Below are positions 1 through 44,294 of a stretch of 44,294 bases of DNA, piece by piece. The position numbers and the translations under genes are program-made. The stretch covers positions 90,739-135,032 of the forward strand of contig JAJYLD010000002.1 of assembly GCA_021788015.1 (NCBI GenBank), given 5' to 3'. Positions within the stretch are counted from its first letter, which is position 1. Each line of letters opens with the position of its first letter. The DNA comes from a bacterium (GTDB lineage: Bacteria > Patescibacteriota > Patescibacteriia > Patescibacteriales > JAKAJF01). The notes below the pieces were generated by a model. It was given only the letters and a program-made list of their open reading frames with translations, was not told the origin of the DNA and made no database searches.

Positions 1-678
1 CGAATCGGCCATCAAAAGCATGGTCCCTTCGCCTCCTATTTGCGCTATACGGTTCAAGTCCGCGGGCTTGTCGTTAACCGGTGAATAATCGATTTTGAAA
101 TCTCCCGTATGAATAACGCGACCGAGAGGAGTGTTCGCGATGACGGAGAAACAGTCGGGTATGGAATGGTTGATTCGCAAAAATTCAATTTTAAATTCAC
201 CCAATTGTAATTTAGAATTTTCATCGATTTCTTGAATATTGAGCTTGGGACATTTGTCGAATTCTTCCGCTCTTTTTTTGATTAATCCGGCCGTTAACTT
301 GCCGGTGAAAATCGGCGGGTTGCCGATTTTACCCATAATGTGAGGAATGCCTCCGATGTGATCCATGTGGCCGTGCGTGATTATTATTCCTTTTATCCAA
401 TTTTCCTTGCCTTCAAGATAAGTCGTGTTGGGAATGATATAATCGATTCCGTGCATGTCCTCTTCGGGAAACTGCAAACCCATATCGATAATGATGATGT
501 TTTTGTTGTATTCCAGAAGGGCCATATTGCGGCCGACTTCTTCCAGTCCGCCCAAGACGATGACTTTTAATTTATTTTCGTCACCGTCTTTTTGTTTTTC
601 TTTGTTTTCTTGAACATGTTTAAAGACGCGTTGCCTTTTGGGCTCGCGATCATGTTTAGGTTTGTATTTTGTTATCAT
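1..678 (-). CDS. rnj: Ribonuclease J, N-terminal part (cut by window edge)
   Basis: The reading frame starts at an ATG at 678 and stays open to the window edge, giving 226 residues. After a basic, charged N-terminal tail of about 36 residues comes a metallo-beta-lactamase fold. Residues 101-110 read THGHMDHIGG, the HxHxDH metal-binding signature (H102, H104, D106, H107), and HTGDFKID follows near residue 190. This fits RNase J, an endo- and 5'-3' exoribonuclease used for mRNA decay and rRNA maturation. The beta-CASP and C-terminal domains lie outside the window. The gene runs toward position 1 and is separated from the tRNA-like cluster by a 240-nt spacer. Confidence 0.93.
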   Translation of the reverse strand, partial: MITKYKPKHDREPKRQRVFKHVQENKEKQKDGDENKLKVIVLGGLEEVGRNMALLEYNKNIIIIDMGLQFPEEDMHGIDYIIPNTTYLEGKENWIKGIIITHGHMDHIGGIPHIMGKIGNPPIFTGKLTAGLIKKRAEEFDKCPKLNIQEIDENSKLQLGEFKIEFLRINHSIPDCFSVIANTPLGRVIHTGDFKIDYSPVNDKPADLNRIAQIGGEGTMLLMADS

Positions 679-765
679 AAGATTAATTAATTTTCAATTC
701 CAATTTCAATCGCGTTGGATGAAATCAATCAAAAATTTATATTACGAATGCTTTAATTTTAATTC

Positions 766-908
766 AAAATGCAAAATCAAAATTATCACCGCCTCGGCGG
801 AATCCCTCCTTCAGTAATAAAAATAAAGTGGCGGGACAATTCAAAATTATTTTTAAATTGCGAATAAGGCGAGCTCATTACTTTTGATTTTTGAATTTTG
901 AGTTTTGA
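766..908. repeat. Inverted word-repeat spacer upstream of RNase J
   Basis: The left arm (766-790) is made of words such as TTCAAAAT, GCAAAATC and CAAAATTAT. The right arm (884-908) is made of near reverse complements such as TTTTGATTTTTGAATTTTG. Between them are a GC-rich island (CCGCCTCGGCGG, itself a small hairpin) and AT-rich DNA. I see no open reading frame or promoter I would defend. It resembles the other word-repeat spacers in this window. Confidence 0.5.
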
Positions 909-919
909 CATTAACTGTG

Positions 920-985
920 TGAGCAAGGAAGGACTTGAACCCTCACAAGATCGCTCTCATAGCGACCCGAACGCTATGCCTGCCC
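920..985 (-). pseudogene. tRNA-like element lacking a D arm, anticodon-loop CGG
   Basis: On the minus strand, GGGCAGG (985-979) can pair with CTTGCTC (927-921) as a 7-bp acceptor stem with two G-U pairs, followed by an A at 920. A perfect 7-bp stem (958-978) closes a 7-nt loop TTCGGGT, so the anticodon position would be CGG. A 15-16 nt variable region and a T arm with TTCAAGT follow. No D arm fits between acceptor and anticodon stem, and the element is only 66 nt. It may be a decayed tRNA, the 3' part of a rearranged class II tRNA, or a transcribed tRNA mimic. The sequence just upstream (983-993) repeats the GGTGCGGGG motif that precedes the neighbouring 3' tRNA fragment. Confidence 0.45.
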
Positions 986-998
986 CGCACCAATTTTG

Positions 999-1063
999 TG
1001 GGGATGGAGAGACTTGAACTCTCACGATATTACTACCACATGCGCCCTTGCCCCGCACCAAAA
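999..1063 (-). pseudogene. 3' part of a split or interrupted tRNA-Leu-like gene
   Basis: Reading the minus strand, this begins with TTTTGGTGCGGGG (1063-1051). It continues with CATGT (1042-1038), which can be the 3' side of an anticodon stem, then a class II-like variable region, a T arm GAGAG-TTCAAGT-CTCTC and CATCCCC plus A (1006-999). CATCCCC is the perfect complement of GGGGATG at 1270-1264. No matching 5' acceptor strand exists in the immediate upstream sequence. An intact tRNA-Leu(CAG) lies between this piece and its presumed 5' partner at 1192-1270. Confidence 0.5.
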
Positions 1064-1074
1064 CAGGAAGCCAG

Positions 1075-1157
1075 TGGGCGCGGAGAGACTTGAACTCTCA
1101 CGAGCTTGGCTCATATGCTCCTGAAACATACGCGTATACCAATTCCGCCACGCGCCC
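1075..1157 (-). tRNA. tRNA-Leu(CAG)
   Basis: This is an 83-nt class II tRNA. The acceptor stem GGGCGCG/CGCGCCC is perfect and the discriminator is A. The D arm has the Leu-type GGAATTGGTATAC, the anticodon arm is TATGT-TTCAGGA-GCATA (anticodon CAG), a long variable arm follows, and the T arm is GAGAG/CTCTC. CCA is not encoded. It reads CUG codons. It is intact although the tRNA-like pieces on both sides are not. Confidence 0.95.
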
Positions 1158-1191
1158 AAATTTTATTATTATAATTTGCTAACGTTCGATC

Positions 1192-1270
1192 TTTGGTGCC
1201 GGGGTGAACATGCGTGTCTGCCAATTTCACCCGCCTCGCGTCGATGCGAGTCGAGGCAGGCCACATCCCC
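1192..1270 (-). pseudogene. 5' part of a split or interrupted tRNA-Leu-like gene
   Basis: Minus strand from 1270: GGGGATG acceptor strand, then TGG, then a 31-nt palindromic insert, then a Leu-type D arm GTGAAATTGGCAGACAC and GCATGTT (5' side of an anticodon stem and loop start). The next bases, CCCCGGCACCAAA (1204-1192), are complementary to TTTTGGTGCGGGG at 1063-1051 over 12 base pairs with one bulged G. GGGGATG pairs perfectly with CATCCCC at 1006-1000. The two pieces could therefore fold into one tRNA with a large intervening segment. The 5' end is only 4 nt past the stop codon of the upstream peptide-binding protein gene. Confidence 0.5.
1230..1260. repeat. 31-bp palindromic element inside the tRNA 5' part
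   Basis: The arms CCCGCCTCG (1230-1238) and CGAGGCAGG (1252-1260) pair over 9 bp with one G-U. The element is GC-rich in an AT-rich setting and sits exactly between tRNA positions 9 and 10. Removing it restores a normal TG-GTGAAATTGG junction as in the two intact tRNA-Leu genes of this window. It looks like a REP-type mobile palindrome. Confidence 0.6.
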
Positions 1271-1274
1271 AAAA

Positions 1275-3134
1275 TTACCAGACGATTTTTTTGCCTGTAT
1301 TTACATACCAATCCCCTATATCCGTAAAACGATCGGCGGGTGTTTCGATTTTATTTACGGAAACACCTTTGACCTTTTTGCTTTGCGCATAAATATAATC
1401 GGGGGAATACAAAAATATCGCCGGTTCGTCATTGGTTATATCTTTTTGAAATTTGCAATAATCTTCTTTCCTTGCGTTAATATCGATTGTTGCGCGCCCC
1501 GTTTCCAAAAGCCGATCGACATCTTTATTGGCATATCCGGAAATATTGGCGCCGCTGCCAATTTGGGACGAATCCCAAAACGCATAAAGATCGGGGTCCT
1601 GGCCGACAATCTGACCGTAAAGCAAGGCTTCGAATTCGCGCGGTTGAATAACTTCCGATTGGATTTGCGCGGCTGGCACGGTATCAATAACGGTTTTTAC
1701 TCCGACGCCTTCCCAATCATTTTTTATTTTTTCGATAATTTGCCGGTCGACCGAATCAACGGCGGTTAATTTTACAACCAAAAATCCGTTTTTAAAACGC
1801 CATGCGCCCGGACCGAGCGCCAATTTTTCATCGTCATATTCGTCAACTTTCGAATTATTTTTTTGCGCCTGCTTGATTTTATTTATGTCTCCGTCGGTAA
1901 TTTCAACGATGCTCCATCCCGCGTTGTCCAAAAGTTGCTCCGCCTTGGCTTTGTCAAAATTGTAAACACGGGCATCCTGACAATAAGAAAAATTATCCGG
2001 TAAAATCGGGCCGTTTGCGATGCGAGCATCTCCGCCAAAAACTTGATTTACGATTTCGTTTCGATCGATGGCAAAAGCTAAAGCTTGCCTTACGTTTAAA
2101 TCGGCCAGAGCCTGATTATTTTTTGAATTTAAAAAAATAAGGTTTAACTGCGGTGAAATTAATTTATGGACAGAAACGGCGTTTTTCGCGGCGACCTTGT
2201 CTTTCATTCCTTCCGGGAGACGACTGATCCCGTCAACCGTTTTTTCATTAAAAGCTTGAAGCGCTTCGTCATAACTGCCGAAAATTTTGAATGTCAGGTT
2301 GGTTATGTTCGGTTCACCGTCGTAATAATCTTTATTGGCCGCCAAAGTATAAGTTTTTATCTGACCGTTTTTATCTTTGGTCAAAGACTTGAACTCGTAC
2401 GGACCGGACCCGATCGGTTTTAAGTTTAAATCGGCCAAACTGGCCGAACCGGCCGGTATTTGTGACCAAACGCTTTGCGGCAAAATTCCAAAAGTCATCA
2501 AGTCCAAGAAGGGTGCGTACGGTTCGCTTAGAGTAAATTTGACGGTTTCGTCATCTATTTTTTCAGCGTCCACTCCGGAAAAACTATTCAAAAGAGGAGA
2601 TTTGTAGGCGGGGTCTTTTATGGCTCCGACCGTAAAAACGATGTCGTCGGCCGTAATATTTGTCCCGTTGTCCCACTTCGCATCCGTTCTGATTTTAAAC
2701 GTGTATGTTTTGCCATCCGGACTTATTTCATAACTCCTGGCCAAATCATTAATCAAATTTCCGTTCCCGTCGTATTTTAAAAGTGAAGAGAAAACCAAAT
2801 GAGTTATGTCATTGTCGGTATCGTTGATGCTTGCGTATAAAGGATTAATATATTTGGGCGACCCGACCAAAGCTTCCGTATAATCTCCGCCTTTCTTGGG
2901 AACCGTTTCCAAATGTTTCATATAAAATCCGAATCCCAAAAAAACCAAAGAAAAAATCAAAACTGCAAAGCTCGCGCTCATGAACAAACGCTCTCTCCTG
3001 CTTAAAAATTTATTTAAATATTTTATCTGCCCTAATTTCGGAATTCTTGATTTTGCCAACGAATAAACCAATTTTTTATCAAGATCGGAAAGCAAGCCGG
3101 GATTAAATTTTTTTTCGCGTTTAAAAAACGCCAA
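1275..3134 (-). CDS. Membrane-anchored peptide/solute-binding protein (SBP family 5)
   Basis: The product has 619 residues. A basic N-terminal region is followed by one transmembrane helix at about 50-72 and then an extracytoplasmic SBP_bac_5 domain with family-like segments (PKYINPLYAS near 90, YEISPDGKTYTFKIR, GSGPYEFKS, NVRQALAFAIDR). In this family the protein binds oligopeptides, nickel or other solutes for an ABC transporter. Here a signal anchor replaces a lipobox, and no permease or ATPase gene is adjacent, so it may serve a transporter encoded elsewhere or act alone. It lies downstream of secG. Ligand unknown. Confidence 0.85.
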   Translation of the reverse strand: MAFFKREKKFNPGLLSDLDKKLVYSLAKSRIPKLGQIKYLNKFLSRRERLFMSASFAVLIFSLVFLGFGFYMKHLETVPKKGGDYTEALVGSPKYINPLYASINDTDNDITHLVFSSLLKYDGNGNLINDLARSYEISPDGKTYTFKIRTDAKWDNGTNITADDIVFTVGAIKDPAYKSPLLNSFSGVDAEKIDDETVKFTLSEPYAPFLDLMTFGILPQSVWSQIPAGSASLADLNLKPIGSGPYEFKSLTKDKNGQIKTYTLAANKDYYDGEPNITNLTFKIFGSYDEALQAFNEKTVDGISRLPEGMKDKVAAKNAVSVHKLISPQLNLIFLNSKNNQALADLNVRQALAFAIDRNEIVNQVFGGDARIANGPILPDNFSYCQDARVYNFDKAKAEQLLDNAGWSIVEITDGDINKIKQAQKNNSKVDEYDDEKLALGPGAWRFKNGFLVVKLTAVDSVDRQIIEKIKNDWEGVGVKTVIDTVPAAQIQSEVIQPREFEALLYGQIVGQDPDLYAFWDSSQIGSGANISGYANKDVDRLLETGRATIDINARKEDYCKFQKDITNDEPAIFLYSPDYIYAQSKKVKGVSVNKIETPADRFTDIGDWYVNTGKKIVW

Positions 3135-3216
3135 AGACTTAAACGCCCTTTTTATAAAATTGAAGAGTTTGGACTTTGATAAATTGGAAGAGAATATATG
3201 GTTAAGCCTGTCTTAT

Positions 3217-3435
3217 TTACTTTTGAAGAAAGATACCGAGAATGGCTAAAAGAAAGAAGAGAACCGCGAGAACGATTGTAGAATAAAATAAAGTTTTTTC
3301 AATACCCCTTTTCGTTCGATAAATGCCGCCGCCGCCGCCGAAAACTCCGGAAAGACCGGCGCCCCGATTCTGCATGAGAATCGCCGCCATAAGCAAAATT
3401 GCAATAACTATTTGAACTATTTTAATCCAGAACAT
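3217..3435 (-). CDS. secG: Preprotein translocase subunit SecG
   Basis: A 72-residue protein with two hydrophobic helices (about 5-24 and 48-70) around a glycine-rich loop (GVFGGGGGIYRTKRG). This is the SecG/Sec61-beta-like arrangement: a small SecYEG channel partner that assists SecA-driven export. The LMQNRGAGLSG stretch after the first helix is typical. It sits between rplT and the solute-binding protein gene on the same strand. Confidence 0.92.
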   Translation of the reverse strand: MFWIKIVQIVIAILLMAAILMQNRGAGLSGVFGGGGGIYRTKRGIEKTLFYSTIVLAVLFFLLAILGIFLQK

Positions 3436-3469
3436 ATAAAATATACCACAAAAATATAGTTTAGTAAAC

Positions 3470-3568
3470 CCCGTTAAAAAATACTAGAGTTAGATAACTT
3501 TTAATTTTAAAAACCGATTATAAATTAAACCCTCCCTGAGCTTAGTCAAAAAAGTTATTTTTAACGGG
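3470..3568. repeat. Long-range inverted repeat between rplT and secG
   Basis: CCCGTTAAAAA (3470-3480) and TTTTTAACGGG (3558-3568) are perfect 11-bp arms separated by about 77 nt. The enclosed sequence contains related words (GTTAGATAACTTTT, AAAAAGTTAT). It could form a stem between the rplT and secG coding regions and act as a processing site or partial terminator. No gene is visible in it. Confidence 0.45.
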
Positions 3569-3582
3569 TAAAGAATTTTAAT

Positions 3583-3930
3583 TTATTTCTTTACGCTTTC
3601 AATAATTTTAGCCAATATTTCCTTATTATTTACGGCCAAATCCGCCAAAACCTTTCTATTTAAGTCAATTTTCTCCTTTTTTAAGACATCCATAAATTTT
3701 GAGTAGCTTAATCCGTGTTCCCGAACAAAAGCGTTAATTTTAATATGCATCAAGCCTCTCATTACTCGTTTCTTCTTTCTGCGATCGGCATAGGCATGCG
3801 CCCCCGCTTTCGTGGCAGCGACTTTCGCGTGCTTGATCAAACTTTTTCTACCCCAACGATATCCTTTAGTCTTGGCTAAAAGATTTTTTCTCCTTTTTAA
3901 ATGGCTTTTCCCTCGTTTAACTCTTGGCAT
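3583..3930 (-). CDS. rplT: 50S ribosomal protein L20
   Basis: 115 residues, the normal length. The N-terminus MPRVKRGKSHLKRRKNLL is a basic helix that threads into 23S rRNA, and the C-terminal domain includes INAFVREHGLSYSKFM. L20 is an early assembly protein. In many bacteria it represses its own operon by binding the rpmI leader. Order infC-rpmI-rplT on the minus strand is the classic one. The start codon abuts a TTAACTG-type word-repeat spacer instead of a clear Shine-Dalgarno sequence. Confidence 0.98.
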   Translation of the reverse strand: MPRVKRGKSHLKRRKNLLAKTKGYRWGRKSLIKHAKVAATKAGAHAYADRRKKKRVMRGLMHIKINAFVREHGLSYSKFMDVLKKEKIDLNRKVLADLAVNNKEILAKIIESVKK

Positions 3931-3990
3931 ATAACTGTTAGCAGTTAAATGGTTAAACAGTTCAAATAAAACAAATTTAACGATTCAACA
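3931..3990. repeat. Word-repeat spacer 5' of rplT
   Basis: The spacer contains variants of the words AACTG, CAGTT and GGTTAAAC (plus strand AACTGTTAGCAGTTAAATGG), including the small palindrome AACTGTTAGCAGTT. It runs directly into the ATG of rplT. It has no Shine-Dalgarno-like purine run. Confidence 0.5.
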
Positions 3991-4020
3991 TTAAAATTCA
4001 TAAACACTGATGCGCCACAA

Positions 4021-4218
4021 TTATTTATGCAACGTTAAAGTTTTAATGGTTTTTGTTAATGTTGTTGGCGCATGGATATCACGCTTTTTGTTCCTTAAAG
4101 TTTTACCGGATTCCCGAGCGTTAAAATGATCTTGTCCGCTTTTTCTGCGTAATATTTTTCCACCTTTAGTTTTAACAAATCTTTTGGCCGTTGCTTTGTG
4201 CGTTTTCTGTTTTGCCAT
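4021..4218 (-). CDS. rpmI: 50S ribosomal protein L35
   Basis: 65 residues, very basic. MAKQKTHKATAKRFVKTKGGKILRR and the GQDHFNARESGKTLRNKR-like segment are characteristic of L35, a small large-subunit protein in the L20 neighbourhood. It lies between infC and rplT. Its 140-nt leader contains two hairpins (separate entry). Confidence 0.97.
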   Translation of the reverse strand: MAKQKTHKATAKRFVKTKGGKILRRKSGQDHFNARESGKTLRNKKRDIHAPTTLTKTIKTLTLHK

Positions 4219-4360
4219 ATTTATGAAACAAAAAACAGGTTAGATACCTGAATTTAGGCTATTTTTTACTTTTTACCCCGCTTGGAAATACAAATATTAG
4301 CGGTGGGCCGGGGTATAAATTTAATTTAGTTTGTAAAGTTAATTTGTTAGTCAGGAAATT
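4219..4360 (-). promoter_or_regulatory. rpmI leader with two hairpins, possible L20 control region
   Basis: The infC-rpmI gap contains CAGGT-TAGAT-ACCTG (4236-4250) just 5' of rpmI and a longer TACCCCG/CGGGGTA stem (4274-4315). Folded leaders at this place bind L20 in other bacteria and repress rpmI-rplT. Position and hairpins are seen; the regulatory role is inference. Confidence 0.35.
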
Positions 4361-4921
4361 CTAACGGGGTTTATTAACTAGGATTATATTAAATCTTCCG
4401 CCCTGTCTTGTCAAGGGCTGTTCCGTTGTTATATTAAATCCTTCGGTTTCTTTAAGTTTATTCACAAAATTCATTACTGTTTCGTGCGCTTTTTCAGGAT
4501 GCTGCCTTTCGCGGCCTTTTAAAATTATTTCCAGCTTTAGCTTGTCGCCGCGTTCAAGAAATTTTTTGGCCTGGTCGATTCTGAAATCAAAATCATGCTG
4601 ACTGATACGAACGGACAGCCTTATGCCCTTGATTTCCACTTTTTTCTGTTGCATTTTCTGTTTATGCTCTTTTTTTTCTTTTTCGTATTTGAATTGGCCG
4701 TAGTCCATTATTTTGGCGACCGGAGGATTTCCTTTCGGGTCAACTTGCACCAAATCCAATTCCGCTTCGCGCGCCATTCCCAAAGCTTTATAAGTCGGTG
4801 TCGGACCGACCTTTTCACCGTTTTCATCAATTAAAAACACTTCCGGGACTCTGATCTGTTCGTTAACCCAGAATTTTTTTTCGTTGTTTTTCGGTTTTGC
4901 TCGTCTCCAAATTGTACGCAT
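4361..4921 (-). CDS. infC: Translation initiation factor IF-3
   Basis: 186 residues from the ATG at 4921. The N-domain carries VNEQIRVPEVFLIDENGEK and the lysine-rich linker MDYGQFKYEKEKKEHKQKMQQKK; the C-domain carries RISQHDFDFRIDQAKKFLERGDK. IF-3 binds the 30S subunit and checks start codons. A further in-frame ATG at 4951 would add ten residues encoded by the TTAAC/AACGG word-repeat spacer, so I prefer 4921. First gene of infC-rpmI-rplT. The tRNA-Gly gene lies upstream on the same strand. Confidence 0.96.
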   Translation of the reverse strand: MRTIWRRAKPKNNEKKFWVNEQIRVPEVFLIDENGEKVGPTPTYKALGMAREAELDLVQVDPKGNPPVAKIMDYGQFKYEKEKKEHKQKMQQKKVEIKGIRLSVRISQHDFDFRIDQAKKFLERGDKLKLEIILKGRERQHPEKAHETVMNFVNKLKETEGFNITTEQPLTRQGGRFNIILVNKPR

Positions 4922-4992
4922 GTTAACAATTAACGGTTTAACAGATAACAAAAATTCGTTGAAATTTAAATATTAACTGTTACCAGTTATTA
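4922..4992. repeat. Word-repeat spacer 5' of infC
   Basis: The spacer is made of variants of TTAACNGTTA and its reverse complement (TTAACAATTAACGG, TTAACAGATAAC, TTAACTGTTACCAGTTATTA). The last part forms a palindrome (AACTGTTACCAGTT). It resembles the rplT spacer in vocabulary. No Shine-Dalgarno sequence is visible. Confidence 0.5.
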
Positions 4993-4995
4993 GTG

Positions 4996-5067
4996 AGCGG
5001 GTAACGGGAATCGGACCCGTTTCTTGTCCTTGGCAAGGACACATAATAGCCATTATACGATACCCGC
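4996..5067 (-). tRNA. tRNA-Gly(GCC)
   Basis: 72 nt. The acceptor stem GCGGGTA/TACCCGC is perfect, and the anticodon arm TGTCC-TTGCCAA-GGACA gives anticodon GCC. The T arm carries GGTCCGATTCC. The discriminator is U and CCA is not encoded. Confidence 0.96.
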
Positions 5068-5146
5068 CTAAAAAATTAAAATGCAAAAATTAGGTAACTA
5101 TTTCGTGAAAAATTTCTTTAATAAATTTTATTCCATAATTTTTATG

Positions 5147-5230
5147 TGCCGTGGGAGGGACTTGAACCCTCATGGGATTGCTCCCAACGGATTTTAAGTC
5201 CGTCGCGTATACCAATTCCACCACCACGGC
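5147..5230 (-). tRNA. tRNA-Leu(TAA)
   Basis: 84-nt class II tRNA with acceptor GCCGTGG/CCACGGC, D arm GTGGAATTGGTATAC, anticodon arm ACGGA-CTTAAAA-TCCGT (anticodon TAA), long variable arm and T arm. The discriminator is A and CCA is not encoded. There is no intron, although tRNA-Leu(UAA) is a common group I intron host in other bacteria. Confidence 0.95.
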
Positions 5231-5236
5231 GTATTT

Positions 5237-5323
5237 CTCATAACGCATAACGCAAAACGCATATCGCACACATCATTTCACAAGATTGAAAATGAGTTAT
5301 GCGTTATGCGTTACGAGTTGTGC
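5237..5323. repeat. Inverted word-repeat spacer between tmRNA and tRNA-Leu
   Basis: The left arm uses CATAACGCATAACGC, CAAAACGCATATCGCAC. The right arm uses ATGAGTTATGCGTTATGCG and TTACGAGTTGTGC, essentially the reverse complement. A hairpin of about 30 bp with mismatches could form immediately 3' of the tmRNA. It may help 3'-end formation. Confidence 0.55.
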
Positions 5324-5330
5324 AAAAATG

Positions 5331-5715
5331 TGGAGATGGCGAGAGTTGAACTCGCGTCTAATAAACATTCAAAAGCGTTTGTACAAAGGATAGTTCAATT
5401 TGAATTCTCGCTATATTCGTAAAAACTGAACAAAATCGACTATAGCCCAGCTCTTATTCTTTTAGATAAAGGCTAGAGCTCCTCCTCTATCCTATCCCGA
5501 TAAATGACACCCGGAACCGACTATCAGGAATCGCCGGACGGATGGTTGCGGCTATTAAGCGGCAACGGGTGCGAAAGCCGGAACTTTCCATGAGAAAGTG
5601 GCTTTTGCTAATAAGTTTTTTGCACTTATGTTTATTTTCCGATTTTTTACGTGGCTCCGGAAAAACACGCCTTGAACGCTTTTAAAAAATTTTATTATCG
5701 AATCACAACATCCCC
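5331..5715 (-). ncRNA. ssrA: Transfer-messenger RNA (tmRNA, SsrA)
   Basis: 385 nt. The 5' end GGGGATG (5715-5709) pairs with CATCTCC plus A at the 3' end (5338-5331), and the T arm GCGAG-TTCAACT-CTCGC precedes it, giving the tRNA-like domain. The open tag frame starts at GCA and reads AKNLLAKAT...APVAA before TAA-TAG, a 22-residue tag with the usual small hydrophobic end. tmRNA rescues stalled ribosomes with SmpB, encoded just upstream on the same strand. The smpB-ssrA gap holds an inverted repeat (GTTCATAA/TTATGAAC). CCA is not encoded. Confidence 0.93.
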
Positions 5716-5762
5716 AAACATCGGTTCATAAAGTTAAAAGGTTTTTAAAGTTATTATGAACT

Positions 5763-6236
5763 TTACAAACTACTTCTTCTTTTTGTCAATGTTCTTATTT
5801 TTCTTTCAATCTCTCTTTTTTTGATCACTTCGCGTTTGTCAATCTTCTTTTTTCCTCTTCCCAGACCAAATTCCACCTTAATAAGACTATGCTTAGTATA
5901 CATTTTAATGGGCACAAATGTCAACCCCTTTTCTCGCTTTTTTCCGACTAAATGTTCAATTTCATTTTTTTTTAAAAGCAGTTTGCGCGGCCTTTCCGGA
6001 TCGTAATCTTTCATCTGCGCCGCATGTTTATATTTGGGCACATGGGCATTGATCAAATAAACTTCGGGGATGTTTTTATCCGGAACATTTTTTAAAACCA
6101 CATAGGATCCTTTCAGGCTTACATGTCCGGTTTTGATCGATTTGACTTCGTGGCCGAACAAAACAATTCCCGCCTCATACGTTTCGAAAATTTCATAATC
6201 GAACTTGGCCCGTTTGTTATCGGCTAAAATTTTCAT
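5763..6236 (-). CDS. smpB: SsrA-binding protein SmpB
   Basis: 157 residues from the ATG at 6236. An in-frame TTG at 6260 would add eight residues; neither start has a good Shine-Dalgarno sequence. Family signatures are ADNKRAKFDYEIFETYEAGIVL, GHEVKSIKTGHVSLKGSYV, and the basic C-terminal tail GRGKKKIDKREVIKKREIERKI that reads the empty mRNA channel. It binds the tRNA-like domain of tmRNA and delivers it to stalled ribosomes. It is directly upstream of its RNA partner and downstream of tig. Confidence 0.96.
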   Translation of the reverse strand: MKILADNKRAKFDYEIFETYEAGIVLFGHEVKSIKTGHVSLKGSYVVLKNVPDKNIPEVYLINAHVPKYKHAAQMKDYDPERPRKLLLKKNEIEHLVGKKREKGLTFVPIKMYTKHSLIKVEFGLGRGKKKIDKREVIKKREIERKIRTLTKRRSSL

Positions 6237-6286
6237 ATTCGAGATAGATGCTTTATTCAATTAAGAAGAAGGGTAACCACCAATTT

Positions 6287-7579
6287 CTATTTTTCCACGT
6301 TCCACTCCGTCAATTTTTCAATCACTTTGCGATTGGCGATCGTGTTTTTTAAATAATTTCTGTAATCCGGACTTTTTACTCTTTCTTCCACTTTTTGATA
6401 TCCTTTGTACTGCTTTAAAAGCTGTTCCACTTTTTCATCGATTTCTTTTTCGCTCACGGTTATTTTTTCCTTGATCGCGATTTCACGGACAAGCAAAGCG
6501 CTTTTCACTCTTTTAATCGCGTCGGGAAAAAGATCCATGAGCAGTTGATCGCGAGTTTTTTTAATACTCGCCAAATAATCATCAAACTTGGCACCTTGAT
6601 GCGCGACCTGATGTTCAAGTTCGTCGAGCATGGCATGAGTTTCGTGGTCGACGAGCATTTCCGGCAATTCGCCGAATCTTGTTTTTTCAAGCAATTTGTC
6701 CAAGAGTTCGATTTCCATGTGCTGAGCCTCATGCTGTTTTTTTTCTTCTTCCAAACTCTTTTTAATATTCTCTTTTAATTCAGTTGCCGAGTTCAAGCCG
6801 AAAGCTTTCGCGAATTCGTCATTCGTCTCCGGCAATTCGCGGGAATAAACTTCATTTATTTTCACCGTAAATTCAACCATTTTCCCGGCCAAATTTTTCA
6901 TATGATGATTCTCGGGGTAATGCAATTTGAATTCGCGCGTGTCTCCCTTTTTCGCGCCGAGCAAATTTTTATCAAATCCCGGGATAATATAATCTTTGCC
7001 AATGATCGCGGCCGCGCCCCTGCCCTGACCGCCTTCGACCGGAATGTTGTCCAAAAACATTTCGATGTCCGCCGTAACTTTGTCGCCTTCTTTTATTTCA
7101 CGATCAACAACGACTTCTCGCACCCGACTTTCACGCAAGTCATCGATTATTTTTTCAACGTCTTTATCGCTGACGGGAGCGTGCGTATGCGGTTTTAATT
7201 TCAAGCCTTTATAATCATCCAATTCTATTTCCGGAAGAACGGCGATAACAACTTTGTACTCGAGAGGGTTTTCCGGCGCCAATTTCGTAATATCGACTTT
7301 CGGCTGCCCGACGGGTTCGCGGTCGACAACGTTTTCCAGAAGCACTTGATCGATCGTTTTATTGATCGCGATGCGCGCCGCTTCTTCAAGTATTGTCATT
7401 TCGCCGATTTTCGATTTTAAAACATCAAAAGGCACCTTGCCGGGCCGGAAGCCTTCGATTTTAACTTCTTTGGAAACACTTTCCGCACCACGCTCAATAT
7501 ACGGACTGAATTCTTCTTGCGACAACTCAACCGTTAATTCGACTTGTGATTTTGGTAAATCTGTTTTTGTTACTTTCAT
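6287..7579 (-). CDS. tig: Trigger factor (ribosome-associated chaperone)
   Basis: 430 residues with the three family domains. The N-terminal ribosome-binding domain has the signature GFRPGKVPFDVLKSK near residue 43. An FKBP-type PPIase domain covers about 150-245 (GDKVTADIEMFLD, IPGFDKNLLGAKKGD), and a helical C-terminal cradle extends to 430. It binds L23 at the tunnel exit and shields nascent chains. The start ATG is 7 nt from a hairpin repeat (7587-7614) whose gene-strand end is GGGATGAC. Confidence 0.96.
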   Translation of the reverse strand: MKVTKTDLPKSQVELTVELSQEEFSPYIERGAESVSKEVKIEGFRPGKVPFDVLKSKIGEMTILEEAARIAINKTIDQVLLENVVDREPVGQPKVDITKLAPENPLEYKVVIAVLPEIELDDYKGLKLKPHTHAPVSDKDVEKIIDDLRESRVREVVVDREIKEGDKVTADIEMFLDNIPVEGGQGRGAAAIIGKDYIIPGFDKNLLGAKKGDTREFKLHYPENHHMKNLAGKMVEFTVKINEVYSRELPETNDEFAKAFGLNSATELKENIKKSLEEEKKQHEAQHMEIELLDKLLEKTRFGELPEMLVDHETHAMLDELEHQVAHQGAKFDDYLASIKKTRDQLLMDLFPDAIKRVKSALLVREIAIKEKITVSEKEIDEKVEQLLKQYKGYQKVEERVKSPDYRNYLKNTIANRKVIEKLTEWNVEK

Positions 7580-7586
7580 AATAATA

Positions 7587-7614
7587 CGTCATCCCTGCGA
7601 AAGCAGGGATCCAG
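7587..7614. repeat. Small hairpin repeat just 5' of tig
   Basis: ATCCCTGC-GAAA-GCAGGGAT is a perfect 8-bp stem with a four-base loop, flanked by CGTC and CCAG. This GTCATCCC...GGGATCCAG pattern is a common bacterial dispersed repeat. On the tig strand it ends in GGGATGAC, 7 nt before the start codon, as with the 89-bp elements upstream of hppA and nusA. Confidence 0.6.
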
Positions 7615-7662
7615 AAAAAATATTTTAATAAATTAAGAAACTTAGACTTAATTTGATAAATC

Positions 7663-7691
7663 TTGACTATATCTAAATTCCATGATATTTT
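7663..7691 (+). promoter_or_regulatory. Sigma70-type promoter for the 147-residue protein
   Basis: TTGACT (7663-7668), 17-bp spacer, TATTTT (7686-7691). It points toward the gene starting at 7775, leaving a leader of about 75 nt that contains the alternative hairpins at 7710-7746. Confidence 0.5.
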
Positions 7692-7709
7692 AATTTAATT
7701 TCAAAATCT

Positions 7710-7746
7710 ATGGCTCCCATAGGTTTTGGCTGCCATTTTTTTGGCA
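7710..7746 (+). promoter_or_regulatory. Possible attenuator hairpins in the leader of the 7775 gene
   Basis: ATGGC (7710-7714) can pair with GCCAT (7732-7736), followed by seven T residues: terminator-like. The competing hairpin TGCCA (7731-7735) with TGGCA (7742-7746) would bury the T run. The two are mutually exclusive. The stems are short, so this is tentative. Confidence 0.3.
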
Positions 7747-7774
7747 GGAATGACCTTTTATAAGGAGAATAAAA

Positions 7775-8218
7775 ATGCGCAAATCCTCACTGTACTTAGG
7801 GTACTTGGGTTTTGTCTGTTTTTTGATTTCTATAATTGCCGGCATAATTGCCATAGCTACTTCGCCGGGAGCAAGATCCAAAGCTCCCGTCGTAGCGAAG
7901 ATCTCAGCCCCGACGCATTTCGCGATAGCAGACATCAAGTTCGCTCAGGTTGCTGGAACCAAAGACGAGATCGTAACAATATACTGCCGGAACTCCACAA
8001 ATCCAGGCGGTCCGATCACCTTCCTACAACTCAATCCGTCGGCAGAATTAAAAAAAGCACTGCTTGTCATTCAGGGTATAGTATGGGACCAGGGCGCAGA
8101 GGAGTATATTATAAAGTACTCACAAACCGCTACACCATATTTCATTAGGATCGACAAGATCCAGGGGACAAGTGGTTTTTCAGATCAAATTTACTACGAT
8201 GTAAAGAAAAAAACGTAA
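7775..8218 (+). CDS. Unknown membrane-anchored protein
   Basis: 147 residues. The start ATG has a strong AAGGAG Shine-Dalgarno sequence 8 nt upstream, unusual in this window. One N-terminal transmembrane helix (about 6-29, LGYLGFVCFLISIIAGIIAIA) is followed by an extracytoplasmic domain of about 115 residues rich in beta-type segments (DEIVTIYCRN, GPITFLQLNPSAELKKALLVIQG, TPYFIRIDKIQG). I do not recognise the family. It is monocistronic, with its own promoter, leader hairpins and terminator, between convergent or divergent minus-strand genes. Function unknown. Confidence 0.75.
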   Translation: MRKSSLYLGYLGFVCFLISIIAGIIAIATSPGARSKAPVVAKISAPTHFAIADIKFAQVAGTKDEIVTIYCRNSTNPGGPITFLQLNPSAELKKALLVIQGIVWDQGAEEYIIKYSQTATPYFIRIDKIQGTSGFSDQIYYDVKKKT

Positions 8219-8234
8219 TCGAGTGTCATATTTT

Positions 8235-8265
8235 GCCCGCAAAAATTTCTTGCGGGTCTTTTTTT
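8235..8265 (+). terminator. Rho-independent terminator after the 147-residue protein gene
   Basis: CCCGCAA (8236-8242) and TTGCGGG (8250-8256) form a 7-bp stem with a 7-nt loop, followed by TCTTTTTTT. It lies 17 nt past the stop codon. Confidence 0.85.
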
Positions 8266-8326
8266 AAAAAAACAAATATCTCTCCATGTTACACTAAATT
8301 TTCAATTTTTTCAAGCCTCAAAACCA

Positions 8327-8354
8327 GTAGGAACAGAGCCTGCTCTGTTCCTAC
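8327..8354. repeat. 28-bp palindrome, GTAGGAACA family, copy 1
   Basis: GTAGGAACAGAGC and GCTCTGTTCCTAC form perfect 13-bp arms around CT. It lies 3' of hppA. Related copies are at 14266-14293 and 14344-14371. Confidence 0.75.
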
Positions 8355-8379
8355 AATAATATTCATTTTCTAATTTGAA

Positions 8380-10365
8380 TTACAATAACAAACCAACAAT
8401 CAATAACGCCACAATATTTAAAATCTTAATCATCGGGTTGATAGCCGGACCGGCAGTGTCTTTATACGGATCGCCGACCGTATCGCCGGTAACCGCGGCC
8501 TGATGGGCGAAACTGCCCTTGCCGCCGAAATGTCCGTCTTCAATATATTTTTTCGCGTTATCCCAAGCGCCGCCGCCGGAGGTCATGGAGATAGCGACGA
8601 AAATTCCGGTAATAATCGAACCGACCAATAACCCGCCCAAAGCGTGAACGCCCAAAATGAATCCGACTAAAATCGGGGAAGCGACCGGAATCAAAGCCGG
8701 AAGAATCATTTCGCTGATCGCGGCGCGAGTAACGATATCGACAGCTGTGCCATAATCCGGTTTTTCCGTGCCTTCCATAATGCCTTTCTTTTCGCGGAAT
8801 TGTCGGCGCACTTCTTCGACAACGGCTCCGGCCGCGCGGCCGACCGCTTGCATGGACAAGGCGCCGAAATAATAGGGCAAGAGTCCGCCGATGAACAGTC
8901 CGGCCAAGACCATCGGATCATTGATTAAAAACTGGAACGTCGAAGGAATGCTATGTGTAAAATCGGCGAACAAAACGAGCGCGGCCAAAGCGGCGGAGGC
9001 GATCGCGTAACCCTTGGTCACAGCCTTGGTCGTGTTGCCGACCGCATCCAACGGATCCGTAATTTTACGAACGTCTTCGCCCATTTCCGCCATTTCGGCG
9101 ATTCCGCCAGCGTTATCCGTAATCGGTCCATATGAATCAATGGCGACAATAATCCCGGCCATCGAAAGCATGGCCATAACGGCGACCGCGACTCCGTAAA
9201 GACCAGCCAGGGAAAACGCGCCGATGATCGCGGCGACAATAACAAGAATCGGCCAAGCGGTTGATTTCATGGAAACCGCCAAACCGGTGATGATGTTGGT
9301 GCCGTGTCCGGTTTCGGACGATTTCGCAATCGATTTAACCGGATTGTATTTTGTCGAGGTGTAGTATTCGGTAATGACAACCATCGAAGCGGTAACGGCC
9401 AAACCGATCAAAGAGGCGAAATAAAGATTAATATAATTATACAAACCGTTGCCGGCCATCAATATTTTTGTTGCCGGATAAAAAGCGATCGCGGCCAAAA
9501 CTCCGGCCACAATCAAACCTTTATACAAAGCTCCCATTATGTTTTTATCCTTTCCCAGTTTTACAAAGAAAGTGCCGATAACTGAAGCGATAATTGAAAT
9601 CGCACCGAGAACCAACGGATAAACTATTGCATCTTTAAAACCGGCGAGAAGCAGTGAACCCAAAAGCATGGTCGCAATCGAGGTGACGGCGTAAGTTTCA
9701 AAAAGATCGGCGGCCATGCCGGCGCAATCGCCGACATTGTCTCCGACGTTATCGGCTATAACGGCCGGATTTCTCGGGTCATCCTCCGGAATTCCGGCTT
9801 CAACTTTTCCGACAAGATCGGCGCCGACATCGGCGGCTTTTGTAAAAATACCGCCGCCCAAGCGAGCAAAAATCGAAATTAAAGAACTGCCGAATCCGAA
9901 ACCGATCAAGGCGTGAATATTTTTTGTAAGCAGATAAAATCCGGAGGTGCCTAAGAGCGCGAGGCCGACAACCAAAAGTCCGGTTACGCTTCCGCCGCGA
10001 ACGGCGACGGTTAAAGCTTTATCCATACCTTCGCGAGCCGCTTCCGCAGTGCGGACATTGGCGCGCACGGAAACATTCATGCCGATATATCCGGTCAAAG
10101 CGGATAAAAACGCGCCAATAAGAAAAGCGACGGCGGTCATCCAGCCCAGCTTCGGAACCAAGCCGATGATAACAAACAAAACAACCGCAACCATAGCGAC
10201 GGTTTTGTATTGTCGATTTAGATAAGCCTTCGCTCCTTCTTGAATCGCTTTCGCGATCGCGGTCATTTTTTCGTTTCCTTCCGGCATGCGCAAAACGAGT
10301 TTAATCAAAATCGCACCATAGATGATGGCAAGCACCGCGCTACCTAAGATGAGTAATGTGGTCAT
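8380..10365 (-). CDS. hppA: Membrane-bound proton-pumping pyrophosphatase
   Basis: 661 residues from the ATG at 10365. An ATG 15 nt upstream (10380) lies partly in the GGATGAC end of a repeat and is less likely. It is a polytopic membrane protein (about 15-16 helices) with the catalytic segments [27 protein letters not shown] and [18 protein letters not shown], plus [18 protein letters not shown] near the C-terminus. It hydrolyses pyrophosphate to pump H+. The motif [10 protein letters not shown] has lysine where K+-dependent enzymes have alanine, pointing to the K+-independent type. It can energise the membrane in a cell with limited respiration. Confidence 0.95.
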
Positions 10366-10375
10366 ACAAATTAAT

Positions 10376-10464
10376 GTCATCCTGGAAGGAACGGAAGCGA
10401 CTGATAGGATCTCGCGAGAATTTCACCAGATTCTATAGCTCCACTTCGTTTGCTCCAGAATGAC
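10376..10464. repeat. 89-bp terminal-inverted-repeat element, copy 1 (before hppA)
   Basis: It begins GTCATCCTGGAAGGA and ends GCTCCAGAATGAC. The inner part contains GATAGGATCTCG and its partner AGATTCTATAGCTCC, so most of it folds into one long stem. It ends 10 nt before the preferred hppA start codon. Same 89-bp length as the copies at 12179 and 41203. Confidence 0.8.
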
Positions 10465-10514
10465 ATCGTGTTTTTATATTTTAATTTTAATTTGAAAAAA
10501 GCGAGCATGTGTTA

Positions 10515-10856
10515 TTACACAAGCTCAATTTCAGTATCGGCGAAAATATAGTATCCGGCGCCGGATTCATCTTCAACGATAAAATGATTTTCGGAAAAAG
10601 ACATAATTTTCTTGCAGACTATTTCTTCGGTCCCGATACGAATTTTTTTGCCCACGAATATTTCGGTCAATCTAATGATTGTTTTCGCATCGATCCATTT
10701 TTGCATTTTTACTATTTCTCTTCTGCGCTTCTCCAGAGTAGTCTTAACTTTCTGCTGAAGAGAAATTTTGTTTAATAAAAGAACCTCGCCCTTGATGCCC
10801 ATTTTTTTCATCTCTTGTAAAAGAACCTTGCTTTCGGCATCCGTTTTTTTGGACAT
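10515..10856 (-). CDS. Unknown small charged protein
   Basis: 113 residues from the ATG at 10856. A GGAGG Shine-Dalgarno sequence lies 6 nt upstream and decides the start over a TTG at 10862. The first 60 residues are strongly charged and probably helical (ESKVLLQEMKKMGIKGEVLLLNK, TTLEKRRREIVKMQKWIDAK). The C-terminal half looks like beta strands (KKIRIGTEEIVCKKIMSF, HFIVEDESGAGYYIFADTEIEL), perhaps a small barrel. It lies just downstream of nusA on the same strand, across a short spacer of TTCATGC-type words. Family not recognised. Confidence 0.7.
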   Translation of the reverse strand: MSKKTDAESKVLLQEMKKMGIKGEVLLLNKISLQQKVKTTLEKRRREIVKMQKWIDAKTIIRLTEIFVGKKIRIGTEEIVCKKIMSFSENHFIVEDESGAGYYIFADTEIELV

Positions 10857-10915
10857 TTCCAACCTCCGATTTTTTATTTTAATTTCTTGACTCTTAATTC
10901 ATGCTTCATGCTTCC

Positions 10916-12169
10916 TTATTCTTGATTATTTTCTTTTTCCTTTTCTGGTCCAGTTTCATTTTCACCTTTAACTTCCGTCGTTTCTTCAGTTTCCGCCTTT
11001 TCCGCTTTTTTCTCATCTTTCTTTTCAACAATATCGATTTTCCATCCGGTCAGTCTATGCGCGAGCCGGACGTTCTGACCACCCTTGCCGATCGCGAGCG
11101 AAAGCTGGTCGGCAGCGACGGTCACTGTCGCCTTCCTCTCTTCTTCATTCAATTCGATATTGACGATTTTCGCCGGCGACAAGGAATTGGCGATAAACTT
11201 TTCCTGATCGTCGCTATATTCTATTATATCAACTTTTTCGCCGCCAAGCTCGTGGATAATTGTCTGAATGCGGGCGCCTCTTTGCCCGACGCACGAACCG
11301 ATCGGATCGATATTTTCCGAAGTCGCCTGCACGGCCACTTTCGCCCTCGCGCCGGCTTCGCGCGCCACCGCTTTCAATTCAATAAGACCGTTGGAAATTT
11401 CCGGAATTTCCAAATAAAAAATTTTTTTCAAAATTTCTTCCGAGGTACGGGACAAAACGATTTCCGGACCCTTGGGAGTGGTGTTTACCGCTTTAACATA
11501 AATCTTGATGCGATCGCCCGGATTGTAACGCTCTCCCAAAATTTGTTCTTCCTGCGGCAAAACTCCGACCGCTTTGCCCAAATCGACCAAAACGATTCGG
11601 CCTTCGCGCCTTTGCACTATTCCGCTCACCACTTCATTCTCCTTATCTTTAAATTCGCCGTAAACCATGTCGCGTTCGGCTTCGCGCAATTTTTGGATGA
11701 TGACCTGCTTCGCGGTTTGTGCGGCCATGCGTCCGTACGATTCCGGCACTTCCAATTTTATTTTAATTTCATCGCCGAGTTTCGCGGTTTTTTTCAAAAG
11801 CTTTGCGTCCGCTAACTGCATTTCCGTTTTCGGATTGAATTTTCTTTCTTCCTCTTCTTCGCCGACTTCTTCTCCCGCTTCGATTTTTGCCGCTCGTTCC
11901 GCTTCTTTTTTCGCCCTTTCTTCTTCCATTTTCTGCTCATATTCTTCCGTTCCATATCCTTCCGGCAAATCTTCGACCACGGCTTTGACATCATAAATTT
12001 TCGATTTCGTAGTTTCCGGATCAAATTCGACTTTTACATTTTGATTTTTTTCGCCAAAATCTTTGCGGTAAGCGGCGGCCAAAGCCGATTCGATTGTTTC
12101 AATAACGGCCTCGTAGCTCAACCCCTTTTCATCGCAAATCTGTTTTATGGCATTTGTTAATTCTGACAT
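10916..12169 (-). CDS. nusA: Transcription termination/antitermination factor NusA
   Basis: 417 residues. The N-terminal RNA polymerase-binding domain begins MSELTNAIKQICDEKGLSYEAVIETIESALAAAYRK. The S1 domain covers about 165-230 (EVVSGIVQRREGRIVLVDLG), followed by two KH domains (CVGQRGARIQTIIHELGGEKVDIIEY; AIGKGGQNVRLAHRLTGWKIDI). It has two unusual low-complexity parts: a Glu/Lys-rich insert (about 78-112) within the N-terminal domain and an acidic tail of about 35 residues after KH2. It lacks the C-terminal repeats of enterobacterial NusA. It modulates pausing, termination and folding of nascent RNA. Confidence 0.95.
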   Translation of the reverse strand: MSELTNAIKQICDEKGLSYEAVIETIESALAAAYRKDFGEKNQNVKVEFDPETTKSKIYDVKAVVEDLPEGYGTEEYEQKMEEERAKKEAERAAKIEAGEEVGEEEEERKFNPKTEMQLADAKLLKKTAKLGDEIKIKLEVPESYGRMAAQTAKQVIIQKLREAERDMVYGEFKDKENEVVSGIVQRREGRIVLVDLGKAVGVLPQEEQILGERYNPGDRIKIYVKAVNTTPKGPEIVLSRTSEEILKKIFYLEIPEISNGLIELKAVAREAGARAKVAVQATSENIDPIGSCVGQRGARIQTIIHELGGEKVDIIEYSDDQEKFIANSLSPAKIVNIELNEEERKATVTVAADQLSLAIGKGGQNVRLAHRLTGWKIDIVEKKDEKKAEKAETEETTEVKGENETGPEKEKENNQE

Positions 12170-12178
12170 ATTTTATCT

Positions 12179-12267
12179 GTCATCCTGGAAGGAGCGAAGC
12201 GACTGATAGGATCTCGTGAAATTTTCACCAAATTCTATCGCTCCACTTCGTTTCACACCAGAATGAC
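12179..12267. repeat. 89-bp terminal-inverted-repeat element, copy 2 (before nusA)
   Basis: It begins GTCATCCTGGAAGGAGCGAA and ends ACACCAGAATGAC, with GATAGGATCTCG and AAATTCTATCGCTCC inside. It is 89 bp, the same orientation as copy 1, and its end is 9 nt from the nusA start codon. Confidence 0.8.
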
Positions 12268-12358
12268 ACTTTAGTAAATGAAAAAGGCTAATTGTATTAA
12301 ACAACTAGCCTTATAAATTTATAATAGCACACACCTATGCACCTGTCAAACGGCTATT

Positions 12359-12523
12359 TTACAAACAATACCGATTGACATTGGCCATTACACGCCGAGC
12401 GATTTCCTCGGATTCCCGACGGATTTTCTCAATCTCCTTCGGAGACAATCCGGATTTGCGAAACCGAATTTCTTTTCTTTGCGAAAAAAGTTTTTTAAAA
12501 AAGGACGCCAATTTTTTAAACAT
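12359..12523 (-). CDS. Small unknown basic protein (54 residues)
   Basis: It starts at an ATG at 12523 with GGGAG 8 nt upstream. The product begins MFKKLASFFKKLFSQRKEIR, an amphipathic and strongly basic helix, and continues with GLSPKEIEKIRRESEEIARRV. It may be membrane-surface or nucleic-acid associated, but I do not recognise it. It is the last of three closely spaced small minus-strand genes, 16 nt after the preceding one, and probably shares the promoter at 13116-13142. Confidence 0.6.
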   Translation of the reverse strand: MFKKLASFFKKLFSQRKEIRFRKSGLSPKEIEKIRRESEEIARRVMANVNRYCL

Positions 12524-12539
12524 ATTTTTTCTCCCTTAA

Positions 12540-12701
12540 TTACGTTTTAACATTTTCCCTTTCAATCCCCGCTAACTCCGGCATCATCAATTTTTTAAAC
12601 GTGCCTGTTTCTTTATCAAGCGAGCCCACTGGCCGTCCCTCGATGATTTCATACATCACCCACCGCAATAATGAAAAAGCGTTTTTAATGAACAAGATCA
12701 T
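12540..12701 (-). CDS. Small unknown protein (53 residues)
   Basis: ATG at 12701, TAA at 12540. It begins MILFIKNAFSLLRWVMYEII, a hydrophobic helix that could sit in the membrane, then EGRPVGSLDKETGTFKKLMMPELAGIE. A weak AGGA lies about 9 nt before the start. It sits 61 nt from the 105-residue gene upstream and 16 nt before the basic 54-residue gene. The regular spacing and ribosome binding sites support a three-gene mini-operon. Function unknown. Confidence 0.5.
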   Translation of the reverse strand: MILFIKNAFSLLRWVMYEIIEGRPVGSLDKETGTFKKLMMPELAGIERENVKT

Positions 12702-12762
12702 GGTTTTTAGTCCTGTGAGTTGTTGCAGACGGAAACAGGTCTCTCTGCTTCTTTTTGATACA

Positions 12763-13080
12763 TTAAATTACAAACGAATCTTTTGGATAATCTACCTCGA
12801 TCGTCCCACGCTCTTCATCATACTTAAGAACGCAAACCGGGTTCTTTTCCCAGTCATTGTTGTCTTTGAGATGGTAGATCTCTCCGTCAAAATATGAAGA
12901 AATGCCCTTTAAACATCCTGTTATAAATTGCGGCCCCCTGCCAAAATATTTAAGACAGATCCATCCGATCCTCCGGCTAGAAATGTCGCCGTCTTCTTTC
13001 GTCATAACCAGACCAACATCATGTTGCGTGCTTTCCAGGCCGCCCCTGACAACATAAAAAGTAAATCCTAAGCTGCACAT
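12763..13080 (-). CDS. Unknown small cytosolic protein (105 residues)
   Basis: The start ATG at 13080 has AAGGGAGG just upstream, so it is preferred over an in-frame TTG at 13098. The product begins MCSLGFTFYVVRGGLES and has many aromatic and charged residues (GWICLKYFGRGPQFITG, NDWEKNPVCVLKYDEERGTI). Three cysteines are spread without a metal motif. There is no signal or membrane segment. I do not recognise the family. It is the first gene of a small operon with a strong promoter at 13116-13142. Confidence 0.65.
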   Translation of the reverse strand: MCSLGFTFYVVRGGLESTQHDVGLVMTKEDGDISSRRIGWICLKYFGRGPQFITGCLKGISSYFDGEIYHLKDNNDWEKNPVCVLKYDEERGTIEVDYPKDSFVI

Positions 13081-13115
13081 ATCATCCTCCCTTGTCAAAA
13101 GAAATTTTTTCTCAA

Positions 13116-13142
13116 ATTATATCCCGATTATAAAATTGTCAA
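13116..13142 (-). promoter_or_regulatory. Sigma70-type promoter for the small-gene operon
   Basis: TTGACA (13142-13137) and TATAAT (13121-13116), both perfect consensus, separated by 15 bp, which is shorter than ideal. It lies 35 nt upstream of the 105-residue gene. Confidence 0.7.
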
Positions 13143-13160
13143 TGTCCACATGGGTCCGCG

Positions 13161-14252
13161 CTAGCGAAGCTCTTTCTTAAACCAATCCACCCATGGATTT
13201 GGAGCCGGATTAACACCGTTCAACATGGCTAGATAGAATGTTACCCAACTGCCGAGCTGAAGCATTTCAAAGGCCTGCTCCAGTTTCGTCCGGCCCAATA
13301 ATTTATAATCGTAAACTTTAATTTTATTTTTTCGAATCACTTGTTTCGTCAGTTCGGCCCGCTTCTGCACGCGCGGTGAATATAACTCCGAGTCTATAAA
13401 AAGAAAGGCAAGCGTGTTCGAATTTGACTTCGGAAAACCGAGTCCTTCCATCGAGTAATGATTCAACTCGGGCAGAACCAGAAAACTCGCGAAATTTTTT
13501 CCGGTTTCGCAAAACTGATTGCGCAGTGCTTGCGCGTTCCCTTCTAAAAATTCCGCGGCCGTAACGATGACTTGTTTGCCCTCGAGACTGGACACGATTT
13601 GTTTCGCGATATTTTTTTTCGCTTCGACTTGCGGTCTTAATTCATGATCCCAAATTTCCAAATCGGCAACCATGCGTTCGATATTTTTCACATCTATTTT
13701 GAACAGTCCCGCTTTTGCGAGCAAGGTCATGGTCCCGAAAATGCCATACCCGAGGCCGAGACGGGGAGCGCCGGCGGGATTATTATCGGTTTGATACAAA
13801 TAACCGGGAATGTTTTCTTTTATCATCAGTTTTTCGAGCGCACTCGCTTTTTTCGGATTTTTCGCTTTCGAAGCGATAGCCAAAATTTTTGCCCCGCGCT
13901 TTTTCACTTCCTTGTAAACGCTTAAGGGCTCCTCGGTCCCGCCCGAATAAGAAGACATTATATATAATGTATCTTTGCCGACAAACGCCGGCACTTCGTA
14001 TCCGGGCGTGACAATGATCGGCACTTTTATTTCGCCGGCAAAAACATCTTTCACGATGCGCGCGCCCAGATTCGAGGCGCCCATTCCGTTCACGACCACG
14101 TTTTTCGCTTTGCCGTATTCGCGCGGAATTTTTATCAAGCGCGAGTCTTCGATTACCTGGCGAATTTGCGCGTATAATTTTTCAATCGACTCCATTGTTC
14201 CGTTTGCGTCGATTTTTTTAATTCGTTTTAAATCATCTAAAATTGTTGGCAT
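13161..14252 (-). CDS. Bifunctional phosphoglucose/phosphomannose isomerase (SIS fold)
   Basis: 363 residues. It interconverts glucose-6-P, mannose-6-P and fructose-6-P in the cytosol. The two SIS-type segments are NGMGASNLGARIVKDVF (near 54) and YIMSSYSGGTEEPLSVYKE (near 97), where the usual SYSGNTEE has G for N. The C-terminal half has ELNHYSMEGLGFP and LGSWVTFYLAMLNGVNPAPNPWVDWFKKEL, typical of the archaeal/CPR bifunctional type. It would feed the sugar-polymer genes further on. The start is preceded by a 28-bp palindrome in place of a ribosome binding site. Confidence 0.88.
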   Translation of the reverse strand: MPTILDDLKRIKKIDANGTMESIEKLYAQIRQVIEDSRLIKIPREYGKAKNVVVNGMGASNLGARIVKDVFAGEIKVPIIVTPGYEVPAFVGKDTLYIMSSYSGGTEEPLSVYKEVKKRGAKILAIASKAKNPKKASALEKLMIKENIPGYLYQTDNNPAGAPRLGLGYGIFGTMTLLAKAGLFKIDVKNIERMVADLEIWDHELRPQVEAKKNIAKQIVSSLEGKQVIVTAAEFLEGNAQALRNQFCETGKNFASFLVLPELNHYSMEGLGFPKSNSNTLAFLFIDSELYSPRVQKRAELTKQVIRKNKIKVYDYKLLGRTKLEQAFEMLQLGSWVTFYLAMLNGVNPAPNPWVDWFKKELR

Positions 14253-14265
14253 AAATTCGTTTTAG

Positions 14266-14293
14266 GTGGGAACAGAGCATGCTCCGTTCCTAC
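14266..14293. repeat. 28-bp palindrome, GTAGGAACA family, copy 2
   Basis: The arms GTGGGAACAGAGCA and TGCTCCGTTCCTAC pair fully with G-U wobbles. It ends 13 nt before the PGI/PMI start codon on the minus strand. Confidence 0.7.
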
Positions 14294-14343
14294 AAGCTTC
14301 TTCAATTTTATCATTTTTCAAGCGTTTTGTAAATTAAAATTTG

Positions 14344-14371
14344 GTAGGAACATAGCATGCTATGTTCCTAC
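14344..14371. repeat. 28-bp palindrome, GTAGGAACA family, copy 3
   Basis: GTAGGAACATAGCA followed by its exact reverse complement TGCTATGTTCCTAC gives a perfect 28-bp palindrome without a loop. It lies 50 bp from copy 2, upstream of PGI/PMI and downstream of the 133-residue gene. Confidence 0.75.
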
Positions 14372-14388
14372 GATTTATTTCCAAAAAG

Positions 14389-14417
14389 AAAAAAGGCGGG
14401 AAAATTAATTCCTGCCT
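14389..14417 (-). terminator. Terminator downstream of the 133-residue protein gene
   Basis: On the minus strand AGGCAGGAA (14417-14409) pairs with TTCCCGCCT (14402-14394) around a 6-nt AT loop, followed by a T run (14394-14389). It ends the transcript of the gene at 14554-14955. Confidence 0.65.
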
Positions 14418-14553
14418 ATGTTTTATTTCGCGGTCTCGCCGTTCTTTATATTCGGTTGCCATCAGCCGGAACTTCCGAACGATCCCCGCTCACGAGCGCA
14501 TATCGAGCATACCTCCTTTGTAGCTCGATTAGATTTGCTTGCCCGCCATTAAG
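14418..14553. other. Non-coding stretch 3' of the 133-residue gene
   Basis: On the minus strand there is AAAGGAGG, a very good Shine-Dalgarno sequence, followed after 1 nt by an ATG that opens only a six-codon frame (MLDMRS, then TGA). GC-rich words (GCGGGCAAGC, GAGCGGGGATCG, CCGGCTGATGGC) could fold. I see no longer coding region that uses the ribosome binding site. Confidence 0.4.
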
Positions 14554-14955
14554 TTAATGAGATATTATGTATACGATCTGTTCGTAATCCTCCCTGCTAT
14601 TACGAACACAAATAGCGAAATTATCGCCATTTTTACGTATGCTTTTTATCTCATCAAAGCTCAAGCGCCGATCATCCTTTTGGGCAAAATCATTACGGTA
14701 AACGATTTTCTCGCTTATCGCCAGCTTGCCCGAGTGGATGATGAAGAGCTGTTTGGACATTTGGCTTTCTTTGTCACCGTACGTATTCGACCAAGAGTGA
14801 ACATCGACTAAAACAACGATGAACCCCTTAAACTGCCGAATTTGTTCGATGGTATTTGCCAAATATACACCAAACGCGCTACCGACGCTTAGGTCCCCGA
14901 AATAATTGATAAGCGGTTTTAACTTATCAATATCAGGAACTTTTAGCTTCTTCAA
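14554..14955 (-). CDS. Unknown cytosolic protein, non-ATG start
   Basis: About 133 residues from a TTG at 14955. The product begins MKKLKVPDIDKLKPLINYFGDLSVGSAFGVYL; other segments are FKGFIVVLVDVHSWSNTYG, IIHSGKLAISEKIVYRNDF and FAICVRNSREDYEQIVY. The mix suggests a small alpha/beta protein. A strong GAGGAGG lies 35-40 nt upstream and is better placed for ATT or ACG codons in the same frame, so the true start may be further upstream. It has its own TTGACA promoter, divergent from the TrmB regulator, and a terminator. Family not recognised. Confidence 0.6.
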   Translation of the reverse strand: MKKLKVPDIDKLKPLINYFGDLSVGSAFGVYLANTIEQIRQFKGFIVVLVDVHSWSNTYGDKESQMSKQLFIIHSGKLAISEKIVYRNDFAQKDDRRLSFDEIKSIRKNGDNFAICVRNSREDYEQIVYIISH

Positions 14956-15131
14956 CTGGCTTGTAATAGTTTCCGTTTTCCTTTCACCTCCTCTGTTTTT
15001 AAATGGCTCGCCCGCGGTTTATGCAAAAATTCAACGTAACCGGCGTCATTACTAATCGTTTCCTATATCCCTTTATTTTCAAAAGAGCAAAGCTCTTTTA
15101 TCTTTGTCTCGCTTCTTTAGCCTGACTTTAC
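14956..15131 (-). promoter_or_regulatory. Long leader of the 133-residue gene
   Basis: About 170 nt separate the promoter at 15132-15160 from the TTG start. The leader contains a perfect 8-bp hairpin AAAAGAGC-TTT-GCTCTTTT type stem and then GAGGAGGTGAAAGG. No other reading frame is evident. It could be a control leader, but nothing identifies a known riboswitch. Confidence 0.35.
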
Positions 15132-15160
15132 AGCATACAACGAACTTATAAATATGTCAA
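15132..15160 (-). promoter_or_regulatory. Sigma70-type promoter for the 133-residue gene
   Basis: TTGACA (15160-15155), 17-bp spacer, TATGCT (15137-15132). It is divergent from the TrmB promoter about 70 bp away. Confidence 0.55.
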
Positions 15161-15190
15161 TAATTTATGCGAATTAAATTTATGTATTTT

Positions 15191-15257
15191 TATTTTATTT
15201 AAAATTAGCTTATTTAATTTATAAAATATTGACGAAATTATCGACATTTGCTAAAAT
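15191..15257 (+). promoter_or_regulatory. Promoter and putative operator of TrmB regulator 1
   Basis: TTGACG (15229-15234), 17 bp, TAAAAT (15252-15257). Upstream lies TATTTAAAATTAGCTTATTT, about 20 nt before the -35. Nearly the same arrangement precedes the second TrmB gene (TATTTAAAATAAGCT, then AAAATATTGAC, then ATTTGC before the -10). The AGCT-centred A/T-rich palindrome is a candidate binding site for these regulators. Confidence 0.6.
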
Positions 15258-15273
15258 ATAAATATAAAACCAT

Positions 15274-15302
15274 GTAGAGATGAGGCATTGCCTCGTCTCT
15301 AC
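15274..15302. repeat. 29-bp palindrome, GTAGAGA family, copy 1
   Basis: The arms GTAGAGATGAGGCA and TGCCTCGTCTCTAC are complementary with one G-T wobble. It lies within the 5' untranslated region of TrmB gene 1, between the -10 and the start codon. Confidence 0.7.
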
Positions 15303-15315
15303 TGGACGTAAATAT

Positions 15316-16092
15316 ATGGAACGACTTGAAGAATATTTAATTCAAACCGGTTTAAATGAAAAAGAAGCGAAAATTTATTTGGCTTCTCTTGAGCTTGGAC
15401 CTGCTAGCATTCAGACGATCTCGAAAAAATCCGGCATAAAGCGGGGCACTGTTTATGAAATTTTAAAAAATTTGAAACGTTTGGGCCTGTTCACTGAAAC
15501 CTTGAAAGGCAAGCGCAAGCTCATTGTCCCGGCCGAACCGGAAAATTTAAAACGGAACATTAAAGAAAAAGAAAGAAAGCTGGCGGAAATTCTTCCGGAA
15601 CTGAAAGCGATCAGTAATTCGAGTTTAACAAAACCGAAAATCAGTTTTTACGAAGGCCGAGAGGGAATCAAAGAAATTTATTTTGACGCTTTAAAAAATA
15701 AAAACATAAATACTTACGGCATTTCCCCGGCAAAAACAATCGTGGAAAATGTCGGCGAAGATTTTTTTAATTCTTACATTGATGAACGCATAAAAAGAAA
15801 AATTTGGATAAAATTGATTCATATTACCTCCCGCGATGCTTCCTATAAATACAGCGGTCCGGAAACTTATGAAAAAGCATTAAAAAAAGTAAGATTTACG
15901 CCTCAAGAAATAGACATCCCGAATACTTTTATTATTTACAAAAACAAAACGGCCGTAATCAGCTCAAGAAAAGAAGGTTTTGGTTTTATAATCGAAAGCG
16001 AAGACTTCACAAAATCCATGAAAATTTTTCATAATCTCCTTTGGCAAATTTCCAAACCTTACGAAGAAATTTTCGGCCCGAATCCGGCTTGA
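15316..16092 (+). CDS. TrmB-family transcriptional regulator 1
   Basis: 258 residues from the ATG at 15316. A GTG/ATG-like extension upstream would be encoded by the palindromic repeat and is rejected. A winged helix-turn-helix occupies about 1-70 (TGLNEKEAKIYLASLELGPASIQTISKKSGIKRGTVYEIL), followed by a coiled stretch (KEKERKLAEILPELK) and an effector-type C-terminal domain starting at KPKISFYEGREGIKE. TrmB proteins usually control sugar genes. It is paralogous to the gene at 37494-38261, and both have closely similar promoters, suggesting auto- or cross-regulation. It reads toward yebC and the glycogen cluster. Confidence 0.85.
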   Translation: MERLEEYLIQTGLNEKEAKIYLASLELGPASIQTISKKSGIKRGTVYEILKNLKRLGLFTETLKGKRKLIVPAEPENLKRNIKEKERKLAEILPELKAISNSSLTKPKISFYEGREGIKEIYFDALKNKNINTYGISPAKTIVENVGEDFFNSYIDERIKRKIWIKLIHITSRDASYKYSGPETYEKALKKVRFTPQEIDIPNTFIIYKNKTAVISSRKEGFGFIIESEDFTKSMKIFHNLLWQISKPYEEIFGPNPA

Positions 16093-16139
16093 TTTTTCTC
16101 TTTAAAAATGTTACAATTTAATTATCAGGCGCTGCCTGA

Positions 16140-16249
16140 TTTTTTATAAATAGCGAACCTACAAAAAATACATACGAGTTTGCGAACATGCAGATTAAAA
16201 ATAATTCGCGAGTTCGTAGATTCGCATAAAATTCGCATACTAGCAAATT
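16140..16249. repeat. Word-repeat spacer 5' of yebC
   Basis: The spacer contains repeated and inverted variants of TTCGCAT, GCGAAC and GAGTTTGCGAACATGC (for example TTCGCATAAAATTCGCATAC) and runs up to the yebC ATG. No Shine-Dalgarno sequence is evident. Confidence 0.5.
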
Positions 16250-16969
16250 ATGTCGGGACATTCGAAATGGGCGACAACTAAAAGACAAAAGGCGGTCGTT
16301 GACGCGAAGAAAGCGGCTGTCTTTACGAAAATCGCCAATATTATTTCCATAGCCGCGCGAAAAGGAGGCGATCCGGATACGAATTTTTCTTTGCGCATGG
16401 CCATTGATAAAGCGAGGGCCGTAAATATGCCCAAAGAAAATATCGAACGATCGATCAAGCGCGGAACCGGAGAGTTGGGCGGCAATCAGCTCGAAGAATT
16501 GATTTACGAAGGTATCGGCCCGGCAAAGTCGCAATTCATAATCAAAAGCGTTACCGACAACAAAAACCGCAGCGCGGCCGCAATCAGACATCTTTTTTCC
16601 GAACACGGCGGATCTCTCGGCTCGGTAATGTGGAACTTCGAACAAAAAGGCATTGTCAGAATTGAAAATTCGAAAGCCGGTGGTAAAAATTTAGAAAATT
16701 TGGAATTGGAATTGATCGAAAACGGGGCCGATGACATAAAAACGGAAGAGGAAGGAATAACGATTTACACAAAAATGGAAGATCTGCAAAAAATAAAAAA
16801 TTTCTTGGATTCAAAAGATATTTCCACCGAATCGGCCGAAATCGAATATGTTGCGAAAGAAGAAATTGATTTGGAAGGAGAAGAAAAAGAAAAGGCGGAA
16901 AAATTCATCGAAGAACTTGATGAAGACGAGGAAGTGAGCGATTATTATCATAATATTTCAAATATTTAA
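16250..16969 (+). CDS. yebC: YebC/TACO1-family regulatory protein
   Basis: 239 residues, the usual length. The N-terminus MSGHSKWATTKRQKAVVDAKK is the family hallmark. It continues with GGDPDTNFSLRMAIDKARAVNMPKENIERSIKRGTGEL and YEGIGPAKSQFIIKSVTDNKNRS. Members were described as DNA-binding regulators, and recent work links them to relief of ribosome stalling in translation. It is followed by ruvC, a frequent neighbour. The C-terminal end is strongly acidic. Confidence 0.94.
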   Translation: MSGHSKWATTKRQKAVVDAKKAAVFTKIANIISIAARKGGDPDTNFSLRMAIDKARAVNMPKENIERSIKRGTGELGGNQLEELIYEGIGPAKSQFIIKSVTDNKNRSAAAIRHLFSEHGGSLGSVMWNFEQKGIVRIENSKAGGKNLENLELELIENGADDIKTEEEGITIYTKMEDLQKIKNFLDSKDISTESAEIEYVAKEEIDLEGEEKEKAEKFIEELDEDEEVSDYYHNISNI

Positions 16970-17074
16970 CTCAAAACGCAAATGTCAAAACTCAAAACCA
17001 AAGCCCAAAACTTAAAACTAAAGTTTTGAGTTTTAAGATGTAGTTTTGAGATTTGAGTTTTGAGATTTGAGTTA
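16970..17074. repeat. Word-repeat spacer 5' of ruvC
   Basis: The first half consists of CAAAAC-type words (CTCAAAACGCAAATGTCAAAA) and the second half of complementary GTTTTGAG/ATTTGAG words (GAGTTTTGAGATTTGAGTTA). The halves could fold into a long imperfect hairpin. The last word runs directly into the ruvC ATG. Confidence 0.55.
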
Positions 17075-17551
17075 ATGATCCCCAAAATTATCCTCGGCAT
17101 CGACCCTGGCATCGCTGACACTGGTTTTGGCATTATCAGTAAAGACAAAAATAAAATCGAATGCATAAATTATGGCTCGATCAAAACGCCTGCCAAAACC
17201 GATTTGAGCGAACGTCTGGAAACTATAAGCAAAGATTTGAAAACTATTATTCAGAAATACAAACCTGATTTAATTGCCGTCGAAGAACTTTTCTTTTTTA
17301 AAAACGCGAAAACCGCGTTAGTCGTCGGCCAGGCGCGCGGAGTAGTTTTACTAACGGCCAGACAAAATAAAGTTCCGCTTGTCGAATTTACTCCTCTCGA
17401 GGTCAAACAAGCGGTTTCAACTTACGGCAAAGCGGAAAAGAAACAAGTGCAACGCATGGTAAAGACGCTTTTAAATCTGAAAGAGGTGCCGGAACCGGAC
17501 GACGCCGCCGACGCTTTAGCCATCGCTATTTGCGCTTGCAATCATGCCTAG
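17075..17551 (+). CDS. ruvC: Crossover junction endodeoxyribonuclease RuvC
   Basis: 158 residues from the ATG at 17075. Residues encoded upstream come from the word-repeat spacer, so longer forms are unlikely. It resolves Holliday junctions during recombination. The four acidic catalytic positions are visible: D10 in GIDPG, E70 in AVEELFF, and D143 and D146 in DDAADALA. It lies downstream of yebC. Its last codons overlap the first codons of the glycogen synthase gene by 8 nt, so the two are translationally linked. ruvA and ruvB are not in the window. Confidence 0.95.
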   Translation: MIPKIILGIDPGIADTGFGIISKDKNKIECINYGSIKTPAKTDLSERLETISKDLKTIIQKYKPDLIAVEELFFFKNAKTALVVGQARGVVLLTARQNKVPLVEFTPLEVKQAVSTYGKAEKKQVQRMVKTLLNLKEVPEPDDAADALAIAICACNHA

Positions 17552-19034
17552 AAAGATGCCCATGCCTTCCAAATCCCTTAAAATTGTTTCTGTTTCAAGC
17601 GAAGTGGCGCCGTTTTCGAAAACCGGCGGTCTTGGCGATGTGGCCAGAAGCCTTCCCAAGGCCCTAAAAAGATTGGGGCAAGACATAATTGTCGTCACCC
17701 CGCTTTATGAAAAAATAATTGATAAAAACGAATACGATTTAAAATTGATTTTTAAAGATGTCTATTTAAAAATCAACCAAAAAGAATCGGTCAAAATAAA
17801 TTTTTGGAAGGGGTACATGATGAAGGGGCTACCGATTTATTTTGTAGAAAACGCGAAATATTTTTCCCGTCGAAAAAGTTTATACGGTTCCGAACATGAA
17901 AACGCCCGTTTTTTGGTTTTCAATCTCGCCGCCCTAAAATTGATCTCCCTTTTAAAATTCGAGGCCGATATTGTTCATTGCCACGATTGGCAAACCGGGT
18001 TAATTCCTTATTTTTTAAAAAATAATTTTCGTGATTCTCAAACTTTGCGCAAAACGAAATCGATTTTTACCATTCATAATTTGGTCTTTCAGCTCGGACA
18101 TAATTGGTGGGAAATTCCGCCTTCAAAAAAAGATTACGGAAAAAAATCTTTGCCTTTAATTTCTGATCCGGGCATCGAATACGTCAATTTCGCCAAACGA
18201 GGCATTCTTTACGCCGACGCGGTTAATACTGTAAGTGAGCAATATCGCGAAGAAATTTTAACAAAAAATTTCGGTCAAGATTTGCAGCGCATTTTAAAAA
18301 ATCGAGAAAAAAAAGTTTTTGGCATAATCAACGGCATTGATTATAATGACTATAACCCGCGAAAAGACAAAGCGCTTTTTAAGAATTATGATTACAAAAA
18401 AACGCGCAGAAAAAGAGCCAACAAAGAGCGTTTGCAAAGTTTGCTCAAACTAAAAACGGACGGCGACATTCCCGTTTTAGCGATGACTTCCCGCGTCACT
18501 TTTCAAAAAGGATTCGAATTGATTACGAAGATTTTGGAACCGTTGTTAAATCAAAACCTTGAAATTATCGTCATGGGCGACGGCGATAAAAAATATATAA
18601 ATGAAGTAAAAAAAATCGGGAAAAAATATCCGGAAAAAATCGTCTGGGTTCCCTTTTCTGAAAACGAAAACATGGAAACATTAATTTACGCCGGTGCCGA
18701 TATTTTTCTTTTACCCTCCCATCACGAGCCCTGCGGCATAAATCAGCTTATCGCTATGCGTTACGGTTGCATCCCGGTCGTAAGGAGTGTCGGCGGCCTG
18801 TTTAATACCGTTGAGAATTATGATCCGCAAAACAACAAGGGGACCGGCTTCAATTTTAACGGCTTTGATATTTTTTCTTTATACGCAAGCGTGGTTCGCG
18901 CCTTGGAAATGTACAAACATAAAAAAATTTGGCGCGACTTAATGATTAGAGCCATGAAAGAGGCGAACGGATGGGAAATCCCGGCCAAAAAATATTTAAC
19001 CTTGTTTAAAAAAACGATTAAAAATAAAATATAA
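17544..19034 (+). CDS. glgA: Glycogen/starch synthase-like glycosyltransferase (GT5), copy 1
   Basis: 496 residues. GT5 enzymes add glucose from ADP- or UDP-glucose to an alpha-1,4-glucan. The N-terminal nucleotide-sugar loop is SKTGGLGDVARSLPKAL (K-x-G-G-L), and DIVHCHDWQTGLIPYFLK and FTIHNLVFQLG follow. The C-terminal half has TSRVTFQKGFELI and PSHHEPCGINQLIAMRYG, which carries the conserved ExxxxxxQ catalytic/binding region. It overlaps ruvC and is followed by a GH57 enzyme. A second, clearly different copy lies at 22928-24373, so the two probably have different roles in one pathway. Confidence 0.88.
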   Translation: MPRKMPMPSKSLKIVSVSSEVAPFSKTGGLGDVARSLPKALKRLGQDIIVVTPLYEKIIDKNEYDLKLIFKDVYLKINQKESVKINFWKGYMMKGLPIYFVENAKYFSRRKSLYGSEHENARFLVFNLAALKLISLLKFEADIVHCHDWQTGLIPYFLKNNFRDSQTLRKTKSIFTIHNLVFQLGHNWWEIPPSKKDYGKKSLPLISDPGIEYVNFAKRGILYADAVNTVSEQYREEILTKNFGQDLQRILKNREKKVFGIINGIDYNDYNPRKDKALFKNYDYKKTRRKRANKERLQSLLKLKTDGDIPVLAMTSRVTFQKGFELITKILEPLLNQNLEIIVMGDGDKKYINEVKKIGKKYPEKIVWVPFSENENMETLIYAGADIFLLPSHHEPCGINQLIAMRYGCIPVVRSVGGLFNTVENYDPQNNKGTGFNFNGFDIFSLYASVVRALEMYKHKKIWRDLMIRAMKEANGWEIPAKKYLTLFKKTIKNKI

Positions 19035-19035
19035 A

Positions 19036-19112
19036 TCGCGTATCCCTATATTTCGTATCGCGCGCCCGAAAACGATGCGCGATATGCGCTATGCGATATG
19101 TGATATGTGACG
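19036..19112. repeat. Word-repeat spacer 5' of the GH57 gene
   Basis: Contains variants of ATATGCG, CTATGCGATATGTGATATGTG and an opposing TATCGCGCGCCC block. It ends at the GH57 start codon. No Shine-Dalgarno sequence is seen. Confidence 0.5.
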
Positions 19113-20267
19113 ATGCTTTGGATAAATTTTTTGCATATTTATCAGCCGGCCAATTCGGAAAACCGACAAATAAAAGAAGCGGCGGAAAAAAGCTATGCTC
19201 GCCTGGTTCGGGCTTTGAAAAAAAATTCACGCATCAAATTTACTTTAAACGTTACGGGGTGCTTGTTGGTTCGGCTTGAAGAACTTGGTTTTAAAGAATT
19301 GATCAATCGGATAAGAGCGCTTTCCGAACGCGGACAAATTGAATTGGTCGGCTCGGCCATGTACCATCCACTCTTGCCTTTGATTCCGGAAAAAGAAATT
19401 ATGAAGCAAATCCAAGAAAACGAAAAGGTTTTAAAAAAATATTTTCCCAAAATAAAATTAAACGGATTTTTTCTTCCCGAAATGGCTTATAATGAAAAAG
19501 TGGGCCGAATCATTAAAAAATCGGGTTACAAATGGATAATTCTTGATGAAGTTTCTTATAACGGTAAGTTGGGTCAAGTTGATTTTAATAAAGTTTATAA
19601 AACCAAAAATGATTTAAAAATTATTTTTCGTTCACGAAAATTTTCGCAGATATATCTACCCGACCATAAAAGTATTCTCAAAGAAAAACTTGTAATCACT
19701 GCTACTGACGGCGAACTGTACGGATTGAGACATATTGATCCGACCGGTGAGTTTGAAAAATTTTTAAAAGAACAAAGTCTTAAAACCCAAACCGTTTCCG
19801 AATTTATTAACTCGAAAAAAAGTTCAACAAAAATAAATCCTTTGGCGGCAAGCTGGGAGACAACAGAAAAAGAAGTGAAAAAAAATCCTTTCGCCCTTTG
19901 GCAAAACAAGAACAATAAAATTCAAAAAAATTTATGGTTATTGAGCGGGCTTGCTTACGATACGGTGGAAAAATTTAAACAAGACAAAAAGTACGAATGG
20001 GCGCGCTGGCATTTGGACAGAGGTTTGGCGAGTTGCACGTTCTGGTGGGCGAGTGGCCGGGACTTCCACAAAGTTTTTGGCCCCGTGTCTTGGGGTCCCG
20101 ATGAAATCGAACGCGGCGTAAACGAACTGATTCGCGCCATCCGCAGCCTGGATGATAAAAAAACAAAAACGATAAAATTAAAAGCGGAAAAATTACATGC
20201 AAAAATCCGGCAGATGATTTGGGAGGAACATTGGAAAAAATATTGGAAACGGGACGAATCCCGTTAG
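19113..20267 (+). CDS. Glycoside hydrolase family 57 protein
   Basis: 384 residues from the ATG at 19113; a GTG six nt upstream is an alternative within the word repeat. GH57 contains alpha-amylases, amylopullulanases, 4-alpha-glucanotransferases and branching enzymes. Visible motifs in order: LHIYQP (motif 1), ELVGSAMYHPLLPLI (motif 2), GFFLPEMAY with E123 as likely nucleophile, and TDGELYG with D199 as likely acid/base. It is short for the family, so accessory domains are missing. No signal peptide, so it should act in the cytosol on the glucan made by its GlgA-like neighbours. The exact activity cannot be told. Confidence 0.85.
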   Translation: MLWINFLHIYQPANSENRQIKEAAEKSYARLVRALKKNSRIKFTLNVTGCLLVRLEELGFKELINRIRALSERGQIELVGSAMYHPLLPLIPEKEIMKQIQENEKVLKKYFPKIKLNGFFLPEMAYNEKVGRIIKKSGYKWIILDEVSYNGKLGQVDFNKVYKTKNDLKIIFRSRKFSQIYLPDHKSILKEKLVITATDGELYGLRHIDPTGEFEKFLKEQSLKTQTVSEFINSKKSSTKINPLAASWETTEKEVKKNPFALWQNKNNKIQKNLWLLSGLAYDTVEKFKQDKKYEWARWHLDRGLASCTFWWASGRDFHKVFGPVSWGPDEIERGVNELIRAIRSLDDKKTKTIKLKAEKLHAKIRQMIWEEHWKKYWKRDESR

Positions 20268-20377
20268 AAGCCGCGATAGCTCCACGGCACGACTGAATAT
20301 AAAAATTTTTATAATAAACAGCTTGCGTATTATACAAAATCAAGATTTCTTTAATCGCGATCTGCTTCTAAACGGGG

Positions 20378-21415
20378 ATGAATAAAATTTTAAATTTACT
20401 TGACGAAAAATACGTTTTTTCCTTTTTTAAGAAAGAGCTTTTACCGTTTTATCCGAGCTTTGTCGGAATTAAAAAAATAAAAATCAAGCCGCACAAAAAA
20501 TATATCTGGGCCGATACTTATCATGTCGTTTTTGAATTCGAAACCAGTTTTATCACCAAAGAAAATAAAATAAAAAATTTGTCGATTTTCTGTTCCGCCC
20601 ATTCCAACGAACCCAGAAAAAATTTTTTTGATGGCCTCAAATTTTTATGGGACAACAATTTCGGCAAGGGCGAACTTACCGCGCCGCGTCCTCTTTTTTA
20701 TTCCGAACTCTTTAACGCCGTTTTCTATCGAGGTATTACGGGCGAAAACCTCCTTTATTATATCAGTAAAAAAAATTTTTCCGAAATTGAAACCATTACG
20801 GTAAAAATCGCCAAATGGCTCTACAAGCTGCACTCCTTGCCGGTCGAAAAAGCAAAAAATTTTAATTCGGAAAACAGTTGTATCAGAACCGTCCTGCCGG
20901 GAGTGGACTTCATTTTAAACAGAGTTCAAAACGATTATCCAGATTTATACGATATTTGCAAAAAGATTTATTCCGTTCTTATGGAGAAAGAAGATTTTTT
21001 TTCAAATCACGCAAAAAATATTCGGCTTATCCATGGCGACGCTCATCCGGAAAACTTTATAAAAATCAGCGAACGAAAACTGGGGGCCATTGATTTTACC
21101 GATCTCTGTTTGGCCGATTTCGCTCGCGACCTTGGCTCCTTTATGCAACAACTCGATTACATGCTCAAAAAACATTTGGGCGATGATAAAGATTATATTG
21201 AAAAAATAAAATCGCTTTTCTTAAATGCTTATTTAAAAGAGTCGACCCTTGAACTTACAACGGATTTGGATGAACGAATTAAAACTTATTATAATTTTAC
21301 GGCCATGCGTACGGCCACTCTCTATTTAATCAGAGACGAACCGAGCCCGGAAAAGGCGAAAACACTGCTTGCGCAAATTTCTTCAAACCTTAAAATCGAC
21401 AATATTCTTGTTTAA
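20378..21415 (+). CDS. APH/choline kinase-fold phosphotransferase
   Basis: 345 residues. The C-terminal lobe carries the catalytic loop HGDAHPENF (H219-N226) and the metal-binding AIDFTDLCLADFARDLG (D239). The N-terminal lobe is divergent. Family members phosphorylate small molecules such as aminoglycosides, choline, homoserine or maltose. In a cluster with two GlgA-like enzymes and a GH57 enzyme, a sugar kinase such as a maltokinase-like enzyme is an attractive guess, but nothing in the sequence fixes the substrate. It is preceded by a 110-nt spacer. Confidence 0.8.
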   Translation: MNKILNLLDEKYVFSFFKKELLPFYPSFVGIKKIKIKPHKKYIWADTYHVVFEFETSFITKENKIKNLSIFCSAHSNEPRKNFFDGLKFLWDNNFGKGELTAPRPLFYSELFNAVFYRGITGENLLYYISKKNFSEIETITVKIAKWLYKLHSLPVEKAKNFNSENSCIRTVLPGVDFILNRVQNDYPDLYDICKKIYSVLMEKEDFFSNHAKNIRLIHGDAHPENFIKISERKLGAIDFTDLCLADFARDLGSFMQQLDYMLKKHLGDDKDYIEKIKSLFLNAYLKESTLELTTDLDERIKTYYNFTAMRTATLYLIRDEPSPEKAKTLLAQISSNLKIDNILV

Positions 21416-21497
21416 TGTTTCTAATATAAAAAGAATTAAATAATTATTTTTTAACATCGACGTTTTGCGGTAAAAATTTAATTTTAAAATTAAAACA

Positions 21498-22352
21498 ATG
21501 TTAATCGATCTACAACTACATTCGACTTATTCCGACGGCTACTTAACTCCTTCGGAGGTCGCCGGGTTTATCGCCGGTCAAAAAATTAAAGTCGCCGCCT
21601 TGACCGACCACAACACGGTGGGCGGAGTCGATGAGTTTAAAAACGCTTGCAAAAAATTAAAAATCAAGGCTATCCCCGGAATGGAGCTTTACGTTAAATT
21701 GAGACATAAAAGATTCAATTTACTTTGGTTCAATTTTAACCACAAGGACCCGGAATTGCATAAGCTTTTGCGCGAAAGCCAATCGCGCAGACGGGCAAGG
21801 GTAAGAAAAATTTTAAAAAAACTTAAAGCGAAAAATTATAAAGTGGATATCAATAAAATTTTAGATTCGTTTAACCATTATATCCCCATAAATCATTTGG
21901 TCGACGAACTTTGGTTAAACAACAGAACAAGAATAAAAAAAGAGTTACACAACAACTTCCCGCGCGAAGACGAAATGATACGGGAGTATTTTTATAACAA
22001 AAAAATCGGTATGCTTCATGAGAGTTATATAAACATTGAAAGAATAATCAAATTAAGAAAAAAAATTGGCGGCCAACTGATTTTAAACCATCCGGGGAAA
22101 CACAATCAATTACAAAAAGAGTTTCTGGAAAAATTGAAAAAGATGGGTATTGACGGTCTTGAACTTTTGTCGCCGCATCATTCATACGGCGCCGTTATGT
22201 ATGCCCAGTTTATTGCCGACAAATTAAAATTCATTACGACCGGCGGATCGGATTTTCATCGTTTCGAGGGGAATGGATATCTTCTGCAAAAAGCTCATGA
22301 TTATTTTAAAATTGACTCAAAATTTTTAAAATCGGAAGAAATTATAAACTAG
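21498..22352 (+). CDS. PHP-domain metal-dependent phosphoesterase
   Basis: 284 residues. PHP motifs are LQLHSTYSDGYLTPSEV (the first His of the usual HxH is Gln6), AALTDHN, IPGMELYV, LNHPGKH and TTGGSDFHRFEG. The family includes nucleoside/phosphate esterases such as the YciV/RNase AM 3',5'-nucleotidase group; it hydrolyses phosphoesters with a trinuclear metal centre. Middle residues 90-170 form a basic insertion (RESQSRRRARVRKILKKLKAK). It lies between the kinase and a methyltransferase, 1 nt before the latter. Substrate unknown. Confidence 0.82.
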   Translation: MLIDLQLHSTYSDGYLTPSEVAGFIAGQKIKVAALTDHNTVGGVDEFKNACKKLKIKAIPGMELYVKLRHKRFNLLWFNFNHKDPELHKLLRESQSRRRARVRKILKKLKAKNYKVDINKILDSFNHYIPINHLVDELWLNNRTRIKKELHNNFPREDEMIREYFYNKKIGMLHESYINIERIIKLRKKIGGQLILNHPGKHNQLQKEFLEKLKKMGIDGLELLSPHHSYGAVMYAQFIADKLKFITTGGSDFHRFEGNGYLLQKAHDYFKIDSKFLKSEEIIN

Positions 22353-22353
22353 T

Positions 22354-22941
22354 ATGGCTGTTGATACTCGCATCTACGACAATAGATTCTTTAAAAACAC
22401 AAAAAAACTGGAATCCGCTTCGGCTAAGGAGACGGCTGAAATTATTTTAAACAACTTTTATTCCAAATCAATAATAGACATAGGCTGCGGAGCCGGCATT
22501 TATTTAAAAGAATTTGAGAAGCGCGGAATTGAAGTTTTGGGTGTTGACGGTTCTCCTGCCGCCATGGAAGAATCTGAAATCAAAAACAAAATAGTTTTGC
22601 ACGATCTTTGCAAGCCGTTTAATCTAAAAAGAAAATTTGACTTATGCTTATGTTTCGAAGTGGCCGAACACTTGCCACCTTCTTGTTCCGAGACTTTAAT
22701 TCAAACTTTAATCAATTTATCAGATAAGATTGTCTTTACGGCGGCCACTCCCGGACAAGGCCCGGCAAGCATCGGCCATATCAACGAACAGTCTCATATT
22801 TTTTGGATAAAAATGTTTAGACAGCGTAATTTTCGCTATGAAAGAAAATTGTCTTATGAAATAAGAAATAGCTTGGCCAAAAAAGACGTAGTATGGTGGA
22901 TTGTAAAAAATTTAATGGTGTTTGCTAATGAAAAACAATAA
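22354..22941 (+). CDS. Class I SAM-dependent methyltransferase
   Basis: 195 residues. The SAM-binding motif I is IIDIGCGAGIYLKEF near 41-55, motif II GVDGSPAAMEES and the post-motif region CLCFEVAEHLPPSCSETLIQ. It has the size and pattern of small Ubie/Coq5-like enzymes. The substrate is unknown. The gene starts 1 nt after the PHP gene and its end overlaps the start of the second glycogen synthase-like gene by 14 nt, so it is part of the same operon. Confidence 0.8.
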   Translation: MAVDTRIYDNRFFKNTKKLESASAKETAEIILNNFYSKSIIDIGCGAGIYLKEFEKRGIEVLGVDGSPAAMEESEIKNKIVLHDLCKPFNLKRKFDLCLCFEVAEHLPPSCSETLIQTLINLSDKIVFTAATPGQGPASIGHINEQSHIFWIKMFRQRNFRYERKLSYEIRNSLAKKDVVWWIVKNLMVFANEKQ

Positions 22942-24373
22942 TTTAAAAATTTTATTCTTGTCTGCCGAAGTCACGCCCATTGCAAAAGTGGGCGGTCTTG
23001 GCGATGTCGCCGGCGCCCTGCCAAAGGAATTAAAAACACTAGGCATTGATGTCAGGATTTGTCTGCCTTTTTATGGCTTTATCGATAAGAAAATTTTAAA
23101 GGCAAAAAAAATAAAATCCATTTTGGTTCCTATAGATTCTAAAAAGGAAAAGGCGGAAATTTTTGAAACCGTTCTCCCGAATTCATCCGTTCCCGTTTAT
23201 TTGATTAAACACAAATTTTTTAATCCAGACGAAATTTACTTGACTGAACGTTCCCAAAAAGAAAATAATTATATGCGCGGCCTTACCGATATTGTCCGTT
23301 TCTCTTTTTTTTCACGCGCCTGCATAGAACTTATAAAAACAACCGGCTTTCACCCAAGCATAATCCACGCTAACGACTGGCACACGGGATTAATCGGCGA
23401 TATTTTAAAAACCTTGAAACAAAAAGAAACGAAATTAAAAAAAATAAAAACTATTTACACAATCCACAATTTGGCGAACCAAGGCATTTCCGACCCAAAC
23501 ATCGTTAAATTGTCAAAAATTAACTCTCACCTGAAAAACGTCAGAAACGACCTAAAAAACGGAGATTTGAATTTCATGGTGCAAGGAGTGTTAAGCTCGG
23601 ATTTGGTAAATACGGTAAGCCCGACTTACGCCAAAGAAATTTTAACTCATAATTATGGCGCTGGCCTTGAAAAAGTTTTAATTTTAAAAAAGAAGAGTCT
23701 TTATGGAATTTTGAACGGTATCGATATCGATTTTTACAATCCGGAAAAAGACAAAATGATTCCGGCGAACTTTTCAAAATTCAATTTAAACGTCAAAGAA
23801 AAAAATAAACGTATTTTGGAAAAAAAACTGGGTTTCACAAAAAACAATTTACCTCTCGTCGCTTTTGTTTCCCGTTTTGTTTGGCAAAAAGGAGTTGATT
23901 TGATTAATGAAAATTTCGCCAACCTAAATTGCCGCTTTGTTTTTCTCGGTACGGGCGAAAAAAAATACGAACGGCATTTAAAAAATTTTGAAAAAAAATT
24001 TCCAAAAAAATTTCGCACCATAGTTCGTTTTGACGAAAAACTGGCGCATGAAATCTATGCCGGCGCCGACATGTTTTTGGTGCCTTCCCGTTTCGAGCCT
24101 TGCGGCTTGACACAAATGATCTCCATGCGCTATGGCGCCGTTCCGATTGTCCGAGCAACCGGCGGACTAAAAGACACAGTAAACGGCAAAAACGGTTTTG
24201 TATTTAAAAAATTCGATTCGAAGGATTTTTATAAAACGATTGAATCGGCGATTAAAGTTTTCCAAAGTAAAAGTCAGTGGCAAAAACTGCAGCTCAATGG
24301 AATGAAAAAAGATTTTTCATGGAAAAAACCCGCCAGGAAATATTTAAACCTTTATAATAAATTAATTTCATAA
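22928..24373 (+). CDS. glgA: Glycogen/starch synthase-like glycosyltransferase (GT5), copy 2
   Basis: 481 residues from the ATG at 22928; a TTG six nt upstream is possible. GT5 motifs: AKVGGLGDVAGALPKEL (nucleotide-sugar binding), HANDWHTGLIGDILK, YTIHNLANQG, ILNGIDIDFYNPEKD, SRFVWQKGVDLI and PSRFEPCGLTQMISMRYG. It differs clearly from the copy at 17544 (different spacing and insertions), so it is an old duplication or separately acquired gene. A role in alpha-glucan synthesis is expected from ADP- or UDP-glucose. It is followed by a word-repeat spacer and trxB. Confidence 0.88.
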   Translation: MKNNNLKILFLSAEVTPIAKVGGLGDVAGALPKELKTLGIDVRICLPFYGFIDKKILKAKKIKSILVPIDSKKEKAEIFETVLPNSSVPVYLIKHKFFNPDEIYLTERSQKENNYMRGLTDIVRFSFFSRACIELIKTTGFHPSIIHANDWHTGLIGDILKTLKQKETKLKKIKTIYTIHNLANQGISDPNIVKLSKINSHLKNVRNDLKNGDLNFMVQGVLSSDLVNTVSPTYAKEILTHNYGAGLEKVLILKKKSLYGILNGIDIDFYNPEKDKMIPANFSKFNLNVKEKNKRILEKKLGFTKNNLPLVAFVSRFVWQKGVDLINENFANLNCRFVFLGTGEKKYERHLKNFEKKFPKKFRTIVRFDEKLAHEIYAGADMFLVPSRFEPCGLTQMISMRYGAVPIVRATGGLKDTVNGKNGFVFKKFDSKDFYKTIESAIKVFQSKSQWQKLQLNGMKKDFSWKKPARKYLNLYNKLIS

Positions 24374-24375
24374 AA

Positions 24376-24443
24376 TTGCTAAATTGTCAGACGATGAAAA
24401 CGTCAAAAAATCATCCGACAATTTGACAATTTGACTATTTAAC
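24376..24443. repeat. Word-repeat spacer 5' of trxB
   Basis: Contains AATTGTCAGACGATG and its opposing word CATCCGACAATTTGACAATT, then GACAATTTGAC words ending in ATTTAAC next to the trxB ATG. The arms can form a hairpin of about 14 bp with mismatches, which might also end the glgA transcript. Confidence 0.55.
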
Positions 24444-25394
24444 ATGTTTGACACAATTATTATCGGCGCCGGTCCGGCCGGTATGGCCGCGGCCATTTAT
24501 GCGGCAAGACGCGAAATGAAAACCTTGATAATCGCCAAAGAAATCGGCGGTCAAGTTGCGCTTGCGTCAGAAATAGAAAATTACCCGGGCTTTAAATCAA
24601 TTAAAAATTTTGATCTTATCGACAAAATCAAGGAACAAGTTGAAGGATTGGGAGTTGAAATAAAAAACGACGAGGTAAAAAAAGTTGAAAAAAGAGAAAA
24701 TTTTATGCTTTATACGAACAAAGAACAGTTTGAAAGCAGAACTGTAATTCTTGCCATGGGGCTGGCTCCGCGCAGACTCGCTATACCCGGCGAAATAGAA
24801 TTAAACGGAAAAGGAGTTTCTTATTGTGCCAATTGCGACGGACCTTTGTATAAAAAGAAAACCGTTGCCATAATCGGCGGAGGTAACGCCGCCTTAGACG
24901 CTGCGGAAGTTATGTCAAAAATCGCGGCCAAGGTTTATTTAATCCATATTGCCGATAAATTTAACGCCTTTGAAGCCATTGTTGATGAGGTGCAAAAAAA
25001 ACCGAACATAGAAATTTTATTAACAAGCGAAACAAAAGAAATTATTGGTGAAAACCGGGTTGAAAAAATTAAAATCTTAAACAAAAGCACAAACGAATTT
25101 CGCGAATTGCATGTTGACGGAGTTTTTATCGAAATCGGAAGAATCGCTCATACAGATCTTGTAGCCGATTTGGTGAACCGTGACGAACGCAATCAAATCA
25201 TTGTTGATGAAAAATGTAAAACTAACGCAGAAGGTATTTTTGCGGCTGGCGACACCATTCGAAGTGAATTTAAACAAATTACCATCGCTTCAGGGCAAGG
25301 GACAATTGCCGCTTTGGCCGCTTATCAATATTTACAATTACGCGCCGGTAAAAATGGAATTGTTTTGGATCGCAGCGTAAAAAAGAAAAATTGA
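24444..25394 (+). CDS. trxB: Thioredoxin reductase-like flavoprotein
   Basis: 316 residues. It transfers electrons from NAD(P)H through FAD to thioredoxin. The FAD-binding dinucleotide motif is IIGAGPAGMAAAIYAAR at the N-terminus, the redox-active pair is C128-A-N-C131 in SYCANCDGPLY, the NAD(P)H motif is AIIGGGNAALDAAEVM, and GIFAAGDTI closes the FAD domain. The CANC variant differs from the CATC/CAVC of many enzymes. It overlaps rnhB by 1 nt (TGATG). No thioredoxin gene is in the window. Confidence 0.93.
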   Translation: MFDTIIIGAGPAGMAAAIYAARREMKTLIIAKEIGGQVALASEIENYPGFKSIKNFDLIDKIKEQVEGLGVEIKNDEVKKVEKRENFMLYTNKEQFESRTVILAMGLAPRRLAIPGEIELNGKGVSYCANCDGPLYKKKTVAIIGGGNAALDAAEVMSKIAAKVYLIHIADKFNAFEAIVDEVQKKPNIEILLTSETKEIIGENRVEKIKILNKSTNEFRELHVDGVFIEIGRIAHTDLVADLVNRDERNQIIVDEKCKTNAEGIFAAGDTIRSEFKQITIASGQGTIAALAAYQYLQLRAGKNGIVLDRSVKKKN

Positions 25395-25993
25395 TGATTA
25401 CTTTCAAGTCGGAACAAAAGCTATTTTCAAAAAATTACAAATTGATAGGCGCCGTAGATGAAGCCGGTCGAGGCCCCTTGGCCGGGCCGGTTGTTGCCGC
25501 TTGTATTTTAATCCCGTGTTCTTTTAAAATCACAGGGGATTGGCGCAAAGTTAACGATTCAAAAAAATTATCCCCTAAAAATCGCGAACACCTCTTTAAG
25601 ATAATAACAAAAAACTTTGAATACGGAATTGGAATTTGCGATCACAAAACCATAGACAAATTAAACATTCACCATGCCAGCCTTCTTGCCATGAAACGAG
25701 CCATTAAAAGTTTAAACAAAAAGCCCGATATTTTGTTAATCGACGGTAAGTTCTCCGTCCGACGGATAGGAATTAAACAAAAAACCGTAATTCACGGCGA
25801 TGCCACCCTTTTTTCAATTGCTGCCGCTTCGATTTTAGCCAAAGTTACTCGGGATAAAATCATGAAAAAAATGCACGAACTTTATCCAGGATATAACTTT
25901 AACCAACATAAAGGATATTGTACAAAATCACATGTAGAAAAAATAAAAGAACTCGGCCGTTGCCCAATTCATAGAAAAAGTTTTTCCTTTTAA
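25394..25993 (+). CDS. rnhB: Ribonuclease HII
   Basis: 199 residues. It cuts the RNA strand of RNA-DNA hybrids and misincorporated ribonucleotides. The active-site segments are GAVDEAGRGPLAGPVVAA (D and E), VNDSKKLSPKNRE, LLIDGKF, and AASILAKVTRDKIM (D). The start ATG overlaps the trxB stop codon in TGATG; a TTG three nt earlier is less likely. It ends the transcription block; an AT-rich spacer of 62 nt precedes the next gene. Confidence 0.95.
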   Translation: MITFKSEQKLFSKNYKLIGAVDEAGRGPLAGPVVAACILIPCSFKITGDWRKVNDSKKLSPKNREHLFKIITKNFEYGIGICDHKTIDKLNIHHASLLAMKRAIKSLNKKPDILLIDGKFSVRRIGIKQKTVIHGDATLFSIAAASILAKVTRDKIMKKMHELYPGYNFNQHKGYCTKSHVEKIKELGRCPIHRKSFSF

Positions 25994-26055
25994 ACGCATC
26001 CTTGTGAATTAAAGTTTTTTATTTTATAATTAATTATATAATATTATTAAATAAT

Positions 26056-26607
26056 ATGTATTACTCGGGAGGAAACGCCTTAATAAACACAAATTTAATT
26101 ATTGCCAAAATAAAAATCGGCGAACGCATGAAGGTAGCGGATCTTGGTTGCGGCGCGTCTGGACATTTTGTTTTTCCTATATCTAAGGTTGTGGGAAAAA
26201 GAGGAAAAGTGTACGCAGTCGATATTTTAAAAACAATTTTGGAAAATATAAACAGAAGGGCAAAACAGGAAAATTTTGATAATATTGAAACTGTCTGGAC
26301 CGATTTGGAAGTTTTTGGAGCTACAAAAATAGAATCCGGCAGCCTTGACGTTGCCTTGCTTATAAACACCCTTTATCTTTCTCATAAAAAGGCGGAGATG
26401 CTACGAGAAGCAATTAGAATGTTAAAAAAAGATGGCAAATTATTGGTCGTTGAATGGGACAGAACTTCTTCCCCCTTTGGTCCGCCGTTGGATGATAGGG
26501 TTCAACCTGAATCAATAAAAATGGCCGCACCCAAATTAGGCCTAAAATTAGAAGACGAATTCGAGGCAGGTCAATACCATTACGGTTTGGTGTTTACAAA
26601 ATTATGA
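26056..26607 (+). CDS. Class I SAM-dependent methyltransferase (Ubie/Coq5-like)
   Basis: 183 residues. SAM motif I is VADLGCGASGHFVFP (near 27-41), then KVYAVDILKTILENI and VALLINTLYLSHKKAEMLREAIRMLKKDGKLLVVEW, a pattern of Ubie/type-11 methyltransferases. Substrate unknown. The upstream DNA is very AT-rich. The gene overlaps the following small membrane protein gene by 4 nt (ATGA), so the two are coupled. Confidence 0.82.
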   Translation: MYYSGGNALINTNLIIAKIKIGERMKVADLGCGASGHFVFPISKVVGKRGKVYAVDILKTILENINRRAKQENFDNIETVWTDLEVFGATKIESGSLDVALLINTLYLSHKKAEMLREAIRMLKKDGKLLVVEWDRTSSPFGPPLDDRVQPESIKMAAPKLGLKLEDEFEAGQYHYGLVFTKL

Positions 26608-26990
26608 ATATAAATTTGTTTAAATTAGGCTTCTGGTTTAATGTTAGAGCGGGCGAATTAACACCGCGCATAGAGCAGTCTTTAATGGCTTTTATTTTAA
26701 TATTAGCAATTTTGTTTATTGCTTTTATAAATTTAAAAAGAAAAAAAAGTATCTATGGCCGCTCTTACGGAAAAATCGCCTCTTTCTCAATTGTAAATTT
26801 TTTTATAGGCTTGCTGTTATTATTTTTTACTTACGAAACAACCCCTTTTCTTTCATCTCGTTTTTGGTTTGTTCTTTGGGTACTCGAAATGATTATTTGG
26901 ATTGTTTTTATATTTAAAAACTTTAAGAAAATTCCAGAAAAGAAAAAAAGGTTTGAAAAAGAAAAAGAATACAAAAAATACATTCCATAA
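26604..26990 (+). CDS. Unknown small membrane protein
   Basis: 128 residues with about three hydrophobic helices (about 27-45, 58-78, 88-106) and a strongly basic and acidic C-terminal tail (KNFKKIPEKKKRFEKEKEYKK) on the presumed cytosolic side. It is translationally coupled to the upstream methyltransferase, which may modify a lipid or a membrane-linked substrate near it. Family not recognised. The long palindromic terminator follows directly. Confidence 0.6.
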   Translation: MNINLFKLGFWFNVRAGELTPRIEQSLMAFILILAILFIAFINLKRKKSIYGRSYGKIASFSIVNFFIGLLLLFFTYETTPFLSSRFWFVLWVLEMIIWIVFIFKNFKKIPEKKKRFEKEKEYKKYIP

Positions 26991-26998
26991 TTAACCAG

Positions 26999-27044
26999 CA
27001 GAAAACAAAAAACGCTTTTTTAAAAAAGCGTTTTTTGTTTTCTG
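26999..27044. terminator. 46-bp perfect palindrome, bidirectional terminator
   Basis: CAGAAAACAAAAAACGCTTT followed by three T, then its exact reverse complement, gives 23-bp arms with no loop spacer. A T-rich tract lies on both strands, so it can end transcription from the left and protect against read-through from the right. Perfect 46-bp palindromes are unusual. Confidence 0.8.
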
Positions 27045-27123
27045 ATCCTCCTAATTACATAAAAATTAATTTTCTACACAAGTTATACACTATTTATTAT
27101 TATGCTAAAATTAGTAAAAAATC

Positions 27124-27196
27124 TTTTTAAAGTCCACGTTTTTCTAGACTTTTCCACCCTGTCTTATTTTTTAAAGTCCACGTTTTTCTAGACTTT
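27124..27196. repeat. Two 29-bp direct repeats, period 44
   Basis: The sequence TTTTTAAAGTCCACGTTTTT-CTAGACTTT occurs at 27124-27152 and 27168-27196, identical in 29 positions. Each repeat contains AAAGTC...GACTTT inverted ends. They lie in a 340-bp non-coding stretch. No coding function is visible, so they may be protein-binding sites. Confidence 0.75.
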
Positions 27197-27221
27197 AAAA
27201 AATATCTTTGAATTAATTATT

Positions 27222-27237
27222 TGTTCCACATGAAACC
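27222..27237. promoter_or_regulatory. parS-like 16-mer
   Basis: TGTTCCACATGAAACC matches the ParB site TGTTNCACGTGAAACA at 13 of 15 specified positions. It lies 3.4 kb from dnaA, where parS sites typically occur. It is not a perfect palindrome and no parB is in the window, so this stays tentative. The remaining sequence of 27045-27388 holds no gene: only AT-rich DNA, the two direct repeats and TTATACACT, a weak DnaA-box-like word at 27082-27090. Confidence 0.4.
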
Positions 27238-27388
27238 TTAAACTACTAAATTTTCAATACTCTTGCGTTCTAAATCTTTTACTCGTGCCAATCCTTATGC
27301 TTTAAACATTCTTTTGATCTTTGGTTACAAACACTAAAATAAATGTTTCTTTACCCAAAAAAAGGATTGCCAAATCTATATGCGGTTG

Positions 27389-27462
27389 TGGACCATAAGG
27401 GACTTGAACCCTTGGCCTCTTCCATGCCATGGAAGCGCTCTAGCCAACTGAGCTAATGGCCC
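27389..27462 (-). tRNA. tRNA-Ala(GGC)
   Basis: 74 nt. Acceptor GGGCCAT/ATGGTCC (one G-U), D arm TAGCTCAGTTGGCTAGAGC, anticodon arm CTTCC-ATGGCAT-GGAAG (anticodon GGC), T arm AAGGGTTCAAGTCCCTT. No CCA is encoded. Normal Ala tRNAs have a G3-U70 identity pair, and GGGCCAT with ATGGTCC includes G-U at position 3-70. Confidence 0.95.
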
Positions 27463-27488
27463 ATTATTTTGCTAATATTTAATAAAAG

Positions 27489-27560
27489 TCCCTTCGGCAG
27501 GAATCGAACCCACATTTCTCCCTTAGGACGGGATTGTTCTGTCCATTGAACTACGAAGGG
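27489..27560 (-). tRNA. tRNA-Arg(CCT)
   Basis: 72 nt. The acceptor CCCTTCG/CGAAGGG is perfect. The D arm is TAGTTCAATGGACAGAAC, the anticodon arm contains GTCCTAA (anticodon CCT) and the T arm is GTGGGTTCGATTCCTGC. No CCA is encoded. It decodes AGG. It lies 26 nt upstream of tRNA-Ala on the same strand. Confidence 0.93.
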
Positions 27561-27710
27561 TTCCGCCGGGCATTTTCCAAAACAAAAATACCCCTTTCGG
27601 GCTTTTATTTGTAATTTTATTATATTTAATTTTTGACACATAGTCAACCAATAAGATAAACTTTAAGTATATTTATTATTAAACCGAAGCCTTCTTGGTT
27701 TCATAATTTT

Positions 27711-28097
27711 ATGTTTACCAAAATTGATGAAAAAAATTTAAAAGAAGCCGAAACAATAATAGGCCCGTCTCTTAAAGTAAAGGGTGATTTTAGCGGGAAG
27801 GGTAATATTATTGTTGAAGGGGTGCTTGAAGGATCTTTAAAGACTTCCAGCAATCTTTTTATAGGAGACGATGCTAAAATTACGGCCAGTCTTGAGGCCA
27901 ACGAAGCTCGAGTAGGAGGAGAAATTAACGGTAATATAAAAACGCACGGTCATTTGGAAATTTCTTCCAGCTCAAGAATAAACGGGGACATTGATTGCTC
28001 AAGCATATCAATTGCTCGCGGTGCAATTCTAAATGGAAAATGTATCATGAATCCTAATTCAAATCACCCAAACAAAGATATAAAAGATAAAAACTAA
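27711..28097 (+). CDS. Bactofilin-like cytoskeletal protein
   Basis: 128 residues. The repeated hydrophobic pattern (IIGPSLKVKGDFSGKGNIIVEGVLEGSLKTSSNLFIGDDAKI... GGEINGNIKTHGHLEI) is that of the bactofilin beta-helix (about residues 16-115), which polymerises into filaments at the membrane and shapes cells or positions envelope enzymes. The C-terminus is a short disordered tail. It is followed after 2 nt by a lipid-kinase-like gene, so both may act at the membrane. Confidence 0.9.
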   Translation: MFTKIDEKNLKEAETIIGPSLKVKGDFSGKGNIIVEGVLEGSLKTSSNLFIGDDAKITASLEANEARVGGEINGNIKTHGHLEISSSSRINGDIDCSSISIARGAILNGKCIMNPNSNHPNKDIKDKN

Positions 28098-28099
28098 TT

Positions 28100-28849
28100 A
28101 TGCATGTTTACGTTTATGATTCTTTTTTGAATCAAAAGAAATATGCTTCGCTTTTAGCGAAAATTGAAACGCGAATAACCGACCTGGGTTTGAGCGGAAA
28201 AATTTCTCGTTTGGGTTTGATTAAAAACATTAAAGAAACTGTTGAAAACGAAATAAAACGCGGAGCAAAAACAATTATAGCGGTTGGCAATGATCAAACT
28301 ATTTCCGAAATTCTTCCTGCAATGATAAACACACAAATCCCTTTGGGCGTTATTCCAATTGACGGGCCCAACAAACTTAGCGTTAGTCTTGGTATAGAAT
28401 CGGGAGAAAGGGCTTGTGATGTTCTTTCGGCAAGACGCATAGAGAGACTTGACTTGGGCGAAGTAAATAAAAATTATTTTCTTTCTAATCTTTTCTTAGT
28501 GAATGACGGAACCATTATTGAAATGAATAAAGATTTTACAATAGAGCCGATTGGCGAAGGAAGTGTTAATATTTTAAATATGGCCACTCTCAATTATCCC
28601 ATGTTTGAAAATGAAAAAAGCAATCCTCGGGACGAAAAACTTGAACTATATATTGAAACAAAAAGAAGACGGGGCGTTTTCCAAGGTGAAGGAAGAAAGA
28701 GCTTCTTTGTCTTTAAAACCTTAACCATTATAAATACAAAAAACAACCTTATTACCATTGACGGCGTAAAACAAATCGATACGCCGGCGGAAGTAAAAAT
28801 TTTGCCAAAAGGAATAAATATAATTGTAGGAAAAAACAGAACATTTTAA
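28100..28849 (+). CDS. Diacylglycerol/lipid kinase-like protein with divergent motifs
   Basis: 249 residues. The N-terminal domain has the layout of DAGK_cat: a beta-alpha fold ending in IIAVGNDQTISEILPA, where true kinases have GGDGT, and then PLGVIPIDGPNKLSVSLGI, where they have LG-x-PxGTGND. The C-terminal half (SVNILNMATLNYP, LYIETKRRRGVFQ, GVKQIDTPAEVKILP) matches the beta sandwich. Loss of the GGDGT motif suggests it may bind lipid or nucleotide without phosphorylating it, or has changed activity. It is probably cotranscribed with bactofilin and ends at a bidirectional terminator. Confidence 0.7.
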   Translation: MHVYVYDSFLNQKKYASLLAKIETRITDLGLSGKISRLGLIKNIKETVENEIKRGAKTIIAVGNDQTISEILPAMINTQIPLGVIPIDGPNKLSVSLGIESGERACDVLSARRIERLDLGEVNKNYFLSNLFLVNDGTIIEMNKDFTIEPIGEGSVNILNMATLNYPMFENEKSNPRDEKLELYIETKRRRGVFQGEGRKSFFVFKTLTIINTKNNLITIDGVKQIDTPAEVKILPKGINIIVGKNRTF

Positions 28850-28874
28850 AAAAGATCTTCTTAAAGATCTTTTT
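28847..28874. terminator. Bidirectional terminator between lipid-kinase-like gene and yidC
   Basis: AAAAAAGATCTT (28847-28858) and AAGATCTTTTTT (28863-28874) form a 12-bp stem with a 4-nt loop, with T-rich ends on both strands. It separates the convergent genes; the stop codon of the left gene overlaps its edge. Confidence 0.85.
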
Positions 28875-28877
28875 TGT

Positions 28878-29597
28878 TTATTCTTCTTTTTTGCTTCTAT
28901 GAAAAATGTAAAGCTGCTGTAAGGCCGTAAGAAAGGTAAGGGCAAACCAATATAAAGTAAGACCGCCAGGTAATTTTAATCCAATTATTACAGTAATAAG
29001 GGGCATAAAATAAAGCATTTGCTTGTTCATAATCGCCATCATATTTTCATCCTGAGAGCCTTCACTTTTTATTTCCGGTTTTTTGGTTGACATCATTTTA
29101 GCCTGCCAAAATTGCGCTACACCGGCCAGAATAGCCAAAGATACATTCGGTTTGGACAAGTCTAAAAAACCAAAAGAAATATGATTAATAACTTCTGGCC
29201 TATAAATAAACGAGTAAACATAATTTAAAGAACCATCACTTAAACCACTTCGAAAAACACTGTAAACAGCAATTAAAAAAGGTATTTGAATTATTAAAGG
29301 AAGGCAGGAGGAGAAAGGGTTGACTTTGTTCTCGCGATAGACATCCATCATGGCCTTGCCCATTTCTTCTTTATTATTAGCGTATTTTCTCTTAATTTCG
29401 TCTATTTTTGGTTGGATGTCTTGAAGCGCTTTTTGTGATTTTATTGATTGTTTCGACAAGGGAGACAAAATCAGCTTAATAACTACAGTTAGCACGATAA
29501 TTACAACTCCTAAGTCATGTCCGGGAATTATATTGTAAAGAAAGACAAGGAGATTTAAAATTGGTTGATAAAAAATTACTCGAAAGAGATAAGCCAT
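28878..29597 (-). CDS. yidC: Membrane protein insertase YidC
   Basis: 239 residues, short Oxa1-type form without the large periplasmic P1 domain of Proteobacteria. About five hydrophobic helices. Family segments are LSKQSIKSQKALQDIQPKIDEIKRKYANNKEEMGKAMMDVYRENKVNPFSSCLPLIIQIPFLIAVYSVFR, and GGLTLYWFALTFLTALQQLYIF near the end. It inserts membrane proteins with or without SecYEG. Last gene of rpmH-rnpA-yidD-yidC. Confidence 0.95.
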   Translation of the reverse strand: MAYLFRVIFYQPILNLLVFLYNIIPGHDLGVVIIVLTVVIKLILSPLSKQSIKSQKALQDIQPKIDEIKRKYANNKEEMGKAMMDVYRENKVNPFSSCLPLIIQIPFLIAVYSVFRSGLSDGSLNYVYSFIYRPEVINHISFGFLDLSKPNVSLAILAGVAQFWQAKMMSTKKPEIKSEGSQDENMMAIMNKQMLYFMPLITVIIGLKLPGGLTLYWFALTFLTALQQLYIFHRSKKEE

Positions 29598-29607
29598 AAA
29601 ATTATTA

Positions 29608-29856
29608 TTATTTAACGGGGTCCCACCCTCCCTTGCTCCAAGGATTACATCTCAAAACACGCCATATCGCCTTAAGCCCTCCTTTGACAACCCCATACTT
29701 CTCAACGGCGCCAATCGCATAATCCGAACAGGTGGGACGAAAACGACAATATCCGTTTGGATAAAAAAATTTAAATAAACCGTGATCAAAAGAAAAGGTT
29801 TTTTGATAAACCCTAAGCAACATTATGACAAAATTACGAATAAGATATTTGTTCAT
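29608..29856 (-). CDS. yidD: Membrane protein insertion efficiency factor YidD
   Basis: 82 residues. The family core [45 protein letters not shown] is complete, including the paired cysteines and the NPWxxGGxDPV end. Small and cationic, it helps membrane insertion with YidC. Its start overlaps the rnpA stop codon by 4 nt, and yidC follows after 10 nt. Confidence 0.96.
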
Positions 29857-30194
29857 TTTTTTAACGCTTTTAACTTTCTTAAATTTTTTATGATCGAACT
29901 TTCTATTTCCTTGTATGTTTTTTTAACAATTGCCGGTCGCGCGATTAAAACGTAATCTCCTTGCTTAATTTTATTTAATGTTAGCCAAAATATTTCTCTA
30001 ACCTGTCGTCTAATCCTGTTTCGTTTTGTTGCCTTCTTGCTGACTTTATTACTAATCACGATGCCAAAACGAACACTGTTTACGGTTTTTAATACAACCT
30101 TAATTCCAACGATTTCGTTATAACTTGACTTTCCTTTTTTAAATACATTTTCAAACTCCTTCTTTTTTGTTAAACGATTGACCTTCGGCAACAT
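29853..30194 (-). CDS. rnpA: Ribonuclease P protein component
   Basis: 113 residues, the normal length. Family motif: [27 protein letters not shown] (the RNR box) preceded by [21 protein letters not shown]. It is the protein partner of the RNase P ribozyme in tRNA 5' maturation. Third-position order rpmH-rnpA-yidD-yidC is the classic arrangement next to dnaA. It is moderately basic at the N-terminal and central parts. Confidence 0.96.
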
Positions 30195-30228
30195 GTTATC
30201 AAAAATGCTCCGAATTCGGAGCAGAACT

Positions 30229-30369
30229 TTACTTTGTTAGTTTTTTTCGTCCCTTTTGTTTTCTTCTTTTTATTACTTTTTTCCCCGTGCTTGCTTTCAT
30301 TCTATTTCTAAAACCATGCTTCTTTTTCGCCCTTTTTTTATTTGGTTGATACGTCCTTTTTGTAGCCAT
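30229..30369 (-). CDS. rpmH: 50S ribosomal protein L34
   Basis: 46 residues, ATG at 30369, TAA at 30229. [20 protein letters not shown] and [20 protein letters not shown] are the complete L34 signature; one of the shortest ribosomal proteins, very basic. First gene of the rpmH-rnpA-yidD-yidC operon, divergent from dnaA about 250 nt away. Confidence 0.97.
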
Positions 30370-30510
30370 AGTTTTTATTTTTTCAATTATATTTTTTAAT
30401 GCTTCTATCTTAACACTTTTGTTTTCTTTTTGTCAATTATTTTTTATTGTTTTAAACCGTTTTGGACGCTCCTCTTGTTTTCTCAAAATAAAAGGAGTCG
30501 TCTCCACCAT

Positions 30511-30578
30511 TTATCAACACCTTTTGAACAATTTATCGTGTTTGGGTTATTGCGATGTTTTTTTATTTTTGGTAATAT
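30511..30578 (+). promoter_or_regulatory. dnaA upstream region: DnaA-box-like word and weak promoter
   Basis: TTATCAACA (30511-30519) differs from the DnaA box TTATCCACA at one position. TTGCGA (30550-30555), 17 bp, TAATAT (30573-30578) could be the dnaA promoter. The rest of 30370-30616 is AT-rich without a gene. Confidence 0.4.
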
Positions 30579-30616
30579 AAAAAAATCTTATCGCTATAAA
30601 AATTAAACTTCCCACT

Positions 30617-31972
30617 ATGAACAACGACCAACTTTGGCAGGCGGTTTTAGGCGAAATCGAACTCAATTTGTCTAAAGCCAATTTTACGACATGGTTTAAA
30701 AACACATTTGTTTCTTCTTATGAAGAAGGTAAAATAATCATAGGGGTTCCAAACACATTTACCAAGGCATGGCTTGAAAAAAAATACCACAAAGAAATTG
30801 CCGCCGCCCTTGAAAACATTAAGGGAGAAAAAATAAAAGAAGTTTTTTACAAAGTGGAAACAAGAAAAACACCGATTGAAAACTCTTTCCAAATAAAAAA
30901 AGAATCCATTACTCCTTTGCCAGAAAAAGAAATTAACGTTATCAACCGTTTTGGGCTAAACCCGCGCTACACTTTTGATAATTTTGTTGTTGGCAAAGGA
31001 AACGAACTGGCGCACGCCGCTTCTCAGGCGGTCGTTTCCAATCCCGGCCGCGCCTACAATCCTTTATTTATTTATGGCGGTGTGGGACTTGGGAAAACCC
31101 ACCTTCTTCAAGCCATCGGCCACGAACTTTCTAAAAAAACAGATAAAATTTTATATGTAACTTGTGAAAAATTTACCAACGATTATATTCAATCGGTACG
31201 AAACGGACAAACCAAAGAATTTAAAGATCGATACCGCAACGCCGATCTTTTGATGATTGACGACATACAATTTATGGCCGGGAAAGACGGGACTCAAGAA
31301 GAATTTTTTCATACTTTCAACGAACTCCACCAAACCAACAAACAAATAATTCTTACTTCCGATCGCCCGCCAAAATCAATCCCCGCGCTTGAAAAACGTC
31401 TCCTTTCTCGCTTTGAGTGGGGAATGATTGCCGACATTGTTCAACCGGACATCGAAACGAGAATGGCCATTTTAGAAGCAAAGTGTCGAGAAAAAAATTA
31501 TCCGCTTGAAAAAGATGTTTTGTATTACGTCGCCACTAACATACAAAATAACATACGAGAACTGGAAGGGGCGTTAAATCGTCTTATTGCCTATCATGAA
31601 TTCAACAACTACCAACCAACTCTCGAAACAACTAGAACCATTCTTAATAGTCTGGTTTCTAGTGTGCAAACAAAATCGGTAACCCCAAAAATTATTATCG
31701 AAGCCGTAGCCAAATTTTACGATATTGAAATTAAGGACATTATCGGTAAGGGAAGAAAACAAGAATTGGTAAAACCTCGTCAAATCATCATGTTTTTGAT
31801 GCGCCGAGAAGCTAATATTTCTTTTCCCACCATCGGGCAAGAGCTCGGAGGAAGAGATCATACCACGGCAATGCACGCATGCAATAAAATTTCAAAAGAA
31901 GCGGAACAAAACAAAAAAATTAAACAAGAACTGGAATCCATTAAACAACTTCTTTATACCAATCCATTGTAA
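30617..31972 (+). CDS. dnaA: Chromosomal replication initiator DnaA
   Basis: 451 residues. Domain I (about 1-80) binds partner proteins, a short linker follows, and the AAA+ domain III has FIYGGVGLGKTHLLQAIGHEL (Walker A) and LLMIDDIQFMAGKDGTQEEFFHTFN (Walker B). Domain IV carries the DNA-binding signature GRDHTTAMHACNKI. It binds DnaA boxes and opens the origin. Divergent from rpmH and followed by dnaN. Confidence 0.98.
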   Translation: MNNDQLWQAVLGEIELNLSKANFTTWFKNTFVSSYEEGKIIIGVPNTFTKAWLEKKYHKEIAAALENIKGEKIKEVFYKVETRKTPIENSFQIKKESITPLPEKEINVINRFGLNPRYTFDNFVVGKGNELAHAASQAVVSNPGRAYNPLFIYGGVGLGKTHLLQAIGHELSKKTDKILYVTCEKFTNDYIQSVRNGQTKEFKDRYRNADLLMIDDIQFMAGKDGTQEEFFHTFNELHQTNKQIILTSDRPPKSIPALEKRLLSRFEWGMIADIVQPDIETRMAILEAKCREKNYPLEKDVLYYVATNIQNNIRELEGALNRLIAYHEFNNYQPTLETTRTILNSLVSSVQTKSVTPKIIIEAVAKFYDIEIKDIIGKGRKQELVKPRQIIMFLMRREANISFPTIGQELGGRDHTTAMHACNKISKEAEQNKKIKQELESIKQLLYTNPL

Positions 31973-32181
31973 TTTCTGTGAATATAAACGTTAATTAATT
32001 GTTTAGTTTTTGTGGATTTTAAAAGATCTTTTTCTTCCCTCAAGACGACATCAACAACTTCTCTTTTTTTTCTCACAAACAATACACATTAAAAACTTAT
32101 ATTTTCCCGCGCCTTTTAACGATATTTTTTATTTTTCCCCACTATACACATTCTTATTATAATTATTAATTTAATTAATAT
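31973..32181. other. Candidate origin of replication between dnaA and dnaN
   Basis: 209 nt without a gene. It contains words similar to DnaA boxes on either strand: TGTGGATTT (32011-32019), CAATACACA (32080-32088) and CTATACACA (32142-32150), and ends in an AT-only stretch suitable for unwinding next to dnaN. No perfect TTATCCACA is present, so the assignment rests on position plus weak boxes. Confidence 0.4.
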
Positions 32182-33309
32182 ATGAAAATTTCCAGTTTAC
32201 AAGAGAATTTAAAACAAGGTCTTTTTCTCGTAAATCATGTCGCGGGGAAAAATTTAAATTTACCGATTTTAAACAATATTTTAATTGAAGCGAGAGACGG
32301 GAACATAAAATTGATAGCCACAAACCTGGAAATAGGAATTGTAAGCACGATCAGGGGAAAAATCGAAGAGGAGGGGTCATATACTGTCGATTCAAAAATC
32401 ATATCCGACTTTATTTTTTTGTTGCCAAATAAAAAAATAGACCTAAAACAGAAAGAAAACTCCCTTTTTATTGAAGCAGAAAATAATCGTACAAAAATAT
32501 CGGGTCAGGGAGCGGAAGAGTTTCCTTTAATACCGAGTATAGAAAAAAGGGATTTTTATAGCGTGAATATTCAAGAATTTAAAAAAGCTTTAAGTCAGGT
32601 TGTTTTTGCGGTGGCCAACAGCGAAACAAGGGTTGAATTGTCCGGCGTTTTGTTTAATTTTTCTAAAGACAAATTAATTTTGGTGGCCACGGATAGCTAT
32701 CGGCTCGCTGAAAAAAAGGTTTTGTTAAAAAAAGAATCTTCAAAAGAAGAAAAGGCGGCCATAGTTCCGGCAAAAACAATACAAGAGATAATAAGGGTTC
32801 TGTCTAACTTGAAAGATGGCGATTCGGAAAGCGAAGATGAAATAAAATTTTATATAACCGAGAACCAGATTATGTTCAGTATAGACCCGACGGAATTGGT
32901 TTCTCGTCTTATTGAAGGGCAATATCCAGATTATAAACAGATAATCCCTGGTCTGGGTAAAACAAATATTATTGCAAACAAAAACGAATTGATTCGTGCC
33001 GTAAAAATAGCCTCCCTTTTTTCAAAAACAGGGATTAATGACGTTAATCTTGATTTTCCGAAAGGCAAAAACCGCATTGTTGTTTCTTCCGCTTCCGGAC
33101 AAAGCGGTGAGAACATTACGGAGGTTGAGGCCATGGTTGACGGAGATGACAATGGCGTTGTTTTAAATTATCGGTATTTACTGGAAGGACTAAACAGTGT
33201 TGAAGGAGAAGGTGTAAAAATTGAAGTTATAGACGGCAACACTCCCTGCTTGATCAAGCCGGAAAAAGACGATGGTTATTTATATGTAATCATGCCGATT
33301 AAACAATAA
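32182..33309 (+). CDS. dnaN: DNA polymerase III sliding clamp (beta subunit)
   Basis: 375 residues, normal length. Begins MKISSLQENLKQGLFLVNHVAGKNLNLPILNNILIEA and shows the three-fold repeat of the clamp fold: LSGVLFNFSKDKLILVATDSYRLA in the second domain and the end YVIMPIKQ typical of MPM/MPI C-termini. It keeps DNA polymerase on the template. Directly follows dnaA across the candidate origin; a terminator follows 25 nt after the stop. Confidence 0.97.
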   Translation: MKISSLQENLKQGLFLVNHVAGKNLNLPILNNILIEARDGNIKLIATNLEIGIVSTIRGKIEEEGSYTVDSKIISDFIFLLPNKKIDLKQKENSLFIEAENNRTKISGQGAEEFPLIPSIEKRDFYSVNIQEFKKALSQVVFAVANSETRVELSGVLFNFSKDKLILVATDSYRLAEKKVLLKKESSKEEKAAIVPAKTIQEIIRVLSNLKDGDSESEDEIKFYITENQIMFSIDPTELVSRLIEGQYPDYKQIIPGLGKTNIIANKNELIRAVKIASLFSKTGINDVNLDFPKGKNRIVVSSASGQSGENITEVEAMVDGDDNGVVLNYRYLLEGLNSVEGEGVKIEVIDGNTPCLIKPEKDDGYLYVIMPIKQ

Positions 33310-33332
33310 TAAAAATTAAAAAACCAAAAAAG

Positions 33333-33357
33333 AAGAGGATGCGCAAACATCCTTTTT
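33333..33357 (+). terminator. Rho-independent terminator after dnaN
   Basis: AGGATG (33336-33341) and CATCCT (33348-33353), extended by A-T and G-T pairs, form a stem with a 6-nt loop, then TTTTATAATTTTTT. Confidence 0.75.
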
Positions 33358-33539
33358 ATAATTTTTTCACCTAAACGGCGATAATCGGTCGAAGGGTTTG
33401 AAAAAGACGTCGTTGTCTGTCCGTTCGGTTTTTATTTTGCTATAATAAAAACATGAAAAAATGTTTATTTATTTATGCGCGCGATTTGATATTTTTTCTG
33501 AAACTAGGGCTGTAAAGCGCGTTTAAGAGTTGAATTAAA

Positions 33540-34457
33540 ATGAATAACGCGGAAATACGAAAAGATTATTTTTTAAAAAAATACGTTATTATCGCCCCGG
33601 CGCGGGCGAAACGTCCCAAAGAATTAAAGGAGATAGCCACGGAAAAGAATTCCGAAATTTGTGTTTTTTGTCCGGAGAACATTGATCCAAAAAGTGTTTT
33701 GGATAAAATCGGCGCGGGCGAAAAATGGCAAGTTTTAAGCTTGGAGAATGTTTACCCGGCAGTTTCATTAAACAATAAAAAGGCGTACGGCACCCAAGAA
33801 GTGATTATTGAAACGCCGAAGCACGACATATCGTTGGCGAACCTTCCGGAAGAACACGTTGAAAAAGTGTTAAAAATGTACGCGAAAAGAACGGCGGCCA
33901 TTTCTAAGAATAAAAAAATTGATTATATACTTTGCTTTAAAAATCAGGGTCCCAGGGCCGGAGCCTCGCTTAAACATGCGCATTCCCAAGTTTTTGCCAC
34001 ACAAATATTGCCGCCGGACATTCAAGAAGAAAATAAAATCGTTCAAGAATATAAAAAAGAAAAAAACACCTGCCCTTATTGCGACGTTATAAGAAAAGAA
34101 GTTGATTCCAAAAGAGAAATTTACAAAGACAAACATGTTTTCGCTTTCACTCCTTTTGCCAGCCGGTACCAATATGAAGCATGGATTTTTACGCGGCGAC
34201 ATCTGGACAATATAACAAAATTAACCGAAGAAGAGTTTAGGTCGTTTGCCAAAGTTTTGAAAAGGATTCTTCTTAAGCTGGAGTTGCTCAACCTGCCGTT
34301 TAATTTTTTTCTTCACCAAGTTGTTTCTGAAAAAGATCAACATTTTTATTTAAAAATCGAACCGCGAGGCAGTATTTGGGCTGGTATCGAATTGGGTTCG
34401 GGGTTGATTATTAATCCGGTTTTCCCCGAAGACGCCGCCGAATTTTTGAAAAAATAA
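33540..34457 (+). CDS. galT: Galactose-1-phosphate uridylyltransferase-like protein
   Basis: 305 residues. It belongs to the HIT-superfamily GalT branch, which transfers a nucleotide between UDP-glucose (or similar) and a sugar-1-phosphate. The catalytic histidine motif is H146-A-H148-S-Q150 within LKHAHSQV, the N-terminal metal site is CVFCPEN, and a second CxxC pair (CPYC) lies near 180. The N-terminus RKDYFLKKYVIIAPARAKRP is typical. It is alone between the dnaN terminator and the penicillin-binding protein. Activity on ADP-sugars rather than galactose cannot be excluded. Confidence 0.87.
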   Translation: MNNAEIRKDYFLKKYVIIAPARAKRPKELKEIATEKNSEICVFCPENIDPKSVLDKIGAGEKWQVLSLENVYPAVSLNNKKAYGTQEVIIETPKHDISLANLPEEHVEKVLKMYAKRTAAISKNKKIDYILCFKNQGPRAGASLKHAHSQVFATQILPPDIQEENKIVQEYKKEKNTCPYCDVIRKEVDSKREIYKDKHVFAFTPFASRYQYEAWIFTRRHLDNITKLTEEEFRSFAKVLKRILLKLELLNLPFNFFLHQVVSEKDQHFYLKIEPRGSIWAGIELGSGLIINPVFPEDAAEFLKK

Positions 34458-34512
34458 AGCTTTGTTTTTCCATAATTTTTGACAAAAAAGAAGAAAAACC
34501 GCTCAAAAACCA

Positions 34513-34541
34513 TTGAAAGATTTGTTTCAACTGGTTATAAT
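34513..34541 (+). promoter_or_regulatory. Sigma70-type promoter for the penicillin-binding protein
   Basis: TTGAAA (34513-34518), 17-bp spacer, TATAAT (34536-34541), 35 nt before the start codon at 34577. Confidence 0.7.
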
Positions 34542-34576
34542 ATAATGGCTTCGCTGGAATTTAAAAATTTTTTATT

Positions 34577-37444
34577 ATGCCCATCCCTCCTTTAACTTAT
34601 AAAAATTGGACTGAAAAGAGTTGGAAGGAAAATAAAAAGAAAGGTCGCACCCAGGCCAAAAGCCCTTGGCAAAGAAACAATAAAAAAACCAACACGTTTA
34701 AAAGCAAATTAATAAAATTTTTTGCCATTGTTTTTGCCGGGTTAATTTTTTTTGGATTTGTTTATGTTTTCAGAATCACACGCGACTTGCCGGACCCCAA
34801 TCATTTAATGAATCGTCAAATCGCCCAAAGCACGATAATTTATGACCGAACGGGGAAAAATATTCTTTATGAAATTTCCGGCGATCAAAAAAGAACATTA
34901 GTAAGCATTAACGATATTCCCAATTATGTAAAATGGGCGACAATCTCCGTTGAGGACAAGGATTTTTATCATCACGGCGCTTTCAGTCTTTGGGCGATTT
35001 TCCGTACGGCCGTTACCGATGTTTTGTTCGGCAGATCGGCGGGAGGGTCAACCTTGACTCAACAATTCGTAAAAAACGCCGTTTTAAGCGATCAAAAAAC
35101 GTTTACGCGAAAAATTAAAGAGATTGTCATAGCTTATCAGCTCGAAAAAAAATTTTCCAAAGATCAGATTTTGCAAATGTATTTTAATGAAATTCCTTAC
35201 GGTTCAACCGCTTATGGCGTGGAAGCCGCGAGCGAGCTTTATTTCGGGAAGAGCGTAAAAGACGTTACTTTGCCCGAAGCCGCGATTTTGGCAGCTTTAC
35301 CGCAGGCACCCAGCTATTATTCTCCTTACGGAACACACAAGGACGCGCTTATTGCCAGACAGCGCTATGTATTGGATCTTATGGCAAAATATGGCTATAT
35401 CACTCAAGCGCAAGCCGATCAGGCTAAAAATACGCCCTTAAAATTCAAGCCCCTGACAAACAATATTACCGCTCCCCACTTTGTCATGTATGTGAAAGAA
35501 TTGTTGGAAGAGCAATATGGAGAAAAAGAAGTTGAAGAGGGCGGGTTAAAAATTTATACGACCTTGGATTTATATAAGCAGCAAGCGGCTGAAAATGCCG
35601 TCACCGCATATGCGGCAAAAAACGAAAAATATTATAATGCTTCCAATGCCGCCCTGGTTTCAATCGATCCGAAAACCGGGCAGATTTTGGCCATGGTGGG
35701 ATCGCGCGATTATTTCAACGATAAAATAGACGGTCAGGTCAACGTGGCCACTTCTCAGCGCCAGCCGGGATCTTCAATCAAACCGATAGTTTATGCGACT
35801 GCTTTTACCAAGGGCTATTCTCCTAATACGGTTTTGTATGACGTGTCAACCAATTTTTCGACCGATTCGACAAAACCTTACATACCGAATGATTTTTCCG
35901 CAAAAGAATACGGTCCGGTAACCATGCGTCAGGCTCTGGACGGTTCTTTGAATATTCCGGCGGTGAAAACTTTGTATTTGGCCGGCTTGAACAATGTAAT
36001 TGATTTGGCGCAAGCTTTGGGCTATACAACTTTTGATGATATAAATCGTTTCGGTTTGTCTTTCGCTTTGGGCGGCGGAGAAGTGACATTGCTTGAACAC
36101 ACAAACGCTTATTCCGCCTTTGCCCGAGAAGGCATAATTCATACGCCGACCGCCATTTTAAAAGTGGTGGACAAAAACGGAAACGTTTTACAACAATATC
36201 AGGACCAGCCCAGAAACGTGCTCGATCCGAATGTCGCCAGAATGGTTAACGATGTTCTGTCCGACGATAGCGCTCGCGCTTATGTTTTCGGAGCCCACGG
36301 TTATTTGACTCTTGGCGATCGTCCCGTGGCTGCGAAAACCGGCACCACCAACGATTTTAGGGACGCCTGGACAGTCGGCTACACGCCTTCGATCGTAACG
36401 GGTGTATGGGTCGGCAACAGCGATAATCGACCGATGAGAATGGGCGCGGACGGAGTGGTTGTGGCGGCTCCGATTTGGAATAAGTACATGAAAACGGTTT
36501 TGGGCGACACCCCGATCGAACAATTCAAAAAACCCGATATTCAGAAAACTGGAAAGCCGGTATTGGACGGAAACACAACCGGCCAAATTACTGTCAACCT
36601 TGATAAGTCGTCGGGACTTCTCGCTGCCACCGCTACGCCCGCGGATTTCGTTGAACAAAAAACTTATCAGGAAGACCATTGTATTTTGTACTGGGTGAAC
36701 AAAGACGATCCTTTGGGTCCGGCTCCGGCCGATCCGACCACCGATCCGCAATTCAATTTATGGGAAGGCGCGGTTCAGGCTTGGGCGGCAAAAAATCATC
36801 GGGCGAGCTCCACGCCGCCAACAGCAACCGACAATGTGCATATTCCCGCGAATCAACCCACGCTTACGATTTTGTCTCCGGTCGACAAACAAATCCTGAC
36901 CAACCCCGATCTGTCCGTTTCTATTCAGGCATCCGCTCCCCGCGGTATCAGCAGGGCTGATTATTACATCGACAACAATCTGGTTTACACCAACACAAAC
37001 TATCCTTTTAACTTCGAAAAAAATATTTCCTTTTTAAGGAACGGATTCCATAATTTAACCGTAAAAGTTTCGGACGATGTGGACAATAGCGCGAGCCAGA
37101 GTTTGGATTTCAATTTGCTATTGCCCAACCAGGTTGCCGTTTCGGATGTCGGCATTTATCTTAACGCGCCGGCAAACACGTCCGTCAGCACTTCGTCATT
37201 TCCTGTTTTATTTAGCGCCAGTCTTTCCAATGAACCTCAAATCGCTTCCGTGTCTTTTTATTACGCCTCGCTGGGAAGCGACAACTATACGATGTTTTCC
37301 AATTTGGCGCCTATTCAATCTAATGCGGCGGAAACGACATGGATCATCCCTCCTCCGCCCGGAAATTATAAAATTTATGCGCAGGCGAATGGATGGAATG
37401 GGCAATCGGCGAAGAGCAATGAAATTGACATGACGGTAAAATAA
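34577..37444 (+). CDS. Class A penicillin-binding protein (PBP1A-like)
   Basis: 955 residues; bifunctional peptidoglycan glycosyltransferase and transpeptidase. One transmembrane anchor at about 47-66. The GT51 domain has VEDKDFYHHGAFS (catalytic E126), GGSTLTQQFVKNA and MYFNEIPYGSTAYG. The transpeptidase domain has SSIK (S399, K402), SLN (S457) and KTG (587-589). Residues from about 750 form a Pro/Thr-rich linker and two beta-sandwich, Ig-like domains (PTLTILSPVDKQILTNPDLSVSIQASAP; APANTSVSTSSFPVLFSASL), longer than usual. It has its own promoter and terminator. Confidence 0.95.
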   Translation: MPIPPLTYKNWTEKSWKENKKKGRTQAKSPWQRNNKKTNTFKSKLIKFFAIVFAGLIFFGFVYVFRITRDLPDPNHLMNRQIAQSTIIYDRTGKNILYEISGDQKRTLVSINDIPNYVKWATISVEDKDFYHHGAFSLWAIFRTAVTDVLFGRSAGGSTLTQQFVKNAVLSDQKTFTRKIKEIVIAYQLEKKFSKDQILQMYFNEIPYGSTAYGVEAASELYFGKSVKDVTLPEAAILAALPQAPSYYSPYGTHKDALIARQRYVLDLMAKYGYITQAQADQAKNTPLKFKPLTNNITAPHFVMYVKELLEEQYGEKEVEEGGLKIYTTLDLYKQQAAENAVTAYAAKNEKYYNASNAALVSIDPKTGQILAMVGSRDYFNDKIDGQVNVATSQRQPGSSIKPIVYATAFTKGYSPNTVLYDVSTNFSTDSTKPYIPNDFSAKEYGPVTMRQALDGSLNIPAVKTLYLAGLNNVIDLAQALGYTTFDDINRFGLSFALGGGEVTLLEHTNAYSAFAREGIIHTPTAILKVVDKNGNVLQQYQDQPRNVLDPNVARMVNDVLSDDSARAYVFGAHGYLTLGDRPVAAKTGTTNDFRDAWTVGYTPSIVTGVWVGNSDNRPMRMGADGVVVAAPIWNKYMKTVLGDTPIEQFKKPDIQKTGKPVLDGNTTGQITVNLDKSSGLLAATATPADFVEQKTYQEDHCILYWVNKDDPLGPAPADPTTDPQFNLWEGAVQAWAAKNHRASSTPPTATDNVHIPANQPTLTILSPVDKQILTNPDLSVSIQASAPRGISRADYYIDNNLVYTNTNYPFNFEKNISFLRNGFHNLTVKVSDDVDNSASQSLDFNLLLPNQVAVSDVGIYLNAPANTSVSTSSFPVLFSASLSNEPQIASVSFYYASLGSDNYTMFSNLAPIQSNAAETTWIIPPPPGNYKIYAQANGWNGQSAKSNEIDMTVK

Positions 37445-37451
37445 GTTTCAT

Positions 37452-37484
37452 AAAAAACACCCCGGTTGAGCCGGGGTGTTTTTT
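37452..37484. terminator. Bidirectional terminator after the penicillin-binding protein
   Basis: AAAAAACACCCCGG (37452-37465) and CCGGGGTGTTTTTT (37471-37484) form a perfect 14-bp stem with a 5-nt loop, followed by T residues. It separates the convergent TrmB gene, whose stop codon is 10 nt away. Confidence 0.92.
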
Positions 37485-37493
37485 TTATTTGGT

Positions 37494-38261
37494 TCATAAT
37501 GAATTCCAAGCTTGAAGCCGTTTTGCTCCTTCCCAGGCGAGCTCAAATATTTTTCTTTGCGCGCCGGATATTTCTTCGCTTTCGATTATGATTGCAAATT
37601 TTTCTTTCCATGATGCAATCATAATTTTATTATTATAAATATTCATTTCGATTGAAAAATAAAATTTGTCTTTAGGCACAAGAAGAGACATTCTTAATTC
37701 TTTTTTATCATTTAAAACCACATCCCGGCTTCCCGGATCGTCGGGCGCAATAACTCTGACTTTAATATTTTTTTCTGCGCGTTTTTTAAAATAATTTTTA
37801 AAATAATCTCTGCCCAAAGACTTAAACATATCCGCTCCGACGGCAAAAGCTAAAATTTCATCTTTCGCGGTTAAAGTGTCTTCAAAAGCTTCTTTCATTC
37901 CGTCTGTTCCGTCGTAAAATCTGATTTTCGGTTTTTCTTTGGTTGAGAAAAGCGATAAAAGTTCCGGCAAAAGCATTTGCGCCTCATTCAGCCTGTTTTG
38001 CGCCTGCTTTATGTTGTCTTCCAAAAATTTTAAAACCTTTTCCGGATTTTCAGCGGAATATTTTTGTATTTTAGAGCCGGTTAAAATTACAAGCCCGTTG
38101 CCGGCCAAAGATTCCAAAATATCATAACTTGTAGTTCGGTTGATTCCGGCCTTGCGGGCTATTTCAGCCGCGGTTGACGGACCCAATTCTAAAAGCGTTA
38201 AATAAACGCCAGCCTCTTTCGGGCTAAAGCCTAATTTTATTAGTTGTTTATGGGTAACCAT
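37494..38261 (-). CDS. TrmB-family transcriptional regulator 2
   Basis: 255 residues. The N-terminal winged helix-turn-helix (LGFSPKEAGVYLTLLELGPSTAAEIARKAGINRTTSYDILESL) is followed by a coiled region (NIKQAQNRLNEAQMLLPELL) and an effector-type domain that starts KPKIRFYDGTDGMKEAF, parallel to the KPKISFYEGREGIKE of the paralogue at 15316. Such regulators respond to sugars or other metabolites. It is divergent from a nucleoside-deoxyribosyltransferase-like gene that it may control. Its promoter region matches that of the paralogue. Confidence 0.87.
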   Translation of the reverse strand: MVTHKQLIKLGFSPKEAGVYLTLLELGPSTAAEIARKAGINRTTSYDILESLAGNGLVILTGSKIQKYSAENPEKVLKFLEDNIKQAQNRLNEAQMLLPELLSLFSTKEKPKIRFYDGTDGMKEAFEDTLTAKDEILAFAVGADMFKSLGRDYFKNYFKKRAEKNIKVRVIAPDDPGSRDVVLNDKKELRMSLLVPKDKFYFSIEMNIYNNKIMIASWKEKFAIIIESEEISGAQRKIFELAWEGAKRLQAWNSL

Positions 38262-38270
38262 ACTGATTTT

Positions 38271-38335
38271 ATTTTAAGCAAATTTTCATAATGTGTCAAT
38301 ATTTTTCCACAAAAACGTAGCTTATTTTAAATAAA
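38271..38335 (-). promoter_or_regulatory. Promoter and putative operator of TrmB regulator 2
   Basis: TTGACA (38299-38294), 17-bp spacer, TAAAAT (38276-38271). Upstream on the gene strand is TTTATTTAAAATAAGCTA, about 20 nt before the -35. TATTTAAAAT-AGCT, AAAATATTGAC and ATTTGC occur in the same order and spacing at the other TrmB gene. Confidence 0.6.
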
Positions 38336-38379
38336 AATTTTTAAGATATAAAAACATAAATTAAAAAAGTGGATTTAAA

Positions 38380-38408
38380 TTGACAATTTGTATTGAAAAT
38401 TATATTAT
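38380..38408 (+). promoter_or_regulatory. Promoter for the deoxyribosyltransferase-like gene
   Basis: TTGACA (38380-38385), 17-bp spacer, TATTAT (38403-38408), 22 nt before the start codon. It is divergent from the TrmB promoter, with the putative operator between them. Confidence 0.6.
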
Positions 38409-38430
38409 TCAAAATTAACAAAGTAAAAAT

Positions 38431-38907
38431 ATGAAAATAAAAATTTATACTATAGCGAGAATTTCAAAAGATGCACATGAATGGACTAATAAAATTTTAG
38501 CGCAAATCGATCCGAGTAAAGCCATTGTCTTTAAACCCCACGAACACAATCCTTGGAATTTAAAGCACGAAAAAATAGAAAAGAGGGTATATGAAACTGA
38601 TTTGTACGAAATAAAAAGATCGCACATGGGCATTTGTCTTCCTGAGTTTGGAAACGATTGTTCGTGGGAGTGTGGCTGGTATAGCAATTCAAATAAACCT
38701 TTAATTGCTTTAGTAGATTCACAAATAAAGTGGTTAAGGGATTGGATGGTAAAGAGAGGCTTAGATTATGTTGTTACAATAAACTCAAAAACCTATAAAA
38801 AACTAAAAAATGACCCAATTTTAAAATATAAAAAAATTTATTTAATCACAGAAAGGACTACTCTAACCAAAGTAATAATGAAAATATATTCAAAACACTT
38901 TAAATAA
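38431..38907 (+). CDS. Nucleoside 2-deoxyribosyltransferase-like protein
   Basis: 158 residues. The segment SHMGICLPEFGNDCSWECGWYSNSNKPLIALVD resembles the nucleotide/NAD-processing Rossmann-like fold of nucleoside 2-deoxyribosyltransferases, in which an acidic residue (here E in SWECG) acts as nucleophile and the next strand positions the sugar. The N-terminus KIKIYTIARISKDAHEWTNKI fits the first strand-helix. The family also contains nucleotide hydrolases in defence or salvage. It is divergent from the TrmB regulator and ends in a palindromic repeat. Confidence 0.6.
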   Translation: MKIKIYTIARISKDAHEWTNKILAQIDPSKAIVFKPHEHNPWNLKHEKIEKRVYETDLYEIKRSHMGICLPEFGNDCSWECGWYSNSNKPLIALVDSQIKWLRDWMVKRGLDYVVTINSKTYKKLKNDPILKYKKIYLITERTTLTKVIMKIYSKHFK

Positions 38908-38910
38908 AAA

Positions 38911-38935
38911 GAGACGTGGCATGCCACGTCTCTAC
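38911..38935. repeat. GTAGAGA-family palindrome, copy 2, in a convergent gap
   Basis: GAGACGTGGCA (38911-38921) and TGCCACGTCTC (38922-38932) form a perfect 22-bp palindrome, flanked by AAAAA and TAC. It is related to 15274-15302. It lies between the convergent deoxyribosyltransferase-like gene and pnp, and with flanking A/T runs it can act as a bidirectional terminator. Confidence 0.7.
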
Positions 38936-38953
38936 AAAATAAATTTTTTCGAT

Positions 38954-41194
38954 TTAAAACTTTTTTCTTTCTCTGTTTCCGTGTCTTTCGTCGCGGTGTC
39001 CGCCGCGCGGAACGAATCCCCCCTCTTGTTTTCCTTTCTGGTCTCTCCACAAATGTTCATTCGCGGGAAGACCGAGCATGGTCAAATTGACGCGGCCCAT
39101 GGAATCGATTTCCTCTATTTTTACCTGAACCTCATCCCCGATTTTTAAGAGATCGCTCGGTTTGCCGACGCGATAAGGAGCCAGCTTCGAAACATGCACC
39201 ATGCCGTCGCGGCCCGGGGCCAGTTCGACAAAAGCGCCGAAATCCATGATACGCGCGACTAAGCCGGTAAAGATTTCGCCGACCTCGAATTTGCGCACGA
39301 TGTTTTTAATCCATTCTACCGCTTCCTTGCTCTTTTCCGGATCCATGCCGGTTACCATAACCAAGCCGTCATCGTCAATGTCGATCGCAACCCCCGTGGC
39401 TTCGATGATTTTATTGATTACCTTTCCGCCCGAACCGATGACGTCTCTGATTTTTTCCGGATCGATGCGGAAGGTGATAATGCGCGGAGCGTAAGGCGAC
39501 AGATCCGGTCGCGGCGCTTCGATTGTTTTTTTCATGACATCCAAAATCTGCAAGCGCGCTTCCAAACCGCGTTTTAATGTTTTTTCGATTATTTCAAAGG
39601 TTAAGCCATTGGTTTTTGTATCGAGCTGGATGGCGGTAATACCGTCTTCGGTTCCGGCGATTTTAAAATCCATGCCGCCTTTGCCGTCTTCCAAGTCTTG
39701 AATATCGGTTAAAACCTCCCACTCGCTCATGTCTTCGTTCGAGGCCAGGCCCATGGCGATTCCGGCCACCGCTTTTTTAATCGGCACGCCGGCGTCCATC
39801 AAAGCCAAGGATGAACCGCAAGTCGAAGCCATCGACGAAGATCCGTTTGAGCTCAAGGTTTCGCTGACGACGCGGATGGTATAAGGAAATTCTTCCTTGT
39901 CGGGCAACATGGGGACAATGGCTTTTTCCGCCAAGGCGCCATGACCGATTTCTCTTCGACCGGTTGCGCGCAAAGGACTGACTTCGCCGACAGAAAACGG
40001 CGGGAAAGTATAATGATGGATGTATCTTTTTGTCGCCATACCCTCGATGCTTTCCAGATGCTGCTCTAATCCGGGCGCGCCCAAAGTCACAACCGACATG
40101 ACCTGTGTTTCGCCCCGAGTGAAAACACCCGAACCGTGAATATGCGGAATCGCGCCGACCTCGGTCGTCAAGGGGCGAATTTCGTTCAAAGCGCGACCGT
40201 CAACACGACGTTTTTCTTTTAAAATTGCATTCGTAACTTCCGCCTCCACCATGTCCTCAACCAAAGCGCTGATGGCGCGAATACGATGACCGGCTCCAAT
40301 GCCGCGTTCAAAAAGAAAATGGTCCAACTTTTCCTTGATTGCGGCGATTGCCAATTTTCTTTCCCCTTTGGTGTAATAAATTTTATCGAACAAAATGGAT
40401 TTGATGTTTTCTTTTAACCATGAACGCGCAATTTCAAAAAGCGCTTCTTTTTCTTTTTCGAGTTCCATCTCTTCCGCGCTGACTAATTTTTCTTTTTCGG
40501 AAATGATTTTTACATCAACATTATTTTTTAATTCTTTAATAAGTTCAATCGCTTTTTGCAGAGCTTCTTGGCCGGCTTTGATCGCTTCGAACATGTCATC
40601 TTCTTTGATTTCTTTTCCGCCGGCTTCGATCATGATTACTTTTTGTTCCGTTCCGGCGACAATCAAGTCCAAATCGCTTTTTTCGCGTTCTTCGTAAACC
40701 GGATTAAAAACAAATTGACCGTCGATACGGCCAACGCGAACGCCGCCGATCGGACCGGCCCATTCCACTCCGGAAATTGAAAGCGCGGCCGAAGCGGCGA
40801 CTAAAGAAACAATATCATGATCGTTTTTTCCGTCGGTGGAATGAACAGTAATCATAACCTGAACGTCTTTCCTGGCTTTGTCGGAAAAAAGTGGGCGGAT
40901 GGAACGATCGATCATGCGGCCGGTCAGAACAGCTTCGTCCGAAGGGCGGCCTTCTCTTTTTATCCAGCGCGAACCCTTAATAATGCCTCCCGCATAAAGG
41001 CGTTCTTCAAAGTCGACCATGAGAGGGAAAAAGCCGATCCCCTCTCTTTCGGTTTTGGCCTCGACAACGGTAGCCAAGACGGAAGTTTCGCCGTACTGGA
41101 CGGTAACGGCGGCGTTTGCCTGTCTCGCTATTTTGCCGGTTTTAATCGTGAGTGGTCGGCCAAGCCATTCAGTTGAAAATGTTTTTTCTTGCAT
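38954..41194 (-). CDS. pnp: Polyribonucleotide nucleotidyltransferase (PNPase)
   Basis: 746 residues; 3'-5' phosphorolytic RNA degradation. Two RNase PH-like domains (N-terminal ETSVLATVVEAK...DRSIRPLFSDKARKDVQVM; second GSGVFTRGETQVMSVVTLG and ILMDAGVP-type LALMDAGVPIKKAVAGIAMGL) flank a helical domain. A KH domain (IRDVIGSGGKVINKIIEATGV) and an S1 domain (GEIFTGLVARIMDFGAFVELAPGRDGMVHVSKL) follow, and a charged tail with GG/RR repeats ends the protein. It follows rpsO with one gene in between. The 89-bp repeat ends 8 nt before its start codon. Confidence 0.97.
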   Translation of the reverse strand: MQEKTFSTEWLGRPLTIKTGKIARQANAAVTVQYGETSVLATVVEAKTEREGIGFFPLMVDFEERLYAGGIIKGSRWIKREGRPSDEAVLTGRMIDRSIRPLFSDKARKDVQVMITVHSTDGKNDHDIVSLVAASAALSISGVEWAGPIGGVRVGRIDGQFVFNPVYEEREKSDLDLIVAGTEQKVIMIEAGGKEIKEDDMFEAIKAGQEALQKAIELIKELKNNVDVKIISEKEKLVSAEEMELEKEKEALFEIARSWLKENIKSILFDKIYYTKGERKLAIAAIKEKLDHFLFERGIGAGHRIRAISALVEDMVEAEVTNAILKEKRRVDGRALNEIRPLTTEVGAIPHIHGSGVFTRGETQVMSVVTLGAPGLEQHLESIEGMATKRYIHHYTFPPFSVGEVSPLRATGRREIGHGALAEKAIVPMLPDKEEFPYTIRVVSETLSSNGSSSMASTCGSSLALMDAGVPIKKAVAGIAMGLASNEDMSEWEVLTDIQDLEDGKGGMDFKIAGTEDGITAIQLDTKTNGLTFEIIEKTLKRGLEARLQILDVMKKTIEAPRPDLSPYAPRIITFRIDPEKIRDVIGSGGKVINKIIEATGVAIDIDDDGLVMVTGMDPEKSKEAVEWIKNIVRKFEVGEIFTGLVARIMDFGAFVELAPGRDGMVHVSKLAPYRVGKPSDLLKIGDEVQVKIEEIDSMGRVNLTMLGLPANEHLWRDQKGKQEGGFVPRGGHRDERHGNRERKKF

Positions 41195-41202
41195 ATTTTT
41201 TT

Positions 41203-41291
41203 GTCATTCTGGAGCGAAGCGATAGAATCTCGTGGAATAAAACGAGAGCCTATCGGTCGTCCCGAAGACTCGGAACTCCCTCCAGGATGAC
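41203..41291. repeat. 89-bp terminal-inverted-repeat element, copy 3 (before pnp)
   Basis: It begins GTCATTCTGGAGCGAAGCG and ends CTCCAGGATGAC, with ATAGAATCTCGTGGAA and CGAGAGCCTATCGGTC inside. It has the same 89-bp length but opposite orientation to copies 1 and 2. Its end is 8 nt from the pnp start codon. Confidence 0.8.
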
Positions 41292-41304
41292 TTAAAATTA
41301 TGCT

Positions 41305-41389
41305 TGGCCAATAAATTACAGGACTATGGAAATTTCCTGTCCCCTCTCATCAAGGAGCGGAAGCCACAGTACTATCTATTTATTGACCA
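41305..41389 (-). ncRNA. Candidate structured RNA in the NYN-pnp gap
   Basis: On the minus strand TGGTCAATAAAT (41389-41378) and ATTTATTGGCCA (41316-41305) form a closing helix of 12 pairs with one G-U. Inside lies ACAGGAAATTTCCATAG-TCCTGT (with inner GGAAATTTCC) and a GC-rich arm containing GGCTTCCGCTCC and GAGAGGGGAC. A multi-branched fold is possible. It is 5' of pnp, whose leader is the target of autoregulation in other bacteria. I recognise no known riboswitch. Confidence 0.35.
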
Positions 41390-41416
41390 AACCATGTTAA
41401 TTAATGTTATTAAAAA

Positions 41417-41445
41417 ATAAGACGAAAAAAATAATTCCGCCTTAT
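41417..41445 (-). terminator. Terminator at the end of rpsO-NYN
   Basis: ATAAGGCG (41445-41438) and CGTCTTAT (41424-41417) form an 8-bp stem with one G-U and a T-rich loop, followed by TTTTTT. It overlaps the NYN stop codon. Confidence 0.55.
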
Positions 41446-41939
41446 CTCAATAAGTATTTTTTATCTTCGCTTAAATTTATAAAATCATCCACTTCTTCCA
41501 TTAGTTTCGCCGAAGCGGTTTGACGGAAAGCCATCATTTCAACCAAGCAACCTTTCGTGTTCTGTAAATAGCTGACCAAAGGAATAAAATCGCCGTCGCC
41601 AGTTACCAAAACCACCACATCCAATTTGTCGGCCAGCTTGATCGCGTCCATGGCTATTCCGACGTCCCAGTCCGCTTTTTTCGCGCCCCCGGCAAAAACT
41701 TGCAACTCTTTCATTTTTACTTCAAATCCTTGTTGGCTTAGGGCCTCAAAAAAAGGCACACCCTCTTCGGTTTCCGTTTTTATGACGTAAGCGACGGCGC
41801 GGATTAATTTTCTTCCGGCAACGGCGTCTCGCAAAATTTCTTTAAAATTGACTCTTCTTTTGTATAAATTTTTCGCCGAGTGGTACATATTGGAAACATC
41901 GACAAAAACTCCCACTCGTTGCTCCTTGTGCTTGATCAT
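41442..41939 (-). CDS. NYN-domain protein (LabA/DUF88 family)
   Basis: 165 residues, one PIN-like NYN domain. The conserved acidic residues are visible in VGVFVDVSNMYHSAK, KKADWDVGIAMDAIKLADKLDVVVLVTGDGDFIPLVSYLQ; this arrangement coordinates a metal in RNases of this fold. The protein is probably an RNA-processing or RNA-surveillance nuclease. It starts 2 nt after the rpsO stop codon, and pnp lies downstream, so it is inserted in the usual rpsO-pnp pair and may act with PNPase. Confidence 0.88.
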   Translation of the reverse strand: MIKHKEQRVGVFVDVSNMYHSAKNLYKRRVNFKEILRDAVAGRKLIRAVAYVIKTETEEGVPFFEALSQQGFEVKMKELQVFAGGAKKADWDVGIAMDAIKLADKLDVVVLVTGDGDFIPLVSYLQNTKGCLVEMMAFRQTASAKLMEEVDDFINLSEDKKYLLR

Positions 41940-41941
41940 AT

Positions 41942-42316
41942 TTATTGTTTTTCGGTTTTTTCGTTCGTTTCTTCCCCTTCTTCGGTTTCGCCGACCGATA
42001 TTTCTTCTTCCCGTTTTTTCCTTTCTTCTTCATCCTCGACCATTTTTTTGGCTATTTTTAAATTTAATTTTTTGGCCAATTCTTTAAACTGTTCTTCGTT
42101 TTCTTTTTGTAAATATTTCAAAAGGCGGCGTCTTTCCCCGACTTTTTTTAGCAACCCCCGGCGCGAAGAATGATCATGTTTATGGCGTTTTAAATGTTCG
42201 GCCAACTGTTTGATTTCTTCGGTTAAAATCGCAATTTGGACCTGCGAAGAACCAGTGTCCGTTTCATGGGTTTTGAACTTGTTGATAATTTTTTGCTTTG
42301 CTTTTTTGTCTAACAT
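41942..42316 (-). CDS. rpsO: 30S ribosomal protein S15 with extended C-terminus
   Basis: 124 residues; S15 normally has about 88-90. The core [72 protein letters not shown] is complete and binds 16S rRNA and helps subunit bridging. The extra 35 residues are charged with a strongly acidic end ([31 protein letters not shown]), probably disordered. It is first in rpsO-NYN-pnp. In E. coli S15 represses its own mRNA; I see no clear leader structure here. Confidence 0.93.
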
Positions 42317-42439
42317 GGCTTTTTGCCCCTGACCGAGAAGCGGTTTTAAAGCTTTTCCGCATCCAAGTAAAGGGTAGATTAATAAATTTATGAATAAACT
42401 CTAACATAAATTGAAAAAAAAGGCAAGGTGTCGTAAAAT

Positions 42440-42474
42440 GGAATTAGGAATTAGGAATTAGGAATTAGGAATTA
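42440..42474. repeat. Tandem heptamer GGAATTA, five copies
   Basis: Five exact GGAATTA units (42440-42474) are followed by GGAGGGG and then GATTCGTGG/GATTCATAATTC words that run into the recombinase start. The run may change length by slippage and so alter the spacing of the GGAGGGG. Confidence 0.8.
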
Positions 42475-42496
42475 GGAGGGGCATGATTCGTGGTTC

Positions 42497-43450
42497 ATGA
42501 TTCATAATTCACAACTCAAAAAACAAATTATCAATTTTCTCGAATATCTGGAAATTGAACGAGGGCTATCTCAGGCTACGATTCGCAACTATTCTTTTTA
42601 TTTAAACCGTTTTGCCGGGTTCGCAGAGGAGAATGGGATTAAAGCGTCGGAGAGAATTTCCAAAGAACTGCTGACAAAATATCGACTTTGGCTGAACCGC
42701 AAGCTTTTGGAAAGCGGTGAAAATTTAAAAAAGAATACGCAAAACTATCATCTCATCGCGTTACGCGGCTTTTTGAAGTATCTGGTCAAGAACGACGTAA
42801 AGACGTTGGAGCCGGAAAAAATAGAATTGGCCAAACAAGAACCGAGACAGGTCAGCTTTCTGGAGGGACCCGATTTGGAAAGAATGATGGCGGAACCGTT
42901 GCGGCTGAATCAAGCGGAAATTTTAAAGAAACGGGACAAAGCGATTCTCGAACTCTTTTTTTCGACCGGTTTGCGCGTTTCCGAACTGACAAAACTAAAA
43001 ACAGAAAATATAAATTTGAACAAAGATGAATTTACCGTGCGCGGGAAAGGAGCAAAACTGCGAGTGGTGTTTTTATCGCCGGAAGCGAAAAATTGGATTG
43101 AGGAATATTTGCACGCGCGCAAAGATATGAATCCGTTTTTGTTCGTAAGCCATGACAAAGCCATGAACGGAAAAAACAAAAACGGCAACGAAACCGGGTT
43201 GGCTCCGCGAAGCGTGCAAAGGCTTATTCAAAAATACTCGAAAGCGGCGGGTATTACAAAGCGCGTCACTCCCCACACTATGCGCCATAGTTATGCGACC
43301 GATTTATTGATCAATGGCGCCGACATTAGAAGCGTGCAGGCCATGCTCGGTCATTCCTCGATTACGACGACGCAAGTTTACACCCATATCACCGATCAAC
43401 AGCTTAGGGACGTTTATAAGGCGTTCCATGGAAAACGGAGAAAAAAGTAG
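42497..43450 (+). CDS. Tyrosine recombinase of the XerC/XerD type
   Basis: 317 residues. The N-terminal core-binding domain (FLEYLEIERGLSQATIRNYSFYLNRFAGF) is followed by the catalytic domain with all expected residues: R160 in TGLRVSEL, K184 in RGKGAKLR, H260-xx-R263 in HTMRHSYATDL, H286 in LGHSSITTTQ and Y295. It should resolve chromosome dimers at a dif site, or act as a standalone Xer in a reduced genome. No attachment site or mobile cargo is seen next to it. GGAGGGG lies 15 nt before this start. The name XerC or XerD cannot be told from the sequence alone. Confidence 0.93.
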   Translation: MIHNSQLKKQIINFLEYLEIERGLSQATIRNYSFYLNRFAGFAEENGIKASERISKELLTKYRLWLNRKLLESGENLKKNTQNYHLIALRGFLKYLVKNDVKTLEPEKIELAKQEPRQVSFLEGPDLERMMAEPLRLNQAEILKKRDKAILELFFSTGLRVSELTKLKTENINLNKDEFTVRGKGAKLRVVFLSPEAKNWIEEYLHARKDMNPFLFVSHDKAMNGKNKNGNETGLAPRSVQRLIQKYSKAAGITKRVTPHTMRHSYATDLLINGADIRSVQAMLGHSSITTTQVYTHITDQQLRDVYKAFHGKRRKK

Positions 43451-43531
43451 GTTGACGGATTTTGTGTTTGCACTTAAGATTAAATAAATTACATTCTTTT
43501 GAAAACTTAACCCAAGATAGAGGAGGGTGAA

Positions 43532-44294
43532 ATGGGAAAGGCGAAAAGGAGAATAAAGACAGGGTCGGCGGCTTTTCCTTGCTTGATTTACATTGGTTCG
43601 AGCGGAAAAAATTTAATCCGAAGCGAATGCCAGGAAATAAGCAAAAACGTGCAAACAAATAAAAATTTTTGCATGTATTGCAAGGTCGGACTCGGGCGGC
43701 AATGCATAGCTTGTGCCAAGCAGGGTATTTTTGGTGAAAAGGCCGAGATAGCGAGGTCGGAAGAGGGATTTAACAAGGGACTTTGTTTGGAACATCTCAA
43801 AAACGGAGCCGACTGGAAAAAACCAAAGTTCGGCGAAACCGCAACGCCTTTACCTGGACGGCCGATGCCCGAGCAGGAAGAAGAAGGGAACGAAAATCTC
43901 ATTCTTCCAACTCTGGCCGAGATAAGAAAGATGTATAGGGATTTTCTTGAATTTGGCGCTCTTCCTTCCGTACGGGAACTGACGCTTCCGATAAGGAAAA
44001 AGCTTCTGGAAGATTTCGCAGCCGAAAGAAGTCCTGAAAGAATAAAGATTCCTGCCGGCGAAGTCAGGCTCGATCTGGTCAGGCCCAAGTTCGATCAGCC
44101 GCGAAAAAGGTTTTATCTGTTTAAGATTTTTAATTTGGCCAAGAGCAGAACAGTCGAACAAATAACGCCTATCATGGTGTATAAGATTGAGGGCGACAAA
44201 AACGGGTTTGCTTATGGAATTGTCGCTGGGGAAAGGCGGTTTTGGTCGGACGTAATTAGGGGCGCAAAAAGCATCCGAGACGAGATAACATCTG
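43532..44294 (+). CDS. Unknown zinc-ribbon-like protein (cut by window edge)
   Basis: At least 254 residues, open to the window end. A perfect AGGAGG lies 5 nt before the ATG. The N-terminal 60 residues carry a cysteine cluster: C46-M-Y-C in NKNFCMYCKVGLGRQCIACAKQ, i.e. CxxC-x7-CxxC-like spacing, with extra cysteines at PCLIYIG and RSEC, typical of a zinc-binding module. A Pro-rich linker follows (FGETATPLPGRPMPEQEEEGNENL), then a helical domain. The C-terminal part visible includes FYLFKIFNLAKSRTVEQITP. Family not recognised; the C-terminus is missing. Confidence 0.7.
   Translation, partial: MGKAKRRIKTGSAAFPCLIYIGSSGKNLIRSECQEISKNVQTNKNFCMYCKVGLGRQCIACAKQGIFGEKAEIARSEEGFNKGLCLEHLKNGADWKKPKFGETATPLPGRPMPEQEEEGNENLILPTLAEIRKMYRDFLEFGALPSVRELTLPIRKKLLEDFAAERSPERIKIPAGEVRLDLVRPKFDQPRKRFYLFKIFNLAKSRTVEQITPIMVYKIEGDKNGFAYGIVAGERRFWSDVIRGAKSIRDEITS

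What the first reader, a model, noticed from the sequence alone, without database searches (positions are those of the whole stretch)
999..1270. A tRNA-Leu-like gene split around an intact tRNA-Leu(CAG)
On the minus strand, a 5' part (1270-1192) and a 3' part (1063-999) match each other twice. The acceptor halves GGGGATG (1270-1264) and CATCCCC (1006-1000) are perfectly complementary. The flanks next to the anticodon-stem halves, CCCCGGCACCAAA (1204-1192) and TTTTGGTGCGGGG (1063-1051), pair over 12 bp with one bulged base. The anticodon-stem halves GCATG and CATGT also pair. A complete, ordinary tRNA-Leu(CAG) sits between them. Split tRNA halves with complementary inner flanks are known from some archaea (Nanoarchaeum type), not as a rule in bacteria. 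The alternative is a decayed tRNA broken by insertion of a tRNA-Leu cassette, with the complementary flanks arising from repeat sequence.
Basis: partly seen in the sequence, partly recalled or inferred. Interest (0 to 1): 0.75.

Follow-up and report, generated by a model that had tools for sequence, protein, structure and literature searches.

The report
tRNA gene nested inside broken tRNA
An essential leucine tRNA gene sits between the two halves of an older, broken leucine tRNA gene, apparently delivered there as the cargo of a small palindromic DNA cassette; the same nesting recurs in many tRNA genes of Patescibacteria and I found no published description of it.

Summary
On the minus strand an intact tRNA-Leu(CAG) (1157-1074) lies between the halves of another tRNA-Leu, flanked by inverted arms CCCCGGCACCAAA / TTTTGGTGCGGGG. 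A third, older 3' half (982-918) is preceded by the same arm, so this is a nest of depth three whose outermost 5' half is lost. It is not a split tRNA: the genome encodes all isoacceptors, has no splicing endonuclease, and outer halves decay in orthologous nests elsewhere. The locus (SBP_bac_5 - tRNA-Leu(CAG) - RNase J) is syntenic, and most relatives carry one intact tRNA there. The window is one case of a recurrent arrangement: palindrome-armed tRNA cassettes inserted in tRNA loops, usually of the same isoacceptor. A pattern scan found it across Patescibacteria (37/37 such hits hold a tRNA), and the reversed-pattern control gave 0 in 380 genomes. On a tree the nested state at this one locus needs at least eight changes. 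In a Doudnabacteria pair, the intact inner tRNA of one species is itself broken by a second cassette in the other. Best reading: serial replacement of essential tRNA genes by REP-like mobile palindromes carrying a replacement tRNA. The moving enzyme is unknown.

The parts
1275..3134 (-). SBP_bac_5 gene (oligopeptide-type solute-binding protein), conserved upstream neighbour of the tRNA-Leu(CAG) locus
   Evidence: Pfam PF00496 E=1e-70; synteny
1209..1270 (-). 5' half of the broken (middle) tRNA-Leu, acceptor strand GGGGATG at 1270-1264, interrupted by the hairpin at 1260-1230
   Evidence: resembles 5' half of tRNA-Leu(CAG) in relatives, e.g. L058 and L068
1230..1260 (-). 31-nt palindromic hairpin CCTGCCTCGACTCGCATCGACGCGAGGCGGG inserted in the D arm
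   Evidence: same hairpin in tandem in D loops of tRNA-Glu copies in L088 and inside a repeat in L089
1205..1208 (-). TTCA, probable left tag of the cassette
   Evidence: same tetranucleotide before CCCCG in L043, L119, L289, L295
1192..1204 (-). left arm CCCCGGCACCAAA of the tRNA cassette
1158..1191 (-). leader of the inner tRNA
1074..1157 (-). intact inner tRNA-Leu(CAG), the only tRNA-Leu(CAG) found in the genome
1051..1063 (-). right arm TTTTGGTGCGGGG
1047..1050 (-). CAAG, probable right tag of the cassette
   Evidence: same CAAG after CGGGG in L100, L103, L113, L289
1000..1046 (-). 3' half of the broken (middle) tRNA-Leu, acceptor strand CATCCCC at 1006-1000
   Evidence: 90% identical over 42 nt to an intact tRNA-Leu(CAG)
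983..993 (-). TTGGTGCGGGG, right arm of an older cassette insertion
   Evidence: direct repeat D2; pattern hit
918..982 (-). 3' part of the oldest tRNA-Leu (anticodon-loop region now TTCGGGT); its 5' half is missing
   Evidence: 82% over 51 nt to tRNA-Leu(CAG) of G036/G071; weak Rfam tRNA score 18 bits
1..693 (-). start of RNase J-like gene, conserved downstream neighbour
   Evidence: synteny with the same gene in 8 or more relatives

Best explanation
The locus is the record of repeated replacement of one essential tRNA gene. A short mobile palindromic element (arms CCCCG..C / G..CGGGG with a 4-nt tag) whose loop holds a complete tRNA-Leu(CAG) inserted into a loop of the resident tRNA-Leu. It broke that gene and supplied the substitute at the same moment. 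This happened at least twice here: oldest tRNA (3' half 982-918), then middle tRNA (halves 1270-1209 and 1046-1000), then the intact inner tRNA. Only the innermost tRNA works; the outer halves are dead and decaying. Shown: the anatomy, the syntenic single-tRNA state in relatives, nesting by usually the same isoacceptor at many loci, a before/after pair, repeated changes on a tree, and decay of outer halves. Inferred: that the units move as DNA elements, that hairpin-forming single strands and loops guide insertion (REP-like), and that isoacceptor matching reflects survival (breaking a single-copy essential tRNA is lethal unless the insert replaces it) or homology-guided insertion.
For: Synteny: SBP - tRNA-Leu(CAG) - RNase J with one tRNA in 9 relatives. 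G006, same order: three 5' halves, one intact tRNA, three 3' halves, outermost acceptors GGGCGGG/CTCGCCC, at the same locus. Own genome: further nests or halves at Leu(GAG), Val(TAC), Val(GAC), Leu(CAA), Ser(CGA), Arg(GCG); paired arms of this type seen only at tRNA loci. GTDB scan: 37/37 Patescibacteria hits hold a tRNA between the arms and 25/37 arms pair 4 or more bp beyond the searched bases, against 0/73 for other bacteria. Phylum survey: 16 places in 12 of 380 genomes, reversed control 0. Before/after pair L110 and L130. Tree: at least 8 changes of state at this locus. Outer acceptor halves pair 7/7 wherever both were recovered at nested loci. Decay of outer halves. Same palindromes without a tRNA inside protein genes and a 23S rRNA gene of one Moranbacteria genome.
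Against: No transposase or integrase was tied to the cassettes: Y1 transposase (PF01797) is absent from 4 of 12 cassette-bearing genomes, and its loci carry no such hairpins. Why the cargo so often matches the target isoacceptor is only explained by assumed selection or homology. In L119 the inner and outer tRNA bodies are identical and only the acceptors differ, so local copying or gene conversion also acts. No excised form and no within-population polymorphism was seen.
Confidence: 0.72

Rival explanations
1. Functional split or intron-bearing tRNA: the two halves are transcribed, brought together by the 12-bp arms and ligated, releasing the inner tRNA.
For: The strand folds as tRNA-in-tRNA; acceptor and T stems of the outer tRNA are intact; RtcB ligase is encoded in G000 and G006.
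Against: Same-anticodon intact tRNA present and full tRNA set in the genome; no splicing endonuclease in 8 genomes; RtcB missing in 6 of 8 nest-bearing genomes; breaks in D and T loops in other nests; outer halves lost or overwritten in orthologs L159, L163, L194; a 31-nt hairpin also sits in the D arm.
Confidence: 0.05
2. No mobile element: tandem duplication plus template switching at quasi-palindromes copied the tRNA into its own loop and perfected the arms.
For: Inner and outer tRNAs can be near-identical (G006, L119, L056); arms can continue into the tRNA stem as one perfect palindrome (L103, L098); the 57-nt and 100-nt units in G006 are tandem.
Against: The same arm and tag sequences recur with different tRNAs in distant lineages; inner acceptor stems usually differ from outer ones; the same palindromes without a tRNA lie in protein and 23S rRNA genes.
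Confidence: 0.15
3. Footprints of tRNA-targeting integrative elements (tyrosine recombinase) that lost their genes, leaving a replacement tRNA and displaced halves.
For: Integrases use tRNA loops flanked by stem repeats (established knowledge); one-sided 3' fragments beside intact tRNAs also occur (Ser(CGA) L038, Arg(GCG) L033).
Against: Integration normally rebuilds the target tRNA and does not leave a 5' half outside an intact copy; the inserts are about 110-160 bp with no integrase; no nest in 2.9 million viral contigs (6 hits, all chance).
Confidence: 0.06
4. Assembly artefact of metagenome bins.
For: Several carriers are MAGs and the G006 repeat array spans a contig break.
Against: The window nest lies inside a 199-kb contig with syntenic flanks; nests recur at the same locus in many independent assemblies, some on large contigs.
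Confidence: 0.01

Closest known systems
REP/REPIN elements mobilised by RAYT (Y1 tyrosine) transposases; CGTC-tagged palindromes including Rickettsia RPE (PMC3733652)
   Same: Short GC-rich palindromes tagged by a tetranucleotide at one end, dispersed in genomes and able to sit inside genes; CGTC types have no known dedicated transposase.
   Different: The tag here is TTCA/TTTA/CTTG rather than GTAG or CGTC; the loop can hold a whole tRNA gene; insertion is concentrated in tRNA loops of usually the same isoacceptor; no RAYT link found.
Integrative elements and phages using tRNA genes as attachment sites
   Same: Enter tRNA genes and keep the host supplied with a working tRNA.
   Different: They rebuild the same tRNA across the junction; here the old tRNA is cut in two and a complete second tRNA lies inside it, without an integrase.
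tRNA-Thr(GGU) gene disruption in Caldiarchaeum subterraneum (PMC3293823)
   Same: A tRNA fragment beside an intact tRNA of the same isoacceptor, attributed to a mobile element.
   Different: One archaeal population, 1.8-kb element with a recombinase gene, 5' fragment only, tied to tRNA introns.
Split tRNAs of Nanoarchaeum-type archaea (PMC3218864, PMC4033280)
   Same: Separate tRNA halves with complementary inner flanks.
   Different: No splicing endonuclease, intact tRNA with the same anticodon, decaying halves, breaks in D and T loops as well.
Repetitive hairpin-forming elements of sponge mitochondria (PMC2800124)
   Same: Mobile hairpins between tRNA genes and inside rRNA and protein genes.
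   Different: No tRNA cargo and no nesting in the passages read.

Membership tests
Split (trans-spliced) tRNA | No intact tRNA with the same anticodon elsewhere | tested here: not met
   Intact tRNA-Leu(CAG) lies between the halves; full isoacceptor set
Split (trans-spliced) tRNA | Splicing endonuclease present | tested here: not met
   PF01974 absent in G000 and 7 other nest-bearing genomes; archaeal controls positive
Split (trans-spliced) tRNA | Halves conserved and joined as RNA | tested here: inconclusive
   Not conserved in orthologous nests; joining as RNA was not testable with these tools
Group I intron in tRNA | Group I intron core in the insert | tested here: not met
   No intron family hit in the window at gathering, nor up to E=10 in 700-1500
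Integrative element at tRNA | Integrase or other genes between the halves | tested here: not met
   Insert of about 150 bp holds only leader, tRNA and trailer
Integrative element at tRNA | Target tRNA rebuilt at the junction | tested here: not met
   The old tRNA is left in two halves outside the intact one
REP/REPIN-RAYT elements | Palindrome with a conserved tetranucleotide tag | tested here: met
   TTCA/TTTA/CTTG + CCCCG arms, by inspection of cassette junctions; tag differs from GTAG
REP/REPIN-RAYT elements | Associated Y1 tyrosine transposase | tested here: inconclusive
   PF01797 in 8 of 12 carriers, absent in 4; no such hairpins beside it
REP/REPIN-RAYT elements | Demonstrated mobility | not testable with these tools
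   Only comparative before/after states

The most novel reading that the evidence does not exclude
A new class of minimal mobile element, about 110-160 bp of palindromic arms plus a complete tRNA gene, that homes into tRNA loops, kills the resident gene and replaces it with its own copy. By doing so repeatedly it would drive turnover of essential tRNA genes across Patescibacteria.
Probability: 0.55. Interest if true: 0.88.

Novelty: new variant of a known kind. Interest (0 to 1): 0.78.

Why it matters
Single-copy tRNA genes are thought of as fixed and indispensable. Here they appear to be replaced again and again in place by an insert that breaks the gene and stands in for it. That would be a selfish strategy with little cost to the host, a source of apparent split tRNAs in automated annotation, and a natural record of tRNA turnover in genomes with minimal tRNA sets. 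It also makes a testable question of what enzyme moves palindromes in Patescibacteria.

Tried and rejected
Split tRNA rejected. Phage-borne cassette: viral-contig scan gave 6 chance hits that show no tRNA nest. Y1 transposase as agent: not consistent. A joining test with free trimming on cassette loci was too lenient to be decisive (16 of 50 observed against 16 of 146 with mismatched flanks; many anticodons for the window), so I relied on synteny, alignment and acceptor pairing. The planned download of the whole genome was not available, so tRNAs were located by family search and taken as stretches. Literature searches in the open library found no description of nested tRNAs in these bacteria; subscription papers and preprints were not covered. 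An automated both-halves count stopped with an error after its table; the table is used, the control after it was not computed.

Full report
Observation. On the minus strand the sequence reads GGGGATGTGG - 31-nt hairpin - TGAAATTGGCAGACACGCATG - TTCA - CCCCGGCACCAAA - leader - intact tRNA-Leu(CAG) 1157-1074 - trailer - TTTTGGTGCGGGG - CAAG - GGCGCATGTGG...CATCCCC. The tRNA is called by ARAGORN and Rfam and the inverted arms are recovered by repeat search. Folded as RNA, the stretch forms a cloverleaf whose anticodon arm carries the second tRNA (z = -4.1). A further tRNA-Leu 3' half (982-918) follows directly, preceded by the same arm TTGGTGCGGGG, so the locus is nested three deep with the outermost 5' half missing.

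Not a split tRNA. The tRNA genes located by family search in the 1.13-Mb, 100% complete genome include Leu CAA, CAG, GAG, TAA and TAG. tRNA-splicing endonuclease was found in none of eight nest-bearing genomes; RtcB is in two. Group I intron models do not match.

Synteny gives the ancestral state. SBP_bac_5 - tRNA-Leu(CAG) - RNase J is conserved in the order, and nine relatives carry one ordinary tRNA-Leu(CAG) there, several with acceptor GGGGATG. The broken outer tRNA is therefore the old resident gene and the inner one a substitute. The 5' and 3' halves lie on two contigs that overlap at the repeat, so the count of three is as assembled.

It is general. In the window's own genome, nests or leftover halves also surround Leu(GAG), Val(TAC) and Val(GAC) and lie beside Leu(CAA), Ser(CGA) and Arg(GCG); the outer tRNA of the Val(GAC) nest is too decayed to name with certainty. 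Relatives show Pro(CGG), Ser(TGA), Glu(CTC), Gly(CCC) and others. All 37 hits in records named as Patescibacteria lineages hold a tRNA, and 25 have arms complementary for at least four pairs beyond those searched; of 73 hits in other bacteria 11 hold a tRNA and none has extended arms. In 380 Patescibacteria genomes a looser pattern gave 16 places in 12 genomes against 0 for the reversed pattern; nearly all are nests on inspection, with two doubtful. These are lower bounds, since the arms were fixed.

Turnover at one locus. Around Doudnabacteria the SBP - tRNA-Leu(CAG) locus is single in about 15 genomes and nested in 11. The sample was drawn by similarity to a nested query, so the proportion is not an estimate of frequency. 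Every nested locus has exactly one intact tRNA, Leu(CAG). At nested loci where both outer acceptor halves were recovered by the motif search they pair 7 of 7, although they differ between lineages. In L110 the inner intact tRNA is of GCTCGAG type; in L130 that same tRNA, with the same surrounding arms, is itself broken by a hairpin and a second cassette carrying a GGGTACG-type tRNA-Leu(CAG). On a tree of the neighbouring SBP protein the nested state needs at least eight changes; these may be gains or losses.

Outer halves die. In orthologous nests L159/L166 and L163/L217 one member has lost the outer acceptor pairing or the 5' half, and in L194 the outer 3' half has been overwritten by the inner copy. 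Retained pairing in the window is therefore best read as recency.

Nature of the insert. Junctions have the form [TTCA, TTTA or CTTG] CCCCG-arm ... arm-CGGGG [TGAA, CAAG or CAGG], set into D, anticodon or T loops. Related palindromes without a tRNA sit in D loops of outer tRNAs, and in one Moranbacteria genome inside protein genes and a 23S rRNA gene (identified by eye), four of them with identical 13-nt arms and different 18-nt loops. This resembles tagged REP palindromes (PMC3733652), some of which lack a known transposase. The Y1 transposase is missing from four of twelve carriers and is not flanked by such hairpins, so the agent is open.

Verdict. The mechanism offered here, serial replacement of an essential tRNA gene by palindrome-armed tRNA cassettes, is well supported as history and only inferred as a mobility mechanism.

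Noticed in passing
L232, L236, L238, L239 (G116, Moranbacteria): Four hairpins with identical arms CCCCGCACCACAG / CTGTGGTGCGGGG and different 18-nt loops lie inside apparent protein-coding sequence, flanked by TTCA/TGAA/TTTA-type tags.
   Followed up: partly
L241 (G116): Two palindromic hairpins are inserted in what looks like a 23S rRNA gene.
   Followed up: no
L088 300-1070 (G048:C41): tRNA-Glu-like copies carry tandem arrays of two and four 31-nt hairpins GCCCGCCTCGACTTGCGTCGACGCGAGGCTG in the D loop, beside an intact tRNA-Glu(CTC).
   Followed up: partly
L033 1573-1680; L049 1320-1640: T-loop 3' fragments of Arg(GCG), Ala(CGC) and Leu(CAG) follow the intact genes, each preceded by a mini hairpin such as GGGGCTTCCGCCCC.
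   Followed up: no
L038 205-1918 (G000:C6): Intact tRNA-Ser(CGA) and two 3' fragments of it enclose a region that looks like an FAD-dependent oxidoreductase gene; the far fragment is preceded by CGGGGTGAA.
   Followed up: no
L286, L299, L300: A second arm type, GCAGTTGG-C-[tRNA]-CCAACTGC or similar, extends the acceptor stem of the inner tRNA and pairs with its encoded CCA end.
   Followed up: no
L110 versus L130: The tRNA nest is inverted relative to the SBP gene in L110, perhaps through its inverted arms.
   Followed up: no
L119 (Yanofskybacteria): Inner and outer tRNA-Leu(GAG) bodies are identical while their acceptor stems differ yet each pairs perfectly, suggesting gene conversion that spares the acceptor.
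   Followed up: no
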